The notes beneath the pieces are model-generated. The model had not been told where the DNA came from. It was given only the letters and a program-made list of their open reading frames with translations, and searched no databases. Positions 1 through 64,000 of a DNA stretch of 64,000 bases are shown one piece after another. Source of the DNA: Arthrobacter terrae (GTDB lineage Bacteria; Actinomycetota; Actinomycetes; Actinomycetales; Micrococcaceae); contig NZ_JADNYM010000004.1 in the NCBI RefSeq assembly GCF_015708085.1, positions 1-64,000 on the forward strand. The letters run 5' to 3'. Position 1 is the stretch's first letter. Each line of letters opens with the position of its first letter. The position numbers were made by a program, and so were the translations under genes.

Positions 1-8
1 TGGATCCG

Positions 9-1916
9 GTGTTTGCTGCGGGGGTTGTTGCTGCGGGTGAGTGGTTGGCGGAGCAGGAAGCGGTGTATGACGCTTCGGTGGCCGCGTTGAGGCAGTGGGG
101 GCGTTTGGAGGCCAGGGTCGCTGCCGGGAAGGTCCGTGAGGTGGAGCGTCTGTGCGCGGCCAGTGATCGGATCAGTGCGGGGCTGGGGTTGGATTCGTGG
201 CAGCGGCAGGAGGCTGTGGCCTCAACGACCGCGGAACTGGCGGCTGCGTTATGTCTGCCGGAAGCTACCGCGAACGCGCTGCTGTCGGAAAGTGTGGCGT
301 TGGTCCATGACCGGCCCCGGACCCTGGCCGCTTTGACGGCCGGGGACCTGTCGTACCGGCATGCGGAGGTCATTCTTGATGAGGTGGGGTCATTGACGGC
401 GGTGGCGGAGCCGGGCATCCCGGCCGGGGTCGCGGAGGAGTTTGAATCCCGGCTGCTGGCTGTCGCGCCGGGGTTGACAGTGCCGAAGTTCCGGGCAAGG
501 GCCCGGAAGTGGCGGGAGCGGGAGCACCCGGAAACGATGGTGTCCCGGCATAAGGCCGCGGTCACCAAGCGTCGGCTGCAGCTGACCGCGGACCGGGACG
601 GTATGTCGTACCTGAGCGGGTATATGCCCGCTCCCACGGCTCAGGGGATCTGGAATCGGGCGACCAAGGCCGCCCGCGCGGCCCAGGGCCCGGATGAACC
701 CCGGACACTGACCCAGCTGCGTTTGGACATCGCCGCCGACTGGCTACTCAACAACACCACCCCGCACACTATTGCCCAAAACAACAACAGCCAAAACAGC
801 AAGGGCAACAGCAACGGCAACGGCAACGGCAACGGTGCTGACGGCGCAAACGACGGCGCAAACGACGGGTCGGGAGAGGCTCGTGCGGTTGGGTCTGCCG
901 GCGATGTCTACGTGGATGATGTGGATTACCACGGTGAGTTCGGTGAGCCTGGAGGCGTGGGTGAGTTGGAGGATCTGGGTGAGTTGGATGAGGTGGATGT
1001 CCCGGGTGAGATTGATGAGGGGGTTGGGAGTGTGGGTGGGTGTCCTTTCCCGCGGGCGCAGGTTTTGGTCACTGTCCCGGTGTTCGCTTTGCTGGGGTTA
1101 ACTGATGAACCGGCTGAGTTGGAAGGCTACGGGCCGATTCCCCCGGATATGGCCCGTCAGCTCGTCGCTGAGTGTCCTGAAATGATCAGGTTGCTGATTC
1201 ATCCGCATACCGGGGAGCCGCTGGCGATCGGCCGGGAACGGTACCGGGTGACCGGGCGTATGCGGGCCTGGTTACGGGCCCGGGATCAGACGTGTACGTT
1301 CACCGGCTGTAATACCGTCACCGCTGATACGCAGCTTGATCACATCACCGGCTGGGAACACGGCAGCGGGACCAGTGACAAGGAACTGACCGATGAGTGT
1401 AAAAAGCATCACCTGATTAAACACCTCAAAGACGGTAAAGACCGGCACGGGAAACGCACCGGTGCTTTCGCTACCCGGGATGGGACATCTCCTGACGGGG
1501 AAACCAGCGTCGGTGACCGGCCCGGACCACGGCTGCGGGGCTGGACCCCGTCCATGACCGGTACCGGGCAAACAGCCTGGACCTCACCGGCCGGGACGTA
1601 CTACCCGCCACCACCACCAGACCACCACCCACCACAGCTTCCACCACAGCTTCCACCATTGCTTCCAACACGCCTTCCAGCAATGCGACCAGCAATGCGT
1701 CCAGCACGGCTCACCGATCCCGGAGCCACCACAACGGCAAAGACAGCCAAAGTAACGACAGGTAAAGCAAGGACAGGTAAAGCAAGGACAGCAGGCACGA
1801 TCCTGCGTCGAACAACCCCGCCACCGGATCCCTGCCAAGACGCCACCTACCGCGCCCTTTACCTGATCGACTCACAAATACCCCACGACCCCGAAGGAAG
1901 CACCCCCGCAGGCTGA
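9..1916 (+). CDS. DUF222 / HNH endonuclease domain protein (13E12 type), 5' end probably outside the window
   Basis: This is an actinobacterial DUF222 protein with a C-terminal HNH nuclease-like domain, the type known as the 13E12 repeat family. The DUF222 helical part covers about residues 15-240. The HNH part has a Cys pair in TFTGCN, the QLDHI His and the CKKHHLIKH His near residues 430-480. Between them lies a low-complexity Asn-Gly run (about residues 255-290) and an acidic Gly/Glu/Asp stretch. After HNH there is a Pro-rich tail with short repeats. The first codon in the window is GTG at 9, but the frame is open back to base 1 and relatives carry more N-terminal sequence, so the true start is likely upstream. 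The family is often multicopy and its biological role is not settled. Confidence 0.8.
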   Translation: MFAAGVVAAGEWLAEQEAVYDASVAALRQWGRLEARVAAGKVREVERLCAASDRISAGLGLDSWQRQEAVASTTAELAAALCLPEATANALLSESVALVHDRPRTLAALTAGDLSYRHAEVILDEVGSLTAVAEPGIPAGVAEEFESRLLAVAPGLTVPKFRARARKWREREHPETMVSRHKAAVTKRRLQLTADRDGMSYLSGYMPAPTAQGIWNRATKAARAAQGPDEPRTLTQLRLDIAADWLLNNTTPHTIAQNNNSQNSKGNSNGNGNGNGADGANDGANDGSGEARAVGSAGDVYVDDVDYHGEFGEPGGVGELEDLGELDEVDVPGEIDEGVGSVGGCPFPRAQVLVTVPVFALLGLTDEPAELEGYGPIPPDMARQLVAECPEMIRLLIHPHTGEPLAIGRERYRVTGRMRAWLRARDQTCTFTGCNTVTADTQLDHITGWEHGSGTSDKELTDECKKHHLIKHLKDGKDRHGKRTGAFATRDGTSPDGETSVGDRPGPRLRGWTPSMTGTGQTAWTSPAGTYYPPPPPDHHPPQLPPQLPPLLPTRLPAMRPAMRPARLTDPGATTTAKTAKVTTGKARTGKARTAGTILRRTTPPPDPCQDATYRALYLIDSQIPHDPEGSTPAG

Positions 1917-2022
1917 AGGCTCCAGGTAGTAGCGGCAGGTGCCGCCAACTGACTGTGCTGTCTACGATGGCGACCGCCAGCAGAGGCCACTTTGTGGGGA
2001 TAGCAACTTTGCCCGGAATCGA

Positions 2023-2787
2023 TCAGTAGTCCGGGTTGCTTGGTACCACCAGGCCTGTCTCGTAGGCGTACACCACAACCTGCACCCGGTCGCGCAGATG
2101 GAGTTTCGTGAGGATGCGTCGAACGTGCGTCTTCACCGTCGCCTCGGACAGGAAGAACTTATGCGCAATCTCCGAATTGGACAGTCCCTCGGCAATGACT
2201 TCCAGGACCTCAGTTTCGCGCCGGGTCAGCTCTGCCAGCAACGGATCCCTGGACTCCTGGCCGTTTCGCGGCGCCCGCGAGCGGACGAAATCCTCCAATA
2301 GCCGTTGCGTGACTCTCGGCGCCACGACTGCGTCTCCGCTGGCCACCAGTTGGATGGCCCGAATCAATTCGGCGGGCGCCACGTCCTTGAGCAGGAATGC
2401 GCTCGCCCCGGCCCGCAGGCCGGCGAACGCGTACTCATCGAGATCAAAGGTGGTGAGAATGATGACCCGGGTGCAGGCCCCGCCCGCAACGATTCTGCGC
2501 GTTGCCTCGATTCCGTCCAAAACCGGCATGCGCACATCCATCAGGACCACGTCCGGCCGCAATGCTGCCACCTTTGCCACTGCCTCAGCACCATCGGAGG
2601 CCTCGCCGACTACCGAAATTGACGGTTCACCCTCCAGGATCAAACGAAAGCCCATCCTCAGCAGCGGCTGGTCATCCACCAGCAGAACGGAAACGGGCGC
2701 ATCTGTTGCGCCAACGATCGGCACCCCCGCCCCGTCATCCGTGCCGTCGCCGTCGTCCTTCGCGTATCCGTTCATACTCTCCCCCAC
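2023..2787 (-). CDS. LuxR/NarL-family response regulator
   Basis: DNA-binding response regulator of a two-component system. A receiver domain spans about residues 32-150, with the acidic pair in LLVDDQP, the phospho-acceptor Asp84 in VVLMDVRMP and the conserved Lys in FLLKD. A LuxR-type HTH covers about residues 185-245 (LTRRETEVLEVIAEGLSNSEIA then TVKTHV). It ends a four-gene minus-strand series: ABC ATPase, ABC permease, histidine kinase, this regulator. By analogy with such modules it probably controls the adjacent exporter in response to an envelope signal; the ligand cannot be read from sequence. Met5 is an alternative start to Met1. Confidence 0.9.
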   Translation of the reverse strand: MGESMNGYAKDDGDGTDDGAGVPIVGATDAPVSVLLVDDQPLLRMGFRLILEGEPSISVVGEASDGAEAVAKVAALRPDVVLMDVRMPVLDGIEATRRIVAGGACTRVIILTTFDLDEYAFAGLRAGASAFLLKDVAPAELIRAIQLVASGDAVVAPRVTQRLLEDFVRSRAPRNGQESRDPLLAELTRRETEVLEVIAEGLSNSEIAHKFFLSEATVKTHVRRILTKLHLRDRVQVVVYAYETGLVVPSNPDY

Positions 2788-2834
2788 ATATTTGCCGGTC
2801 GGTTCTCCAGGCCCTGTGATTCATCCCCGCACCG

Positions 2835-4151
2835 TCAGGTATTCAGGACCGCCTCGACGACCCAGCCGCCGTAGGGGCACGCACCCGCCTTGACGGTTCC
2901 AGCATAGATGCCTGCCCGTTCGCGCATCCCCGCAATTCCCTGACCGGCGCCAATCGAAGGTGCCTCTGCGGTGCTGCCCCGGCCGTCGTCGGAGATCCGC
3001 AGGCGTACCTGGCCGGCGGAGTGCGTCACTTCCACTTGGACGCGCGAGATCGCGCGGCCGTAGCGCAGGGCGTTGGTGAGGGATTCCTGCAGGATCCTGT
3101 AGACCGTGAGCTGGAAGACCGGGTCGTCCGGGAGCGCCGGTCCGGTCCTGGTCAGCGATACGGGCAGCCCCGCAGCACGGAATCCATCCAGCAGCGTTTC
3201 GATTCCTGTTCCCGCAGGCAGCGGCGCTCTGCCGTCGGCTTCGACGGATCCGTCCGCCCGGAGCACGCCCAGCACGCGCCGCATGTCAGTCAACGCCGTA
3301 CGTCCGGTCCGGGAGAGTTCCCCGAGCACCTCGGTGGCGCGGTCCGGGCGGCGCGTGAGGGCGACCGCGGCGCCGTCGGACAGTGCGATCATGACCGTCA
3401 GCGAATGCGCCACGACATCGTGCATTTCCCGCGCGATCCGGTTCCGTTCGGACACGGAGGCCAGCTGGGCATTGCGGTCCGCCCACGAACGTACTTCAAC
3501 TTCATGCTCGCGGTCCCGCCGCACCCCGAGTCCGATACCGGTGGCGATTACGTTGGAAAGCAGAACAACGACGGCTGTAATGACCCCCGCCAGCGAACCA
3601 CTCTGCGCCCCCGCCTCGACCATCCGGGCAGGAAACCTGAAGAACAGAAGCAACACCAGCACCAGCGGCAGACTTGCCGCCGCCGTCGTAATGAAACTGA
3701 AGACCGTCGCGCGCCGCACGGCAACGGCATAGAGACCGAACCACAGGCTGAGACTGGCATTGCTGGAAAGGGGGTCCTGCAGCAGTAGCACGGTCTCGAT
3801 ACCCGTCAGCAGCATAACGACGGCGACGGGCCGATTGCGCCGGAACATCAGTGCCCCGGCGGAGATCAGGGTCAGGATCAGGTGCAGAAAGCCGCCGTTG
3901 ACCACGTGCGCGAAGACCGTTCCCGCCGACAGGAGCAGGTAAATAACGACGATGACGAGGTCCATCACCAGCGGATGTTCGTAAAAGAATCGCCGGACGG
4001 TACCGCGGCGCCGTGCCGTTAGTTCCGCCGGGGACAGGGCGGCAATGCCTTGTCCGGCAATCGGATCGGCTGGCGGTTTTGCCGACAGTTCGGCAGGGGC
4101 ACCCGCGGCCGTTCGTTCCGCCGGCGCCCCTGCCTGGTCTGTATTACCCAT
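2835..4151 (-). CDS. Sensor histidine kinase (HisKA_3, NarL-partner type)
   Basis: Membrane sensor kinase paired with the response regulator 47 bp downstream. After a Pro/Ala-rich N-terminus there are about five or six hydrophobic segments between residues 60 and 210, then a dimerisation box REMHDVVAHSLTVM with phospho-accepting His244 (numbered from the start chosen here), and a C-terminal HATPase_c domain ending near SDDGRG and GIAGMRERAG. The open frame runs upstream to 4271, but that would overlap the end of the permease gene. ATG at 4151 (MGNTDQ...) avoids this and gives a normal length of 438 residues. No long extracellular sensor domain is visible, as in intramembrane-type kinases that work with an ABC exporter. 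Confidence 0.88.
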   Translation of the reverse strand: MGNTDQAGAPAERTAAGAPAELSAKPPADPIAGQGIAALSPAELTARRRGTVRRFFYEHPLVMDLVIVVIYLLLSAGTVFAHVVNGGFLHLILTLISAGALMFRRNRPVAVVMLLTGIETVLLLQDPLSSNASLSLWFGLYAVAVRRATVFSFITTAAASLPLVLVLLLFFRFPARMVEAGAQSGSLAGVITAVVVLLSNVIATGIGLGVRRDREHEVEVRSWADRNAQLASVSERNRIAREMHDVVAHSLTVMIALSDGAAVALTRRPDRATEVLGELSRTGRTALTDMRRVLGVLRADGSVEADGRAPLPAGTGIETLLDGFRAAGLPVSLTRTGPALPDDPVFQLTVYRILQESLTNALRYGRAISRVQVEVTHSAGQVRLRISDDGRGSTAEAPSIGAGQGIAGMRERAGIYAGTVKAGACPYGGWVVEAVLNT

Positions 4152-4186
4152 GGTGGGGAGTTTAGTGGCCGTTTTCTCCAGTGGAC

Positions 4187-5095
4187 CTAGACATCGCGCT
4201 TCTTCAGCGTGAACACGGCCGGAATCAGGAAGACGAGAATCCAGGCCAGGAAGATCAGGCCGCCGGCCCAAGGGTCGATGTAGGCGTCGCGGTGGCCAAT
4301 CTCCAGCATCCGGCCACCGGCCACGCTGGGGACGTATTCATTGACGTGCAGCCAGAATTTTCCGGGCACCAGGCTGAGCAGCTGAGTGCCGAAGGGAAGC
4401 ACAAAGAACAGCGCCACGAGCACCATGATTCCGCCCGCGGAGTTGCGCAGCAAGGTGCCAAGCGACAGCCCGATCAGGGCCACCCCGGCCACGTACAGAC
4501 CGCCGAGGAATATCGCCGGAAGCAGGCCCTCACGCTGCAGGTTCATACTGATCCCGTAGGAATGCAGAATGGGAATGGAGATGAGGAACGTCACAAACGC
4601 CGCAACCACTGTGATCACATAGGAGACCACGACGAGCACAATCGCTTTTGCGGCGAAGGCCGGCAGCCGTTTGGGGATAGCGGTCATCGTGGACCGGATC
4701 ATGCCGGTGGCGAACTCCGAGGAAATGAACAATACCGCCAGCGATCCGAGGATCAGAATGCCGATCTGGAGACCACCGTTGGGAATCCCATAGAGTTCCA
4801 GGCCAGGTGGGAGCGTCTTTTCTGCGGCCTCGGCGCTCATGCCCGAAGGACTGCTTCCGGGCAGCCCCGTGGGCGCGCCACCGAACTTCATCGTCTGTTC
4901 AATGATGGTTCCACGCAGCCACGCCGTCAGGGTGCCGACGCCGATTACGGCAACGAAGGTGCAGATCAGCAGGACCTTGGTGGAGGTGAGCGAGCGGAGC
5001 TTGATCCATTCGGACTTCAGCACACCGCCAAATGTCAGGCCGGCGCCACCGGCAGTAGAGGGGGTTGCAGCTTTGGCCGTTGTTGAGGTGCTCAT
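4187..5095 (-). CDS. ABC-2 type transporter permease
   Basis: Integral membrane subunit of an ABC exporter. The 302-residue protein has an N-terminal cytoplasmic stretch (GVLKSEWIKLRSLTSTKVL), a first membrane helix, an extracellular loop, and five more hydrophobic segments, the last ending in VFLIPAVFTLKKRDV. This six-helix plan and the motif around SEWIKLRS are typical of the ABC-2 permeases common in actinobacteria. The gene starts 5 bp downstream of the stop of the ATPase gene, so the two are co-translated. The substrate is unknown; related pairs export peptides, antibiotics or lipids. Confidence 0.88.
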   Translation of the reverse strand: MSTSTTAKAATPSTAGGAGLTFGGVLKSEWIKLRSLTSTKVLLICTFVAVIGVGTLTAWLRGTIIEQTMKFGGAPTGLPGSSPSGMSAEAAEKTLPPGLELYGIPNGGLQIGILILGSLAVLFISSEFATGMIRSTMTAIPKRLPAFAAKAIVLVVVSYVITVVAAFVTFLISIPILHSYGISMNLQREGLLPAIFLGGLYVAGVALIGLSLGTLLRNSAGGIMVLVALFFVLPFGTQLLSLVPGKFWLHVNEYVPSVAGGRMLEIGHRDAYIDPWAGGLIFLAWILVFLIPAVFTLKKRDV

Positions 5096-5100
5096 AGTCC

Positions 5101-6042
5101 TTAGTTTCCTTCCGGTGCTGGGCCGCCGGAATTGGCAAGTGAGTGGGAGTGGAACTCGACTTCGTCCTTGGTCAGATCGAAGTACGCCTCCTCAAGGGAA
5201 GCGTTCAGCGGGGTCAGCTCGTAGATCAGCACCCGGTTATCCAGGGCAATCCGTGCAATCTGGTGCGCATCGAGACCGGATACCTCCAGCGTCTCATTTT
5301 CGCTGCTGTTCAGGCTCACACCCTCACCGGCGAGCAGATCCGCCAGTTCGGAAACCTGCTGCGACCTGATCCGGGTCCGCGTCTGCTGTTTGCCGGCAAT
5401 GATGTCCTTGATCGGCGCATCGGCAATGATCCGACCGCGGCCGATGACGATCAAATGGTCCGCCGTCTGCGCCATTTCGCTCATCAGGTGCGAGGACAGG
5501 AAGACTGTTTTCCCCTGGCCGGCCAGATACTTCACCAGGTTACGGACCCACAACACGCCTTCCGGATCCAGCCCATTAACCGGCTCATCCAGGATCAGCG
5601 TCTGCGGATCTCCAAGCAGCGCAGCCGCAATACCCAGACGCTGCCCCATTCCGAGGGAGAACCCGCCGGCTTTCTTTTTTGCCACTTCTGCCAAACCGGT
5701 CATTTCGATGACCTCATTGACCCGGGTGGTGGAAATACTGTGCGTTGCCGCCATGGCGAGCAGGTGGTTGTAGGCGCTGCGGCTAGTGTGCACAGCCTTG
5801 GCATCCAGGAGCGCACCTACCTGATGCAGGGGATCACGATGTTCAGCGTAGGGCCGGCCGTTGACGATGACAGATCCGGCGGTCGGGCGGTCCAACCCGA
5901 CGATCATGCGCATGGTGGTCGATTTTCCGGCACCGTTGGGGCCAAGGAAACCGGTGACCTGCCCGGGCTTGACGGAGAAAGTAACGCCTGCAACTGCGAC
6001 CTTCTCACCGTACTTCTTGGCGAGGTTTGTTGCCTCGATCAT
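5101..6042 (-). CDS. ABC transporter ATP-binding protein
   Basis: ATPase partner of the ABC-2 permease 5 bp downstream. One nucleotide-binding domain covers residues 1-220: Walker A GPNGAGKST, signature FSLGMGQRLG, Walker B TLILDEPVNGLDP and an H-loop in LSSHLMSE. A C-terminal extension of about 90 residues resembles the regulatory tail of drug/lantibiotic exporter ATPases (CcmA type). ATG at 6042 (MIEATNLAKKYG) is chosen over the longer frame to 6087 because the GAGGA upstream is well placed and the family starts there. It is the first gene of the transporter and two-component series on the minus strand. Confidence 0.92.
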   Translation of the reverse strand: MIEATNLAKKYGEKVAVAGVTFSVKPGQVTGFLGPNGAGKSTTMRMIVGLDRPTAGSVIVNGRPYAEHRDPLHQVGALLDAKAVHTSRSAYNHLLAMAATHSISTTRVNEVIEMTGLAEVAKKKAGGFSLGMGQRLGIAAALLGDPQTLILDEPVNGLDPEGVLWVRNLVKYLAGQGKTVFLSSHLMSEMAQTADHLIVIGRGRIIADAPIKDIIAGKQQTRTRIRSQQVSELADLLAGEGVSLNSSENETLEVSGLDAHQIARIALDNRVLIYELTPLNASLEEAYFDLTKDEVEFHSHSLANSGGPAPEGN

Positions 6043-6255
6043 CTGATCATCCTCATTGCGTAGAGCCGGCGGCAGCCAGCTGGCCACCGTCTATCCATTC
6101 AGGCTCAACGCTACCGGCCATTGCCTCGGGGAGCCTCTACCGTAAGGATGATTCTTCGCGCCCGCTGACGCCGGGAGGTCGTCCGCAGGGATGATACGGG
6201 GGCCCGGACTGGTCCCGATTCCCGAAGACAGGATCCCGTGTGCCGGGGACACGCG

Positions 6256-7527
6256 TCACAAACTGCCGCTGGCTGACCTGTCCGCAATGGGCAGGGGCCT
6301 GGCGGCGGGAGCCGTCAGGATGGAGGCAATGATCGCCACTCCGATCGCCAGCAGGGCCACTCGTATGGTGAGGTGGTCGCCCAGGAAGCCCAGCAGCGGT
6401 GGCCCAGCCAGGAATGCCACGTAACCAATGGTGGAGACGACGGACACCCGTGCCGCAGCCCGCTTGGGATCGTCCGCGGCGGCGGACATGCCCATCGGGA
6501 AACCCAGGGCAGCACCGGCACCCCACAGGATGGCGCCCACTCCGGCAACCCAGATATTCGGACCAAACACAAAAATCACAAGTCCCACCAGGGAGGCACC
6601 GAGACTCGCGTATAGCACCGGAACGCGGCCGAACCTGTCGATGTAACGCCCGCCGACGAAACGGAAGATGGTCATGGAGGCAACGAAGACGGCGAACATA
6701 ATGGCGCCGGCCGATTCGCTGGTATGCCATCCGTCCACGGATGCCTTGGCAATCCAATCATTGGCGGCGCCTTCCGTCAGCGCAGCGCCAAGGACCACCA
6801 GCCCGATCATGACGGTGCGCGTTTCGCGCCACGCGCTGGGACTGCGCTTCGTCGTCGTCGTACGCGTGGACGAGCCGGAATTCAGACCGTCGTGTACCTG
6901 CGCTGGCTCGCCTCCCAGCGCATCGGTGGACGCAGCACGGACAGGCTCGGCGGTGCGCTTCTCCGGCAGGTAATAGCGCGTGGCCACCAGCAGCACCACC
7001 ATCACAAAGACCGCGATCGTGGTCAGGTGCAGGGACAGGCTGACGTTCAGACTGGACATTCCCGCACCCAGCAGCGCACCAACAAACGCCCCGCCGCTGA
7101 ACCCGGCATGGAATCGGGGCATGACAGTGCGGCCCAGATGCCGCTCCACTGCCGCGCCTTCGATGTTCTGCGAGACGTCCCACAGCCCGATGCCAACCCC
7201 AAAGAGGAACAGCCCAAGGACGATTATCGGCACCGAGGTGACCAGCAGCGCCAGCGAAATGACCAGCGCACCGATGGCCGCCACGGACCCTCCCAGACGA
7301 GAGGTGCTGGCCGTTCCGATCCTGCCCACGATGGTCCCGGCCAGCGGAAGGGCCAGCACCGAACCGGCGGCACCGGTCAGCAGCACCGCACCCATTTCGC
7401 CCGGATTCAGGCCCAATACGCGGGTGACGGCCGGGATCCGGGCCGCCCAGCTGGCGAAGGCGAGCCCGTTGACGGCAAAAACCACAAAAGTGGCAATGGC
7501 CGCCTTGTTGACCTGCTCCGGTTTCAA
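6256..7527 (-). CDS. Major facilitator superfamily transporter
   Basis: MFS secondary transporter of 423 residues with about twelve hydrophobic segments in two halves separated by a hydrophilic loop near residues 190-230 (rich in Ser, Thr and Gly). The MFS-type loop LGGSVAAIGAL is present after helix 2, and the second half has FRFVGGRYIDRFGRVPVLY, the loop-8 signature. The substrate is not recognisable. The start is TTG at 7527, whose last two bases overlap the TGA stop of the hsdM-like gene (TTGA), so the transporter is probably translated by coupling to a DNA methyltransferase gene, an unusual partnership. Confidence 0.85.
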   Translation of the reverse strand: MKPEQVNKAAIATFVVFAVNGLAFASWAARIPAVTRVLGLNPGEMGAVLLTGAAGSVLALPLAGTIVGRIGTASTSRLGGSVAAIGALVISLALLVTSVPIIVLGLFLFGVGIGLWDVSQNIEGAAVERHLGRTVMPRFHAGFSGGAFVGALLGAGMSSLNVSLSLHLTTIAVFVMVVLLVATRYYLPEKRTAEPVRAASTDALGGEPAQVHDGLNSGSSTRTTTTKRSPSAWRETRTVMIGLVVLGAALTEGAANDWIAKASVDGWHTSESAGAIMFAVFVASMTIFRFVGGRYIDRFGRVPVLYASLGASLVGLVIFVFGPNIWVAGVGAILWGAGAALGFPMGMSAAADDPKRAAARVSVVSTIGYVAFLAGPPLLGFLGDHLTIRVALLAIGVAIIASILTAPAARPLPIADRSASGSL

Positions 7528-9047
7528 ACCGAATCCCGTTCCGCGTCATTCCGCTCGACGGCGCGGGCCGCAAGCGCGTCCGCCACCGCGGCGAATTCCG
7601 CCAATGCCGCCCGCAGGTCCTCCACGATTTCCTGCGCAATGATCTCCGGCGGCACGCCGTCGTCCGCGGACTCCAGTGCGGGATCCTTCAGCCAGGTGAT
7701 GTCCAGGTTGACCTTGTCCCGCGCCAGCAGTTCCTCATAGCCAAAGGAGGTGAAGCGCTCGGATTCCTCCCGCTGGGCGCGGTCCTCCGCGGCAAAGGAC
7801 GCAATGAAGTCCGCCAGATGCTCCTCCCGCAGCGGGTTCTGCTTCATGGTGAAGTGCTCGCCTACACGGAAGTCATAGACCCAGAGTTTCTCCGTCCACG
7901 GCTTCTCCGGCCGGGCACGTTTCCGGTCGAAGAACAGCACATTGGCCTTGACGCCACCGGCGCAGAAGATGCCGGTGGGCAGACGCAGCAGGGTGTGCAC
8001 GTCGTACTCCTTCAGCAACCGCCGTCGGATGGTTTCCCCCACGCCGCCTTCAAAGAGCACGTTGTCCGGAACCACCACGGCGGCGCGGCCGCCAACGGCC
8101 ATCAGTGAAGCGATGTGCTGCAGGAAGTTCAACTGCTTGTTAGTGGTGGTCACCCAGAAATCCGGCCGGGAGTAGGAAACATCCTCCCTCTCCGCCCGGC
8201 CTTCGTCATCCGTCACCGTGATGGAGGACTTCTTGCCGAACGGCGGATTCGCCAGCACCAGCGTGGCGCGCGTAGACGGCACCCCGGACAGGGCGTCGCG
8301 CACGTCAATCACGGGTTCACCGTTTTCCCTGCCCACCCCGTGCAGGAAAAGGTTCATGGTGGCCAGCCGGGCGGTGGAAACCACCAGTTCAACCCCGCGC
8401 ACCAACTGCCCGGAGCTGAGATTTTCCCGTTGGTCCGGCGTCATACCCGTGCCAAAGTGGCGCTCAATGTACTCCACGGCAGAGAGCAAAAAGCCGCCCG
8501 TTCCGCAGGCCGGGTCGATGATCAGATCCGCCGGCACCGGACGCATCACTTCCACCATCGCGTGAATCAGCGGCCGCGGCGTGAAGTACTGGCCCGCGCC
8601 GGATTTCACGTCCGACGCCGAGCGCTGCAGCAGCGCCTCATACGCGTCGCCGTTGAGGTCACCGCCCACGGACCACGTTTCGGTGCCTATCAGGTCACGG
8701 ATCAGCTTGCGCAGCAGCGCCGGCTCCTGGATCCGGTTCTGCGCCTTGCGGAAGATCACACCAAGATTCGTGGGCTCCTTGCCCAGCTCGCGCAGCACCC
8801 GCTGGTACTCCACCTCCAGCGCGTCCCCGCTGAGGTTGGCGAGCCGGTCCCAGGAGACATCCGGCCCCGGCGGGAACACCTTCTTGGGATTGGACGGGTT
8901 CTTCTCCCGCTCATCGGCCATCTTCAGGAACAGTAGGAAGCTCAACTGCTCCACGTACTCGATCGCAGCCACGCCGGCATCACGAAGGACGTCGCAGTAG
9001 CTCCACAGCTTGTCGACCAGGCGGCGGAGTTCGGCGTGGTTGCTCAT
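7524..9047 (-). CDS. hsdM: Type I restriction-modification N6-adenine DNA methyltransferase (HsdM-like), orphan
   Basis: HsdM-type DNA methyltransferase of 507 residues that transfers methyl groups from S-adenosylmethionine to adenine N6. Visible parts: HsdM N-terminal helical domain (MSNHAELRRLVDKLWSYC...), SAM motif DPACGTGGFLLSA, catalytic motif IV NPPFGKK, and the C-terminal region ending in a helical segment. The length is normal. ATG at 9047 is chosen because it overlaps the TGA of the upstream small gene (ATGA); the frame to 9212 runs through that gene. No HsdS specificity subunit and no full HsdR lies nearby, so the enzyme has lost its normal partners or relies on subunits encoded elsewhere. 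The next gene downstream is an MFS transporter. Confidence 0.9.
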   Translation of the reverse strand: MSNHAELRRLVDKLWSYCDVLRDAGVAAIEYVEQLSFLLFLKMADEREKNPSNPKKVFPPGPDVSWDRLANLSGDALEVEYQRVLRELGKEPTNLGVIFRKAQNRIQEPALLRKLIRDLIGTETWSVGGDLNGDAYEALLQRSASDVKSGAGQYFTPRPLIHAMVEVMRPVPADLIIDPACGTGGFLLSAVEYIERHFGTGMTPDQRENLSSGQLVRGVELVVSTARLATMNLFLHGVGRENGEPVIDVRDALSGVPSTRATLVLANPPFGKKSSITVTDDEGRAEREDVSYSRPDFWVTTTNKQLNFLQHIASLMAVGGRAAVVVPDNVLFEGGVGETIRRRLLKEYDVHTLLRLPTGIFCAGGVKANVLFFDRKRARPEKPWTEKLWVYDFRVGEHFTMKQNPLREEHLADFIASFAAEDRAQREESERFTSFGYEELLARDKVNLDITWLKDPALESADDGVPPEIIAQEIVEDLRAALAEFAAVADALAARAVERNDAERDSV

Positions 9048-9376
9048 ACGGAGACGGCCTTTCGGGACGTACGACGGCGAGTGGCCGGCTTTTCTGGTAG
9101 GACGCCGGAGCTCTCCAGCGCGCCGATCCGGTCCACCTGCTTGCTGCTGACCATCACCGTGTTGGTGCGCCGGAGCAGTTGTTCGGCCAGGACTTCGGCG
9201 AATTGGCGGCACTTGACCAAGGCGCCGTTCGGGTCGGTGTAGAGCGTTGCCTCCGCCCCGGCGCCGTACACCGCCAACAACGGCTCAATCTCCTCCAACA
9301 TGCCAAAGTTGGAGGAGCCCCGCGCTGCGCTGAGGATGTCTTCATCTATCGCGGTCACTCTCGTCCCCCTTGGCAT
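9044..9376 (-). CDS. Small protein resembling the N-terminal domain of type I restriction subunit HsdR; probable remnant
   Basis: A 110-residue protein. The segment SSNFGMLEEIEPLLAVYGAGAEATLYTDPNGALVKCRQFAEVLAEQLLRR resembles, from memory of the family, the DUF4145-like helical domain that begins many HsdR proteins. The match stops at about residue 95; the helicase and nuclease regions that should follow are missing and a short basic tail (TRRRTSRKAVSV) replaces them. The stop overlaps the hsdM start (ATGA). The simplest reading is that an internal deletion removed most of hsdR and joined its 5' end to hsdM. A free-standing regulator is the alternative. No catalytic residue is present. Confidence 0.6.
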   Translation of the reverse strand: MPRGTRVTAIDEDILSAARGSSNFGMLEEIEPLLAVYGAGAEATLYTDPNGALVKCRQFAEVLAEQLLRRTNTVMVSSKQVDRIGALESSGVLPEKPATRRRTSRKAVSV

Positions 9377-9600
9377 GGTGCGGCGTCCATACGAGGATAT
9401 CCCAGCCGGTAGAACGTATGCGGCTGCCGCTACGGCTCTTCCGGCAGGATCCGCGTCAAACCCTGTACTTCTTGGTCGTCTGCGTCTTCAGTGACTTCCG
9501 CCGTGGCGTCATACCCACTTCTCGGATTAGCGCAATTAAATGCCATGACAGCGTCCCTCTTATCGGTTCGCTAAGCTGAAGTTACGTGGGCTCTTTCCCC
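9377..9600. other. Intergenic stretch with no recognised gene
   Basis: Between the start of the HsdR-like remnant and the mazF/pemK fragment there is no reading frame I can support. Together with the fragment (9601-9765) this makes a gap of about 400 bases without an intact gene. Confidence 0.5.
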
Positions 9601-9765
9601 GTGTTCCTGCCCGCCGCTGCGACGGGTCCACCTCAAGATTCGGTAGTAAATGTCACGGCCCTGGTCACACTCAACAAATCGGATCTAAGCCACGAAGTCG
9701 ATCACATCCCGGATAGCTTGATCGACGAGGTGGACCGCGGCCTCCGCCGCGTCCTGAACCTGTAG
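9601..9765 (+). pseudogene. 3' fragment of a MazF/PemK-type toxin gene
   Basis: Reading from GTG 9601 gives 54 residues then TAG, including DSVVNVTALVTLNKSDL and IDEVDRGLRRVLNL. These match, from family knowledge, the C-terminal half of MazF/PemK endoribonucleases (a strand carrying the sequence before the dyad Thr/Ser-Asp-Lys region, and the final helix ending RRVLxL). The N-terminal barrel strands and the usual conserved Arg are absent, and an in-frame TGA sits at 9577-9579. No antitoxin gene is adjacent. It therefore looks like a decayed toxin remnant, on the opposite strand to the neighbouring hsdM genes. Confidence 0.6.
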
Positions 9766-9776
9766 CCCGCTGCTGC

Positions 9777-11459
9777 CTACCGTGCCCGCTCGACACGCTT
9801 TTCGTCCCAGACCGGTTCGTCACTTTCGTACACCTTGCCGTCGCTGCCGAAAACGAAGTACCTGTCGAAGCTGCGGGCAAACCAGCGATCGTGAGTCACG
9901 GCAAGGACCGTTCCTTCGAAGCCATCAATTGCCTTCTCCAACGCCTCCGCAGAATGCAGGTCCAGGTTGTCCGTCGGCTCATCGAGCAACAGCAGCGTGG
10001 CACCGGAAAGCTCCAGCAGCAAAATCTGGAATCGGGCCTGCTGACCGCCGGAAAGTGAGTCGTATTTCTGCTCGGACTGTGAAGCCAGCCCATAACGGTC
10101 CAGCGCGCCGGCAGCCGCTTCGCGTCCCAGCCCGGAACGGTGCTCGTCCCCGCGGTGCATGATGTCCAGCAGGGTCCGGCCCAGCAGGTCCGGACGCGAA
10201 TGCGTCTGTGCAAAGAAGCCGGGACGGATCCGGGCGCCGAGTTTTACGGTACCCTCGTGCGGAACGGGCGCAATATCGACGTCGGATACCGGCTGGTGTT
10301 CCTTGTCCGGGTCAGACCCTCCGGCTGCCAGTAAGCGCAGGAAATGGGATTTCCCGGACCCGTTCGAGCCCAGTACGGCGACTCTGTCGCCAAACCAAAC
10401 TTCGGCGTTGAAGGGCTTCATCAGACCGGTGAGCTCCAGCTTTTGAGCCACGATGGCGCGTTTAGCAGTTCGGCCGCCCTTGAGCCGCATTTTCACATTC
10501 TGTTCGATCGGCAGTGCTTCGGGCGGACCGGCTTCAAGGAATTTAGCCAGCCGGGTCTGCGCCGCCTGATACCTGTTGGCCATGTCCGAGCGGAATGCGG
10601 CCTTGTTCTTGTACATGTTCACGAGCTCTTTGAGCTTGATGTGCTCCTCGTCCCAACGGCGCCGCAGCTCCTCAAAGCGCGCGTTGCGGTCCTCCCGTGC
10701 CTGAACGTAGGAAGCAAATCCGCCGCCGTGCGTCCAGCTTGAAGCGCCGTTGATACCCGGTTCCAGGGTGACAATCCGGTTGGCCGCATTAGCGAGCAGC
10801 TCCCGGTCGTGGCTGACGAACAGCACGGATTTGTCCGAGGCCGCCAGCTTTGCCTCCAGCCAGCGTTTACCGGGAACGTCCAAATAGTTATCCGGCTCAT
10901 CCAGCAGCAGGATTTCATCCGGGCCGCTGAACAGCGCCTCAAGCACCAAGCGCTTCTGCTCGCCGCCGCTGAGCGTTGAAGCCTTCCGATGCTGGGCCTT
11001 GTAAAAGTCGACGCCCATGGAGGCCATCGTCACTTCATCCCAGGTCGTCTCCATCTCGTAGCCGCCGGCATCTCCCCAGTCCGCGATGGCTTGCGCATAC
11101 GCCATCTGGCTGGCTTCGTCGTCGCGCTCCAGCATGGCCAACTCGGTCGTATCGACGGCGTTTCCGGCCGCCCGGACCGTCGGCGAGGCAACGGAAAGCA
11201 ACAGTTCCCGGACGGTCGTCTCGTCCCGGACCTGCCCGACGAACTGTCGCATAACGCCCAGATTCCCGGATTTGGCTACGGCACCCTCGTCAGCGGTGAT
11301 ATCCCCGGCAATAATCCGCAGCAACGTTGTTTTTCCGGTGCCGTTGGGACCGATCAGCGCGGTTTTGGCGCCGTCCGCGACGCGAAAACTCACAGAATTG
11401 AGCAGCTGCCTGCGGTCGGAGAGGAAGTAATCGATATTTGCAACGTCTATATGGCCCAC
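9777..11459 (-). CDS. ABC-F family ATPase
   Basis: Soluble ABC-F protein of 560 residues with two nucleotide-binding domains and no membrane segments. Domain 1: GPNGTGKTT, LSGGEQKRLVLEAL, LLLDEPDNYLDV. Domain 2: GSNGSGKSH, LSGGQQARFQILLLEL, LLLLDEPTDNLDL. The interdomain linker (about residues 245-310) is long and charged, as in ribosome-associated ABC-F factors that act on stalled or antibiotic-bound ribosomes. Which subfamily (housekeeping or resistance) cannot be decided from sequence reading alone. The gene stands alone on the minus strand, 67 bp downstream of the NlpC/P60 gene's 3' end. Confidence 0.92.
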   Translation of the reverse strand: MGHIDVANIDYFLSDRRQLLNSVSFRVADGAKTALIGPNGTGKTTLLRIIAGDITADEGAVAKSGNLGVMRQFVGQVRDETTVRELLLSVASPTVRAAGNAVDTTELAMLERDDEASQMAYAQAIADWGDAGGYEMETTWDEVTMASMGVDFYKAQHRKASTLSGGEQKRLVLEALFSGPDEILLLDEPDNYLDVPGKRWLEAKLAASDKSVLFVSHDRELLANAANRIVTLEPGINGASSWTHGGGFASYVQAREDRNARFEELRRRWDEEHIKLKELVNMYKNKAAFRSDMANRYQAAQTRLAKFLEAGPPEALPIEQNVKMRLKGGRTAKRAIVAQKLELTGLMKPFNAEVWFGDRVAVLGSNGSGKSHFLRLLAAGGSDPDKEHQPVSDVDIAPVPHEGTVKLGARIRPGFFAQTHSRPDLLGRTLLDIMHRGDEHRSGLGREAAAGALDRYGLASQSEQKYDSLSGGQQARFQILLLELSGATLLLLDEPTDNLDLHSAEALEKAIDGFEGTVLAVTHDRWFARSFDRYFVFGSDGKVYESDEPVWDEKRVERAR

Positions 11460-11526
11460 AGGCCCAGTCTTCCACCCCTGACGCTGCGGCCCTACATTCG
11501 ACCCGTGCCGACTGGCTTCGCACAGC

Positions 11527-13020
11527 TTACCGGGCGCTTTGCCTGTACAAGTTACCCGAAATTACCGTCCACGTGGGATCCGGCAGAGATGAAGCCGGCG
11601 GTACCAGCCACACCGATTGAATCGGATCCGCGGTGGTCAGCTGCAGGCCCTTGACCGCAAACGACGTCACGTCGATGCAGACCGGGCCGGTCAATATGCC
11701 CTGCGAACCAACCGGGAAAAGGCACAATCTGCCCTTTTCATCCGTTGCCACAAAATAGCTGAGTTGTCCGAATTTGCCCAGTAGCCGCGTCGTGGCGGGG
11801 TTTATTCGGTCGTGACCAAGATTTGCCTGCAGCACAGCCGGAAGTACATCTGACGAGGACTGCGGTTGACCCAGCTCAGGGACCAAAGCGGCTGCTGCCA
11901 CCAGCGGTGGAGCGGTCTTTGGCGCTGGGCTGGGCGTGGGGCTTGGCGACGGAGAAGGGGACGGCGACGGAGAAGGAGATGGGGTTGGCGCTGGCGTTGG
12001 AGAAGGCGACGGCGACGGAGAAGGAGATGGGGTTGGCGACGGGGTTGGCGACGGGGTTGGCGCTGGCGACGGCGTTGGAGAAGGCGACGGCGTTGTCGGC
12101 TTCGGTGCCGCGGTTGGCGGGGTTGTCGGCTTCGGTGCCGCGGTTGGCGGGGTTGTCGGCTTCGGTGCCGCGGTTGGCGGGGTTGTCGGCTTCGGTGCCG
12201 CGGTTGGCGGGGTTGTCGGCTTCGGTGCCGCGGTTGTCGGGGTTGTCAGCGACGGCGGTGCAGGCGTCACAAACGGGATCAAGGTGCGGCCCCCAACCGG
12301 CGCCGCGGGCGCGGCCAGCACCGGTAGTCCGGCCGGCAATGTCACGGGAAGCTGCGGGGCTGCGGTGAATTCCCGCGGTGCGGTAGCCGCCGGACCGCCG
12401 GCCAGGGTGAAGTATCGTGAGGTTCCCGTCGCCGACGTCGGCAATAGTACCGTTCCCACGTCCGGGTTCAGGGCACTGATCATCATCCCGTCGCCGACGT
12501 AGATCCCGACGTGGGACCAGTGATCGGGCCCGTCTTGGTTCTGCACTACCAGGTCCCCGGGCTGCGGCGCCGAGGTCGGCACCATTGCCCTCCACTGCTC
12601 CGTTCGCGGCAGCTCCAGACCCGCCTGCCGGTATGCCCACTGGACAAAACCCGAACAATCCCAGCCAAGGAGAAAGCTGGTCCCACCCCACACATAGGGG
12701 TGGCCAAGCCCGGTATGGGCAGCCCTGATGATAGTGAGCTGCCCCGCAGCCGAAAGCGGCCATCCGCCGGTCGGTTGCAAAGGCAGTCCTGCTGCCGTTG
12801 CCTGCCGCGTCGACATGACTGGGCTGGTCGCGAAAACCAGCCGGATGTCTGAGGGAGACAATACAGATTGCGGGAGGGTGCCCGCCACCGATTCCTGCGG
12901 CGCTGCCGTTTCATCGCCGATGCCGGAAGTTCCTGTTGCCAACAGGGCCACGGTTGCCAGCAAGGCGCAACTGGTGACGGCAATTTTCCGGCTGTTTCTC
13001 AGGGTCAGGGAGCGGGACAC
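11527..13020 (-). CDS. Secreted NlpC/P60 (C40) peptidase with Pro/Ser/Thr repeat linker
   Basis: Probable secreted cell-wall hydrolase of 497 residues. A signal peptide is visible at residues 1-34 (basic [11 protein letters not shown] then hydrophobic). The NlpC/P60 domain covers about 90-210 with catalytic Cys122 in WDCSGF and His170 in [12 protein letters not shown]. The third polar site, often His, falls on MMISAL, so Ser or a nearby Asn takes that place. Residues about 245-370 are a low-complexity linker: five 10-residue [10 protein letters not shown]-type units then [10 protein letters not shown]-type sequence. A C-terminal domain of about 110 residues ends the protein and is not recognised. 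The start is GTG at 13020, 12 residues before the hydrophobic core. Confidence 0.85.
12091..12240. repeat. Five 30-bp tandem repeats inside the NlpC/P60 gene
   Basis: Five head-to-tail units of 30 bp start at 12091, 12121, 12151, 12181 and 12211. Units 2-4 are identical, and the first and last differ by one or two bases at the edges. Each encodes ten residues of the wall-spanning linker. The near identity suggests recent expansion by slippage or unequal recombination. A more degenerate 6/9-bp repeat region (about 11940-12090) adjoins it. Confidence 0.95.
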
Positions 13021-13176
13021 AATACCTACCTCCTGCGGCTGGCGACGGTATTACCGAGGGTACGCCGAATGGCGCCGGCGGCAATAGGTAGTGAATGGGC
13101 CGTAGATAGGTAGCGCGCTACCTCATGGACAACCGCCGGTCCAGTGGTGAAAGGGTCGAGCGTTCTCAGAGCGGAT

Positions 13177-13578
13177 TCAGAAGCCCGTTGTGCTGACCGG
13201 ACAGCCTGACTGCAGCCGTTCGCCGTCGACATGGCTGTACGCCGTGATCAGGCGGCCCCTGCCGAGCCCGCCAATGGACGACGCCGGAAAGTCTGCCGTG
13301 ACGACCGTACCGTCAACGGTGACAGCGGACCTGTCGTGGTGCTCCTGATCAACCTGCTCATGGTTAAACGTGGAAAAATCCATCAGTTCCCCGTTGACGT
13401 ACTCAATGGAAAGCCTCCGTTGATGCGAATGATCCTCGCTCGCTGCCACGATCCCCAACAAATAACTGCCGTGCGTAGGCATGGGTTTGCTGAGCTCGAA
13501 TCGGACGCTCAGCCGCACCCCCTCCTCGACTGCGCTGACGCGGATCAATTGCGGAACGCTGGAATGCGGAGTACTCAT
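13177..13578 (-). CDS. Hypothetical protein
   Basis: A 133-residue soluble protein without a recognised domain or signal peptide. Sequence features: Val/Leu-rich beta-like first half (RVSAVEEGVRLSVRFELSKPM), a His/Glu/Asp-rich middle (NHEQVDQEHHDR), and a second half with ASSIGGLGRGRLITAYSHVDGERLQSG. Codon use resembles neighbouring genes, and an ATG with GGGAGG upstream (13588-13593) supports translation. It sits alone between the NlpC/P60 gene and a response regulator on the same strand. I cannot assign a function. Confidence 0.65.
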   Translation of the reverse strand: MSTPHSSVPQLIRVSAVEEGVRLSVRFELSKPMPTHGSYLLGIVAASEDHSHQRRLSIEYVNGELMDFSTFNHEQVDQEHHDRSAVTVDGTVVTADFPASSIGGLGRGRLITAYSHVDGERLQSGCPVSTTGF

Positions 13579-13667
13579 GGCCGAACCCCCTCCCGTGATG
13601 GATCAATAGCTGGGAGCGTAGCACCGCCGCGACGCCGCAGCCAGCCATACCGGCCGGGACCACCGCT

Positions 13668-14321
13668 TCAGCGGCCGGACGTGCGGATGATCCTCCGCTG
13701 TCCGGCTACGGAAATTGCAGCGGTACGGTTGTCGACCCCCAGCTTCTCGTAGATGTGCACCAGATGTGTTTTGACCGTCGCCTCCGAGATGAAGAGTGCT
13801 TTGGCGATGGCACGGTTGGTCATTCCGGTCGCGAGCAGTTCCACCAACTGCACTTCCCGGGCAGACAGCGCCGGCTCGGGATTGCGGATTCGGCCCACCA
13901 GCCGGGCGGCAACCTCCGGTGCCAGCGCGGTTTGCCCGGCCGCGGCGGAAAGCACGGCCTGTCGGATTTGTTCGGGCGGTGCGTCTTTGAGCATGTAGCC
14001 GCTGGCCCCTGCTTCCACGGCCGCCAGGATGTCTGCATCCGTATCGTAGGTGGTCAGAATCAGTACCGGCGGAGGTGACGGAAGGGCTTTGATTTTCGCC
14101 GTCGCGGTGACCCCATCCATCCCCGCACCCATCTGCAGATCCATCAGCACCACATCCACCCGCTCACCCAACGCCGTCAGGCGCGCGAGCTCCCGCAAGG
14201 CGGCGCCGCCGTCGGACGCTTCGGCCGCGACGCAGATGCCCTCGAACTCGGTAAGCATGGCCCGCAGGCCTGCACGCACCACCGGGTGGTCATCGACCAG
14301 CAGCAAACGGATGTCCGTCAC
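13668..14321 (-). CDS. LuxR/NarL-family response regulator
   Basis: Response regulator of 217 residues. The receiver covers 1-125 with the acidic pair in LLLVDDHP, phospho-acceptor Asp61 in VVLMDLQMG and Lys in YMLKDA. The LuxR HTH covers 150-212 (LSAREVQLVELLATGMTNRAIAKALF, TVKTHLVHIYEKLGV). Its start ATG overlaps the TGA of the upstream kinase gene (ATGA), so the two are translationally coupled. It most likely controls the divergent ABC transporter genes that begin about 1.5 kb away; this is inference from arrangement. Confidence 0.92.
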   Translation of the reverse strand: MTDIRLLLVDDHPVVRAGLRAMLTEFEGICVAAEASDGGAALRELARLTALGERVDVVLMDLQMGAGMDGVTATAKIKALPSPPPVLILTTYDTDADILAAVEAGASGYMLKDAPPEQIRQAVLSAAAGQTALAPEVAARLVGRIRNPEPALSAREVQLVELLATGMTNRAIAKALFISEATVKTHLVHIYEKLGVDNRTAAISVAGQRRIIRTSGR

Positions 14322-15604
14322 TCCTTTGCCTCCAATGGCAAACGGACGGCGACAACTGTGCCTTCCCCCGGCGCGGACTCCAACATCAGCGTCCCGCCTT
14401 GCGCGCCCACGCGTTCGCGCAGGTAGCGCAGCCCATATCCGCTGCCGTCCGGACGCGCGGCCGCGGGCACGGTCTGCGGATCGAAGCCGACTCCGTCGTC
14501 GAAGATGTCCATGGTCACTTCGCTGCCGAGAAAACCGAGGGTGACGACGGCGTTCGGAGCCTTCGCGTGCAGCCAGACGTTGGCGAGGCTTGACTGGGCT
14601 GCCCGCAGCAAGGTGACCTGGTAGGGCTGCGGCAGCTCCACGGGTACTCCGTCGAGTTCAAACCTGCAGCGCAGACCAACCCCCCGGGCTGCCGCCTCGG
14701 TCTCGGTTTTCCCGCACAACCGCCGCAGACTGTCCACCAGTGAGGATTCCTGCAGCTGCGGGGAGGACAGTCCGCGGACAAAGTTGCGTGCCTCCGCCAA
14801 GGACTCCGAAGCCGTCTGCTGCACCGTGGCGAGCCGGCTCCTGGCCGTCAGGGGATCCCCGGAATTCAGCGAACTGTCCGCCGCGCGGGAGAGCAGCACG
14901 ATGCTGGAAAGGCCCTGCGCCAGGGTGTCGTGGATTTCCCGCGCCAGCCGTTCGCGCTCGGCCAGCACCCCCGCGTTGTGCTGGCTGCTGGCTAGTTCAG
15001 CCCGCGTGCGGCGCAGCTCATCGGCAGCCCGGCGCTGTAATTCGCCTTCCCGGTACAGCCCCTGGTACGCCATCGCCGTCACCACCGAGAAGATGGCACC
15101 CAAAACCGGTCCCACCACAGCGGCGACGGCGGGTGCGGCCAGCCCGCTGGCCGCCCACTGGGCTCCGATGACGGCAGCCGTCATCAGCGCAATTGCCACG
15201 AGGGCAAGCCGGCGCGGAAGCACGTGCAGGTGCAGGAAAAACAGTGGGAACGCGAGCCAGGAAAACTCCGCGTTGCCGGCCAGCAGCAGAGCCCAAAGCG
15301 CGGTGACGGCCACCAGCCAGGGAACGGCGTAGCGGCGCGGATCAAATCTGGACGGTCCGGCGGCGTGCCGTTTTTCCAGCAGGGTTCCGGCCAGATACAC
15401 CGCAGCCAGCACGACGGCGACGGCCAGCAGGAACAGCCGAGTGCCGCCGTCGCGGTCTGTCGTGAGTTCGCGGACGACGGCGACCGTCAGCAACAGCGCG
15501 AAGCCCACGTGCAGGGCGACGCGGAGAAACCGCAGGATCAAAACGCTGGAAGGGACCTCGCCGCTGCTTCCATCCGCGACGGCAGAGCGTTCCAGAGCAG
15601 ACAT
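14318..15604 (-). CDS. Sensor histidine kinase (HisKA_3)
   Basis: Membrane sensor kinase of 428 residues. It has about five hydrophobic segments between residues 25 and 180, a short coiled linker (ELQRRAADELRRTRAELASSQ), the box REIHDTLAQGLSSIVLLSRAA with phospho-accepting His225, and a HATPase_c domain with DIFDDGVGFDP and GYGLRYLRERV near the C-terminus. The gene is the first of a two-gene minus-strand unit, divergent from the ABC permease gene with a 190-bp gap that must hold both promoters. Confidence 0.92.
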   Translation of the reverse strand: MSALERSAVADGSSGEVPSSVLILRFLRVALHVGFALLLTVAVVRELTTDRDGGTRLFLLAVAVVLAAVYLAGTLLEKRHAAGPSRFDPRRYAVPWLVAVTALWALLLAGNAEFSWLAFPLFFLHLHVLPRRLALVAIALMTAAVIGAQWAASGLAAPAVAAVVGPVLGAIFSVVTAMAYQGLYREGELQRRAADELRRTRAELASSQHNAGVLAERERLAREIHDTLAQGLSSIVLLSRAADSSLNSGDPLTARSRLATVQQTASESLAEARNFVRGLSSPQLQESSLVDSLRRLCGKTETEAAARGVGLRCRFELDGVPVELPQPYQVTLLRAAQSSLANVWLHAKAPNAVVTLGFLGSEVTMDIFDDGVGFDPQTVPAAARPDGSGYGLRYLRERVGAQGGTLMLESAPGEGTVVAVRLPLEAKE

Positions 15605-15794
15605 GGTTCAAGCTTAGGCGCTGTCCGCGGGCACCGGATCATCCGAATGGTTGATGGTCGGATCAACCCGGCAGCCGGCCGGGATCAACCGGCTCCCCGA
15701 TGTTCTGCGCAGCGATCGGCGGGAGAGTTGAAACAGCGGATATTCCGCCCCTGCAACACCTCATCTTGAGAACAAATGGAAAGAAGAATCAATC

Positions 15795-16895
15795 GTGTTC
15801 CTCGCTCTGCGTGACATCCGCTTCGCCAAGGGCCGCTTTGCCCTGATGGGCGGCGTCGTCGCCCTCATCACCTTGCTGCTGGTCATGCTCTCCGGCCTCA
15901 CCGCCGGACTGGGTAATCAGTCCACCTCCGCCATTGAGAAGCTGGGTGGGGCAACTGAAGTCAGCAGCATCGTCTTCGGCGCGCCGGGCGGCAACGAGCC
16001 CAAGGCCTCCTACACCGAAAGCCAGGTCACGGCCCGGCAGGTTGAATCGTGGAAAACCCAGCCCGGCGTAGCCTCTGCCGAGCCGCTGGGCATCAGTCAG
16101 ACCCGCTTCCAGGCTGCGGGTGAGAGCAAGGGCACCACCAATGTCGCCGTCTTTGGTGTCGAGGCTGCCGGCAGCCTCTCGCCGGCCCCGGTCACGGCCG
16201 ATACCGTGGTGATTGGGAAAACCGCAGCGAAGGACCTCGCACTTTCGGTCGGGGACAAAGCAAATGTTGGCGGCACCGAACTGACCATCAGTTCCATCGT
16301 CAATGACCAGTGGTACTCCCATACTTCAGTCGTCTGGACGGCTCAGCCCACCTGGGCCAAGCTTGCCCACTTGCCGGACAGCTCGCAGCTGGGTACCGTC
16401 GCCGCGGTTACCTACAGCAGTGGCGCGAGCGTGGATGAAGCGGCGGCCAACAAGGCAGCTAACACCGTCAGCACCACCCGGACAGGGTCCTTCCAGGCCC
16501 TGGGCGCCTTCAAGAGCGAGAACGGCTCGCTCATGCTCATGCAGGCCTTCCTCTACGGCATTTCCGCGCTGGTGATTGTGGCCTTCCTGACCGTATGGAC
16601 CGTCCAGCGCACCCGCGACATTGCCGTGCTCAAGGCGATGGGCGGCTCCGGCAACTACGTACTGCGCGATGCCATGACGCAGGCGGCCATCGTCCTGCTC
16701 GCCGGTGCCGGCATCGGCGGTGCGGTAGGCGTCATCGGAGGCGTCTTCGCAGCCACCGCCGCTCCCTTCCTCGTGACGGCGGCCACCACCGTGCTGCCGA
16801 TCGCCGGTGTTGTGCTCCTCGGACTCGCCGGTGCCGCACTCGCCGTCCGCCGGGTAACCAAAGTAGACGCGCTGATTGCCCTCGGCGGCAACTAA
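15795..16895 (+). CDS. FtsX/MacB-type ABC transporter permease
   Basis: Permease of 366 residues with an N-terminal helix (residues 14-40), an extracellular MacB-like periplasmic-core domain (about 40-240) and three C-terminal membrane helices (250-360), the FtsX/MacB layout. The sequence RDIAVLKAMGGSGNYVLRD is the cytoplasmic loop characteristic of these permeases. The start is GTG at 15795 with GGAAAGAAGA upstream. The ATPase gene follows 82 bp downstream. Such systems use mechanotransmission to act on envelope peptides or lipids rather than conventional transport; the substrate is unknown. Confidence 0.9.
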   Translation: MFLALRDIRFAKGRFALMGGVVALITLLLVMLSGLTAGLGNQSTSAIEKLGGATEVSSIVFGAPGGNEPKASYTESQVTARQVESWKTQPGVASAEPLGISQTRFQAAGESKGTTNVAVFGVEAAGSLSPAPVTADTVVIGKTAAKDLALSVGDKANVGGTELTISSIVNDQWYSHTSVVWTAQPTWAKLAHLPDSSQLGTVAAVTYSSGASVDEAAANKAANTVSTTRTGSFQALGAFKSENGSLMLMQAFLYGISALVIVAFLTVWTVQRTRDIAVLKAMGGSGNYVLRDAMTQAAIVLLAGAGIGGAVGVIGGVFAATAAPFLVTAATTVLPIAGVVLLGLAGAALAVRRVTKVDALIALGGN

Positions 16896-16977
16896 CCGCA
16901 AGCTGAGGCGACCGCGATCGGGCGCCGCAGTGAAAACACCCCAATACGTACAACCCAGTTTCAGAAAGGTCTTCCTC

Positions 16978-17739
16978 ATGACATCCACCACACGCAGCCC
17001 GCTTTCCCCGGCATCGGACCAGACACAGCCACCTACACCGAAGCACGGCGGCACACTGCTGAGCCTTGACCACGTCACGCTCGAATATCCGGACGGCGAG
17101 GGGACCATCAAGGCCCTGGATGACGTCAGCCTGCGGGTCGGCTCCGGCCAGATGGTTGCTCTCGTCGGGCCGTCCGGTTCGGGCAAATCCAGCCTTCTCG
17201 CCGTGGCCGCAACGCTGATCCGCCCCACCAGCGGCACTGTGATTATCGCCGGCCAGGACGCCACCGGGCTCAAGGACAGGGAACTCACTGCAGTGCGCCG
17301 GGACAAGGTGGGCATTATCTTTCAGCAGCCAAACCTGCTCGCGTCACTGACGGCCATCGAACAGCTCGTCATCAGCGATCACTTGCGCGGGAAACCACTC
17401 AAAACGGCACGATCGAAGGCCGCCGAACTCCTTGACGTCGTCGGCCTCGCGTCCTCGGCCTATAAGCGTCCGCACCAGCTTTCCGGTGGACAACGCCAGC
17501 GCGTCAACATTGCCCGCGCGCTGATGGGCGACCCGACCGTGCTGCTGGTGGATGAGCCGACGGCGGCCCTGGACCATGAGCGCAGCGACGCCATTGTCCG
17601 GTTGCTGCGCCGGGTAACGGACGAGTTCCGGGTCGCCACGGTCATGGTCACGCACGACACCGAATTTGTTCCGCTGACCGACGCGGTCGCCACCATGCGG
17701 GACGGAAGGCTCTGCGCTCCTGTCCCGACACATTCCTGA
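16978..17739 (+). CDS. MacB/LolD-type ABC transporter ATP-binding protein
   Basis: ATPase partner of the upstream FtsX/MacB permease. Motifs: Walker A GPSGSGKSS, Q-loop GIIFQQPNLL, signature LSGGQRQRVNIARAL, Walker B VLLVDEPTAALD and H-loop VMVTHDTEFV. ATG at 16978 (MTSTTRSP) is chosen because AGAAAGG lies 8-10 bases upstream; the open frame extends back into the permease gene without a better site. An N-terminal 20-residue Pro/Thr-rich lead precedes the domain. The length of 253 residues is normal. Confidence 0.92.
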   Translation: MTSTTRSPLSPASDQTQPPTPKHGGTLLSLDHVTLEYPDGEGTIKALDDVSLRVGSGQMVALVGPSGSGKSSLLAVAATLIRPTSGTVIIAGQDATGLKDRELTAVRRDKVGIIFQQPNLLASLTAIEQLVISDHLRGKPLKTARSKAAELLDVVGLASSAYKRPHQLSGGQRQRVNIARALMGDPTVLLVDEPTAALDHERSDAIVRLLRRVTDEFRVATVMVTHDTEFVPLTDAVATMRDGRLCAPVPTHS

Positions 17740-17867
17740 TTCCCCGGCGTGCCCGCCGCTGCGACAATTTTCCTGCGTGCAATACTGAGACCTGAGCGCA
17801 ACGGAAGCGAGGGAGCGGTGCCGCCCGTCCGCCACAGGGTGGGCCGCGGGTGTGACCGGTCAGGATC

Positions 17868-18614
17868 ATGAAAAAAAGACCCGTAGTTGTACGTCTGGTG
17901 GGGGCGGCGCTAACGCTCCTGCTCCTATGGCAGGGTCTGGCGACCGTCAGCTATCTGAGCGGTTCCACCCAGCTGGCCAACATCGCCGGCAAAGGAACCA
18001 TCAACGCCTACATGACTCCACTGTTCAAACAGTACTGGTCGGTTTTCGCACCCGATCCAATCCAGGCTGATACAGAACTGCTGATCCGTGCCAAGGTCAA
18101 TGGCAGCGACACGGACTGGTTCAACATCTCCCGGGCCGATGTGCAGCGGTCCATTCTGCACCACCCTGTGCCTTCCCGGCTTTATCTGACCAACTTCGCG
18201 CTCACCTCGCACTACCAGGTCTCGGCGGAACTGTTACCGCCCGGTCTGCAGAGCGTTCCCAAGAAGTCCTTTGTCGGTGCCGATTGGCTGGATCAGCTCA
18301 AGAAAGATCTGCAGGACGGCGGATCCGCCAAGGACGCTGCTGCCATTAACCAGTTCACTAAGGATGAGACGGCCATGACTTCCATGGTCAGCTCGGTAGC
18401 CCTGGCCCGCTGGGGTGAGGCCGTCACCGCGGTCCAGATCAAAATCCGCACCATCCCCGTCAAGCCCTACGCGGAACGCAACAACGCCGACTACCAGGTC
18501 AAACCGGCGGAGTTCGACGCCGGTTGGCGCGGGATCGTGCGGGTACCAGAGATAGATTTGGCCGCCATTACGGCCATGTACGGCACGGAGGCGGCAGCTC
18601 ATGAAGGCAACTAG
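17868..18614 (+). CDS. DUF5819 family membrane-anchored protein
   Basis: A 248-residue protein with one N-terminal hydrophobic segment (about residues 9-30) and an extracytoplasmic domain beginning near the motif FKQYWSVFAPDPIQADTELLIRAK, which I recognise as DUF5819. The last 14 bases overlap the start of the HTTM gene, so the two are translationally coupled. DUF5819 and HTTM genes commonly occur together in actinobacteria, but their joint function is not established. No catalytic motif is evident. Confidence 0.8.
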   Translation: MKKRPVVVRLVGAALTLLLLWQGLATVSYLSGSTQLANIAGKGTINAYMTPLFKQYWSVFAPDPIQADTELLIRAKVNGSDTDWFNISRADVQRSILHHPVPSRLYLTNFALTSHYQVSAELLPPGLQSVPKKSFVGADWLDQLKKDLQDGGSAKDAAAINQFTKDETAMTSMVSSVALARWGEAVTAVQIKIRTIPVKPYAERNNADYQVKPAEFDAGWRGIVRVPEIDLAAITAMYGTEAAAHEGN

Positions 18615-19800
18615 GACCTCGCAGGCGCCCACTGTGCCGCCCACGGGGGAAACTGCGGGCGAAACTGCAGGCGCAACGGCGGTGGAACCCCGGCTCAACG
18701 TTTTCGGCCGGTTGGAATCGTGGCTGCTGGACGGCAAGCGTGCCAAATACGGAACTTCCATCCTGCGGATACTGCTCGGAGCCTCCGTTGTGGCCATCGT
18801 GGCCACCAACTTTATGGACCGCAAATATATCTGGGGTACCGCCTCCGGCTGGGCGCAGCCATACCGGGACGACAGCATCTGGAATTTCTGGCTGTTCAAG
18901 TACTTCAGCGCCGGTGATCCGGACCCGCTGCTGGTGGGCAAGCTGGTGCTCCTGGCGGTGTTCGGCCTGCTCATGGTCATCGGCTGGCGGACACGCATCG
19001 TCACTGTCGTGACCTTGCTGATGTTTATCTCCCTTGCCGCATTGGGCCCCACGTCCTCCGATTCGGCAGACAATGCTTTGCGCATCATGCTGATCTACAG
19101 CGCCTTCACCGACGGGTCCCAGCGCTGGTCCCTGGACGCCCGCCGCAGGCGGATCCGCATCGAAAGGATGTCCACCGGGAAGCGCCGGAGAAGCAGCGTG
19201 ACCTCCGTTGTACCGCGGTGGTTTGGCAACATCGTGCACAACTTGGCCGTCGTCGCCATCGGTGGCCAGGTAATCATTATCTATCTGGTTGCCGGACTGG
19301 CCAAGGCCCGGGGCACGCTCTGGCGCGACGGCACGGCGATCTACTATCCCATGCACGCGGAAAATTTCAGTCCATGGCCGCAGCTGAACCATCTGCTGGT
19401 GGCCAATGACCTGATGGTGCATCTGATTTCCTGGGGATCGGTCGCCATTCAGGTGCTGTTCCCGCTGCTGCTGCTGAACCGCTGGACCCGCCGCCTCGCC
19501 GTTCTCGGGCTTATCGCCATGCATGCCGGAATCGGCATATTTCTGGGATTGAGTGTCTTTTCCCTCTCTATGGTGGCCGCGGACGTTATCTTCGTGCGCG
19601 ACTCGACGCTTGAGTCCATTGGCCGCTGGTTCCGCGCCAGGGGTGGTGGCCGCCGTCGCCGGCCCGGACCGCATGACGCCAGGCCGGGCGAGACTGGGCA
19701 CCACAGCGAGGGCGAGCGTCACGGCCAGGGCAGCCACAACCTCACTCCCGGTCGCGACTTTGTCGACGTCACAAATGAGGACCCAGCGGCACCTGCCTAG
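18601..19800 (+). CDS. HTTM domain integral membrane protein (vitamin K-dependent gamma-carboxylase-like)
   Basis: Polytopic membrane protein of 399 residues with an HTTM-type core: about eight hydrophobic segments between residues 55 and 340, and the motif HAENFSPWPQLNHLLVAND, which aligns by eye with the central region of HTTM proteins. The family is distantly related to gamma-glutamyl carboxylase; the bacterial reaction is mostly unknown. The C-terminal 60 residues are Arg/Gly/His-rich and hydrophilic. It starts inside the DUF5819 gene (14-bp overlap). Confidence 0.82.
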   Translation: MKATRTSQAPTVPPTGETAGETAGATAVEPRLNVFGRLESWLLDGKRAKYGTSILRILLGASVVAIVATNFMDRKYIWGTASGWAQPYRDDSIWNFWLFKYFSAGDPDPLLVGKLVLLAVFGLLMVIGWRTRIVTVVTLLMFISLAALGPTSSDSADNALRIMLIYSAFTDGSQRWSLDARRRRIRIERMSTGKRRRSSVTSVVPRWFGNIVHNLAVVAIGGQVIIIYLVAGLAKARGTLWRDGTAIYYPMHAENFSPWPQLNHLLVANDLMVHLISWGSVAIQVLFPLLLLNRWTRRLAVLGLIAMHAGIGIFLGLSVFSLSMVAADVIFVRDSTLESIGRWFRARGGGRRRRPGPHDARPGETGHHSEGERHGQGSHNLTPGRDFVDVTNEDPAAPA

Positions 19801-19822
19801 CCGCTAAGACCGCCTTATCCGC

Positions 19823-21271
19823 TTAGACCCCGAGGTCAGGGGCCGGCAGCGAGAAAACGTCCTTGAGCGCAGTCTGTGCGGCGTACCAGCCGCACAGCCC
19901 ATGGACCGCCGGGCCAGGTGGGGTTGATGAGGAACACAGGTACACTCCCTTGGCCGGTGTCCGCCATGGATTTGGGGACACCACCGGACGCTTGATCAGC
20001 TGGCGCAGCGTCACTGCCCCGGCGCTGAAATCGCCGCCAACATAGTTCGGGTTGTACCGGCTGTATTCATCGGCCGTGATGGAATTCCGTGCCACAATGA
20101 CATCCCGAAAGCCGGGCGCGAAGCGTTCAATCTGGGCGGTGACGGCTTCGGTCATGTCCAGAGTCGATCCGGCCGGGACGTGTGCATAGGTCCACAGCAC
20201 CTGATGGCCAGCTGGTGCCCTGCTCGTGTCATAGGGGCTCGGCTGACTCATCAGCACGTACGGGTTGGCGGGATGGATCCCTGCCGCAACCTCGGCCTCG
20301 GAACGGGCCAGCGCCGCCCGCGTCCCCCCCAGATGTACGGTAGGGGCAAGCGCGAGCTCCGGATTACGCCAGGGAACCGGCCCGGACAAGGCAAAGTCCA
20401 CCTTACTGGCGGCGTTACCGTACTTGAAGGCTGCAAGTGCGCGGAGGTAGCGCGCAGGCAGTTCGGCGGAAGCGATGGTGGCCAAAGACGCTGCGGAAAC
20501 ATCAAGCAGCACCGCTTTGGCGCCGCTATCCGCCCTGGCCTGGGCCAGTGAGGAAATGGCCGTGTTGAGGACAATTTCTCCGCCATGGGCGATCAGGTCC
20601 GCCGCCATGGCGTCGGCAATCGCCTGTGAGCCGCCAACCGGAACCGGCCAGCCACGGCCATGCGCATGCGCCCCCAGCAGCATCCCGGCGCCGGCAGTGG
20701 CCAGCCCGGGCATCCTGCCGATCGAATGCGCATTGACCCCGGCAATCATGGCGGGGGCAACATCCTCCCTGAACCGGGCATTCCACAACGGTGTGCCCTG
20801 CTCCAGAGTGCGTAGTCCGTAGACCAGTGCGGCCAGCGGATTCCGCGGCATCCGCAGCAGCTGATGCTGGGTAAAATCCGTCACGCCGTCCAGCATCCGC
20901 AGAACCGGAGCAAACAGCGCCCGGTAAGCTGCGCCGTCGCGCCCCAAATGTTCAGCGGTGCGGTCCAGATCCCGGTAAGCAACGCCCGCCCGCCCGCCGT
21001 CGAGTGGATGCGCATAGGAAATCTCAGGTACGATCAGTTCGATTCGCCGATCCAGCTCGAACGCCTGAAAAAACGGGGAAGCGAGCGCCATCGGGTGCAC
21101 TGCTGAACAGACATCGTGCAGGTAACCGGGCACGGTCAGTTCCGCGCTGCGGGTTCCGCCGCCGATGCTGGCGGCCAGCTCGTAGACGCGTACCTTCAGC
21201 CCGGCCCGCGCCAGCGTCAGGGCTGCAGCCAGTCCATTGGGTCCGGAACCGACGACGACGGCGTCAATCAT
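19823..21271 (-). CDS. NAD(P)/FAD-dependent oxidoreductase, phytoene desaturase-like
   Basis: Flavoprotein of 482 residues. The N-terminus carries the dinucleotide fold VVVGSGPNGLAAALTLARAGLKVRVYE, and the C-terminus has YLCSSSTPPGPAVHGLCGWYAAQTAL, the second FAD contact of the CrtI/amine-oxidase-like superfamily (Pyr_redox with NAD(P)-binding). The substrate is unknown: carotenoid-type desaturation is possible, but no carotenoid genes are nearby. The start overlaps the end of the femAB-like gene by 8 bp, placing it last in a coupled run of three minus-strand genes. Confidence 0.85.
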   Translation of the reverse strand: MIDAVVVGSGPNGLAAALTLARAGLKVRVYELAASIGGGTRSAELTVPGYLHDVCSAVHPMALASPFFQAFELDRRIELIVPEISYAHPLDGGRAGVAYRDLDRTAEHLGRDGAAYRALFAPVLRMLDGVTDFTQHQLLRMPRNPLAALVYGLRTLEQGTPLWNARFREDVAPAMIAGVNAHSIGRMPGLATAGAGMLLGAHAHGRGWPVPVGGSQAIADAMAADLIAHGGEIVLNTAISSLAQARADSGAKAVLLDVSAASLATIASAELPARYLRALAAFKYGNAASKVDFALSGPVPWRNPELALAPTVHLGGTRAALARSEAEVAAGIHPANPYVLMSQPSPYDTSRAPAGHQVLWTYAHVPAGSTLDMTEAVTAQIERFAPGFRDVIVARNSITADEYSRYNPNYVGGDFSAGAVTLRQLIKRPVVSPNPWRTPAKGVYLCSSSTPPGPAVHGLCGWYAAQTALKDVFSLPAPDLGV

Positions 21272-22451
21272 GACGCGCTCCCGACTGGACAGCCGGTGCG
21301 GGAGATCCCGTGGATCCTGCCGCAGTGCCGGAGCGGCGCAGCAGACGCGTCGCCCGAGCCCGGATGCGGTTGAGCCCGCGTCGCCCTGCCGGTAATCCCT
21401 CGCGTCGTAGTTTCAGGGCGCTGGCCAGCGCTTTATAGTGCAGCTTTTTCAGCGGAACGTCGTAAGTGGTTGGCAGGACCACCACGTCCTTGGAGAAATT
21501 GCGCTTAAACGTCGTGACATTAGCCAGTGAAGGGTACGTGTCGGAAACAATCCCGGTCAGACCGCACGCCGTGTTGCCACGGGCCTTGAGCATTTTGAGG
21601 CTTTCCCACAGCAGCAGATACGGGGCAAAGGCCTTCCGAGCCGCCGCAGTACTGGCTGCGAAATAGTAAACGGCGTAGCCGCGGTATTCCGTTGTGATCA
21701 GCCAGCACAGCGGCTGATCAGCCAAGTAGGCCACCATCAGCTCGGTGTAGTCCGCCAACGATGTCAGCAGGGTTTCGTAGTAGCCCGAGTCGAAGGAGGA
21801 AAAGCCATCCCGGGCGGCGGTCTCCGCCATGATCGGGAACAGCTCCCGGCGGAAGACCGCCAGCCGGTCAGCAGCTTCGATGGTTCGGATCTCCACGCCG
21901 GCACGGGTGGCCTTGCGGATGCTTTGCCGGGCGTTGGGCCGGAATCCTGCAAGCATTGTCTTTTCATCAGGGCCCAGATCCACCACGATTTCGCGGTCAT
22001 ACCAGCCTGGTTCCAGCGCCTTGGCCACACCTTGGTGCGGATGCTCCACCTGCAGCCGGACGAACACGGGGTTGACACCTGAACCGGGCCCGAACTGCGA
22101 ACGAAGGGTGCCCAGCAGCCGCCGCTCCGCCGCCGCGGTCCGGGGACCAAACCAAACGGGACCATTGACCACCACCATGGATTCGCGGAGCCGTCGGGTG
22201 GAATGCAGAAAACTGGCTACCACGACCGGTTCTGCACTTGAGCTGGCAGCAGCTCCTCCGGCTGCCGTTCCGGCAGCAGCAGCGTCGTCGAAATATGCGA
22301 AAATGCCGAACGGCTCCCGTCCCGTGTCCCGCTCAAAGCCGGCCCACTGAGGCGTTTGTTCAAGGGGGATCAGGACGCTCGGATATGCTGCGGCAATCTC
22401 AGCAAAGCGATCGCGTGTCAGCTCTTCGTACCGGTAGTTCTCGGCAGTCAA
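21264..22451 (-). CDS. FemAB/FemX-like aminoacyltransferase (GNAT fold)
   Basis: Protein of 395 residues in the FemABX superfamily, whose members use aminoacyl-tRNA to add interpeptide-bridge residues to lipid II. Support: N-terminal ELTRDRFAEIAAAYPSVLIPLEQTPQWAGFERDTG, central PNARQSIRKATRAGVEI and C-terminal YRGYAVYYFAASTAAARKAFAPYLLLWESLKMLKARGN, with a basic helical tail. A role in peptidoglycan cross-bridge synthesis is plausible but inferred. The start overlaps the previous gene's stop (ATGA) and the end overlaps the oxidoreductase start. Confidence 0.82.
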   Translation of the reverse strand: MTAENYRYEELTRDRFAEIAAAYPSVLIPLEQTPQWAGFERDTGREPFGIFAYFDDAAAAGTAAGGAAASSSAEPVVVASFLHSTRRLRESMVVVNGPVWFGPRTAAAERRLLGTLRSQFGPGSGVNPVFVRLQVEHPHQGVAKALEPGWYDREIVVDLGPDEKTMLAGFRPNARQSIRKATRAGVEIRTIEAADRLAVFRRELFPIMAETAARDGFSSFDSGYYETLLTSLADYTELMVAYLADQPLCWLITTEYRGYAVYYFAASTAAARKAFAPYLLLWESLKMLKARGNTACGLTGIVSDTYPSLANVTTFKRNFSKDVVVLPTTYDVPLKKLHYKALASALKLRREGLPAGRRGLNRIRARATRLLRRSGTAAGSTGSPAPAVQSGARHD

Positions 22452-23959
22452 CGGGACGTTTCTCCTTGGGCTTGCTGGCTACTTTGCGGGTCTGCGGACC
22501 CGCTCAACATTACCCGTGCAGTCCGGGGGAACCCCAAGGTTAGCCGGTCGGGGGCGTATTCCAGCACGCCCGCTTGCGGGTCATCAGTTCCGCCACGCCG
22601 CACCACGTCGTAACCCGGTCTGAGAATGTCACGCACCACCAGTGCCATCACCACGACGGTAGCACCGGTCTGCAGCAGTACGGCCAGTGCAAAATAGGGC
22701 ATATCGATTGCGTGCTGGGCGTTGCCGTTGCCAAGTTCGCTGCCCAAAAACAATAACAGCGCCAAAAACCCAAGAATCTGTACAGCCTGCCAGCTCAGCA
22801 CCGTGCGCCACTTTGGCCGTGCGAGCGCCAGCAGCGGAAGCAACCAGACGATGTGCTGCGGTGCGGCGTACTTGTCCGTTATGGAGTATGCCGCCACCAG
22901 CAGAAACGCCAGCTGCGCGAAGCGCGGCCGGCGCCCTGCCGCCATGGCTAACCACGCGAGGCTTAGCACGGCCAGCATCAGCAGCGCCAGCGCGATAACG
23001 CTTATCGTGACCGGCCCCGCGGTGGCTGCGCCTAACCGCTGGGCGATGAGATCATACGTCTGGTAAATCGAGGACTCGCTGGGTTTGTTGCCCAGCCCAT
23101 CGCTGAGATAGGCTCCCCACGCCGCGGGATTGAGGACAAGTACCGGCAGCATAACGACTAACCAGGCGACTATGGCGGCAATGGCAGACTCGGTCAGGGG
23201 AAGCCAGCGTCCTGTTCTCAAACTCAGCAGCAGCACGACCAGCAAAATCAATAATGCATACGGCTGCACACAGGCTGCCAGCCCCAGCAGGCCACCGGCT
23301 GCAAAATTGTGCCGTCGGGCGAACAACAGCATTGCAATGGCCACCAGGGCTGCGGCCCACAGGTCCCAACTGGTGAACGCAGTGAATAGTAGGGCCGGGC
23401 TAGCTGCAACGATGGCGGCGTCCCAGGGCCGGCGCCCGGCGCCGCGCGCAGTGGCCACTACGGTGACCATCCACATGATGACAATCAGCAGCGAATTCAG
23501 ATCGAAGAATGCCAGTTGCGACTGCGCTTCTGTCCCTGCACCGTTGGCGAGCCAGCCGGTAATGCCGGCGATTATCCCCGTCAGCGGCGGGTAAGCGAAC
23601 GTGGCATTTGAACTAAAGTAGGGGAAAAACGCCGCGAGGCCCTGGTTCTTAAAAAGGCCCTGGTCCTTAAAAACGTTGGGCAACTCCGACCAGCACGTTG
23701 TTGAGTACTGGTCCGGGGTGGTCCAGCCGGATTGCCTGCAGTGAAATTTAAACAGGACCGCCAGAATTCCCGAAACCGTGACCATTATGATGAGCACTCG
23801 CTCAACGGTAAAGAATCCGGGGCTCACGATGCCTGGGGCACTTCGGCGTCCCAGCGGACCACCGACTACTTCGGTCATCTGACTGAGCAACGTGTCGCTT
23901 CGCGTGGGGACCGCAACGCGAAGACGTCTGCGGTGCGTCTGTGGTCGGAAATCCTGCAT
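22448..23959 (-). CDS. Polytopic membrane protein, probable GT-C/GT87-like glycosyltransferase
   Basis: Integral membrane protein of up to 503 residues with about ten to twelve hydrophobic segments after a short cytoplasmic lead. Segment FHCRQSGWTTPDQYSTTCWSELPN and the following FPYFSSNATFAYPPLTGI form a large extracellular loop between early helices, as in GT-C mannosyl/arabinosyl-type transferases that use polyprenyl-phosphate sugars. The assignment is by topology and loop character only. Start choice is uncertain: ATG 23959 or ATG 23878 (MTEVVGGPLGRR); neither has a strong ribosome-binding site. The stop overlaps the femAB-like start. Confidence 0.65.
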   Translation of the reverse strand: MQDFRPQTHRRRLRVAVPTRSDTLLSQMTEVVGGPLGRRSAPGIVSPGFFTVERVLIIMVTVSGILAVLFKFHCRQSGWTTPDQYSTTCWSELPNVFKDQGLFKNQGLAAFFPYFSSNATFAYPPLTGIIAGITGWLANGAGTEAQSQLAFFDLNSLLIVIMWMVTVVATARGAGRRPWDAAIVAASPALLFTAFTSWDLWAAALVAIAMLLFARRHNFAAGGLLGLAACVQPYALLILLVVLLLSLRTGRWLPLTESAIAAIVAWLVVMLPVLVLNPAAWGAYLSDGLGNKPSESSIYQTYDLIAQRLGAATAGPVTISVIALALLMLAVLSLAWLAMAAGRRPRFAQLAFLLVAAYSITDKYAAPQHIVWLLPLLALARPKWRTVLSWQAVQILGFLALLLFLGSELGNGNAQHAIDMPYFALAVLLQTGATVVVMALVVRDILRPGYDVVRRGGTDDPQAGVLEYAPDRLTLGFPRTARVMLSGSADPQSSQQAQGETSR

Positions 23960-24099
23960 GACAGCGAGCTTACCGGCTGGCCTTTCGCTTCGGCTGTCTA
24001 TTTGCTTTTCGCACGGCGAATAAGCCCAGTTAGTTTCGGCAGAAGGAGCATGCGGGCGCTAAATATAGACCTTTTACCCATGATTTATAGATAATCTTT

Positions 24100-24720
24100 T
24101 TATAATCCCCATTGTTCAATTGCAGGAGTGCGTTTGTCCCAACCCAGAGTGCAGACTTTGGCTGTGCCGAGCAGAAAGTGCCGGCCCTCAACCGCGTCAA
24201 GCTTAAGCCAGCGGGCCGCCAGCACGCGCAGGAAATGACCATGTGCCACCAGCAGCGCATTTCCCACGGTTGTTCCGTCCGGTTGCGGGCTAAGAACCCG
24301 CGCTACGATCGAATCCGCGCGCGCAGCAACCTGCGCCAGCGTTTCACCGTTGGGCACGCCGTCCTTCCAGATCAGGTATCCCGGGTTTTTGGCCCGAATG
24401 TCAGCGCTATTGACGCCTTCATAGTCTCCGTAGTCCCACTCGCAGGCCGCCGGCTCCACTACCGCATGGGGGAAACCAGCCAGTTCGGCCGTTCGGTGGG
24501 CCCGCTGCAGCGGCGAAGTCAGCACCAGGGAGAAATCTATCTCCGCTAAGGCCGCGCGGGCGGATCGCGCCTGCTCCTCGCCGCGTTCGGTCAGCGGCAG
24601 ATCCGTCAGCCCCGTGTACTGCCCGCTGCGGGACCACTCGGTTTCCCCGTGCCGCAGGAGCCAGAGTCGGGGAAGGTCATCTCCGATCCGTACAGGGGCC
24701 GGAACTGATTCAACGCTCAT
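24100..24720 (-). CDS. Histidine phosphatase family protein (phosphoglycerate mutase-like)
   Basis: A 206-residue enzyme of the histidine phosphatase superfamily: catalytic RHGETEW (LRHGETEWSRSGQYTGLTDLPLTERGEEQA), second-site Arg/Glu in TSPLQRAHRTAEL and the His in LLVAHGHFLRVL. Substrate (phosphosugar, phosphoglycerate or nucleotide) cannot be told. The start ATG overlaps the TGA of the CCA-adding gene (ATGA at 24717-24720), so the two are co-translated; such pairing is common in Micrococcaceae. Confidence 0.9.
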   Translation of the reverse strand: MSVESVPAPVRIGDDLPRLWLLRHGETEWSRSGQYTGLTDLPLTERGEEQARSARAALAEIDFSLVLTSPLQRAHRTAELAGFPHAVVEPAACEWDYGDYEGVNSADIRAKNPGYLIWKDGVPNGETLAQVAARADSIVARVLSPQPDGTTVGNALLVAHGHFLRVLAARWLKLDAVEGRHFLLGTAKVCTLGWDKRTPAIEQWGL

Positions 24721-26222
24721 GGTGTTCCTTTCGTTGCCGGCTCAGCGGCGGACCCGCCGCTGTCGCCGTCGCTGCTGCCGCCGTCGTCGTCGGCCTCCGG
24801 CTGCTCCGCCCACCACTGCGCAAGCCTGCGCTCGGCGTCGTCCCGGCCCAACGGGCCATGTTCCATCCGTTCCTCGAGCAGGAATTTATAGGCTCGGCCG
24901 ACGACTGGTCCGGGCTTGAGTCCCAGCAGTGCCATAATCTGCGCACCATCCAGATCGGGGCGAATGGACGCGAGTTCTTCCTGCGCCTCGAGCACGGTGA
25001 TCCTGCCCTCCAGATCGTCATAAGCGAACGATAACCTGTCTGCTTTGCGCTGATTACGCGTAGTAACGTCCGATCGGGTCAATCGGTGCAGCCGCGGTAA
25101 AAGTGGTCCTGCGTCGGCCACATAGCGGCGTACCGCGGAATCCGTCCATTCAGCCTCGCCGTAGCCGTAAAAACGCATGTGCAATTCAACCAGCCGCGCC
25201 ACGGCCTTAATGGAGTCATTGTCGAAGCGCAGCGCCTTCATTCTCTTCGCGACAAGCTTGGCGCCGACCACGTCGTGATGCCGGAAGCTCACCGCCCCGG
25301 CGGGTTCAAAGCGACGGGTGGAAGGTTTCCCGCAATCGTGCATTAGGGCCGCAAAACGAAGGACAAAGTCCGGCCGCGGAACGGTTCCTTCCGGCCCCGT
25401 TTCCAACTGAGCCGCCTGTTCCAGCACCTGCAGGGAATGCTGATACACGTCCTTGTGCCGGTGGTGCTCATCCGTTTCCAGCTGCAAGGCGGGAAGCTCC
25501 GGCAGCATGTGACCCGCCAACCCGGTATCCACCAGAATGTCGATGCCCGCCCTCGGATGCGCCCCGCAGATCAGCTTGACCAGTTCATCACGGATGCGTT
25601 CAGCGGAAATGATGCCGATTCTCTGCGCCATCGCGGTCATCGCCGCACGCACCTCGGGATGGACGGTGATGCCCAATTGTGCGGCGAAGCGCGCTGCCCG
25701 CATCATGCGCAGCGGGTCGTCGGAGAAGGAGGACTCAGGTGCGGCAGGCGTCCGCAGTATCCCAGCCCGCAGGTCCCTCTCCCCGCCGAATGGATCCACC
25801 AGTTCCAAAGCGGGCAGGCGCAGAGCCATGGAGTTAATCGTGAAATCGCGCCGCTGCAGATCGTCCTGCAGTGAATGGCCGAAAGCTACCGCGGGTTTAC
25901 GGGAATCCTTCTCGTAGGCCTCCGCACGATAAGTGGTGACCTCGATGGTCAGCGGAACGCCGGCACGCCCGTTCTTACGGAACGCTATAGTCCCGAAGGC
26001 ACGTCCGACCTCCCAATGCGCATCCGCCCATTTCCTGGCCACCTGCAGGGTCTGCTCGGGGGTGGCATCGGTGGTGAAGTCCAGATCCGGCGAAGTGCGC
26101 CCCAGGAATAGATCGCGGACCGGCCCCCCCACCAGTGAAATTTCATGCCCGGCATCCACAAAAAGCTGCCCGAGTTCCAAGACGATCGGGTCCAACGATG
26201 AACTATCAAGAACTTGCACCAT
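24717..26222 (-). CDS. cca: CCA tRNA nucleotidyltransferase
   Basis: Adds the 3' CCA end to tRNAs. Class II nucleotidyltransferase: GGPVRDLFLGRTSPDLDFTTDATPEQ (catalytic Asp pair LDFTTD), RRDFTINSMALR, the RRDP-like adenine/cytosine-binding helices (SFSDDPLRMMRAARFAAQL), and an HD-type domain (LRFAALMHDCGKPSTRRF) around residue 290. The C-terminal 30 residues are Asp/Gly/Ser-rich. Both tRNA genes later in the window differ in whether CCA is encoded, so this enzyme would be needed for tRNA-Ile at least. Full length, 501 residues. Confidence 0.93.
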   Translation of the reverse strand: MVQVLDSSSLDPIVLELGQLFVDAGHEISLVGGPVRDLFLGRTSPDLDFTTDATPEQTLQVARKWADAHWEVGRAFGTIAFRKNGRAGVPLTIEVTTYRAEAYEKDSRKPAVAFGHSLQDDLQRRDFTINSMALRLPALELVDPFGGERDLRAGILRTPAAPESSFSDDPLRMMRAARFAAQLGITVHPEVRAAMTAMAQRIGIISAERIRDELVKLICGAHPRAGIDILVDTGLAGHMLPELPALQLETDEHHRHKDVYQHSLQVLEQAAQLETGPEGTVPRPDFVLRFAALMHDCGKPSTRRFEPAGAVSFRHHDVVGAKLVAKRMKALRFDNDSIKAVARLVELHMRFYGYGEAEWTDSAVRRYVADAGPLLPRLHRLTRSDVTTRNQRKADRLSFAYDDLEGRITVLEAQEELASIRPDLDGAQIMALLGLKPGPVVGRAYKFLLEERMEHGPLGRDDAERRLAQWWAEQPEADDDGGSSDGDSGGSAAEPATKGTP

Positions 26223-26344
26223 AGTCCTTTAACAATGCCAGACTTTTTGGCCCGGTCCGTGCGTCATGGCCGCCTGGAAGGTCCAAAACCGGATCAACAG
26301 CACCTGCTGCAAACTGTCCTCATGGTCAGGGAAAGGTAGTTAGA

Positions 26345-26893
26345 GTGGAGATCATGGCACATCCCGTTCCAAGCGCTCCGAAGAGGACACCGTTGCCGTC
26401 GGCAATCGGCGCCCACGTGGTGCCCGGCGGCCATCCGACGACCTCCGCCCTGCCCACCGTGGAAGAGGTTTCGGCCGGCGGTGTTGTCGTGGAAAAGTAC
26501 GACGGCGAACTCCGGGTTGCGATCATTGCCCGGCTAAACCGCGGTGGCCGGCTTGAATGGTGTCTGCCCAAGGGACACCCTGAGAACCAGGAAAACCATG
26601 AAGAAGCCGCAATCCGCGAGATCGAAGAGGAAACCGGTATTTGTGGCTCCGTGCTCGCTCCGCTGGGGAGTATCGATTATTGGTTCACGGTCAGCGGGCA
26701 CCGCGTGCACAAGACCGTGCACCATTATCTGCTGCGCGCCACCGGCGGCCACCTGACCATCGAAAATGATCCGGACCACGAGGCGGTGGATGTTGCGTGG
26801 GTCAACCTCTCCGACCTGCCCAAACGCCTCTCCTTCCCCAATGAGCGGCGAATCGCCGATCTGGCAAGGGAAACGCTGCCGGAGGATTTTTAG
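26345..26893 (+). CDS. NUDIX hydrolase
   Basis: NUDIX phosphohydrolase of 182 residues. The Nudix box GHPENQENHEEAAIREIEEETGI is complete: G-x5-E-x7-REUxEExGU. It precedes murJ by 19 bp on the plus strand and sits divergent from cca, a syntenic position seen in actinobacteria. Substrate unknown. Start uncertain: GTG 26345 has GAAAGG at a good distance; ATG 26354 has GGAG only three bases away. Confidence 0.9.
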   Translation: MEIMAHPVPSAPKRTPLPSAIGAHVVPGGHPTTSALPTVEEVSAGGVVVEKYDGELRVAIIARLNRGGRLEWCLPKGHPENQENHEEAAIREIEEETGICGSVLAPLGSIDYWFTVSGHRVHKTVHHYLLRATGGHLTIENDPDHEAVDVAWVNLSDLPKRLSFPNERRIADLARETLPEDF

Positions 26894-26912
26894 CCCGACA
26901 GTGAGATGATGG

Positions 26913-28643
26913 GTGGCGATGGTAAAGCAAGAAGCAACCCCGGCCCCTACTCCACTGCCCGGCGCAGGACGGCCCGCCGCCGAAACGGAAACGGCGGCCC
27001 GCTCCAGCGCCAATATGGCCGTTGGAACCTTGGCCTCACGTGTCCTGGGGTTCATTAAGGGCATTCTTCTGGGCGTGGCGGTGGCCGGATCACAGGTTGC
27101 CGGCATCTTCGACACCGCCAATAACGTCCCCAACATCATTTACCTGCTGGTGGCCGGCGGCGTCTTCAACGCAGTCCTGGTTCCCCAGGTCATCAAGGCA
27201 AGCAAACAGCCGGACAAGGGAGCGGACTACATATCCCGGTTGCTCACTTTGGCCGTCATCGTATTGTTTGCGCTCACGGCGCTGATCACGATCCTGGCCG
27301 GGCCCATCATGACCCTGCTGACCACTGACTACTCCGCCGCCCAACTGAAGCTGGCCACCGCCTTTGCCGCCTTCCTGCTGCCGCAGATCTTTTTCTATGG
27401 TCTTTTTGCCTTACTGGGCCAGGTGCTGAACGCGCATGGCTCATTTAGGGCGTATGCCTGGGCACCTGTGGTCAACAACATCGTGGCCATTGCCGGGCTG
27501 GTGACCTTCATCGCCGTCGCCGGGAGTAATGCTGCCTCCCCCCACTCGGTGGAAAACTGGACGCCGGCTCAAACATTCATTCTCGCGGGTAGCGCCACCT
27601 TGGGCATTCTCGTCCAATCCCTGGTTCTGCTGTGGCCGCTGAAGAGACTGGGGCTGCGGCTGCGGCCGCGTTTCGGGTGGCGCGGCGTGGGGCTAAGGGC
27701 TACCGGGAAGGTTGCCGCGTGGACCATGGGCACCATGCTGGTGGGCAACCTGACCTTTCTGCTGATCGGAAAAATCGCGACCATCCCCACCGGTAGCCTT
27801 CCGGACGGGACCGTCCCGGAAGGACAGGGCATCGCGACGTCGTTCGAACTCAGTCGTGCCACGGAGGTCTACATCCTGCCGCACTCGGTGGTGGCGCTGT
27901 CCATTGCAACCGTTCTCTTCACCCGGATGGCACGAAGCGCGGCCAACAAGGACGACGACGGCCTGCGTGCGACACTTTCCCATGGGCTGCGGACCGCGGG
28001 AGTTGCCACGGTCTTCGGCGCGATTGCCCTGTTGGTGCTCTGTGGGCAATTTGGCATGCTTTTCAGTGCCTCCAGCCGGCACTCTGCCCTTCTCATCGCC
28101 ACAACTCTGGCCATCCTTGCCCTCGGTTCCCCCTTCCTCAGCGCAAACTTTATGATGAACCGTGCCTTCTATGCAGCGGAAAATGCAAAAACTCCGTTCA
28201 TCATCCAAAGCCTGCTGGTCATCTTCGGAATCGGCAGCGCGCTGCTGGCAGCCCTGCTCCCGGCGAATCTGATCATCTTTGGTCTGGCGCTGAGTTACAC
28301 CCTCGGTAATATCGTCGCCGTCGTCGTCACTCATTTTTTTCTCCGCAGCAGGCTCGGCAACTATGGCGGCGCCGCCGTTGTACTGGCGCACCTGCGGTTT
28401 TTGGGCGCCGCCGTTATCGCAGGCATCATCGGCTGTGGAGTGCTCTGGCTATTGGGCGGCTTTAGTCTTTCCGGCTTCGCATGGCAGTCAATCTATGCAG
28501 CGGCGCTCGTGCTCGCCGTCGTCGGCTTAGTCATGGCGGCCGTCTACTTCGTTGCCTTGAAACTGTTACGGGCCAGAGAACTCAACGATTTTCTGGACCC
28601 TTTGCTGCAAAAACTCCGTGGCCGTGTTCCCGGGCTTGGCTAG
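26913..28643 (+). CDS. murJ: Lipid II flippase MurJ (MviN), transmembrane part only
   Basis: Moves the peptidoglycan precursor lipid II across the membrane. The 576-residue protein has about fourteen membrane segments and MOP-superfamily features, including NNVPNIIYLLVAGGVFNAVLVPQVIKA, TIPTGSLPDGTVPEG loop and LSRATEVYILPHSVVALSIATVLFTRMAR. Family knowledge: the mycobacterial homologue (Rv3910) carries a C-terminal pseudokinase and an extracellular domain in the same chain. Here the chain ends after the last helix region, and a separate gene for pseudokinase plus discoidin-like domain follows 112 bp downstream. Start is GTG 26913 or ATG 26919. Confidence 0.92.
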   Translation: MAMVKQEATPAPTPLPGAGRPAAETETAARSSANMAVGTLASRVLGFIKGILLGVAVAGSQVAGIFDTANNVPNIIYLLVAGGVFNAVLVPQVIKASKQPDKGADYISRLLTLAVIVLFALTALITILAGPIMTLLTTDYSAAQLKLATAFAAFLLPQIFFYGLFALLGQVLNAHGSFRAYAWAPVVNNIVAIAGLVTFIAVAGSNAASPHSVENWTPAQTFILAGSATLGILVQSLVLLWPLKRLGLRLRPRFGWRGVGLRATGKVAAWTMGTMLVGNLTFLLIGKIATIPTGSLPDGTVPEGQGIATSFELSRATEVYILPHSVVALSIATVLFTRMARSAANKDDDGLRATLSHGLRTAGVATVFGAIALLVLCGQFGMLFSASSRHSALLIATTLAILALGSPFLSANFMMNRAFYAAENAKTPFIIQSLLVIFGIGSALLAALLPANLIIFGLALSYTLGNIVAVVVTHFFLRSRLGNYGGAAVVLAHLRFLGAAVIAGIIGCGVLWLLGGFSLSGFAWQSIYAAALVLAVVGLVMAAVYFVALKLLRARELNDFLDPLLQKLRGRVPGLG

Positions 28644-28754
28644 CTGCAGCGCGCGGCCCCCGGTCCTTCCTGCCGGATCCGATAAGATCGAAAGCTAAGA
28701 CGTCTGCGCCAGCAACCGGTCTGCAGGTAGTACCGGTCAATAAAGGAGGAAGCG

Positions 28755-30308
28755 GTGTCAGAAACCGTTGACGTGGGCTCGATCCTCGGCGGACGCTACA
28801 AGGTAACGGCCCATATTCTGCTGACCGCCGAGCAGGACGCGGTACTGGAGGGTATAGATCAGGTCCTTAAACGACCGGTCAGCATCCTGGTGGCAGGACC
28901 GGGCAATGCCGAAAACCTTACACAAGGTGCACGGGAGGTCGCCACGGGTGAGCGGCATGCAAACCTGCAGATCCTGGATCTGGGCACAAGCGACGGCTCA
29001 ACCTATCTGATTTCCAGCAAGAGTGCGGCTGCGGAGCTGCTGGACTTGGTGGTCCCCACTGAACCGTACGTGGAACCGTTTTTTACTGACACGCTGGGCA
29101 ATGAAATTTTTGGGATGCCACGGCCGGAGTCTGAAGAGAACGGCGGTTACGACTACGTCTACGAGGACAATTCGCCGGTAGAACCGACGCGGCCCGACTC
29201 CGTGGCTAAGCGTGCGCCTGTATCGGCCGACTCAGGCAACACCGGTGACATCGTCCCCGCGCCACCGGCGTTCGTCCCATCTGTGCCTCCGGTACCGCCG
29301 GTGCTGCCGATGGCACAGGCGCGGGCGGTACCCCCGGTGCGTCCCGAATCACCGGTGCGTCCAGCGGCACCCAAGACCTCTGACCGCAGTACTGGCGCCA
29401 CTGGTACGGCCGCTGCCGTAAATGCGGCTAAGGCAAACACCCCGACGGCACAGGCGCCGCAGACAGCGGCGGAAGGCAGCCCTGCTCCTGCTCCTGCTCC
29501 TGCTCCTGCCAAGGTCACCTTATGGTCGGAGGAGGACTACGGTTCCGATGCTCCCGCCGGAGCATACCGGGCACCCGCTAGCTTTCCTGTATCCGCACGC
29601 GCAGCGGAGGAAGCCACTGACGAGGAGACGGATGATGATGATGATGCTGCTAACGCGCCTAAGACAAGCGGGCGCTGGCTTGTCGGCGGAGTCGTCTCCA
29701 TCCTCATCGTGGCCGCGCTCATCGTGGCGGTGACTAATCTCGGCGGACAGCTCAGCGGAAACCAAAACGCCGCACCCGCCGTCTCGTCATCCCAGCAGCC
29801 TCCGGCGAGCCCCACGCCGACGGGTTCGGCATCAAAGGCCACGTCTGCTGCTCCGGTCGTCGTCCCCGCAATCACCTCGGTCACCAGGCTCACCCCGGAT
29901 GCACCGAATCTGGGGCAGGCGTACGACTCAAAGTTGCCGGCGACTTTCGACGGGAATCCCGCGACGTTCTGGCAGACCCTGGAGTTTTCCAATGACTCCT
30001 TCGCCGGGTTAACCTCCAGCATCAGTTTGGTGGTTACGCTGAAACAGGACTCCGACATCAACACTGTAACTTTGCAGCAATTGGGTGGATCCGGCGGAAG
30101 CTTCCGGCTCCTGACCAACTCCACACCGACACTCGATGGCGCAACCGAGATTGGCACGGGTAGCTTTACCGCACCAAGCATCACACTCAGCGCGCCGCCG
30201 GGGACCAAGTCCAAATACGTCATCATCAACTTCACGCAGTTGCCCAAGCAGCAGACCTTCCAGTCCTATCCCTACGGCGTAAAAATTGCAGAAATCACCA
30301 TCAAATAG
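28755..30308 (+). CDS. Pseudokinase-like protein with one transmembrane helix and discoidin-like extracellular domain
   Basis: A 517-residue bitopic protein. Residues 5-105 resemble a protein-kinase N-lobe (GSILGGRYKVTAHILLTAEQDAVLEG, VLKRPVSILVAG) but lack HRD and DFG motifs, so it is not an active kinase. Residues 120-300 are Pro/Ala-rich and disordered with an acidic run. One helix spans 308-329. Residues 370-517 look like an F5/8 type C (discoidin) beta-sandwich (PATFDGNPATFWQTLEF, YGVKIAEITIK). The layout matches the C-terminal half of mycobacterial MviN, here a separate gene behind AAAGGAGGAAG and GTG 28755. It may regulate MurJ through FHA-protein binding; inference. Confidence 0.75.
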   Translation: MSETVDVGSILGGRYKVTAHILLTAEQDAVLEGIDQVLKRPVSILVAGPGNAENLTQGAREVATGERHANLQILDLGTSDGSTYLISSKSAAAELLDLVVPTEPYVEPFFTDTLGNEIFGMPRPESEENGGYDYVYEDNSPVEPTRPDSVAKRAPVSADSGNTGDIVPAPPAFVPSVPPVPPVLPMAQARAVPPVRPESPVRPAAPKTSDRSTGATGTAAAVNAAKANTPTAQAPQTAAEGSPAPAPAPAPAKVTLWSEEDYGSDAPAGAYRAPASFPVSARAAEEATDEETDDDDDAANAPKTSGRWLVGGVVSILIVAALIVAVTNLGGQLSGNQNAAPAVSSSQQPPASPTPTGSASKATSAAPVVVPAITSVTRLTPDAPNLGQAYDSKLPATFDGNPATFWQTLEFSNDSFAGLTSSISLVVTLKQDSDINTVTLQQLGGSGGSFRLLTNSTPTLDGATEIGTGSFTAPSITLSAPPGTKSKYVIINFTQLPKQQTFQSYPYGVKIAEITIK

Positions 30309-30365
30309 CTGACCACATCCCTGGGTAGCGGTAACGGTATTACCGAGTTGTCCCCGCCACCGTCC

Positions 30366-30391
30366 GGAATAAGGCCCGCCATCAATCCGTT
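30366..30391 (+). promoter_or_regulatory. SigR/SigH-type promoter for trxBA
   Basis: GGAAT (30366-30370) and GTT (30389-30391) are separated by exactly 18 bases. This fits the GGAAT-N18-GTT consensus known for Streptomyces SigR and mycobacterial SigH, which control thioredoxin genes under thiol-oxidative stress. It lies 60 bp upstream of the trxB start. Confidence 0.7.
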
Positions 30392-30450
30392 GTGGTGATG
30401 GCAGGGTCCACCCGCTGGGTCCATCAATGCAGAAAGAGGTTCTCCACCCC

Positions 30451-31449
30451 GTGAACACTGAAGTAATACCGGCTACCGATGTCCGTGATGTCATCATCGT
30501 GGGCTCAGGCCCGGCCGGTTACACTGCCGCTGTGTACACAGCCCGCGCGAATCTGCGGCCACTGCTCATAGCCGGCTCCGTTACGGCCGGGGGTGAGCTC
30601 ATGAACACCACTGATGTGGAAAACTACCCCGGATTCCCTGAAGGGATCATGGGGCCCGATCTGATGGACCAGTTCCAGAAGCAGGCGGAGCGCTTTGGTA
30701 CCGAAATCATGTACGAGGATGTGGCCTCGCTGGACCTCACCGGTGATGTAAAATCCGTTACACTCGGGGACGGCCAGGTGTTTACTTCCCGTGCCGTCAT
30801 AATCTCCACCGGGTCCGCCTACCGTGAGCTTGGCCTCCCGGACGAAAAGCGCCTCTCCGGGCACGGCGTGAGCTGGTGCGCAACCTGCGACGGGTTCTTT
30901 TTCAAGGATCAGGACATCGCCGTGATTGGCGGCGGTGACTCGGCCATGGAGGAGGCCCTTTTCCTCACCAAGTTCGCCCGAACTGTGACAGTAGTGCACC
31001 GCCGGGATGCACTGCGGGCCTCGAAGATCATGCAGGACAGAGCCCTGAACCACGACAAGATCAGATTCATCTGGAATTCCGAAGTGGTCGGTATTGACGG
31101 TGAAGCAAAGGTTACGGGACTGCGGCTCAATGATCTCATTACTGAGGTCAAAACCAACCTGGCCGTCACCGGAGTATTCGTTGCTATAGGCAACGATCCC
31201 CGCATCGACCTGGTTAAGGATCAACTCGCGTTAACCTCTGCAGGTACGATTGCCGTCGAGGGTCGGTCTTCCAAGACCAGCCTGCAGGGCGTGTTTGCCG
31301 CCGGCGACGTCATCGATGCCACCTACCGTCAGGCCATCACCGCCGCCGGGTCAGGCTGTGCGGCGGCGGTCGACGTCGAACACTTCCTGTCCACCTCCGC
31401 CCTGCAGCTCGCGCCTGTGCCAGCTGTTGAAACATTCAGCACCCGATAA
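30451..31449 (+). CDS. trxB: Thioredoxin-disulfide reductase
   Basis: NADPH-dependent flavoprotein that reduces thioredoxin. FAD site [20 protein letters not shown], redox-active CxxC in [11 protein letters not shown] (CATC), NADPH-site [17 protein letters not shown] and C-terminal [25 protein letters not shown] 30451 is chosen: AGAAAGAGG lies 11 bases upstream. An upstream in-frame ATG at 30427 would put that ribosome-binding site inside the coding sequence. It is 14 bp upstream of trxA, and both sit behind a SigR-type promoter. Confidence 0.95.
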
Positions 31450-31463
31450 CGAAAGAGGATTCC

Positions 31464-31790
31464 ATGAGCAATGCTAAAAGCGCCACAGACGCAACCTTTC
31501 AAACTGATGTCCTTTCAGCAGGTAAACCCGTCATTGTCGACTTTTGGGCGGAATGGTGCGGCCCCTGCCGCAAGCTAAGTCCGATCCTGGATCAGCTCGC
31601 CGGGGAGTACGCGGACAAGATCGATGTCGTCAAGGTGGACATTGATGAGAATCCGGCCATCGCCGCTCAGTACGGCATAACATCCATTCCGGCGGTCTAC
31701 CTGTTTCAAAACGGTGAGGTCAAGGGCAGCGTAATCGGAGCCCGGCCGAAGCAGTATTTCGAGAAGGAATTTGCTGAGTTCCTGAAGTAG
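31464..31790 (+). CDS. trxA: Thioredoxin
   Basis: General disulfide reductase of 108 residues with the active site WAEWCGPCRKLSP and the cis-Pro motif GITSIPAVYLF. It follows trxB by 14 bp with GAAAGAGG upstream of ATG 31464, so the two form one operon. Length and motifs are those of canonical TrxA. Confidence 0.97.
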   Translation: MSNAKSATDATFQTDVLSAGKPVIVDFWAEWCGPCRKLSPILDQLAGEYADKIDVVKVDIDENPAIAAQYGITSIPAVYLFQNGEVKGSVIGARPKQYFEKEFAEFLK

Positions 31791-31816
31791 GGCTGCTTTC
31801 CTCGCTTCTCCACCTG

Positions 31817-31878
31817 CCAGCACCGCCAATTCCCGCATGGACGCAGTCCCTGCCATGAATTGGCGGTGCTGGTCTTTT
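31817..31878 (+). terminator. Intrinsic terminator after trxA
   Basis: A perfect 16-bp stem (31817-31832 with 31857-31872) with a 24-base loop is followed by TCTTTT. It starts 27 bp after the trxA stop. Confidence 0.85.
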
Positions 31879-32170
31879 GTCTCACGGCATTTTGAGGTGT
31901 GCTGCTGAAGCACCGGGGACCCTTTGCCGCGTTGCACAGGTGGGTGTCTCGTCTTGGGCGTGCGGTGGGAGTCTCAGGCGCGGTCGTAAACACCCCTGCG
32001 GGTACCTGATCAGCAAGCGGAAAGGGGGACAGTCCCTACGTGGGGCGCTGAATTCTCAGCTTTTTTGCTCGATGCCGCCCGCGCACCGGGCAGCCGAGCT
32101 GACCATTTCTGCACGAACTGAGCTGGCCGCTCGTCGGTGCTGCGTTGCAATCTACTCAACGACCGAGGCC

Positions 32171-32184
32171 GTTTCACGTGAAAC
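32171..32184. other. parS site
   Basis: Perfect GTTTCACGTGAAAC palindrome, the core of the ParB/Spo0J centromere site conserved across bacteria. Confidence 0.95.
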
Positions 32185-32693
32185 ACGAAAATCGGGTCAG
32201 TCTGCCGGATCGAACCACACAGCGGCTGACGGTGGCCGTCTCCCTACGCGGTTCCCCACGGTCCATCGGACAGGAGCAAGTGAGGCCAGGAAATCGCTAC
32301 GCCAGCTATCCCCTCTGGATTGTTATGTCAGGTCTTGAGCGTGGTTGAAAACATCGGACCGTCCGGACGGAGCTGCTACTGCGTTTTCGTGTATTGCACT
32401 TTAGTAACAACAGTTCTTGGTTACCTGTTCCCCGGCGCAGCACGTGTGGCCGCGACGGACTTTGAAGTAAGCACCACCCCAACGGAGAACCTCTGTTCGC
32501 GCCATCTCTTTTGGACCGGAGCAGGGAGTGGAGTGAGGTGGGCCCTATACCGGTTTCAGGTTACCTAGCTTCACCTGCCACCACACATGATGCCGTCCAG
32601 AAAGACACAGCAGCCACCACCGCGATTTTGCCGTTTCTTTGGCGTAAAGCGGCGAACCTGTAACGATCCGTTTGCCGACCTGGGAGTAAGCGT

Positions 32694-32707
32694 GTTTCAC
32701 GTGAAAC
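32694..32707. other. parS site
   Basis: Perfect GTTTCACGTGAAAC palindrome, 523 bp from the previous site, in gene-free DNA left of the insertion sequence. Confidence 0.95.
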
Positions 32708-33629
32708 TCTCCTGCAAGGCAGTTTCCGGCCGGAAAATACATCGCGCTGTCCATAGACTACTGGGCCAAGTGCGAAGACCGTGACTATCCGGAGCGGGCA
32801 ACCGACTTATGATCGGACGTCGCCGATCGCGCCAGCATCCGTCCAGTCGCGTGGACGGGAAGCAGTACCGCGCCGTGTAGGAGAGAAACAGTACCGCAAC
32901 CGCTATGGAGAGCCCGCCTCAGACGCACATAGAGCGACAGGCACGCGCATAGTTCAAGGCCGGCGCATGAGGTCGGTTACCCACGCATCCAGCGCTAATC
33001 GGATCCTGCGATTTCTTGCCCAGCTAACCTAACAGTCGAATAAGCCCGCCTTCGTTGCACCGGCCAAGGGCTCGCTTGGATGGCTCTCCGCGACATTCGA
33101 AGGACCCACACAACCCCGTCCGGCATTTGCCCATTAGGGCTGCCCATCCGTCGATCCCATCTTCAAAGCGTCCGGGGCAGCCGCCCAGGCGTCCTGATTC
33201 CCCATCAAATCCTATAGTCCCGAGGGGCTACGCACCGTCAACGTGAGAGTGAACATTCTGCATGTATGGACCAGCTGCATGATTTGGGGTGAGCATACAT
33301 TGGCGGGCCTCCGCAGGAACGCGATGACATGTAGTTCGCGCGAATTTGGCTTCCAAAGGCGACCGCGTAGATAGGTAGATTGCAGCTATACAAACCTTAG
33401 GATCAATCCTGACCAACCCTAAGGGCTGGAACCGCCATCAAATGGACACGACACAGACTGGACCTGCCACGCATGGTGGAAGCTCCGGTACCTGGTTTGT
33501 GTCTAACCAAGTCCAACTACCGACGATTTTTGAGTGCCTCTAGTATCCATCGGAGCTGCTGGCGCACCACCAGTTTGGTCTGCCGCGGCAAGCGGGAAAA
33601 CATGAACCCTGTAGATGGACAGGAATTTC

Positions 33630-33653
33630 GGCTCTTCTGACCTATCCGTGGGT
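33630..33653. repeat. Left terminal inverted repeat of the ISL3 element
   Basis: Begins GGCTCTTCTGAC and matches the reverse complement of 35044-35067 at 23 of 24 bases. Confidence 0.93.
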
Positions 33654-33742
33654 GTGATCCGCGCGCCTTAACGCCCACACGCCGCTTTCTGCCTAGGATT
33701 TTTGACTGTCAAAGGTACAAAAATTCAAGGACTGAAAACGAC

Positions 33743-35044
33743 GTGCAGAATTCAAGCATATGGGCACCCCTGCTGGGTGTCGAAAAAACGACCGTCAGCC
33801 ATGTGGAGACCTGCCGGGAAACCGGGGTGCTGCTGGCCCGGGTGAGGGCGCACAAGTCCATGCGGAACCGGTGCGGGATCTGTTCGCGCCGATCTCCCCG
33901 ATACGACCGTGGCGATGGTCCCCGACGGTGGCGCACCTTGGATCATGGCACCACGGAAACCTACCTCGTGGCGGAAGCCCCGCGCGTGCGCTGCCCCGAG
34001 CACGGGGTGATTGTTGCCGCCGTTCCCTGGGCCCGCCACCAGGCCGGGCATACCAGAATCTTTGACCAGCAGGTCGCGTGGCTGGCGACCAAATGTTCCA
34101 AGAGCGCGGCGACCGAATTGATGCGTATCGCCTGGCGCACCGTGGGCTCGATCATCGATCGCGTCTGGAAGGACACCACCAAGACCTTCGACCCGTTCGC
34201 GAACCTGTTGCGCATCGGCATTGACGAGATCTCCTACAAGCGCGGACACAAGTATTTGACCGTCGTCGTCGACCATGACACCGGCTGGCTGGTGTGGGCC
34301 GCCCCGGGCCGTGACAAGGCCACGCTGAGGAAGTTCTTTGACGCCCTTGGCGAAGAACGAAGCGCGCACATCACGCATGTTTCCGCCGATGCCGCCGCGT
34401 GGATCTCCACCGTCGTGGCCGAGAAATGTCCCAACGCCGTCCGGGTCGCCGACCCGTTCCATGTGGTCATGTGGGCCACCGATGCCTTGGATGATGAACG
34501 CCGCGCCGCGTGGAACCGGGCACGGAAAGCAGCCAAGGAAAACGAGCCGCCCCGTGGCCGTGGACGCCCGCCCAAGGACGCCCCCGCCCGGCCCGACAGC
34601 GAGCGGGCCGTCAAGCTGAAGAACTCCCGCTTCGCGCTCTGGAAAAACCCCGAGGACCTCACCGACAAGCAGCAGGTGAAGCTGGCCTGGATCGTGCAGA
34701 CCGATCCACGGCTGGGCCGGGCCTACTACCTGAAGGAAGGCCTGCGCACAGTCTTCAAACTGCCACTGGACGAAGCCACCGAAGCACTGGACAAATGGGT
34801 GAACTGGGCCAGACGCTGCAGGATCCCCACATTCGTGAAACTACAAAAAAGCATCGTCAAACACCGCGCCAGCATCCTAGCCTCGATCGAGCACGGACTC
34901 TCCAACGGACGCATAGAATCCATGAACACCAAGATCAGGCTCATCACCAGGATGGCGTTCGGATTCAAATCCCCGGAAGCCTTGATCAGCCTGGCCATGC
35001 TCAGCCTCGGAGGTCACAAGCCAGCACTTCCCGGACGGAAATGA
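33743..35044 (+). CDS. ISL3-family transposase
   Basis: DDE transposase of 433 residues. The N-terminal zinc-binding part has CGICSRR and VRCPEHG (Cys/His set of zf-ISL3). The DDE core has Asp in IGIDEISYKRGHKYLTVVVDHDT, Asp in ADPFHVVMW, and Glu in GRIESMNTKIRLITRMAFGF. The reading frame is intact with no frameshift. The start is GTG at 33743 with AAGGA upstream. The stop's last base is the first base of the right inverted repeat. Codon use resembles the host, so a donor cannot be inferred. Confidence 0.95.
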   Translation: MQNSSIWAPLLGVEKTTVSHVETCRETGVLLARVRAHKSMRNRCGICSRRSPRYDRGDGPRRWRTLDHGTTETYLVAEAPRVRCPEHGVIVAAVPWARHQAGHTRIFDQQVAWLATKCSKSAATELMRIAWRTVGSIIDRVWKDTTKTFDPFANLLRIGIDEISYKRGHKYLTVVVDHDTGWLVWAAPGRDKATLRKFFDALGEERSAHITHVSADAAAWISTVVAEKCPNAVRVADPFHVVMWATDALDDERRAAWNRARKAAKENEPPRGRGRPPKDAPARPDSERAVKLKNSRFALWKNPEDLTDKQQVKLAWIVQTDPRLGRAYYLKEGLRTVFKLPLDEATEALDKWVNWARRCRIPTFVKLQKSIVKHRASILASIEHGLSNGRIESMNTKIRLITRMAFGFKSPEALISLAMLSLGGHKPALPGRK

Positions 35045-35067
35045 CCCACGGATACGTCAGAAGAGCC
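35044..35067. repeat. Right terminal inverted repeat of the ISL3 element
   Basis: Inverted copy of the left end, one mismatch in 24 bases; its outer boundary abuts the GGAATTTC duplication. Confidence 0.93.
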
Positions 35068-35138
35068 GGAATTTCCTGGATATTCTTGCAGGCGCAACAC
35101 CTACGTAACCGCACGTTGAGTCTTCACTTTCAGCATCT

Positions 35139-35152
35139 GTTTCACGTGAAAC
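35139..35152. other. parS site
   Basis: Perfect GTTTCACGTGAAAC palindrome, 64 bp outside the right-hand target duplication of the insertion sequence. Confidence 0.95.
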
Positions 35153-35338
35153 CAAAATGAAGTCGTCTTTGGAAGGCGGAACCGCTCCAGCAATTACGCA
35201 TGATCTTCTTATAGGGCATACTCTTACACTACTTTCAGTACCACTTCCGTCCAGACCCGGGCATCGCACCGCCCCGAATACGTGGGATTCGAGCAGTTCA
35301 GCGGTATAACGATGGCGTTAGGAGCAGCATTTGAAAGT

Positions 35339-35352
35339 GTTTCACGTGAAAC
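35339..35352. other. parS site
   Basis: Perfect GTTTCACGTGAAAC palindrome in gene-free DNA, 200 bp from the previous site. Confidence 0.95.
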
Positions 35353-35551
35353 CATCCGGACAATGGTCAGGGAGAATGTGAGGCCAGCGGCCGCGACGTG
35401 CGCTGGTCAGGCTCGAGCGGCCCAGCATAACTATCATGTTGGGTGGACGAGAACCATCAACCCGACAGGGTACACGCGGCAATCCGCGGGAGTACGAAGC
35501 GTCATTGTAAAACTAAAATTGGGTGCCACTAAACGACGATCAGATTCGCAT

Positions 35552-35605
35552 GTTTCACGTGAAACGATTGTGATTCACTTGAAACGACTGTGATTCAAGT
35601 GAAAC
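35552..35605. repeat. parS site followed by two degenerate copies at 20-bp spacing
   Basis: 35552-35565 is a perfect GTTTCACGTGAAAC. It is followed at exactly 20-bp steps by GATTCACTTGAAAC (35572-35585) and GATTCAAGTGAAAC (35592-35605), each with two differences. The spacers are also similar, so this is a tandemly repeated 20-bp unit, two helical turns apart. Whether ParB binds the degenerate copies is unknown. Confidence 0.9.
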
Positions 35606-35641
35606 GATTGTCCTGCGGGCTCTACAGGCCATCAATCGTGC

Positions 35642-35947
35642 TCATGAAATCCAAAACCGCACACTTGCCATGAAGCCGAAAAGGCGGCAAATTAGTTGAA
35701 TTGCCGTTGCGCCGTAAAAAGGCATAGCCGGGCAGTCCTCGAACTCCTCCCAACGGACAGGAACTCCGGCGACATCAGTATGAAACCGCAGATCCACGTC
35801 GCCTGGAGTCAGGCAGAGGGTCCCTAAACACCCTAAAAATCCGCGGTACGCTTTTGGGCCATTACAGGACCCACAGCGGCCCGGGGCGCGCATTACCGTG
35901 CCACGCATTACCGCGGCGCGCATTACCGTCGCGCCCCTGCGACCCAC
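35642..35947 (-). CDS. Possible small hypothetical protein downstream of parB
   Basis: An open frame of 101 codons begins 13 bp after the parB stop on the same strand. Its first 20 codons are a three-unit 15-bp tandem repeat (see 35889-35935). The rest reads GDVDLRFHTDVAGVPVRWEEFEDCPAMPFYGATAIQL, which looks protein-like, but I recognise no family. With no clear ribosome-binding site, it could equally be non-coding. The first start lies within the repeat, so other ATG codons there are possible. Confidence 0.3.
   Translation of the reverse strand: MGRRGATVMRAAVMRGTVMRAPGRCGSCNGPKAYRGFLGCLGTLCLTPGDVDLRFHTDVAGVPVRWEEFEDCPAMPFYGATAIQLICRLFGFMASVRFWIS
35889..35935. repeat. Three 15-bp tandem repeats just past parB
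   Basis: CATTACCG recurs at 35891, 35906 and 35921, exactly 15 bp apart, inside GC-rich units. It lies between the parB stop and the possible small gene start. Confidence 0.85.
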
Positions 35948-35959
35948 GCTACGCCGTCG

Positions 35960-36973
35960 TTAACTACTTGCCCCCGGAGTGAGAACATCCATGATCCGGT
36001 TTAAATCTTCGACGGATGCGAATTCAATACTGACCTTGCCCTTGCGCGCTCCGAGGGAGATCTTGACATTTGTATCCAGCTTGTCCGACAGCGAGGTCGC
36101 GAGGTAGTCCAGTCGTTCGTGCCTTGCGTTTGCTTTAGGCGCTGAGCCCTTGCTGTTCGCATCCGGGGCCTGATAGAGCGAGACCGCCTCCTCTGTAGCC
36201 CGGACAGACATCCCCTCAGCAATAATCCGCTGCGCAAGTCTCTCCATGGCCAGGCTATCCGGAAGGGCCAGCAACGCCCGGGCGTGCCCGGCGGACAGCA
36301 CTCCTGCGGCAACACGGCGCTGCACCAACGCCGGCAGCTTCAGCAATCGCAGCGTATTGGAAACTTGAGGCCGTGAGCGGCCGATTCGATCCGCCAATTC
36401 TTCGTGGGTAGTCCCAAAGTCCTCCAGAAGTTGCTGGTAGGCAGCAGCCTCTTCCAGGGGATTGAGCTGGCTCCGGTGAAGATTCTCCAACAAAGCATCG
36501 CGAAGGAGGTTATCGTCCGTGGTATCCCGAATGATGACAGGAATGGTCATCAGACCAGCCTGCTGAGATGCCCGCCAGCGCCTTTCACCCATGACTAATT
36601 CATAGGACTCCGATCCGCTCTCGCTGGACTTCCTGACAACTATCGGCTGAAGGATTCCAACTTCTCTAACGGAGTGGACAAGTTCATCCATCTCGTCCTG
36701 ATCGAAGTCTGTTCGGGGCTGCTTCCGGTTTGGATGAATAGACAGCACCGCGACCTCGGCAAATCTTGCACCGGGAACCTGAACCAGCTCGGGTCCTTGT
36801 TCCACCCGCGCAGGAGCCGGGCGGGAGACCTTCTTCATGGTCGCTTCCGGAAAAAACAAGTCAACAGGTCGTGGCGTGGCTGTCGCGGGTTCGTCCCCTG
36901 CGTCCTCTGTCTGCGGAGAGTTGGGAATCAGTGCACCCAGACCCCGGCCTAGTCCTCTACGCTTGTCAGTCAA
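35960..36973 (-). CDS. parB: Chromosome-partitioning protein ParB
   Basis: CTP-dependent clamp that loads at parS and spreads along DNA to organise the origin for segregation. Of 337 residues: N-terminal ParA-contact segment ([14 protein letters not shown]), ParB/Srx CTPase domain (about 70-165) with [24 protein letters not shown] and [11 protein letters not shown] parS-binding domain (about 165-265; [26 protein letters not shown]), and a C-terminal dimerisation segment. Six perfect parS sites lie within about 6 kb. It follows parA by 68 bp on the minus strand. Confidence 0.96.
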
Positions 36974-37041
36974 TGGACTAATCCCTCCGATGAAATGGCA
37001 TACAAAAGCACATCACAGTGGTGAAAGTGCTACAGAAAAGT

Positions 37042-38178
37042 CTACCGTTCGGCTATCTCGGCCGCGGCTTCCAAATAAGACAGCGCGCCTGTTGACGATG
37101 GGTCATAGGTCATCACTGTCTGCTGATAGCTCGGGGCCTCGGATATCCGGACCGACCGTGGCACCACAGCCTTCAGTACCTGGTCAGGGAAATGCTCCCT
37201 AACGTCTGCGGCAACCTGAGCCGCAAGGTTGGTACGACCGTCGTACATCGTCAGCAAAATTGTAGAGACCTCCAACTCCGCATTGAGATGCTTTTGGATC
37301 ATCTCGATGTTTTTCAGCAGCTGGCTGAGCCCCTCAAGCGCATAATACTCGCACTGAATGGGGATGAGCACCTCGTTAGCGGCACAAAACGCGTTAACGG
37401 TCAGCAAGCCCAGACTGGGCGGACAATCAATGAAAATGTAGTCCAGGCGCTCTTCGCCGGAGGTTTCCCGATGTTCGGAATAGGTATCCAGTGCGCGTCG
37501 CAGTCTTTGTTCCCGCGCAACCAACGACACCAATTCAATTTCTGCACCAGCCAGATGAATGGTGGCTGGTGCACAGATCAGGTTGGCAATGTCAGGACAA
37601 GGCGCCACAACATCAGCCAGCGCGAAGTCGTTGATCAGCACATCGTAAATGCTGTCAACCTCCGCATGATGTTCTACTCCGAGGGCAGTAGATGCGTTAC
37701 CCTGCGGATCAATATCCACCACGAGGACCTGTAAACCGGCTGCTGCCAGGGCAGCGGCGATGTTCACAGTGGTGGTCGTTTTACCGACACCCCCCTTTTG
37801 GTTAGCTACCGTCATAATTCGGGTCTTTATTGGCTTCGGCAGGGCACGTCCCAGCAACCGCTCCCGGCGTTTCGTCTCACTGATAAGTTGCCGCGCGATT
37901 GGGCTGCCGTCGTCAGAACCAGCTGCGCCGGCTAGTGGCGCCTGGATCATCGTTTCACGTGAAACATCTGCCCCGGCCACCCCATCAACTGATTTAGGTT
38001 GATTTTGGACAGTTCGTCCTGTCCTTGTCGGGCTCGTAACCGATTGCGAGCCGGAGCGAGCTGAACCCAAGGACACAAACGGCGGGATCCGCTGCGAAGG
38101 CGCTTCGCTGCTGGTCACAATGACACTCTCACTTTCATAAGGTAAGCGTTGACCGGTCTCTAGCCTAACTGGGATCAC
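37042..38178 (-). CDS. parA: Chromosome-partitioning ATPase ParA (Soj)
   Basis: ParA-type ATPase that moves ParB-bound origins. The deviant Walker box ANQKGGVGKTTTTVNIAAAL with its signature Lys and VDIDPQGNASTALG, IDCPPSLGLLTVNAF are complete. An N-terminal extension of about 115 residues precedes the fold and is largely disordered; it contains VSRETMI, encoded by a perfect parS site. GTG 38178 begins directly after the rsmG stop; GTG 38118 (VTSSEAPS) with GAAAG upstream is an alternative start. Order rsmG-parA-parB is typical. Confidence 0.95.
   Translation of the reverse strand: MIPVRLETGQRLPYESESVIVTSSEAPSQRIPPFVSLGSARSGSQSVTSPTRTGRTVQNQPKSVDGVAGADVSRETMIQAPLAGAAGSDDGSPIARQLISETKRRERLLGRALPKPIKTRIMTVANQKGGVGKTTTTVNIAAALAAAGLQVLVVDIDPQGNASTALGVEHHAEVDSIYDVLINDFALADVVAPCPDIANLICAPATIHLAGAEIELVSLVAREQRLRRALDTYSEHRETSGEERLDYIFIDCPPSLGLLTVNAFCAANEVLIPIQCEYYALEGLSQLLKNIEMIQKHLNAELEVSTILLTMYDGRTNLAAQVAADVREHFPDQVLKAVVPRSVRISEAPSYQQTVMTYDPSSTGALSYLEAAAEIAER
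37952..37965. other. parS site inside the parA coding sequence
   Basis: Perfect GTTTCACGTGAAAC, which encodes VSRET in the N-terminal extension of ParA. Confidence 0.95.
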
Positions 38179-38817
38179 CTAGCGCTTGGACACTATGACC
38201 CGAACTACTGTTGTCGGTTCGACCAAAATGTCAGCCCCCGCCACAACCACGGTCGTCTCCACCCCGCCGAGTCTGCGGATGACCTTCGCCGCCTTATCCA
38301 ACTCAGCTTGCGCACCTCGGCCCTTGATAGCCAGCAACTCACCTTCGCCGGCAAGCAAGGGAATGGTCAGGCCGGCGAGGGTATCCAGTGCTGACACCGC
38401 GCGCGCTGTAACCACATCACAGCTAACCCGGCCCATAGCCTGCTCAGCGCGCGCCCGCATGATTTCCACGTTCTCCAGATCCAGATCCATCACGACCTCT
38501 TCAAGCCAGGCCACGCGACGCTCCAGCGGCTCAATGAGGGTTATGTGCAGATCCGGGCGAGCCAAGGCAAGTGTCACCCCGGGCAGCCCGGCACCGCTGC
38601 CGACATCGGCAACTCTGGCACCGTCGGCTATTAGTTCGGCTACTACTGCACAGTTAAGCACGTGCCTGCCCCACAACCGTGGGACTTCACGGGGCCCGAT
38701 CAGACCACGCTCGATCCCTGACGTGGCCAGATGCTGAACAAATCGTTCCGCTAACCCCAGGCGCACACCGAAAATTCGTTCGGCTGCATCACGTTCAGTA
38801 TCGCTGGCTTCAACCAC
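38179..38817 (-). CDS. rsmG: 16S rRNA (guanine(527)-N7)-methyltransferase RsmG (GidB)
   Basis: Methylates G527 (E. coli numbering) of 16S rRNA. It has a SAM-binding fold with VADVGSGAGLPGVTLALARPDLHITLIEPLERRVAWLEE and the GidB-type N-terminus DTERDAAERIFG. GTG 38817 is chosen because AGGAG lies directly upstream, although the frame is open to 39015; the extra residues look non-conserved. It encodes 212 residues, the usual length. Loss of RsmG is known to give low-level streptomycin resistance in several bacteria. Confidence 0.93.
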   Translation of the reverse strand: MVEASDTERDAAERIFGVRLGLAERFVQHLATSGIERGLIGPREVPRLWGRHVLNCAVVAELIADGARVADVGSGAGLPGVTLALARPDLHITLIEPLERRVAWLEEVVMDLDLENVEIMRARAEQAMGRVSCDVVTARAVSALDTLAGLTIPLLAGEGELLAIKGRGAQAELDKAAKVIRRLGGVETTVVVAGADILVEPTTVVRVIVSKR

Positions 38818-38878
38818 AAGGTCTCCTCTACTGCTGCCACTGCGTCGTCCGCCTGCACAAGCAGCTCCCGTTGGATAA

Positions 38879-39424
38879 TTACCGGTCAGTGGAGACCACA
38901 ATGTGGCGATCGGCCCCTTCACCCTCCGACTCGCTGAGACATCCGAACTCAGCAATGGCATCATGAACAATCTTGCGTTCATACGCACCCATGGGCTCCA
39001 GGGAAACCTGCCCACCCTGCTTTTTTACGTGCTCGACGGCGTCGGCGGCAATCTTCGTCAGCTCCGAGTTACGGCCCTGGCGATACCCCGAAATATCCAA
39101 CACCAAACGGGATCGGCTCTCCGTCGCCGACAGCACCGAGAGCCGGGTGAGTTCCTGAAGCGCCTCCAAAACGTCACCACCATCACCCACCAGAGACTGC
39201 AGATTTGAGCCATCTTCGTCCGAGACAATCGAAATATATGTCCGTCCGTTCCGAACCTCTATGTCGATATCACCATCGATATCGGCAATATCCATCAGTT
39301 CTTCAAGGTAATCAGCGGCAACCTCACCCTCTTCTTCAAGACGGTTCACTGAGGTATCAACTGCCTCTTCCGAAGGCTCAGCGGCGTTCTGTGGGTCAAG
39401 CTCAACGGGGCTGTCAGCAGTCAT
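38879..39424 (-). CDS. Jag/KhpB-like RNA-binding protein (KH and R3H domains)
   Basis: A 181-residue RNA-binding protein of the Jag (SpoIIIJ-associated) family. An acidic N-terminal lead (Glu/Asp-rich, about residues 1-50) replaces the longer Jag N-domain, then KH-like segment (IDIEVRNGRTYISIVSDEDGSNLQSLVGDGGDVLEALQELTRL) and C-terminal R3H region (PMGAYERKIVHDAIAEFGCLSES). Its start ATG overlaps the yidC stop by one base. The yidC-jag pairing is conserved across bacteria. Confidence 0.9.
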   Translation of the reverse strand: MTADSPVELDPQNAAEPSEEAVDTSVNRLEEEGEVAADYLEELMDIADIDGDIDIEVRNGRTYISIVSDEDGSNLQSLVGDGGDVLEALQELTRLSVLSATESRSRLVLDISGYRQGRNSELTKIAADAVEHVKKQGGQVSLEPMGAYERKIVHDAIAEFGCLSESEGEGADRHIVVSTDR

Positions 39425-40389
39425 TACTTCTTCTTCCTATTCTTGCGCTGCGGTTGCGACCGCTGGCCGGTGGGTTCAACAACCTCTTCGACGACCGGCT
39501 CAGGCTTCTTGCTGGCGCTAAGCAGGGGAAGCCCCTTCGCGACCCGTCGCTGCTGGTACTCACGGTATGCCGGCGACCCTGGTGTCGGCATCTTGCGGAT
39601 AACAAAGAACTGCTGGGCCATGGTCCACAGATTGGTGGTCGTCCAGTAGATAAGTACACCGATGGGGAAGTTTATACCGCCAATACCGAAGACCAAAGGC
39701 AGGACATAAAGCATCATCTTTTGCTGCTTCATGAATGGGCTGGCCATGGCATCTTCGGACATGTTCTTCGACATGATTTGCTTCTGCGTAATAAACTGCG
39801 ATGCGGTCATGGCCAGAATCATGACGATGGAGAGGATAACGACGGCGACGTTGACGTCACCATTCTGCACCTGCGGCAGGAATGCGGACGACAACGGAGC
39901 ACCGAAAATCTGCGCCTGATCGAACTGCTGAACCTGTTGGTGGCTCAGTGCTCCAATGCCTTCCTGGGTCTGCGTCGCGGCCTTGGATACACCCGAGAGT
40001 ACCTGGAAGAGGGAGAAGAAGAAAGGCATTTGGATCAACATCGGCAGACAGGCTGAGAACGGGTTGGTCCCGTGCTCTTTATACAGCGCCATCTGTTCCT
40101 GTGCCATCGCCTGACGGGAGAGCTGATCCGTCTTTCCCTTGTATTTGGCCTGCAGCTTCTTCATGTCCGGCTGCAGCGCCTGCATTCCACGCTGAGCCTT
40201 GATCTGCTTCACGAAGACAGGGATCAGCGCCGCCCGAATAACCAGTACCAAGCCGATAATGGACAAGGTCCAGGTCCAGCCTGAGGAAGAAGGCAAGCCC
40301 AAGGTGGTCAAGCCGTCATGAAAGATGACCATGATCCACGACACCACCCATTTGAACGGTGCCAGAATCGTCCCGAAGAAATCAAACAT
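39424..40389 (-). CDS. yidC: Membrane protein insertase YidC (OxaI family)
   Basis: Inserts proteins into the cytoplasmic membrane, alone or with SecYEG. The 321-residue protein has the OxaI-type core of about five membrane segments: WVVSWIMVIFHDGL, WTLSIIGLVLVIRAALIPVFVKQIKAQRGMQALQPDMKKLQAKYKGK (with the membrane Arg), MLIQMPFFFSLFQVLSG, VILSIVMILAMTASQFITQKQIM and GINFPIGVLIYWTTTNLWTMAQQFFVI. The C-terminus is basic. It sits between yidD and jag as in most actinobacteria. Confidence 0.95.
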   Translation of the reverse strand: MFDFFGTILAPFKWVVSWIMVIFHDGLTTLGLPSSSGWTWTLSIIGLVLVIRAALIPVFVKQIKAQRGMQALQPDMKKLQAKYKGKTDQLSRQAMAQEQMALYKEHGTNPFSACLPMLIQMPFFFSLFQVLSGVSKAATQTQEGIGALSHQQVQQFDQAQIFGAPLSSAFLPQVQNGDVNVAVVILSIVMILAMTASQFITQKQIMSKNMSEDAMASPFMKQQKMMLYVLPLVFGIGGINFPIGVLIYWTTTNLWTMAQQFFVIRKMPTPGSPAYREYQQRRVAKGLPLLSASKKPEPVVEEVVEPTGQRSQPQRKNRKKK

Positions 40390-40404
40390 TCTTTTTTATT
40401 CTCC

Positions 40405-40848
40405 TCAAGCCGCTTCGCGGCCTTCTACATCAGACTGAATAGCTAGAAATTTATCCGGGTGATTCAGTTGGATAATGTAAGGGACCTTTACCGGGTCACT
40501 TCCGTGGTCATGACTGCCGGCAGGTACCGGATCCAAGCCACCGGAATTCCACGGGTGACAACGAATAAGCCTTCGTCCCGCCAGCCAGCTGCCCTTAACA
40601 GCACCGTGAACCGTAACCGCTTCCATAGCGTAGGCGGAGCAAGATGGAAAAAACCGGCAGACTGGTCCATACAGCGGCGAGATCAACCGACGATACAGGG
40701 CCAGGGCCAAAATCAGGACGTTCCGTGGCAGGTGCCAGAAGAAGCCCGCCACGGACCGGAGTACGAGGACACAAACTCTTTCCATCCGCCCGCGGCCTTC
40801 CATAGAAGAGTGTACGGAGGGTAAATGGCCAGTATCTGTTGTTGTCAC
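40405..40848 (-). CDS. yidD: Membrane protein insertion efficiency factor YidD
   Basis: Small membrane-associated helper of YidC. The conserved core is LILALALYRRLISPLYGPVCRFFPSCSAYAMEAVTVHGAVKGSWLAGRRLIRCHPWNSGG, followed by a short tail. Start unclear: GTG 40848 has GGAAGGG ten bases upstream and clears the rnpA end; ATG 40785 gives the more usual family length. The frame opens back to 40917 but would overlap rnpA. Neighbours are rnpA upstream and yidC downstream. Confidence 0.85.
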   Translation of the reverse strand: MTTTDTGHLPSVHSSMEGRGRMERVCVLVLRSVAGFFWHLPRNVLILALALYRRLISPLYGPVCRFFPSCSAYAMEAVTVHGAVKGSWLAGRRLIRCHPWNSGGLDPVPAGSHDHGSDPVKVPYIIQLNHPDKFLAIQSDVEGREAA

Positions 40849-40873
40849 GCCTGTCAGTCCCTTCCCTTGCCCT

Positions 40874-41227
40874 TTATCCTCCGGCTGCAAGCCGGTCGAG
40901 CACCTTGCGGCACGCATTCTGGTAATCCTGCAATAACTGCTGCCATTGCGCTCCCGCTGAAACGGGCAACGCTCTGACTACGATATTGAGACCTTGTGGA
41001 TGGGCGTTCACAGTAGCTGCCGCCGCTTCTCTCAGTCTCCTCTTAACGAGGTTCCGTGCAACAGCGTTCCCGACGGATTTTGCCACAATGAAACCGACCT
41101 TGGTCGGTTCATCAGGATCGGTAAGGGCCGCATATAACACTACGTTCCGGCGTCCATTGCGGACACCGGAACGTACGGTATTTGAGAAGTCGGCCGACGC
41201 CCGCAGGCGATTTCCGGTGGCAAGCAC
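40874..41227 (-). CDS. rnpA: Ribonuclease P protein component
   Basis: Protein subunit of RNase P, which trims tRNA 5' ends. The 117-residue protein has the RNR-type motif KVGFIVAKSVGNAVARNLVKRRLREAAA and the early RLRASADFSNTVRSG. Start GTG 41227. It lies between rpmH and yidD, the universal arrangement. Confidence 0.95.
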   Translation of the reverse strand: MLATGNRLRASADFSNTVRSGVRNGRRNVVLYAALTDPDEPTKVGFIVAKSVGNAVARNLVKRRLREAAAATVNAHPQGLNIVVRALPVSAGAQWQQLLQDYQNACRKVLDRLAAGG

Positions 41228-41319
41228 CGTTAGGAAAGCTGCGGATGGATCGGATGCGAAAAATTCGGGAACACGCTGCTCATTGAAACAGTGTCCGACG
41301 AAGTAGTCAGGGGTGTTGT

Positions 41320-41457
41320 TTAGGCCGACAGTTCGATGCGGCCCTTGCCGCGACGTGCCGAGAGAATGGCCCGTCCTGCGCGGGTGCGCATACGAAGACG
41401 GAAGCCGTGCTTCTTGGCACGACGGCGATTATTCGGCTGAAAAGTCCGCTTGCTCAC
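41320..41457 (-). CDS. rpmH: 50S ribosomal protein L34
   Basis: A 45-residue protein reading [20 protein letters not shown] and continuing [24 protein letters not shown], complete L34. GTG 41457 start; 138 bp including stop. It starts the rpmH-rnpA-yidD-yidC run, transcribed away from dnaA. Confidence 0.97.
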
Positions 41458-41912
41458 GTTGGGTTACTCCAAGACAATCTAAAGATGCGCCTTGCCCGTA
41501 ACTACAGGGGGAAGAACAGGCCGACGCGAAGAATCAGGTATCTACCGGCACCCACAAGGGCACATGCCAATCGGCACATAGTAGACACAAAGGACTTCAC
41601 CACGTTAGGTCATAGGGAGGTCTGCAGTCAAACGGCCAGCGGCGGGTATTCACGCCACCGCTCCGGCTGACTGCAGCGCCGGCCGTGAAAGAGCTCCAAA
41701 AGCTGCCCCTCCAGTACCTCGCTGTGACATTTATCCACAAGGTCTTTCCCTGCTATCTTCTACCGTTTTCATCCCCTAGGCTTGCCCAGTAGTTAGTTAT
41801 CCACCGGCTGTGAATAACTCTGTGGATGACTAATCCGCAGCGGGTGGCCCGAAGACGAAGAGGATGTAATGAGCAGGCGTACTGACGAGCATGGAAGTGA
41901 ATGAGCTGAAGA
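41458..41912. other. rpmH-dnaA intergenic region with DnaA boxes (left part of oriC)
   Basis: A 455-bp divergent region. Its dnaA-proximal part has one perfect DnaA box TTATCCACA (41731-41739) and three one-mismatch boxes: 41797-41805, 41809-41817 (reverse) and 41821-41829 (reverse). The region must also hold the divergent promoters of rpmH and dnaA; no strong consensus promoter was identified by eye. Confidence 0.8.
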
Positions 41913-43319
41913 ATGAGCACTGACGAGATCAATGATGTCGGGAGCTCCTGGCGCCGTGTCGTTCGAGTCCTGGAACAGAACGACCATGTCACTCCACGGC
42001 AACGAGGATTTATTTTTCTCGCCCAGCCGCTGGGCCTGATCGGAACTACACTCCTGGTGGCTGTGCCCAACGAGCTCACCCGCGAAGTACTTCAGACGCA
42101 GCTTAAGAAGGCCCTTGATGATGCTCTGCGCGAGGTCTTCTCCGCCGACATTCTGTGCGCTTTCAGCATCAATACCGATCTGATGCCTGTACAGGAGGAA
42201 GAAGTACCCCAGGAACCGGCCGTCATTCGCCGCGAACCCGAGATGAAACCTGCCCCAACCCTCCCGAGCACTTCGCAGGAATTCGGCCGGCTTAACCCAA
42301 AGTACGTCTTCGACAGCTTCGTCATCGGCCAATCAAATCGCTTCGCCCACGCTGCCGCCGTCGCTGTCGCCGAGGCACCAGCTAAGGCATACAACCCGCT
42401 GTTCATCTATGGGGATTCCGGTTTGGGAAAAACACACCTTCTGCATGCCATCGGTCACTATGCACGGCGCCTCTACACGGGAATCCGTGTTCGGTATGTC
42501 AACTCGGAGGAGTTCACCAATGACTTCATCAACTCGATCCGGGATGATGAGGGCGCCAGCTTTAAACAGCTGTACCGCAACGTGGACATCCTTCTCATCG
42601 ACGACATCCAGTTTCTTGCAAACAAGGATGCCACCCAGGAAGAGTTCTTCCACACATTCAACGCCCTGCACAACCACAACAAGCAGGTCGTTATAACTTC
42701 AGACCTGCCACCCAAGCGGCTTTCGGGCTTTGAAGAACGAATGCGCTCCCGCTTCGAATGGGGCCTCCTAACAGACGTCCAACCGCCCGAGTTGGAAACA
42801 CGGATAGCAATTTTACGCAAGAAGGCCATCGGTGAAGGGCTATCCGCTCCGGATGATGCCCTCGAATACATTGCCTCAAAAATTTCCACGAATATCCGTG
42901 AACTCGAAGGTGCACTCATCCGCGTGACCGCCTTCGCCAGTCTGAACCGCCAGCCGGTGGATGTTGCTCTGGCAGAAATCGTGCTCAAGGATCTCATCAC
43001 AGACGAGGGTGCACAGGAAATTACCGCCACCGCGATCCTGGGACAAACGGCTGCCTATTTCAATTTGTCTCTGGAGGAGCTCTGCAGCAAATCCCGAACA
43101 CGCACTTTGGTCACGGCACGGCAGATTGCCATGTACCTGTGCCGCGAATTGACCGACATGTCCCTTCCCAAAATCGGGCAGGAACTCGGCGGCCGGGACC
43201 ACACCACCGTCATCCACGCGGACAGGAAAATCCGTGAACTCATGGCGGAGCGTCGCGCGATCTATAACCAGGTCACCGAGCTGACTAACAGGATCAAACA
43301 ACAACAGCGTGAGGGATGA
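41913..43319 (+). CDS. dnaA: Chromosomal replication initiator DnaA
   Basis: AAA+ initiator that binds DnaA boxes and opens oriC. Residues 1-85 domain I, a variable linker, then AAA+ domain with GDSGLGKTHLLHAIG, LLIDDIQFLANKDATQEEFFHTFN, sensor motifs, and the C-terminal box-binding domain with SLEELCSKSRTRTLVTARQIAMYLCRELTDMSLPKIGQELGGRDHTTVIHADRKI. The 468-residue length is on the short side because linker domain II is reduced. Start ATG 41913 with GCTGAAGA upstream. Confidence 0.98.
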   Translation: MSTDEINDVGSSWRRVVRVLEQNDHVTPRQRGFIFLAQPLGLIGTTLLVAVPNELTREVLQTQLKKALDDALREVFSADILCAFSINTDLMPVQEEEVPQEPAVIRREPEMKPAPTLPSTSQEFGRLNPKYVFDSFVIGQSNRFAHAAAVAVAEAPAKAYNPLFIYGDSGLGKTHLLHAIGHYARRLYTGIRVRYVNSEEFTNDFINSIRDDEGASFKQLYRNVDILLIDDIQFLANKDATQEEFFHTFNALHNHNKQVVITSDLPPKRLSGFEERMRSRFEWGLLTDVQPPELETRIAILRKKAIGEGLSAPDDALEYIASKISTNIRELEGALIRVTAFASLNRQPVDVALAEIVLKDLITDEGAQEITATAILGQTAAYFNLSLEELCSKSRTRTLVTARQIAMYLCRELTDMSLPKIGQELGGRDHTTVIHADRKIRELMAERRAIYNQVTELTNRIKQQQREG

Positions 43320-43757
43320 GCTAATCGGGTCCTGTGGACAGACCTGTGGATAACTTAGGGGATAACTTGGGTAGATCAGGGTACAACTCCCCGAAGCCCT
43401 GTGGATCCGCTAAAACACAAGGAAAGTTGTGCACCGCCAGAACCACGCTGCCACCTGTGAGTCCACATTCTGTGCACAACCAACTTCACCGGAATGCCGC
43501 CATAGGATCCAGTTATCCACAGTTTCCACAAGGGTTATTAACACTACGAATCCTAAAAAACTTGTTCTTCTAAACAACATTTTCGCTCCACCCCCACGCC
43601 CACCGGCCTCCCGCACCGGTACAAAGGACGATGTGATTCCCGGTATGGCAAGGCGCTAAGCTATCGGGAAGCATGTAGTTCGGTCAGAGACTTCTCCCCG
43701 CCAGCTCGGCGCCATTTCCCGACGATCATTTTCACCCTTGAAAGGCGGCACCCTTCC
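43320..43757. other. dnaA-dnaN intergenic region: probable oriC core
   Basis: A 438-bp gene-free stretch. Perfect DnaA boxes lie at 43345-43353 (TGTGGATAA) and 43513-43521 (TTATCCACA), with looser copies at 43333, 43357, 43400 and 43471. The segment 43534-43590 is markedly AT-rich for this genome and is the best candidate for the DNA unwinding element. The dnaN promoter should be within it. Confidence 0.85.
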
Positions 43758-44882
43758 GTGAAGTTCCGAGTCGAACGGGATATCCTCGCAGAAGCCGTGA
43801 GCTGGACGGCCAGATCGCTGTCCCCTCGCCCACCTGTGCCAGTGCTTTCCGGTCTGCTGCTCAAAGCCGAAGCCGGGACAGTAAGCCTGGCCAGTTTCGA
43901 CTACGAGATTTCAGCCAGGTTGGAAATCCCCGCAGACATAGCGGAGGAAGGAACAATTCTGGTTTCCGGACGGTTGCTTGCCGACATCTGCCGCAGTCTT
44001 CCCTCCGCCCCTGTGGATATTCAGACTGATGGGTCAAAAGTTATCCTCAGTTGCCGTAGCAGCAGGTTCAACCTGGCAACGATGCCCGTTGCTGACTACC
44101 CGGAACTGCCTCCCCTGCCGGACATCAGCGGCACGGTATCCGGAGATGCCTTCGCACAGGCGGTTTCTCAAGTAATCATCGCTGCCAGTAAGGATGACAC
44201 CCTTCCCATTTTGACCGGTGTGAAAATGGAAATAGAAGATGACTTAATCACTTTGCTCGCCACAGACCGTTACCGGCTGGCGCTTCGGGAAGTACATTGG
44301 CGGCCCAACGTACCGGGGCTTTCAGCCAGCGCCCTCGTCAAAGCAAAAACACTTAATGAAGTCGCCAAAACGCTTGGCGGGTCGGGGGATTTGAACATCG
44401 CATTGTCCGCCAATAGCGAGCTCATTGGCTTTGAAAGCGGTGGGCGACGCACCACCTCGCTGCTGGTCGATGGAGATTACCCCAAAATCCGTTCGCTCTT
44501 TCCGGACAACACCCCGATCCATGCCTCGGTGGAGACCAGTGCCCTTGCGGAAGCGGTACGACGCGTATCCTTGGTCGCTGAACGCAACACTCCAGTACGC
44601 CTGGCTTTCACCGACGGTCAACTCAACCTTGATGCCGGTACCGGTGAGGATGCCCAGGCCTCCGAAGCATTGGAAGCGGCCCTCGTCGGAGAAGAAATAA
44701 CCGTCGCCTTTAATCCGCATTACCTCAGTGAAGGCCTGAATGCTTTTGACAGTAAGTTCGTCAGGTTCTCATTCACCTCCGCACCTAAACCGGCCATGAT
44801 GACGGCACAGGCGGAGCTTGAAGGTAATAACGAGGACGACTACCGTTATCTGGTAATGCCTGTGCGTCTACCCAGCCAGTAG
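43758..44882 (+). CDS. dnaN: DNA polymerase III beta sliding clamp
   Basis: Ring clamp giving processivity to replicative polymerase. The 374-residue, three-domain protein starts MKFRVERDILAEAVSWTARSLSPRPPVPVLSGLLLK and ends DDYRYLVMPVRLPSQ, matching the conserved clamp C-terminus (VMPMR). Start GTG 43758. Located immediately right of the oriC region. Confidence 0.97.
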   Translation: MKFRVERDILAEAVSWTARSLSPRPPVPVLSGLLLKAEAGTVSLASFDYEISARLEIPADIAEEGTILVSGRLLADICRSLPSAPVDIQTDGSKVILSCRSSRFNLATMPVADYPELPPLPDISGTVSGDAFAQAVSQVIIAASKDDTLPILTGVKMEIEDDLITLLATDRYRLALREVHWRPNVPGLSASALVKAKTLNEVAKTLGGSGDLNIALSANSELIGFESGGRRTTSLLVDGDYPKIRSLFPDNTPIHASVETSALAEAVRRVSLVAERNTPVRLAFTDGQLNLDAGTGEDAQASEALEAALVGEEITVAFNPHYLSEGLNAFDSKFVRFSFTSAPKPAMMTAQAELEGNNEDDYRYLVMPVRLPSQ

Positions 44883-44965
44883 GCAGGCCTAAAAAGTTTG
44901 TGCAAAAGGACGGCCCACAGGTCCTTGAATCTTAGAAACAGCAACCTCCAGAAAAGAGAAATACC

Positions 44966-45862
44966 GTGCATTTCGGTCTCATCGGTCTTGGAAAAATGGG
45001 TTTCAATATGCGGGCGCGTCTCCGCGACGCCGGCCTGGAGGTCACAGGTTACGATCGCAATCCCGAGCTGACGGATGTTCCCTCCCTCGCTGAACTCGTT
45101 AAAGCGCTGCCGGCCCCGCGGACCATCTGGGTTATGGTTCCGGCAGGAAAGATCACCGACGACGTCATCAGCGAACTGGCGACTCTCATGGATGCCGGTG
45201 ACCTGATCATTGACGGTGGCAATTCCCGCTTCACTGAAGACCAAAAACACGGCGCCCTACTGGCCGAAGAGGGTATTGGGTTTGTCGACTGTGGAGTTTC
45301 CGGAGGGGTTTGGGGTCTCGCTAACGGCTACGGCCTGATGGCCGGCGGAGAGAAGTCAAATATCGACGCTGCCATGCCGCTCTTTGATGCCTTGCGTCCG
45401 GCAGGAGATCGGGCGGAGAGTTTTGTCCATGTCGGAGAGATCGGGGCAGGGCACTATGCAAAAATGGTGCACAATGGCATCGAATACGGGCTCATGCAAG
45501 CCTACGCTGAGGGCTACGAATTATTGATGGCCAAGGACATCATCAAGGATGTTCCCGGAACATTTGCCGCTTGGCAAAAGGGTACCGTAGTGCGGTCCTG
45601 GTTGCTGGATCTGCTGGTTAAGGCGTTGGAGGAAGATCCGGCCTTGACCCGGATTGCCGGCTATGTTGATGATTCGGGCGAAGGTCGATGGACGGTGGAG
45701 GAGGCAGTTGCCAGTTCTGTCCCTGCCCCGGCGATCACTGCTGCGCTATTTGCCCGTTTTGCATCCCGGCAGGATGATTCACCCGCGATGAAGATGGTCT
45801 CCGCACTGCGTAATCAATTTGGCGGGCATGCAACAAAACCTGCTAAACCAGCATCTTCCTAA
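44966..45862 (+). CDS. gnd: 6-phosphogluconate dehydrogenase, short NAD-type form
   Basis: Oxidative decarboxylation of 6-phosphogluconate. The 298-residue protein has the dinucleotide fold HFGLIGLGKMGFNMRARLRDAGLEV, the catalytic Lys region GAGHYAKMVHNGIEYGLMQAYAEGYELL and VDCGVSGGVWGL. The length matches the decarboxylating short, NAD-preferring type, not the 470-residue NADP type. Its position between dnaN and recF is typical of actinobacteria. Start GTG 44966. Confidence 0.93.
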   Translation: MHFGLIGLGKMGFNMRARLRDAGLEVTGYDRNPELTDVPSLAELVKALPAPRTIWVMVPAGKITDDVISELATLMDAGDLIIDGGNSRFTEDQKHGALLAEEGIGFVDCGVSGGVWGLANGYGLMAGGEKSNIDAAMPLFDALRPAGDRAESFVHVGEIGAGHYAKMVHNGIEYGLMQAYAEGYELLMAKDIIKDVPGTFAAWQKGTVVRSWLLDLLVKALEEDPALTRIAGYVDDSGEGRWTVEEAVASSVPAPAITAALFARFASRQDDSPAMKMVSALRNQFGGHATKPAKPASS

Positions 45863-45883
45863 CGGCAGGAGCCCGAGCCCGGC

Positions 45884-47122
45884 GTGTATCTGCAGCACCT
45901 TTCCCTTACCGATTTTCGTAGTTATGCCCAAGTTGAACTGTCGTTGGAACCGGGTGTAACCGTTTTTGTGGGATCTAACGGACTCGGCAAAACTAACCTG
46001 GTGGAAGCAGTGGGATACCTTTCCACACTAAGTTCCCATCGGGTAAGTTCTGATGGGCCGTTGCTGCGTTTTGGCAGCGACAGGGCGCTGGTCCGGGCCA
46101 AATTGATGCGTGGATCGCAGACTGTGGGCCTCGAAGTCGAAATCAATCATGGTCGGCCCAACCGGGCCCGCATCAACCGGGCCAATCCTGTCCGGGCCCG
46201 TGACATTCTGGGGATTTGCAGAACCGTTCTTTTCGCTCCGGAGGATCTCGCATTAGTTAAAGGAGACCCGGGAAACCGGCGGCGCTTCCTCGATGAACTT
46301 CTTGTTACCCTGCTGCCGCGGCACGCGGCTACCCGCAGTGATTATGAACGGGTCCTCAAGCAACGAAATGCACTGCTGAAATCGGCACGCGGCCAAATGT
46401 ATTCCCGGAACGGCATCAGCGAGTCCCATACGGCAACGCTGGAAGTCTGGGACCAGCACATGGCAGTTGCCGGCGCCACTCTGCTGGCGGCCCGGCTCGA
46501 ATTGCTTGAACGCCTCAAACCACATCTGGCCGCAGCTTATGAGCAGCTCACGGATGGATCCAAGGTCTTGAGCGTGCAATACCGGTCAAGTCTGGTAACG
46601 GCCACGGAGGACGAATCCGATGAGTATTCTGTAGATTCTTTCGAAACAGAGCAGGGCAAGGACGAATCTGAGGATACGGAACTGAAAGAACTTGCGGCGA
46701 TGTCCATACCTGAGCTCACCGAACGGTACTTGTGCAGTTTCGTTGCGGCACGCCGCCGGGAACTCGAGCGCGGACTTTCCCTGGTGGGACCCCATCGGGA
46801 CGAACTCGAGCTCGTGCTGGGTCAGGCGCCGGCCCGTGGATATGCCTCGCACGGAGAAACATGGTCCATAGCCCTGTCTTTGCGGCTTGCCTCGTATTAT
46901 GTTCTCCTTGACGACGCTCAGATCGAAGGAAATACACCAATCCTGATTCTGGATGATGTTTTTGCGGAATTGGATGTCCAGCGACGCAGTAAGCTTGCCG
47001 CTATCGTCTCCACTGCGGAGCAAGTCCTCGTCACGGCGGCGGTGGATGAAGATATTCCCGCTGAGCTGTCGGGGGCTCACATCCGAGTCAAACCCGGAGG
47101 TCTCGCGCTCGATGCAGGCTGA
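45884..47122 (+). CDS. recF: DNA replication/repair protein RecF
   Basis: ABC-type ATPase for gap repair and fork restart with RecO and RecR. Features: LSLTDFRSYAQVELSLEPGVTVFVGSNGLGKTNLVEAVGYL (Walker A GSNGLGKT), signature-like segment around LSLRLASYYVLL, and Walker B TPILILDDVFAELDVQRRSKLA. The 412-residue protein carries an acidic insertion (about residues 245-270). Start GTG 45884, 21 bp after gnd. The last 11 bases overlap dciA. Confidence 0.95.
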   Translation: MYLQHLSLTDFRSYAQVELSLEPGVTVFVGSNGLGKTNLVEAVGYLSTLSSHRVSSDGPLLRFGSDRALVRAKLMRGSQTVGLEVEINHGRPNRARINRANPVRARDILGICRTVLFAPEDLALVKGDPGNRRRFLDELLVTLLPRHAATRSDYERVLKQRNALLKSARGQMYSRNGISESHTATLEVWDQHMAVAGATLLAARLELLERLKPHLAAAYEQLTDGSKVLSVQYRSSLVTATEDESDEYSVDSFETEQGKDESEDTELKELAAMSIPELTERYLCSFVAARRRELERGLSLVGPHRDELELVLGQAPARGYASHGETWSIALSLRLASYYVLLDDAQIEGNTPILILDDVFAELDVQRRSKLAAIVSTAEQVLVTAAVDEDIPAELSGAHIRVKPGGLALDAG

Positions 47123-47648
47123 CGATTCAGACCAGGTCCAAACGCCGACCGAAGTAGATGCTGCGCAAGCTGCATTGAACCGGATGAGGGCGGCCGCGGC
47201 GCAGCGGGGGGAAATAAGACTGGCGCCGGGTCGACGGCCCGCGGAGAAACCAAAGTCGAGACGGCGAACCTTTTTGGATGTTAAAGATTCCGGCCGTGAT
47301 CCGCTGGGGCTGGGAAGTGTAGTCAGCCGGTTGGTCAGTGAACGCGGCTGGTCTTCGCCTGTCGCCGTAGGATCGGTGATGGCTCAGTGGAACACACTAG
47401 TGGGCGCGGACATTTCCGGTCACTGCCAGCCGGAAAGTTTTACCGGAACTACGCTCCAGGTTCGTTGTGATTCCACCAGCTGGGCCACTCAGCTGCGTTT
47501 ATTGAGTTCGTCGCTTCTGGCTCGCTTCGATACCGAGCTGGGTGCCGGCGTCGTGACAAAGATTCAGGTGTTAGCCCCGGCCGCGCCGAATTGGCGAAAG
47601 GGTTACCGGACGGTCAAGGGCCGCGGCCCGAGGGACACTTACGGCTAA
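47112..47648 (+). CDS. dciA: DUF721 protein DciA (replicative helicase loader type)
   Basis: A 178-residue protein with an N-terminal Gln/Asp-rich lead, a basic linker (RRPAEKPKSRRR) and the C-terminal DUF721 domain (about residues 75-160; WSSPVAVGSVMAQWNTLVGADISGHCQPESF, SWATQLRLLSSSLLARFDTELG). DciA proteins load or activate DnaB in bacteria lacking DnaC/DnaI. ATG 47112 is chosen because GGAGG lies about ten bases upstream; it overlaps recF by 11 bp. Confidence 0.9.
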   Translation: MQADDSDQVQTPTEVDAAQAALNRMRAAAAQRGEIRLAPGRRPAEKPKSRRRTFLDVKDSGRDPLGLGSVVSRLVSERGWSSPVAVGSVMAQWNTLVGADISGHCQPESFTGTTLQVRCDSTSWATQLRLLSSSLLARFDTELGAGVVTKIQVLAPAAPNWRKGYRTVKGRGPRDTYG

Positions 47649-50131
<2,483 letters not shown>

Positions 50132-50197
50132 CGCCGCAACGGTACACCTCAAACATATTACTGATCCGACATATTTCTGGAACGGAATGCTTGAACT

Positions 50198-52882
50198 ATG
50201 AGTGACGACGAAACCCCCGAGGTTCCTGTGGGCGCGGACGAAATCATTGAAGGAGCCGTCCTGACGGACCGGGTGGAGCAGGTGGACCTGCAGACCGAGA
50301 TGCAGCGCTCCTACCTGGATTACGCCATGGCGGTCATTGTCGGCCGGGCCCTGCCCGATGTTCGGGATGGACTGAAGCCGGTGCACCGGCGGGTCATCTA
50401 CGCCATGTTCGACGGCGGCTACCGGCCCGAACGCTCGTTCAACAAGTGCGCCCGCGTGGTTGGCGAGGTGATGGGTCAGTACCATCCGCACGGTGACATG
50501 TCCATCTATGATGCACTGGTCCGGTTGATCCAGGATTGGACGATGCGGTACCCGCTGGCTCTTGGCCAGGGGAACTTTGGCTCGCCGGGCAACGACGGCG
50601 CCGCCGCACCACGGTACACGGAGACCAAGATGGCTCCGCTCGCGATGGAAATGGTCCGTGACATCGACGAGGAAACCGTCGATTTCCAGGATAATTATGA
50701 CGGCAAGAACCAGGAGCCGATGATTCTGCCGGCCCGGTTCCCGAACCTGCTGGTCAATGGGTCCTCCGGCATCGCCGTCGGTATGGCCACTAATATTCCG
50801 CCGCATAATCTGCGGGAAGTTGCCGACGGAGTGCAGTGGTATCTGGCCAATCCGGGTGCAAGCCGGGAAGAGCTGCTTGAAGCGTTGATCCTCCGGATCA
50901 AGGGGCCGGACTTTCCTACCGGAGCCCAGATTCTGGGCCATCAGGGCATCGAAGATGCCTACCGGACCGGGCGCGGCTCCATCACCATGCGCGCCGTCGT
51001 CAATGTCGAGGAGATCCAGGGCCGGACCTGCCTGGTCGTTACCGAGCTGCCGTTCCAGGCAAACCCGGATAATCTGGCGATTAAGATCGCTGAGCTCGTC
51101 AAGGACGGCAAGATATCGGGCATTGCCGATCTTCGGGATGAAACCTCCGGACGCACCGGACAGCGCCTCGTCGTCGTGCTTAAGCGCGACGCCGTCGCCA
51201 AGGTTGTGCTCAATAACCTGTATAAGCACACCCAGCTGCAGGATAACTTCGGTGCCAATATGCTCGCCATTGTCGACGGCGTGCCGCGCACGCTGAGTCT
51301 GGACGCGTTCATCAGGCATTGGGTGACCCACCAAATGGACGTCATTGCAAGGCGCACCCGCTACCGGTTGCGCAAGGCAGAGGAAGCAGCGCACATTTTA
51401 CGCGGCTATCTGAAGGCCCTTGACGCTCTCGACGAAGTCATAGCCCTGATCCGCCGTTCGCAGACCGTCGAGGACGCACGTAACGGACTAATGGGCCTGC
51501 TTGAGATCGATGAAGTTCAGGCGCAGGCCATCCTCAACATGCAGTTGCGCAGACTGGCTGCCCTGGAACGGCAGAAGATCCAGGAGGATCACGACAAGCT
51601 CGAGGCTGAGATTGTTGAATATAACCGCATCCTCGCCTCCGAGGATGTACAGCGCGGCATTGTCAGCACCGAACTGCAGGACATTGCGGACAAGTACGGC
51701 GATGACCGCCGCACGCACATCATGCTCGGTTATGACCCGAATATGAGCATGGAAGACCTCATCCCCGAGGAAGAGATGGTGGTGACGATCACCCACGGCG
51801 GGTATGTCAAGCGCACGCGCAGCGATAACTACCGGTCCCAGCATCGCGGCGGCAAGGGTATCAAGGGTGCTCAACTGCGTGGCGACGATGTAGTGGAGCA
51901 TTTCTTCGTCACAACCACACACCACTGGCTGCTGTTTTTCACCAACCTTGGGCGTGTGTATCGTGCCAAGGCCTACGAACTCGTAGAGGCAGGACGCGAT
52001 GCCAAGGGCCAGCACGTAGCGAATCTCCTGGCCTTCCAGCCGGATGAAACGATTGCCCAGGTTTTGGATCTTCGTGACTACCAGCAGTCACCGTATCTGG
52101 TGCTGGCCACCAAAGCCGGTCTGGTGAAGAAGACCCGGCTGGAGGATTATGACACCAACCGCTCCGCCGGAGTCATCGCGATCAACCTGCGCGATGGGGA
52201 TGAGCTGGTGTCCGCCCAGCTGGTATCTGAAACCGATGATCTTCAGCTTGTTTCACGCAAGGGGCAGTCCATCCGTTTTACAGCCACCGACGAGGCCTTA
52301 CGGCCGATGGGGAGGGCGACCTCGGGTGTGACGGGGATGAAGTTCCGCGACAGCGATGAGCTGCTGGCAGCGAACGTAGTGACTGAGGATTCGTTTGTCT
52401 TCATCGTGACCGAAGGCGGCTATGCCAAACGCACGGCCGTCAGTGAGTACCGGCTACAGGGCCGGGGCGGACTGGGAATTAAGGTTGCCAAACTGGCGGA
52501 GGACCGCGGGGATCTGGTGGGGGCTTTGATCGTCCAGGAGGACGATGAGGTACTGGTCGTGATGAGCGGCGGAAAAGTAGTCCGTTCCAACGTCAGTGAA
52601 GTGCCGGCTAAAGGCCGGGATACCATGGGCGTGGTCTTCGCTAAGCCGGACAAGAATGATCGCATCATTGAAGTGGCGCGCAACAGTGAGCGCGGCCTCG
52701 AAGCCGAGGAGCTGGAAGAGGATCTGCAGGCAGGGTCCGATGGTGCACTGACGGTCGACGGCGGTCCGGAAACTGCTGCCGACGGTGCAGCAGACGTTGG
52801 GGAGAGTGCACAAAGCCGTGATCATCACACGGATGAAGTACCGTTAACTGACGATAACGCTAGCAGTGGAGGTACCGATTGA
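50198..52882 (+). CDS. gyrA: DNA gyrase subunit A
   Basis: Cleavage-rejoining subunit of gyrase. The 894-residue protein has the winged-helix cleavage domain with catalytic Tyr140 (APRYTETKM), GyrA-box QHRGGKGI, and C-terminal beta-pinwheel repeats. The last 60 residues are acidic and low complexity. In the quinolone-resistance segment [10 protein letters not shown], Met101 stands where E. coli has Ser83; Asp105 (E. coli Asp87) is kept. Start ATG 50198. Confidence 0.98.
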
Positions 52883-53391
52883 GCACGAGTAACTCAAACC
52901 CCAGGCCGTCAGCGGGCCCACGGGTGAGTGCACCGGCGCGTCCGCCGCAGCGCCCCGGCACGGCTTCCACCACTCAACGGCCCGCGAACAGCAGGCCCGC
53001 ACTGGTCAAGCCCGCGCCGAAGGCCAAGGCCCGCCGGGCGCGGCTGCTGGTCAGCAAGATTGATCCGTGGTCAGTGCTGAAAATGGCTTTCCTGCTGTCC
53101 GTCGCACTGGGAATCGTCACGGTTGTGGCCTCAATAGTGCTGTGGACAGTCCTGGACTTCACGGGAGTCTTCGAAAGAGTCAACTCGCTCATGAGCGACA
53201 TACAGGGCAGCGAAGGCGGTGGGTTCGATTTGAAGAAGGTTGCGTCGCTGGGTCAGGTTGCGTCCTTCGCCACCATCATCGCTGTGATCAATGTTGTACT
53301 GCTGACGGCATTGTCCGTGCTCGCTGCGGTGCTGTACAACATCTCGGCGACGCTGGTCGGTGGCATCTCCTTGACACTCACAGACGATTAA
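52879..53391 (+). CDS. DUF3566 domain membrane protein
   Basis: A 170-residue protein with a Pro/Arg/Ala-rich cytoplasmic N-terminus (1-60) and two membrane helices (about 70-95 and 128-155), the actinobacterial DUF3566 layout ([49 protein letters not shown]). TTG 52879 overlaps the gyrA stop, with GGAGG 7 bases upstream. The gyrA-DUF3566-tRNA-Ile order is conserved in actinobacteria; function unknown. Confidence 0.9.
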
Positions 53392-53398
53392 CCTCCGC

Positions 53399-53435
53399 TC
53401 GGTCGGTTCGGCGGTAGCGCTGAACCGACCGATTT
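53399..53435 (+). terminator. Hairpin after the gyrA/DUF3566 genes
   Basis: An 11-bp stem (53399-53409 with 53422-53432), 12-base loop, then TTTGG. Likely ends the gyrBA transcript; the T-run is short. Confidence 0.65.
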
Positions 53436-53489
53436 GGGCAGAACGTGTTGGTACTGTAAAGTTTTATTTCGACCCGCTAAGGGTTGAAA

Positions 53490-53563
53490 GGGCGCATAGC
53501 TCAGGCGGTTAGAGCGCTTCGCTGATAACGAAGAGGTCCCAGGTTCAAGTCCTGGTGCGCCCA
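53490..53563 (+). tRNA. tRNA-Ile (anticodon GAT)
   Basis: 74 nt. Acceptor GGGCGCA pairs with TGCGCCC, D-loop AGCTCAGGCGGTTAGAGCGC, anticodon loop CTGATAA with GAT, T-loop TTCAAGT. The sequence after the discriminator A is CGG, so the CCA end is not encoded. Confidence 0.97.
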
Positions 53564-53589
53564 CGGAACCTGCCCCAAAGGAGGTACTT

Positions 53590-53706
53590 GTGAAAAAGCT
53601 GCTGGTTATCGGAGCGGTTGTAGCAAGTGTTCTGGTGCTTCGAAGGAAGTGGCAGGAATCCGAAGAACAAAAGAAAACCTGGCACAGCGGGACGGATAAG
53701 GTCTAG
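53590..53706 (+). CDS. DLW-39 family peptide
   Basis: A 38-residue peptide, MKKLLVIGAVVASVLVLRRK followed by WQESEEQKKTWHSGTDKV: one N-terminal membrane helix and a short hydrophilic tail. I recognise the actinobacterial DLW-39 family by size, topology and place between tRNA-Ile and tRNA-Ala; its motif is weakly kept (KTWHSGTD for QDLWTEATD). AAAGGAGG lies upstream of GTG 53590. Role unknown. Confidence 0.75.
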   Translation: MKKLLVIGAVVASVLVLRRKWQESEEQKKTWHSGTDKV

Positions 53707-53736
53707 CTGTTCCTGGCGTTGTGGGCAGTACACTAT

Positions 53737-53809
53737 GGGGGCATGGCGCAATTGGTAGCGCACCTGCTTTGCAAGCAGGGGGTTCGGGGTTCGAGTCCCC
53801 GTGCCTCCA
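53737..53809 (+). tRNA. tRNA-Ala (anticodon TGC)
   Basis: 73 nt with CCA encoded at 53810-53812. Acceptor GGGGGCA pairs with TGCCTCC (one G-T pair), D-arm GCGCAATTGGTAGCGC, anticodon loop TTTGCAA with TGC, T-loop TTCGAGT. Expressed downstream of tRNA-Ile and the DLW-39 gene. Confidence 0.97.
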
Positions 53810-53816
53810 CCATAGG

Positions 53817-53857
53817 AAGCGTCCCGACCAGCATCAGCTGGTCGGGACGCTTTATTT
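53817..53857 (+). terminator. Intrinsic terminator after tRNA-Ala
   Basis: Perfect 16-bp stem (53817-53832 with 53837-53852), 4-base loop ATCA, then TTATTT. It lies 4 bp after the encoded CCA. Confidence 0.92.
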
Positions 53858-53897
53858 ATGCCGTTTCGATCCGACGCAGGACATAGGGGTTAGGACA

Positions 53898-54782
53898 GTG
53901 AACTTTTTCCTGGCGGCACTCGGCGTGATAGGGATTTCCGCCTCCGGCCCCATTATGGCAGCTACGGCTGCGCCCGCCTTGGCGATTGCTTTCTGGCGGA
54001 ATGCTCTTGGCGCGCTCATTATGGGGGCACCGGCACTGGCAACCCAGGGGAAACGGTTTCGCCAACTGGGTCCGGTGGAGTACAAGTGGTCAGCTATGGC
54101 AGCCCTGGCGCTGGCGCTGCACTTTGCCTGCTTCATATCCGCCCTGAAGTTGACCAGTGTGGCGGCCGCCACGGCCCTGGTCTGCCTGCAGGCGGCCTGG
54201 ATTGCGTTGTTCCAACGCTTCCGCGGCCATCGCCCGGTCCCGGCTGTGCTGGTCGGTCTTTTAGCGGCACTTGCCGGGGTGATTGTCATTTCCGGATTTG
54301 ACCTGGCCACCTCCCCGGAGGCCATTGCCGGGGACGCATTGGCACTGGCAGGAGGTGCACTTGCCGGCCTGTACACGATCGCAGGCGGCCAGGCACGGCG
54401 CAGTATGTCCACCGGGACGTATACCACGCTCTGCTACGGAGGCAGTGCTGTACTGCTGGCGCTCATGTGCGTGGCCTTTAGAGAGCCGTTTGGCGGATTT
54501 TCCCCTGCTGCCTGGTTAGGGATCCTTGCAGTGACTGTGGTGGCCCAAATTATGGGTCACACGGTATTTAACCATCTGCTCGCAACTATCAGCCCACTCG
54601 TCGTCTCGATGATCATTCTGCTGGAAATACCCGGTGCCGCCGCACTGGCGGCGGTTTTCCTGGGCGAGAAACTTCCCGGTGGTACGTACCTGGGTCTGGG
54701 GATGATTCTGGCGGGGCTGGCAGTAGTGGTTCGCGGGCAAGGGCGCCCCGGTGCGAAGGCAGTTGTCCCGCTGGCTCAGTAG
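53898..54782 (+). CDS. EamA/RhaT-type transporter (DMT superfamily)
   Basis: A 294-residue membrane protein with about ten helices in two EamA repeats (e.g. FFLAALGVIGISASGPIMAATAAPALAIAFWRNALGALIMGA and the second half from LAGGALAGLYTIAGGQARRSM). GTG 53898 is chosen: the open frame upstream runs through the tRNA-Ala gene, so earlier starts are impossible as protein, and GGGG lies about eight bases upstream. Substrate unknown; the family includes amino-acid and metabolite exporters. Confidence 0.85.
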   Translation: MNFFLAALGVIGISASGPIMAATAAPALAIAFWRNALGALIMGAPALATQGKRFRQLGPVEYKWSAMAALALALHFACFISALKLTSVAAATALVCLQAAWIALFQRFRGHRPVPAVLVGLLAALAGVIVISGFDLATSPEAIAGDALALAGGALAGLYTIAGGQARRSMSTGTYTTLCYGGSAVLLALMCVAFREPFGGFSPAAWLGILAVTVVAQIMGHTVFNHLLATISPLVVSMIILLEIPGAAALAAVFLGEKLPGGTYLGLGMILAGLAVVVRGQGRPGAKAVVPLAQ

Positions 54783-54933
54783 CGCGTCCATCCGGACCTG
54801 CCCACCGGGTGGGACCAGGTAATGAAGCCGCCTCGAACTGTCCCGGCTTGTCCGAGGTTGTCCGGTGCGGACCGTAATTCCCGGTGCACTTATTGTCGAC
54901 GACGATGAGCAGCGGAGCAAAAAAGCAGCGCAG

Positions 54934-54971
54934 ACCAAAAAACTGGAGGGGCCCGCTGTGGGCCCCTCCAG
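54934..54971 (-). terminator. Intrinsic terminator of the helical-repeat protein gene
   Basis: Perfect 12-bp stem (54943-54954 with 54960-54971), 5-base loop; on the minus strand it is followed by TTTTTTGGT. It lies 24 bp past the stop of the gene ending at 54996 and faces the convergent EamA gene. Confidence 0.9.
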
Positions 54972-54995
54972 CTTCAGGTTTTACTGCCGGGTAAT

Positions 54996-55985
54996 TTACT
55001 GATCGGTTGGCTTATCCCCGGTGTTTTCAATCTTGGACGCGATGTTGTTCAGTGCCGTCTTCGCATCCTTGGCGACGTGCTTGCTGGCTGCCGGGGCGTC
55101 ATCGGCGGTCTTGACGGCGTCGTGGGCGGCGTCGTCGGTCTTTTTGCCGGCTTTGTCCTTTGCATCCACCGCAGCGGTTCTAATATCATCCGCTTTGTCC
55201 TTGGCGGCTGCCGCAACGTCACTGATCTTGTCTGTCGCGTCGTCCTTGATTTCGGCTGCCTTGCCCGCTGCCGTGTCCGCCGGGGCAGAATCGGGCACGG
55301 CGGACTGCTGGGAGGGTCCCACCGGTGCCGGCGTTTTCCACGGATCCTCCACCGGGCGCGAAGCCTTCCAAGCGGCAGCACCGGCAGCAACAGCGGCAGC
55401 AACTACGCCGACGATCAGCCAACCCTTATTACCGCTCTTGCGCTGACGGCTCAGTTGTGCAGCGGCGTCCTTGGACGCCTTGGCCGCGGCCTTCTGCGCC
55501 TTGGCAATCGTTTTTTTATCGCCGGTGAGCTTGGCGACAACAACATTGACCTGTTCCGGTGTCTTGGCGTTCTCCAACGCCTTTCCTACGGCCTGCGCCG
55601 CGTCACCGAGCTTGCCGGACAACATTGGCAGGTAATCGCCGACCACTCGGTCCTTGGCTGTGGAGATTGCCGGTGCCGCTTTATCCAAGGCTCCCTGCAG
55701 CCGTGGTGTGGCTCCGTCAACAGCGTTGGAAATCTTTGGGGCGAGCTTGTCCAGGCCACTCTGAATCCGCGGCGTAACGTTCGCTACGCCTTCTGCAGTG
55801 AGGTTGGCGGCCTTTCGTAAACCGTCCTGGACCATGGGAGCAGCACTTTCAAAGCCCTTCTCCAGCCTGGGAACGGCCCACTTCAGGGCGGCATCCACCT
55901 GAGGAGCTGCCCAATCGCGGGCAGTTCCCACGCCCTTGCTCAGCGTGTCCTCCAGATCGTGGGTAATACGGTCCGCTTTCTTCAC
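54996..55985 (-). CDS. Membrane-anchored Ala/Lys/Asp-rich helical repeat protein
   Basis: A 329-residue protein of unknown function. Residues 1-185 are helical with repeated APRLEKGFESAAPMVQDGL / TPRIQSGLDKLAPKISNAV / TPRLQGALDKAAPAIS units (about 22 residues each). One membrane helix spans about 188-206 (WLIVGVVAAAVAAGAAAW). The C-terminal 110 residues have Lys/Asp/Ala-rich LEA-like repeats (AAKDKADDIRTAAVDAKDKAGKKTDDAAHD). GTG 55985 follows GGGAGG by about five bases; the frame extends six codons further. Own terminator; no obvious operon partner. Confidence 0.75.
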   Translation of the reverse strand: MKKADRITHDLEDTLSKGVGTARDWAAPQVDAALKWAVPRLEKGFESAAPMVQDGLRKAANLTAEGVANVTPRIQSGLDKLAPKISNAVDGATPRLQGALDKAAPAISTAKDRVVGDYLPMLSGKLGDAAQAVGKALENAKTPEQVNVVVAKLTGDKKTIAKAQKAAAKASKDAAAQLSRQRKSGNKGWLIVGVVAAAVAAGAAAWKASRPVEDPWKTPAPVGPSQQSAVPDSAPADTAAGKAAEIKDDATDKISDVAAAAKDKADDIRTAAVDAKDKAGKKTDDAAHDAVKTADDAPAASKHVAKDAKTALNNIASKIENTGDKPTDQ

Positions 55986-56161
55986 AACTACCTCCCGGAT
56001 CATTTGACAGTTCCATGTTCAGCCTACGTTGTTATTCAGCCTACGTGGATTGGCGGGTTCCGGCTATTCGCCGCGGAATAGTTCTTCGTCAGAGGTTCAC
56101 TGAACGCTGAACACCGGCTAATGCCCGGTCTTCAGCCGCTTCGACGTGGCAGAATTGCGCC

Positions 56162-56692
56162 ATGACTGCTATTCCAACCGCAAAAGCGACCATACATACC
56201 AATCACGGTGACATCCTGGTTAATCTCTTTGGAAACCATGCGCCGAAGACCGTCAAGAACTTTGTCGGCCTGGCCACTGGGGAGATCACCTGGAAGCACC
56301 CCGCAACCGGTGCTGACAGTAATGCTCCGCTCTACGACGGAACCATTTTTCACCGCATCATCAAGGATTTCATGATCCAGGCCGGGGATCCCCTGGGACG
56401 CGGAACGGGCGGCCCCGGCTACCAGTTCGGCGACGAGATTCACCCGGACCTGAACTTCAACGAGCCGTACAAGCTGGCGATGGCGAATGCCGGGCCGGGC
56501 ACCAACGGGTCACAGTTCTTCATCACCACCATCCCCACCGGGTGGCTCCAGGGCAAACACACCATTTTTGGTGACGTTGTAGATGCTGACTCCAAGGCTG
56601 TTGTCGATGCCATTGAGGGCGTCTCCACAGGTCCCGGGGACAAGCCGCGTGAAGATGTTGTCATTAAGAGCATTACCGTCGAGCAACTCTAG
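56162..56692 (+). CDS. Peptidyl-prolyl cis-trans isomerase, cyclophilin type
   Basis: Cytoplasmic PPIase of 176 residues without signal peptide. Core: IHTNHGDILVNLFGNHAPKTVKNFVGLATG, FHRIIKDFMIQAGDPLGRGTGGPGYQFGDE (catalytic Arg and Gln), GTNGSQFFITT and LQGKHTIFGDVV. Full family length. The position near oriC between DNA gyrase/tRNA genes and the rhomboid gene is standard for actinobacterial PpiA. A hairpin (56709-56736) lies between it and the rhomboid gene. Confidence 0.95.
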   Translation: MTAIPTAKATIHTNHGDILVNLFGNHAPKTVKNFVGLATGEITWKHPATGADSNAPLYDGTIFHRIIKDFMIQAGDPLGRGTGGPGYQFGDEIHPDLNFNEPYKLAMANAGPGTNGSQFFITTIPTGWLQGKHTIFGDVVDADSKAVVDAIEGVSTGPGDKPREDVVIKSITVEQL

Positions 56693-56708
56693 CCATAGTC
56701 CCGAAGGT

Positions 56709-56736
56709 CTCCCACGACCGGATGAAGTCGTGGGAG
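56709..56736. terminator. Hairpin between ppiA-like and rhomboid genes
   Basis: 10-bp perfect stem (56709-56718 with 56727-56736), 8-base loop. No T-run on either strand, so it may be a weak terminator or an attenuating structure before the rhomboid start at 56752. Confidence 0.5.
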
Positions 56737-56751
56737 GCCAGGAATGAAGAG

Positions 56752-57621
56752 ATGACGTACCCAATCCCGGCGGCCGGCACTTCGGCGGCTCCCTTTTGTC
56801 CTCGGCATCCTGACCGCGTTTCGTACGTGCTTTGTCAGCGGTGCGGGCGTCCGGTGTGCCCGCAATGTCAGCGCAGTGCCGCCGTCGGGGTTCAGTGCGT
56901 TGACTGTGTCCAGGTGGCCGCGCGCACGGCGCCCGTTAACCGCACCGTCTACGGCGGGAAGGTCCGCCCAGGCCGGCCGCTGGCCACTTACGTGATTATT
57001 GCACTGTGCGTATTGGTCTATTTGCTCGAATGGCTGCCCGGACTGAACGTTGAACAATCGTTCTGGTACGCGCCCGTTTATACCCAGACCCAGCCCTGGC
57101 GCATGCTGACCTCGGCCTTTCTGCACTCACAACAGTTTCTGCCGCATATTTTGTTTAATATGTATGCCCTGTGGATTTTGGGCCACGCGCTCGAGCCTGC
57201 GCTGGGGCGCCTGCGATTTGTGGCCCTGTATCTTGTCTCGGCCTTGGCCGGGTCGGTGGGGGTGCTGCTGCTGGCCCCGATTGGCGGACCCGTATTAGGC
57301 GCCTCCGGCGCCATTTTCGGTCTCTTCGGTGCACTATTCGTGATCCAACGCCAACGCGGCGGGGACGTGCGGCAGATCGTCGTCCTGATCATTATTAATG
57401 CAGCCCTGGGGTTTATTGTCCCCGGTATCGCCTGGCAGGCACACTTGGGCGGCCTGATTGTCGGCGGCCTTGCCGCGGCCCTGTTCGCCCACGCGCCCAA
57501 AGGCCCACGGCGGAATCTGATCCAGTTCGGTGGTTTAGGGCTACTGGTGCTGGTGCTCATTGTGCTGACAGTCACCAGAATGAACGCAATCCACAACCTG
57601 ATGATCCAGTACCAGCTCTAA
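56752..57621 (+). CDS. Rhomboid-family intramembrane serine protease
   Basis: A 289-residue membrane protease. The N-terminal 45 residues form a zinc-ribbon-like part (CPRHPDR, CQRCGRPVCPQCQRSAAVGVQCVDC). Six or seven membrane helices follow, with nucleophile Ser in GASGAIFGLFGAL and catalytic His in WQAHLGGLIVGGLAAAL; WR and HxxxN-type HILFNMYALW is present. ATG 56752 preferred over 56722: the earlier one lies inside the hairpin. Substrates unknown. Confidence 0.92.
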   Translation: MTYPIPAAGTSAAPFCPRHPDRVSYVLCQRCGRPVCPQCQRSAAVGVQCVDCVQVAARTAPVNRTVYGGKVRPGRPLATYVIIALCVLVYLLEWLPGLNVEQSFWYAPVYTQTQPWRMLTSAFLHSQQFLPHILFNMYALWILGHALEPALGRLRFVALYLVSALAGSVGVLLLAPIGGPVLGASGAIFGLFGALFVIQRQRGGDVRQIVVLIIINAALGFIVPGIAWQAHLGGLIVGGLAAALFAHAPKGPRRNLIQFGGLGLLVLVLIVLTVTRMNAIHNLMIQYQL

Positions 57622-57641
57622 GAGCCAACGCCACGCTGCCG

Positions 57642-58193
57642 TCAGTTCTGCAGGCGGTGGTAAGCGGAACCAAAGTGGACCAGTGGATCCATCCCTTCCA
57701 CCCCGGCCATGAGAGTGCCCATGGACAGCACCTCCCCTACCACCAGGATGTGCGTGGCGGCAGCGTGCACTGCTGTGCTGCGTAATTCAAAGTAGGCCAG
57801 CGATCCGTCGATGACGGCGGCACCGCTTTCGGCGCCGCGACGGAAGGGTATCTGTGCCAGCAGGCCCTCCACGGGAGTCCCCGGACTCGCGAGCCAATCC
57901 GCCGTACTCCGGTGCCTGCTGCCCAGCACGCTCAGAGCCCATGTGCCCGACGCTGTGACCGCTTCCGCGATGCGGGATTCTGCGTACAGGCTCACGAGCA
58001 TGGTCGGTGGATCGTAGGAGACGGAGAGGAACCCGCTCACCGTTGCGGCGTAGTCCCGCCCCCGCAGCAGCGTGCTGATGACAGCGACGCCGGCAGCAAT
58101 GTCAGCGCTGTATCCGCGGTAGAGCGAAACATCGTCCGCGGTCGGTACGGGGCGGGCCAGAACGTGACCGGGTAAGCCGGTGGTATTTTCCAT
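57642..58193 (-). CDS. Flavin reductase family protein
   Basis: A 183-residue FMN-binding split-barrel protein. Segments AAGVAVISTLLRGRDYAATVSGFLSVSYDPPTMLVSLYAESRIAEAVTASGTWALSVLG match flavin reductase / NADH-FMN oxidoreductases; the partner oxygenase is not nearby. It is convergent with the rhomboid gene (20-bp gap) and reads away from the DnaA-box cluster at 58.2 kb. Confidence 0.88.
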   Translation of the reverse strand: MENTTGLPGHVLARPVPTADDVSLYRGYSADIAAGVAVISTLLRGRDYAATVSGFLSVSYDPPTMLVSLYAESRIAEAVTASGTWALSVLGSRHRSTADWLASPGTPVEGLLAQIPFRRGAESGAAVIDGSLAYFELRSTAVHAAATHILVVGEVLSMGTLMAGVEGMDPLVHFGSAYHRLQN

Positions 58194-58222
58194 AACCTGA
58201 TCCTGTCATGTCCCCGCGAAAG

Positions 58223-58454
58223 TTATCCACAGGGCTGTCCACAGCTGGGTACAAGTTACACGCGTGTAGTTCGAATCCCGGGATCGCATGGGTTATCCAC
58301 TTATCCACAACGATATCCACAATGGGTATAACTTACACACATGTGATTCACAGCTGTGGAGGGCGCCTTGGGCCGGACCAACGCAGAATTTCCCACCCGG
58401 CGTGGCGGAACTTGTCCACCGCTGTGGATAAGCATGTCAACATGCTGGGGATAA
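58223..58454. other. DnaA-box cluster outside oriC
   Basis: Perfect boxes at 58223-58231, 58301-58309 and 58423-58431 (reverse). One-mismatch boxes at 58293-58301, 58313-58321 and 58446-58454 (reverse). Looser ones at 58235 and 58412. The density equals that around dnaA. A 12-bp palindrome TACACGCGTGTA lies at 58257-58268. Titration or initiation control is inferred from similar clusters in other bacteria. Confidence 0.8.
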
Positions 58455-58617
58455 TGCCTCGGTAACGGAGTATTCGAAAACCGCAGGTCTTTGGCAGCGT
58501 GCTGTGCATAACCCGGATTTCTGCAGCTCTTCCCTGTCAAAGGAGGACCAGTCCGGCAAAAATACCTGGAGCACCTTGCTTCGCTCAGTTGGTCGGCCTG
58601 CCTTGCGTGCGAGCGTA

Positions 58618-58727
58618 GTGGCGTGCGCAGTCCCGTCGTGCGCCGTGCGCCGTGTGGCGTGCGCAGTCCCGTCGTGCGCCGTGGGTCACCTGCCGTCGGT
58701 CGTCTGCCGTCTGCCGTCTGCCGTCAG
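58618..58727. repeat. GC-rich direct repeats
   Basis: A 30-bp unit occurs at 58618-58647 and 58654-58683 (36-bp step), followed by short CTGCCGT-type units in tandem (about 58701-58727). No coding or structural role is evident. Confidence 0.85.
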
Positions 58728-58860
58728 GTAAGTCAGTGCGGGTGCTTTCGCTCAGCAGCAGCGGCGGACAGCAGGTGCCCACTGTTGCTGAGAGTCTGCG
58801 GTCCATAGAATTGGAATTCGAAGACCAAGACAATTCAAGATACGCGGGAAAGGCAAAACG

Positions 58861-59304
58861 ATGACCGAGAACAGCAGGATTGAAAAACCGGAGGTTCCCT
58901 CTGTTGGCCCTGCCACTGCCGGGCGTGGGGATGACGTCCAAGACCGTGGGGAGGTGCTGCCCGACAGTGCTGCAGGCCAGGAGCGCGGGGAGGGGCCAGC
59001 GGAGGATGATGAGGACAGGGGCCGCTACGTCGAGGGCTCCTACGGCAAGGCAGGCCGCGAGGCCGGACATCGCCGCGGAGCGGGCGAGGGCCAATATATA
59101 GAAGGTGAATATGGGAAGGCCGGGAGTGAAAGCGCGCGGAAAACCGGGCAGGGCGAAGAAACGCAGACAGGCCGGTTTACCGAAGCCGACTACGGCAGTG
59201 CCGGAAACGTAGCGCCGCGCAGCGGTGAACACGGCGCCGGGCAATATGCCAAGGGTGACTACGGCAGCGGTGGAACGGTCAAGCCCAAGGACAAGGAGAC
59301 CTAG
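58861..59304 (+). CDS. Hypothetical hydrophilic protein with four YG repeats
   Basis: A 147-residue Gly/Glu/Asp-rich protein, no membrane segment or signal peptide. Four copies of a 12-residue motif occur: GRYVEGSYGKAG (54-65), GQYIEGEYGKAG (77-88), GRFTEADYGSAG (104-115), GQYAKGDYGSGG (127-138), spaced 23-27 residues apart. I recognise no family. ATG 58861 with GGAAAGG upstream. Its stop interlocks with the stop of the convergent crgA within CTAG (59301-59304). Likely intrinsically disordered. Confidence 0.7.
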   Translation: MTENSRIEKPEVPSVGPATAGRGDDVQDRGEVLPDSAAGQERGEGPAEDDEDRGRYVEGSYGKAGREAGHRRGAGEGQYIEGEYGKAGSESARKTGQGEETQTGRFTEADYGSAGNVAPRSGEHGAGQYAKGDYGSGGTVKPKDKET

Positions 59305-59561
59305 GACCGCCAGCGTGTCGTCATCAAAAAGCCCACAATCGCAATAACGAATCCAATCAGGATATTTCCGTTTCCCACGCTCGGCAGTGGGAACGCGCCG
59401 CTGCTGATATAGAACGTAATGATCCAGAACAGGCCGATCAGCATCAACCCGAACATGACCGGTTTGTACCAGACCGGATTGGGCCCAGCGGCTTTGGCTT
59501 TGGCACTGTCCTGCTCCTGATTGCTACGACGTGGCTGGCGGCGCGGTTTGGACTCGGGCAC
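59301..59561 (-). CDS. crgA: Cell division protein CrgA
   Basis: Small septation protein that interacts with FtsZ/FtsI and peptidoglycan synthases in actinobacteria. An 86-residue chain with basic N-terminus (PESKPRRQPRRSNQEQ) and two membrane helices (NPVWYKPVMFGLMLIGLFWIITFYISSGAFP, NGNILIGFVIAIVGFLMTTRWR), the family's layout. Its position upstream of pabA/pknB is conserved. Confidence 0.95.
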   Translation of the reverse strand: MPESKPRRQPRRSNQEQDSAKAKAAGPNPVWYKPVMFGLMLIGLFWIITFYISSGAFPLPSVGNGNILIGFVIAIVGFLMTTRWRS

Positions 59562-59712
59562 AGGATCTCCTTGATGGGCTCACACCTGCGGCGCGCCCTC
59601 GCTGTTATGGGGACAGTCCTGCCACTTGGTATCCTGAAGGGAATATTTCCATGGACGGGGTCTGTTCGGTTTCTGGCTGTAATTCTAGCCGTTCAGGCTG
59701 CAAAACCAGGCC

Positions 59713-59871
59713 ATGACGGGGGCGGTGCGGATTACGGTGGCGCTACAGGAATGTACCAAACCGGAAATCCGGTATTGCCGGGCCGGATTTTTTGCCCTGA
59801 CCTTTGCCGGTTACGCCGGTTACGCCGGTTACGCCGTTCACCGAAACTACGATTGGCACCAATCATTATGA
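59713..59871 (+). CDS. Possible upstream peptide coupled to pabA
   Basis: A 52-codon frame from ATG 59713 ends with TGA overlapping the pabA ATG (ATGA). The second half is aromatic-rich (FF, F, four Tyr and one Trp in 25 codons), including AGYAGYAGY from a 9-bp repeat. No strong ribosome-binding site. It may be a leader peptide or chance; its coupling to a chorismate-using enzyme makes it worth noting. Confidence 0.3.
   Translation: MTGAVRITVALQECTKPEIRYCRAGFFALTFAGYAGYAGYAVHRNYDWHQSL
59765..59793 (+). terminator. Terminator-like hairpin upstream of pabA
   Basis: Perfect 8-bp stem (59765-59772 with 59783-59790), 10-base loop, six T in a row (59788-59793). It lies 75 bp before the pabA start and within the upstream reading frame, so it could act as an attenuator. 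Confidence 0.6.
59806..59832. repeat. Three 9-bp tandem repeats upstream of pabA
   Basis: GCCGGTTAC occurs three times head to tail, with a degenerate fourth copy. In frame with the upstream peptide it encodes Ala-Gly-Tyr three times. Confidence 0.9.
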
Positions 59872-60506
59872 ATACACGTATTCTGGTCGTCGATAACTAC
59901 GACAGCTTCGTCTACACCCTGGTTGGCTACCTGCAGCAGCTTGGCGCTGAGACCACGGTCGTCCGCAATGACGATGTCACGTTGGCCGAAGCCATCGAAC
60001 TGGCTGGTCCGCGTGATGGCGTGCTTATCTCTCCCGGGCCGGGGACGCCGGCCGAGGCGGGTATCTGCATTGATCTGATCAAGTGGTGCGGCCGCGAGAC
60101 TAAGCCGATGTTGGGCGTGTGTCTTGGGCATCAGGCCCTTGCCGAGGCATATGGCGGGACCGTGACCCACGCACCGGAGCTGATGCATGGCAAGACCTCC
60201 GCGGTGCAGCACGGGGGCTCAAACGTCTTCGCGGGGCTTCCTAACCCTTTTACGGCAACCCGGTACCATTCTTTGGCAGCAGTTCGGGAATCCATTCCGG
60301 CCGAGCTGGAGATCACGGCGGAAACCGCGACCGGCGTGGTCATGGGTCTGGCACACCGGAGTGCGCCGTTGTACGGAGTTCAGTTCCACCCGGAGTCCGT
60401 CCTGACCGAGGGTGGTTATCTGATGCTGGGAAACTGGCTGGAGTCGTTGGGTATGAAAGGCGTGGCTGCCAGGGCCGCCGGCATGAGTCCGCTTATCAGC
60501 CAGTAA
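59868..60506 (+). CDS. pabA: Aminodeoxychorismate/anthranilate synthase glutamine amidotransferase subunit
   Basis: Class I glutamine amidotransferase of 212 residues supplying ammonia for p-aminobenzoate (folate) and possibly anthranilate. NYDSFVYTLVGYLQQLG, oxyanion SPGPGTP, nucleophile Cys85 in GVCLGHQ, and His174/Glu176 in VQFHPESVLT. ATG 59868 is chosen over the open upstream frame because the family begins MxRILVVDNYDSF. Convergent with pknB (3 bp between stops), as in mycobacteria. Confidence 0.93.
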   Translation: MNTRILVVDNYDSFVYTLVGYLQQLGAETTVVRNDDVTLAEAIELAGPRDGVLISPGPGTPAEAGICIDLIKWCGRETKPMLGVCLGHQALAEAYGGTVTHAPELMHGKTSAVQHGGSNVFAGLPNPFTATRYHSLAAVRESIPAELEITAETATGVVMGLAHRSAPLYGVQFHPESVLTEGGYLMLGNWLESLGMKGVAARAAGMSPLISQ

Positions 60507-60509
60507 CGT

Positions 60510-62486
60510 CTAACTTTTAGGTGCCGGGGATGGGCTGCAGTCCGTGGCTTTCTTGGATGCGCAGGCCGACGACGTCGCACGGGGCGTCGGCGTCGCTGTC
60601 TCGGTCGGAGCAGGAGCAGGTGCAGGTGTAGTTGCGGGTGCGGGTGCCTTGGCGATCTCCACCGTGACGGTGGAATACTGGTCAACGCTGGACCCCGCAT
60701 CAGCTGACTGACCGGTAACCCTGCCCGGCGCCACCACGGAATTCTCCTTCTCGACGAAGGATACCTGCAGTGTCCTTGAGGCGCTCTGGATGGCCTGTTG
60801 GGCTTCCTCCCGGCTAAGGCTGATCAGCGACGGCATCGTCACCTTGCCGGTCGAAACCATGAGATCCACTTTCGATCCCGCGGCCACCACCTGGCCCGGT
60901 GATGGACTGGTCGTGACCACCAGGTTGGCACCGACGGTGCCGTCATTGACTTGTTTGGTTTCCCCCGGCACCAGCCCCAGCGCCCGGATCGCATCCCGGG
61001 CGGTAGGTTCGGTGACATTGATCAGGGAGTTGGGGATCTGCACGCTGGCGGGACCATCAGAAATAATCAAGGTGATGGTCGTATTGGGATCGACCGACGC
61101 CCCTGCCGACGGATCCGTGCCTACTGCGAGTCCTTTGGCTACGGCAGGGTCGTAGTGGCGCTGCAGCGAAGGCCGGAGACTATCGTTATAGAGCTCGGCC
61201 ATCGCATCGGTTTCCGGCATCGAGCGGACATCGGGAATGCGGATCTGGACCGCGGCGGGTGGTTTTGCGCTGATCAGGTTATAGGCGAGGACGCCGCCGC
61301 CAGCGAGAAATACGGCCAGCAGAACAAAAAAGGTGATGATCGATGCATGACGGCGCCGGCGGGTAGCGTGGTCCCGCTCCTTCTCTGCGGGCAGCCCCAG
61401 TGGCAGCGCGTTCGGGTCCTCATCGGGGGCAACTCCGGTGGTGAGCGGCCTTCCGGACAGCGCTTTGGCCATGGCACGTGTGGCGGGACCGTCGTCATGG
61501 AGATTTTCCGACTCGGACCGGGAAAGCGCTCCCACGGCGACGGCGACAGTGGACACTGATGGTGGAGTCGGAGTCCGCTGCATGCCATATGCCTCGGTCG
61601 GAGCTTCGTTGGCCGAGTACGGAGCGATAAGCACGCCGCCTTTGGCTGCCCGCAGGGCACGCCTGAAGGCCGCGGCATTCTGGAACCGGTCGGCCCGGTT
61701 TTTTTCCAGGGCGCGCAACACCACACTGTCCAGAGCCGGGCTGACCAGTGAATTGAAGCGGCTGGGTGCCGCCGGCGTTTCCCTGACATGTTGGTAGGCC
61801 ACCGAGACAGGGCTGTCCCCCATAAAGGGAGGCCGTCCGGTAAGCATCTCGTAGAAGAGGCAGGCGGCCGAGTACAGATCGCTGCGCTCATCAACTGTTT
61901 CCCCGCGGGCCTGCTCCGGAGAGAGATACTGAGCGGTGCCGATCACGGCCTGCGTCTGGGTCATGGTGGCGGAAGAATCCGCGATGGCGCGCGCGATCCC
62001 GAAGTCCATCACCTTGATCGCGTTGCCGTCGTCGGTGACCATGACATTGGCCGGCTTGATGTCCCGGTGCACAATGCCCGCACGATGACTGTATTCCAGC
62101 GCGGACAGCACGCCGAGCGTGTAATCAATCGCATGGTCAATGGTCAGTTCCTTGCTCCGGACCAGATCGCGCAGGGTCCGGCCCGAAACGAATTCCATCA
62201 CGATGAACGGCATTCGAGGGCCATCCCCCAGCGGGTCAGTGGAACTGTTATCCCCGGTGTCATATACCGCGACGATCGATGGATGGTTCAGCCCGGCTAC
62301 CGCCTGCGCCTCACGGCGGAACCGTGCCTGCAATTGCGGGTCGCGGGCCAAATCAGCACGCAGCAGCTTCACCGCTACAGTACGTCCGAGCCGGGTATCC
62401 TTGCCGATGTACACGTCAGCCATACCGCCGCGGCCCAGCAGCTCACCCAATTCATACCGTTCATTGAGGACGCGCGGCATATTCAT
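60510..62486 (-). CDS. pknB: Ser/Thr protein kinase with PASTA domains (PknB type)
   Basis: Membrane kinase that senses peptidoglycan fragments or lipid II and controls wall synthesis and division. Kinase domain 11-275: GRGGMADVYIG, Lys40 in TVAVKLL, HRDIKPANVM, VMDFGIA, SPEQARGE. Juxtamembrane region, one helix (about 385-407), then three PASTA domains (about 415-625) and a Pro/Thr/Ala-rich tail. The pknB-first order, with pknA next upstream on the minus strand, is as in mycobacteria. ATG 62486 with AAAGGA upstream. Confidence 0.95.
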   Translation of the reverse strand: MNMPRVLNERYELGELLGRGGMADVYIGKDTRLGRTVAVKLLRADLARDPQLQARFRREAQAVAGLNHPSIVAVYDTGDNSSTDPLGDGPRMPFIVMEFVSGRTLRDLVRSKELTIDHAIDYTLGVLSALEYSHRAGIVHRDIKPANVMVTDDGNAIKVMDFGIARAIADSSATMTQTQAVIGTAQYLSPEQARGETVDERSDLYSAACLFYEMLTGRPPFMGDSPVSVAYQHVRETPAAPSRFNSLVSPALDSVVLRALEKNRADRFQNAAAFRRALRAAKGGVLIAPYSANEAPTEAYGMQRTPTPPSVSTVAVAVGALSRSESENLHDDGPATRAMAKALSGRPLTTGVAPDEDPNALPLGLPAEKERDHATRRRRHASIITFFVLLAVFLAGGGVLAYNLISAKPPAAVQIRIPDVRSMPETDAMAELYNDSLRPSLQRHYDPAVAKGLAVGTDPSAGASVDPNTTITLIISDGPASVQIPNSLINVTEPTARDAIRALGLVPGETKQVNDGTVGANLVVTTSPSPGQVVAAGSKVDLMVSTGKVTMPSLISLSREEAQQAIQSASRTLQVSFVEKENSVVAPGRVTGQSADAGSSVDQYSTVTVEIAKAPAPATTPAPAPAPTETATPTPRATSSACASKKATDCSPSPAPKS

Positions 62487-62559
62487 AATTCAGCGGTCCT
62501 TTCCGATTATCGGGTCATTGTGGTTGCGGTTGCAGGGTGCGACGGCGGCGCGATTCCGA

Positions 62560-64000
62560 TTAGGGGGCGGGCTTGCAGGTGGCGGGGCTGCCGGCGGACT
62601 CTCCCACGCCGCAGTCAGTAAGCGCAGCCGGCGGCGTGGCAAGCGCCGCGGGGGTGGCGGGCGTGGTCGGCGCCTGCGTCGGCGATGGTGCAGGCGCGTG
62701 CGTCGGTGACGGGGCAGGTACAGGCGCCTGCGTGGTCGGCGCCGGTCCGGTCGAGACTGTGTAGGTAACTGTAGTTCCCTTGGCCACACTGTTGCCCGGT
62801 GCCGGGGCGACCTCGATGACCGTACCTGCCTTGGCTGCATTGGGTGCGTTATTGGTTGCCGGCACCAGACCAAGGGTCAGGAGCTGGGAGTTGTACGTCT
62901 CAGCGTTCTGGCCGGCAAATGCCGGAACCGTCACCGTTTCCGGTCCCTTGGAATAGGTCACGTTGATGGTGGTGCCTTTTGGTTGCGCACCCGTGGGGGC
63001 AATAGAAATCACGGTTCCCGCGGCCGTTGAGTCGAAGACCTCCACCGGATTGACCCCCATCCCCAAATTAATGAGGGCCCGTTGGACTTCGCTGAACGGC
63101 CGGCCATTGTACTGATCCGGCTGGATCGTCACCATGTCCGAAGCCGTCGTTTCCGGCGGTGGCGCAGTGCTGCTCAGCGACGGGCTGGAACTGGAACTGG
63201 TGCTGGAACTGGCACTGGAACTGGCACTGGACGTCACCGGCGTGGACTTGGGCGAAAAAACACCCAGCTGCTGCAGAACCACCATCGCAATGACAAAGAG
63301 GACCAGCAGGATCAGGGCAACCAGCGGCCAGGTCCAAGGGCTGCGTCCGCGCTTGGCAGGTGCGGCAGCTTCGTCGTCGTCCTCGTCCCACTGCTGCCCG
63401 GCCGCCGGCTCCTCGCCGCGGGAGAGCGTATTGCCCGGACCCGCTTGGGCACTGATGGTGGCCCCTGCAACGGTGGGCAGGGCAGAAGTCGCCGCAGCAG
63501 AATAGTCGGGCGAATAGTTCGACGGAACGGCTGTTGTAGCGGCGGTTCCGGGAACGTCTACCGGCGCCGTGATGGGTCCGGTGGTCGCCTCGAACAGGAG
63601 CATTCCGGGCGCCGCGGCGTGGGCGGCGTTGATGTCTCCATTCCGGATGGCTTCGGCCGCGTCCGCGAGCTTGTTCGCGTTTGCCGGACGGTTTGCCGGG
63701 TCCTTAGCCAACATTGACATCAGCAGCGCGCGCACTGGAGTCGGAAGCGTGTCCGGCAGCGGCGGTGGTGCATCGTTGACCTGGGCCAACGCGATGGCAA
63801 TCTGGGATTCACCAGAGAAGGGGCGGTGACCGGTAATGCACTCGTAGCCGATAATGCCCAGGGAATAGATATCGCTGGAGCCGGTGGCAAGCTGACCTGT
63901 GGCTTGCTCGGGAGCCAGATACTGCGCCGTCCCCATAACCTGCCCGGTTTGGGTGAGCGGGACCTGGTCGGCGAGCCGGGCGATGCCGAAATCGGTTACT
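62560..64000 (-). CDS. Ser/Thr protein kinase with PASTA domains (PknA-like), N-terminus outside the window
   Basis: The part in the window reads from [36 protein letters not shown] (DFG and APE motifs) through the kinase C-lobe, a disordered Pro/Gly stretch, one membrane helix ([27 protein letters not shown]), a Ser-rich linker, two PASTA domains and a Pro/Thr/Ala-rich tail. The frame stays open to the window end, so the catalytic Lys and HRD motif are missing only because of the cut. It lies 73 bp upstream of pknB. Confidence 0.92.

Follow-up and report, generated by a model that had tools for sequence, protein, structure and literature searches.

The locus and its DnaA boxes

The window, by which we mean the whole 64-kb stretch of Arthrobacter terrae DNA that was analysed, contains dnaA and dnaN and, some 15 kb away, a dense group of DnaA boxes between a rhomboid-family gene and crgA. 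The genes and the parts of the element are given below, with bit scores from a 27-position matrix.

41913-43319: dnaA
from 43758: dnaN
50198-52882: gyrA
56162: ppiA
56722..57621, plus strand: rhomboid-family gene (PF01694), with the element downstream of it in relatives
57642..58193, minus strand: flavin-reductase-like gene (PF01613), between the rhomboid gene and the element
58223..58454, no strand: whole DnaA-box element, its extent conserved within the genus
58223..58243, plus strand: head-to-tail pair 1, TTATCCACA at 58223 and CTGTCCACA at 58235, 12-bp offset
58253..58273, plus strand: quasi-palindrome copy 1, AAGTTACACGCGTGTAGTTCG, which includes TACACGCGTGTA; 32.2 bits
58293..58321, plus strand: three head-to-tail boxes, TTATCCACT, TTATCCACA and ATATCCACA, at 58293, 58301 and 58313
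58323..58331, minus strand: degenerate stretch resembling an inverted DnaA box, TGGGTATAA, located between pair 2 and copy 2 of the palindrome
58330..58350, plus strand: quasi-palindrome copy 2, AACTTACACACATGTGATTCA; 38.5 bits
58412..58431, both strands: inverted pair, TTGTCCACC (plus), gc, TGTGGATAA (minus), 11-bp offset
58446..58454, minus strand: one-mismatch box TTATCCCCA, at 23 bp from the inverted pair's minus box
58861-59304: orf147, between the cluster and crgA
59301..59561, minus strand: crgA (PF06781), convergent with the rhomboid gene
60510-62486, minus strand: pknB-like kinase

Two half-modules (58223-58273 and 58301-58350) make up the first part of the element, and the inverted pair at 58412/58423 and the box at 58446 come after them; several relatives have two or three modules in tandem. 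Pair 2 is formed by the boxes at 58301 and 58313, again with a 12-bp offset, and the TTACA of palindrome copy 2 begins 20 bp after the start of the latter. When the window is compared to G098 (L033), a genome of the same genus, 105/113 bases are identical inside the sub-elements and 70/119 between them.

A preliminary description of this DNA had listed six boxes in the cluster, and a pattern search of the 64-kb window recovered every one of them in its place: three perfect TTATCCACA boxes at 58223(+), 58301(+) and 58423(-), and three with one mismatch at 58293(+), 58313(+) and 58446(-). A seventh one-mismatch box at 58503(-) was absent from that list; only 4/9 of its bases are kept in G098, unlike the other sub-elements. 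We treated TTGTCCACA as an alternative DnaA-box consensus, and the one-mismatch boxes of this type at 58235 and 58412 are further members of the cluster. Perfect boxes number 6 in the 64-kb window where 0.19 would be expected (6 or more occurred in 0/100 shuffles), and boxes with at most one mismatch number 20 where 6.0 would be. The other three perfect boxes lie around dnaA (41731, 43345 and 43513), the number that had been counted there before. The whole assembly (4.43 Mb in 63 contigs) contains 26 perfect boxes, and on its other contigs no two of them are less than 10 kb apart, with distances taken within contigs only. The cluster is unique in the A. terrae genome. The two palindromes previously noticed among the boxes, TACACGCGTGTA and TTACACACATGTG, are both present and are copies of a single motif.

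The stretch had also been called gene-free, and from 58193, the start of the flavin reductase, to 58861, the beginning of orf147, it is without recognisable genes. Two short ORFs lie over the cluster and neither has a Pfam match. A coding role can be rejected: the spacing of the two box pairs varies in relatives (109, 110, 111, 112 bp and others) in a way that breaks the reading frame, so the cluster is non-coding. With several consensus boxes in a non-coding stretch, at a density above chance, the locus is a DnaA-box cluster outside oriC. A mobile origin of the element was considered too, and no plasmid or phage DNA matched; the single pattern match in IMG/VR (L250) is AT-rich DNA in which no DnaA-box cluster could be seen by eye, and was taken as chance.

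The genes next to the element are less constant than its borders. Wherever crgA is linked to the rhomboid gene it forms the right-hand border of the locus. The flavin-reductase-like gene, among family loci with rhomboid and crgA linked, was found only in genus g1 (the window and L033) and in g25, and a match to orf147 likewise only in g1 and g25 among the family loci compared. The product of orf147 is a short protein in which repeated Y-x-x-G-x-Y-G-K-A-G-like units can be made out by eye, with no Pfam match. Directly after the element, at 58600-58730, there are short imperfect tandem repeats, also seen by eye.

Conservation of the cluster in the family

Since the loci are related by descent, the counts that follow are not counts of independent events. 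crgA was found in 196/197 genomes of the family. We collected stretches running from crgA toward dnaA for 80 family genomes, 80 named loci and 40 class loci from other families; the family genomes (80 of the 196 with crgA, among the matches listed) were picked to spread over genera and closed chromosomes, and the class-level sample took 80 of at least 293 genomes, again among the matches listed. A set of 163 loci with rhomboid(+) and crgA(-) linked was then used for comparison, which leaves out 38 of 201 oriented loci: two duplicates (L112 = L073 and L158 = L057) and 36 in which rhomboid and crgA are not linked. A strict cluster was defined as at least 3 boxes, at least 2 of them perfect, within 300 bp.

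Strict clusters were present in 56 of the 59 family loci that have rhomboid and crgA linked, the window included, and the other three (L044, L079 and L106) pass a relaxed test with 4-7 boxes, one of them perfect. Absence of the cluster from this locus in close relatives had been put forward beforehand as the observation that would speak against it; the outcome was the opposite. Among the named loci 67/72 have a strict cluster. The five that do not are L137 (Curtobacterium, which passes the relaxed test), L155 (Naasia), L177 (Rathayibacter), L185 (Subtercola) and L188 (Agromyces); the 4/72 with no cluster all belong to Microbacteriaceae-type genera. One locus, L176, comes from a record titled Vibrio cholerae strain 35D and has an Arthrobacter-like rhomboid-crgA locus with the cluster, and this is probably a mislabelled or contaminated assembly.

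Chance clustering was considered as well. No strict cluster was found in 1160 control stretches of the same length, taken from the same loci with dnaN, or else the beginning of the stretch, as one limit and the rhomboid gene as the other, nor in 590 dinucleotide shuffles. Together with the conservation in relatives, and with no supporting point found, this makes chance a vanishingly improbable explanation.

At the level of genera, a strict cluster occurs in at least one genome for 30/32 family genera, and g22 has a relaxed one. Genus g29 falls outside the test, as its contig ends 60 bp after the rhomboid gene. Some of the genomes in which the two genes are unlinked were followed with 11 stretches round the element and 20 stretches after the rhomboid gene, the latter giving 12 strict clusters, 5 relaxed and 3 with none. 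Even the relaxed test failed for single genomes in g13 (L309) and g15 (L313) and for three stretches in g27 (L255, L256 and L261); in these three g27 stretches the palindrome is present beside one or two boxes.

A conserved arrangement of box pairs and a palindrome

The spacing of the boxes is conserved as well as their number. Same-direction boxes 13 bp apart were found in 103/163 loci and 12 bp apart in 34/163, and in 91/163 a minus box comes 11 bp after a plus box, against a median of 2 loci for any combination of orientation and offset. The quasi-palindrome TTACANNNNTGTARTTC is placed 20 bp on from the head-to-tail pair. In 43 loci in which oriC (dnaA-dnaN) could be compared, different offsets are favoured there: two minus boxes at 12 bp in 28 loci and two plus boxes at 9 bp in 22. 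The cluster is also the denser of the two. Since the whole rhomboid-crgA interval is longer than oriC, the fair comparison is between the best 500 bp of each, where the median box number is 8 (4 perfect) for the cluster and 5 (2 perfect) for oriC; the number is higher in the cluster in 35 of the 43 loci, equal in 5 and lower in 3.

The palindrome pattern TTACANNNNTGT is present in the rhomboid-crgA interval of 144/163 loci. There are 267 matches in the 0.37 Mb of these intervals and 11 in 2.04 Mb upstream of them in the same loci, both strands being counted so that a full palindrome scores twice. In 115/178 plus-strand matches the palindrome begins 20 bp beyond the first base of the nearest plus box. 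From 113 elements we derived the consensus TTATCCACA n TGTTRRTAAC TTACA nnnn TGTARTTC; these elements were chosen for having TTACANNNNTGT with a box at exactly 20 bp on its upstream side, and box, TTACA and TGT are hence fixed by selection; the selection-independent signal is the stretch between box and palindrome, plus the RTTC that follows. The former, which corresponds to 58323..58331 of the window, has the consensus TGTTRRTAA by base frequencies in the 113 elements of relatives, and looks like a degenerate inverted DnaA box.

With the 27-position matrix, which was trained on the same locus that it was scored on, 221 matches of at least 13 bits were found in the fetched loci. All except nine are in the rhomboid-to-crgA interval (212); 7 lie on the crgA side where no rhomboid gene was found, and 2 in the dnaA-dnaN region of two f4 loci. 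In the window's own genome the motif occurs twice, both times inside the cluster, and elsewhere there is one match with three mismatches, a number that the reversed control also gave. The palindrome motif is thus nearly confined to the rhomboid-crgA locus.

It is unlikely that the palindrome is an extra DnaA box, because it is TTACA and TGTAR that the elements keep in common. A conserved palindrome of this kind implies a dimeric DNA-binding protein as a putative partner of DnaA. We take the motif to resemble BldD-like half-sites (TNACNC...GNGTNA), though its centre is 2 bp long where theirs is 1 bp.

Position and orientation relative to dnaA

A stricter palindrome pattern matched 73/197 family genomes, in 14/32 genera, and its reversed control matched none; many of the 124 unmatched genomes have a cluster with a variant motif. 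Of the 88 matches, 86 share a contig with dnaA (71 genomes), and all 86 are on the dnaN side of dnaA, at 12.5 to 107.6 kb with a median of 15.4 kb. The orientation is the same as that of dnaA in 82/86, and the other 4 all belong to genus g8.

The element stays near dnaA when crgA does not. In 11 genomes compared, the distance between crgA and dnaA on the contig is 21 to 205 kb, and larger in G143, where the two are 2.58 Mb apart by coordinate, or about 0.57 Mb if the 3.16-Mb contig is circular. Each of these 11 genomes has a copy of the element 14-64 kb from dnaA. At least one copy lies downstream of the rhomboid gene in 10/11 of the stretches with relocated crgA; the eleventh (L260) is without rhomboid and without crgA. 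Some genomes have more than one copy. G002 (g3; L240 and L260) has two further box-plus-palindrome copies, 375 bp apart and away from rhomboid and crgA, that by eye adjoin a superoxide dismutase-like gene, and it also has a relaxed cluster downstream of its rhomboid gene (L318). In one g27 genome (L254 and L257) two elements are separated by about 12 kb, and in G026 the distance is about 93 kb.

A narrow range of distances and a mostly fixed orientation (82/86) could be expected of a positioning or segregation site, at which DnaA and a partner would organise the origin-near DNA and leave DnaA activity unchanged. The window has parS-like sites on the opposite side of oriC. The boxes of the element are of the DnaA type, and the palindrome can be rejected as parS, since nothing like TGTTTCACGTGAAACA, which we take to be the parS consensus, matches at the cluster with up to 3 mismatches in a search of the 64-kb window. 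We consider a positioning site unlikely. The parS-like sites themselves are eight in number, six with one mismatch and two with three, and lie at 32170-37966, left of oriC, around parA/parB-like genes.

Another possibility is that the boxes form a DnaA-controlled promoter, which would serve crgA, orf147 or the flavin reductase, whose start in the window is 30 bp from the first box. The neighbouring genes differ between genera, though, and the gap between the convergent rhomboid and crgA genes is below 500 bp in 45/163 loci, 27 of which keep at least 3 boxes, at least 2 of them perfect. Given this frequent convergent placement and the changing neighbours, a role as promoter or operator is very unlikely.

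GC skew, AT content and the question of a second origin

The preliminary description had allowed for DnaA titration, nucleotide exchange or a second origin element. A second replication origin, or part of a split origin, could account for the cluster being richer in boxes than oriC in 35/43 loci, and a few relatives have similar palindromes with DnaA boxes at oriC or close to it. The local GC skew also changes at the element: over 3 kb on its left side it is negative in 54/56 family loci (median -0.030), and over 3 kb on its right side it is positive in 30/37 (median 0.040). In the window a small dip ends at the cluster, with weakly negative values at 55-58 kb and positive ones beyond 58 kb. 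However, the deepest minimum of the cumulative skew between 30 and 64 kb is at oriC (about 45 kb), and the local dip tracks two genes, ppiA and rhomboid. At third codon positions the coding strand shows negative skew in ppiA (59/59 loci), rhomboid (57/59), gyrA (52/52) and dnaN (48/48). One locus, L259 (G042), has ppiA and rhomboid inverted, and the skew of both genes on the dnaA strand is there positive; the 3 kb left of the element still have -0.034 and the 3 kb right 0.054 despite the inversion, so this test of the skew is not a clean one. As the dip mostly follows the genes, it decides little on whether there is an origin here.

The other observations weigh against one. The most AT-rich 30 bp reach 0.67 in 58194-58860 and 0.80 in oriC, and this maximum is higher in oriC than in the element in 28/43 loci. 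The 12.5-107.6 kb that separate the element from dnaA are also far from the split origins described in the available part of PMC4285127, which extend up to about 2 kb. A second origin is therefore improbable in our judgement. Of the preliminary reading, a real and selected DnaA-box cluster outside oriC stands, as it is conserved in relatives, and a second origin element has become less likely with the cumulative skew minimum and the AT maximum both at oriC.

Occurrence in other families of the class

Outside the family the cluster is widespread in some lineages and missing in others. In the Streptomyces-like family f22 a strict cluster lies beside crgA in 24/24 fetched loci, 4 of a first set and 20 of a second. 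It was also found in 5/5 linked loci of f3, in 1/1 and 2/4 of f23, in 1/7 of f4, in 0/1 and 2/6 of f10 and in 0/3 and 2/6 of f20, and against these stand 0/2 and 0/3 in f26 and no cluster in the one or two loci each of f2, f5, f6, f19, f25, f29, f31 and f35. We also searched for a composite, defined as two head-to-tail boxes with the palindrome at 17-23 bp, or a perfect box with TTACANNNNTGT. It occurs at crgA in 13/80 non-f1 loci (f4 3/7, f5 1/2, f10 3/12, f23 4/5, f26 1/5 and f35 1/1) and was not found in the remaining families among these 80, f3, f20 and f22 included. Away from the crgA site, 687,574 bp of class loci gave 0 matches. A stricter pattern run over 393 class genomes matched 18 of them in 19 places, 15 of which are at rhomboid/crgA. 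A variant palindrome, CACACCGGCGTCA, is present in 13/20 f22 loci of the second set, and one other locus of this set has a form of it that differs by one base. As composite and cluster occur in other families in a patchy way, the core of the element is, by these comparisons, older than the family, and it has been reshaped or lost in many lineages.

Discussion

The locus is non-coding, often between convergent genes, close to oriC and rich in boxes, and this is the anatomy of a locus that regulates DnaA. Its position, anatomy, conservation and frequent siting between convergent genes are established, and from them we infer its function. The explanation that we hold to be the probable one is an origin-proximal DnaA-binding control element that is neither promoter nor origin, and acts as a datA-like brake with a putative dimeric partner. 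DnaA would occupy the head-to-tail pairs and the inverted pair, and a second, dimeric protein would bind TTACANNNNTGTAR at a fixed spacing and shape the complex, a role that IHF plays in E. coli datA. Because it is about 15 kb from oriC, the locus would be replicated soon after each initiation. The duplicated element could then bind DnaA or promote the loss of its active form, and in this way an early second initiation would be blocked.

Comparison to known systems is helpful here. E. coli datA, in the portion of PMC5742627 available, is likewise non-coding and has head-to-tail boxes with a site for a second protein, IHF, at a set spacing. The A. terrae element differs in that its partner site is a palindrome, in a place comparable to that of the IHF site, in that it also has a conserved inverted pair, and in lying about 15 kb from oriC. 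E. coli DARS1 and DARS2 are, in the same portion of that review, non-coding and have boxes in opposite directions (PMC5742627). In the A. terrae element the early doubling, the many consensus boxes and the head-to-tail pairs favour, by analogy, a datA-like brake. DARS1 and DARS2 are sited differently from the oriC-adjacent element of A. terrae.

The conserved inverted pair may still leave room for a DARS-like role, in which DnaA-ADP on oppositely oriented boxes would shed its ADP and active DnaA would rise. This pair (found in 91/163 loci) recalls the DARS cores, where box I is opposite to boxes II and III according to the accessible text of PMC5742627, and it has to be set against the brake that inverted boxes are as DARS-like as they are datA-like. 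On the other hand, the commonest feature of the locus is the head-to-tail pair, as in datA, whose essential boxes face the same direction (PMC5742627, available part), and siting next to oriC suits a brake. The available parts of three reviews also call the Streptomyces cluster repressing (PMC10950094, PMC5742627, PMC4585315). We regard a DARS-like activator as a minor possibility. The brake has its own difficulty in the distribution of the element, as f4 has the strict cluster in only 1/7 loci and many other families have a small cluster or none.

The nearest described parallels are in Gram-positive bacteria. As far as the accessible parts of these sources go, a DnaA-box cluster near oriC in S. 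coelicolor and DnaA-box clusters in Bacillus subtilis repress untimely initiation (PMC5742627, PMC4585315, PMC10950094), and the B. subtilis clusters would in this respect be like the brake proposed here. The f22 clusters, next to crgA in all 24 loci, are unlike the A. terrae element in being without the composite of head-to-tail pair and palindrome (0/24). The B. subtilis clusters are reportedly those of Okumura et al. 2012, and the S. coelicolor cluster near oriC was reportedly described by Smulczyk-Krawczyszyn et al. 2006 and called H69. If that cluster is H69, we presume that it is very probably the same locus as the rhomboid-crgA cluster. Cosmid H69 of S. coelicolor includes SCO3857 (PMC3878966) and CrgA is SCO3854 (PMC4416010), so that, to the extent these partly available sources show, the H69 region and the crgA locus probably overlap.

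How actinobacteria prevent double firing of oriC by DnaA is poorly understood, and to our knowledge they are without several of the well-known brakes of E. coli and Bacillus. The preliminary description had mentioned neither the inverted box pair nor the fixed spacing by which the palindromes are part of the element, nor how widely the element is conserved. Within the literature searched, the family and class conservation, the fixed composite anatomy and the near-exclusive partner motif are new here; among the matches listed in open-licence literature, no paper was found that names a DnaA-box locus at crgA/rhomboid. A broader proposal, which we put forward only tentatively, is that this is a class-wide locus of the Actinomycetes near oriC, where DnaA and a putative dedicated dimeric TTACANNNNTGTAR-binding protein would together form a two-protein switch for initiation. 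If true, such a switch would replace the brakes known from other bacteria, and the locus would make an isolated Streptomyces observation a general feature of the class.

A conserved locus near oriC with a near-unique motif is a defined target for further work, and the palindrome could be used as bait for the partner protein. In a few relatives palindromes of the TTACANNNNTGT type, some of them touching a DnaA box, are also seen at oriC or beside it, upstream of dnaA in L058, L063 and L077 and between dnaA and dnaN in L105 and L204, so the putative partner may act at oriC too.
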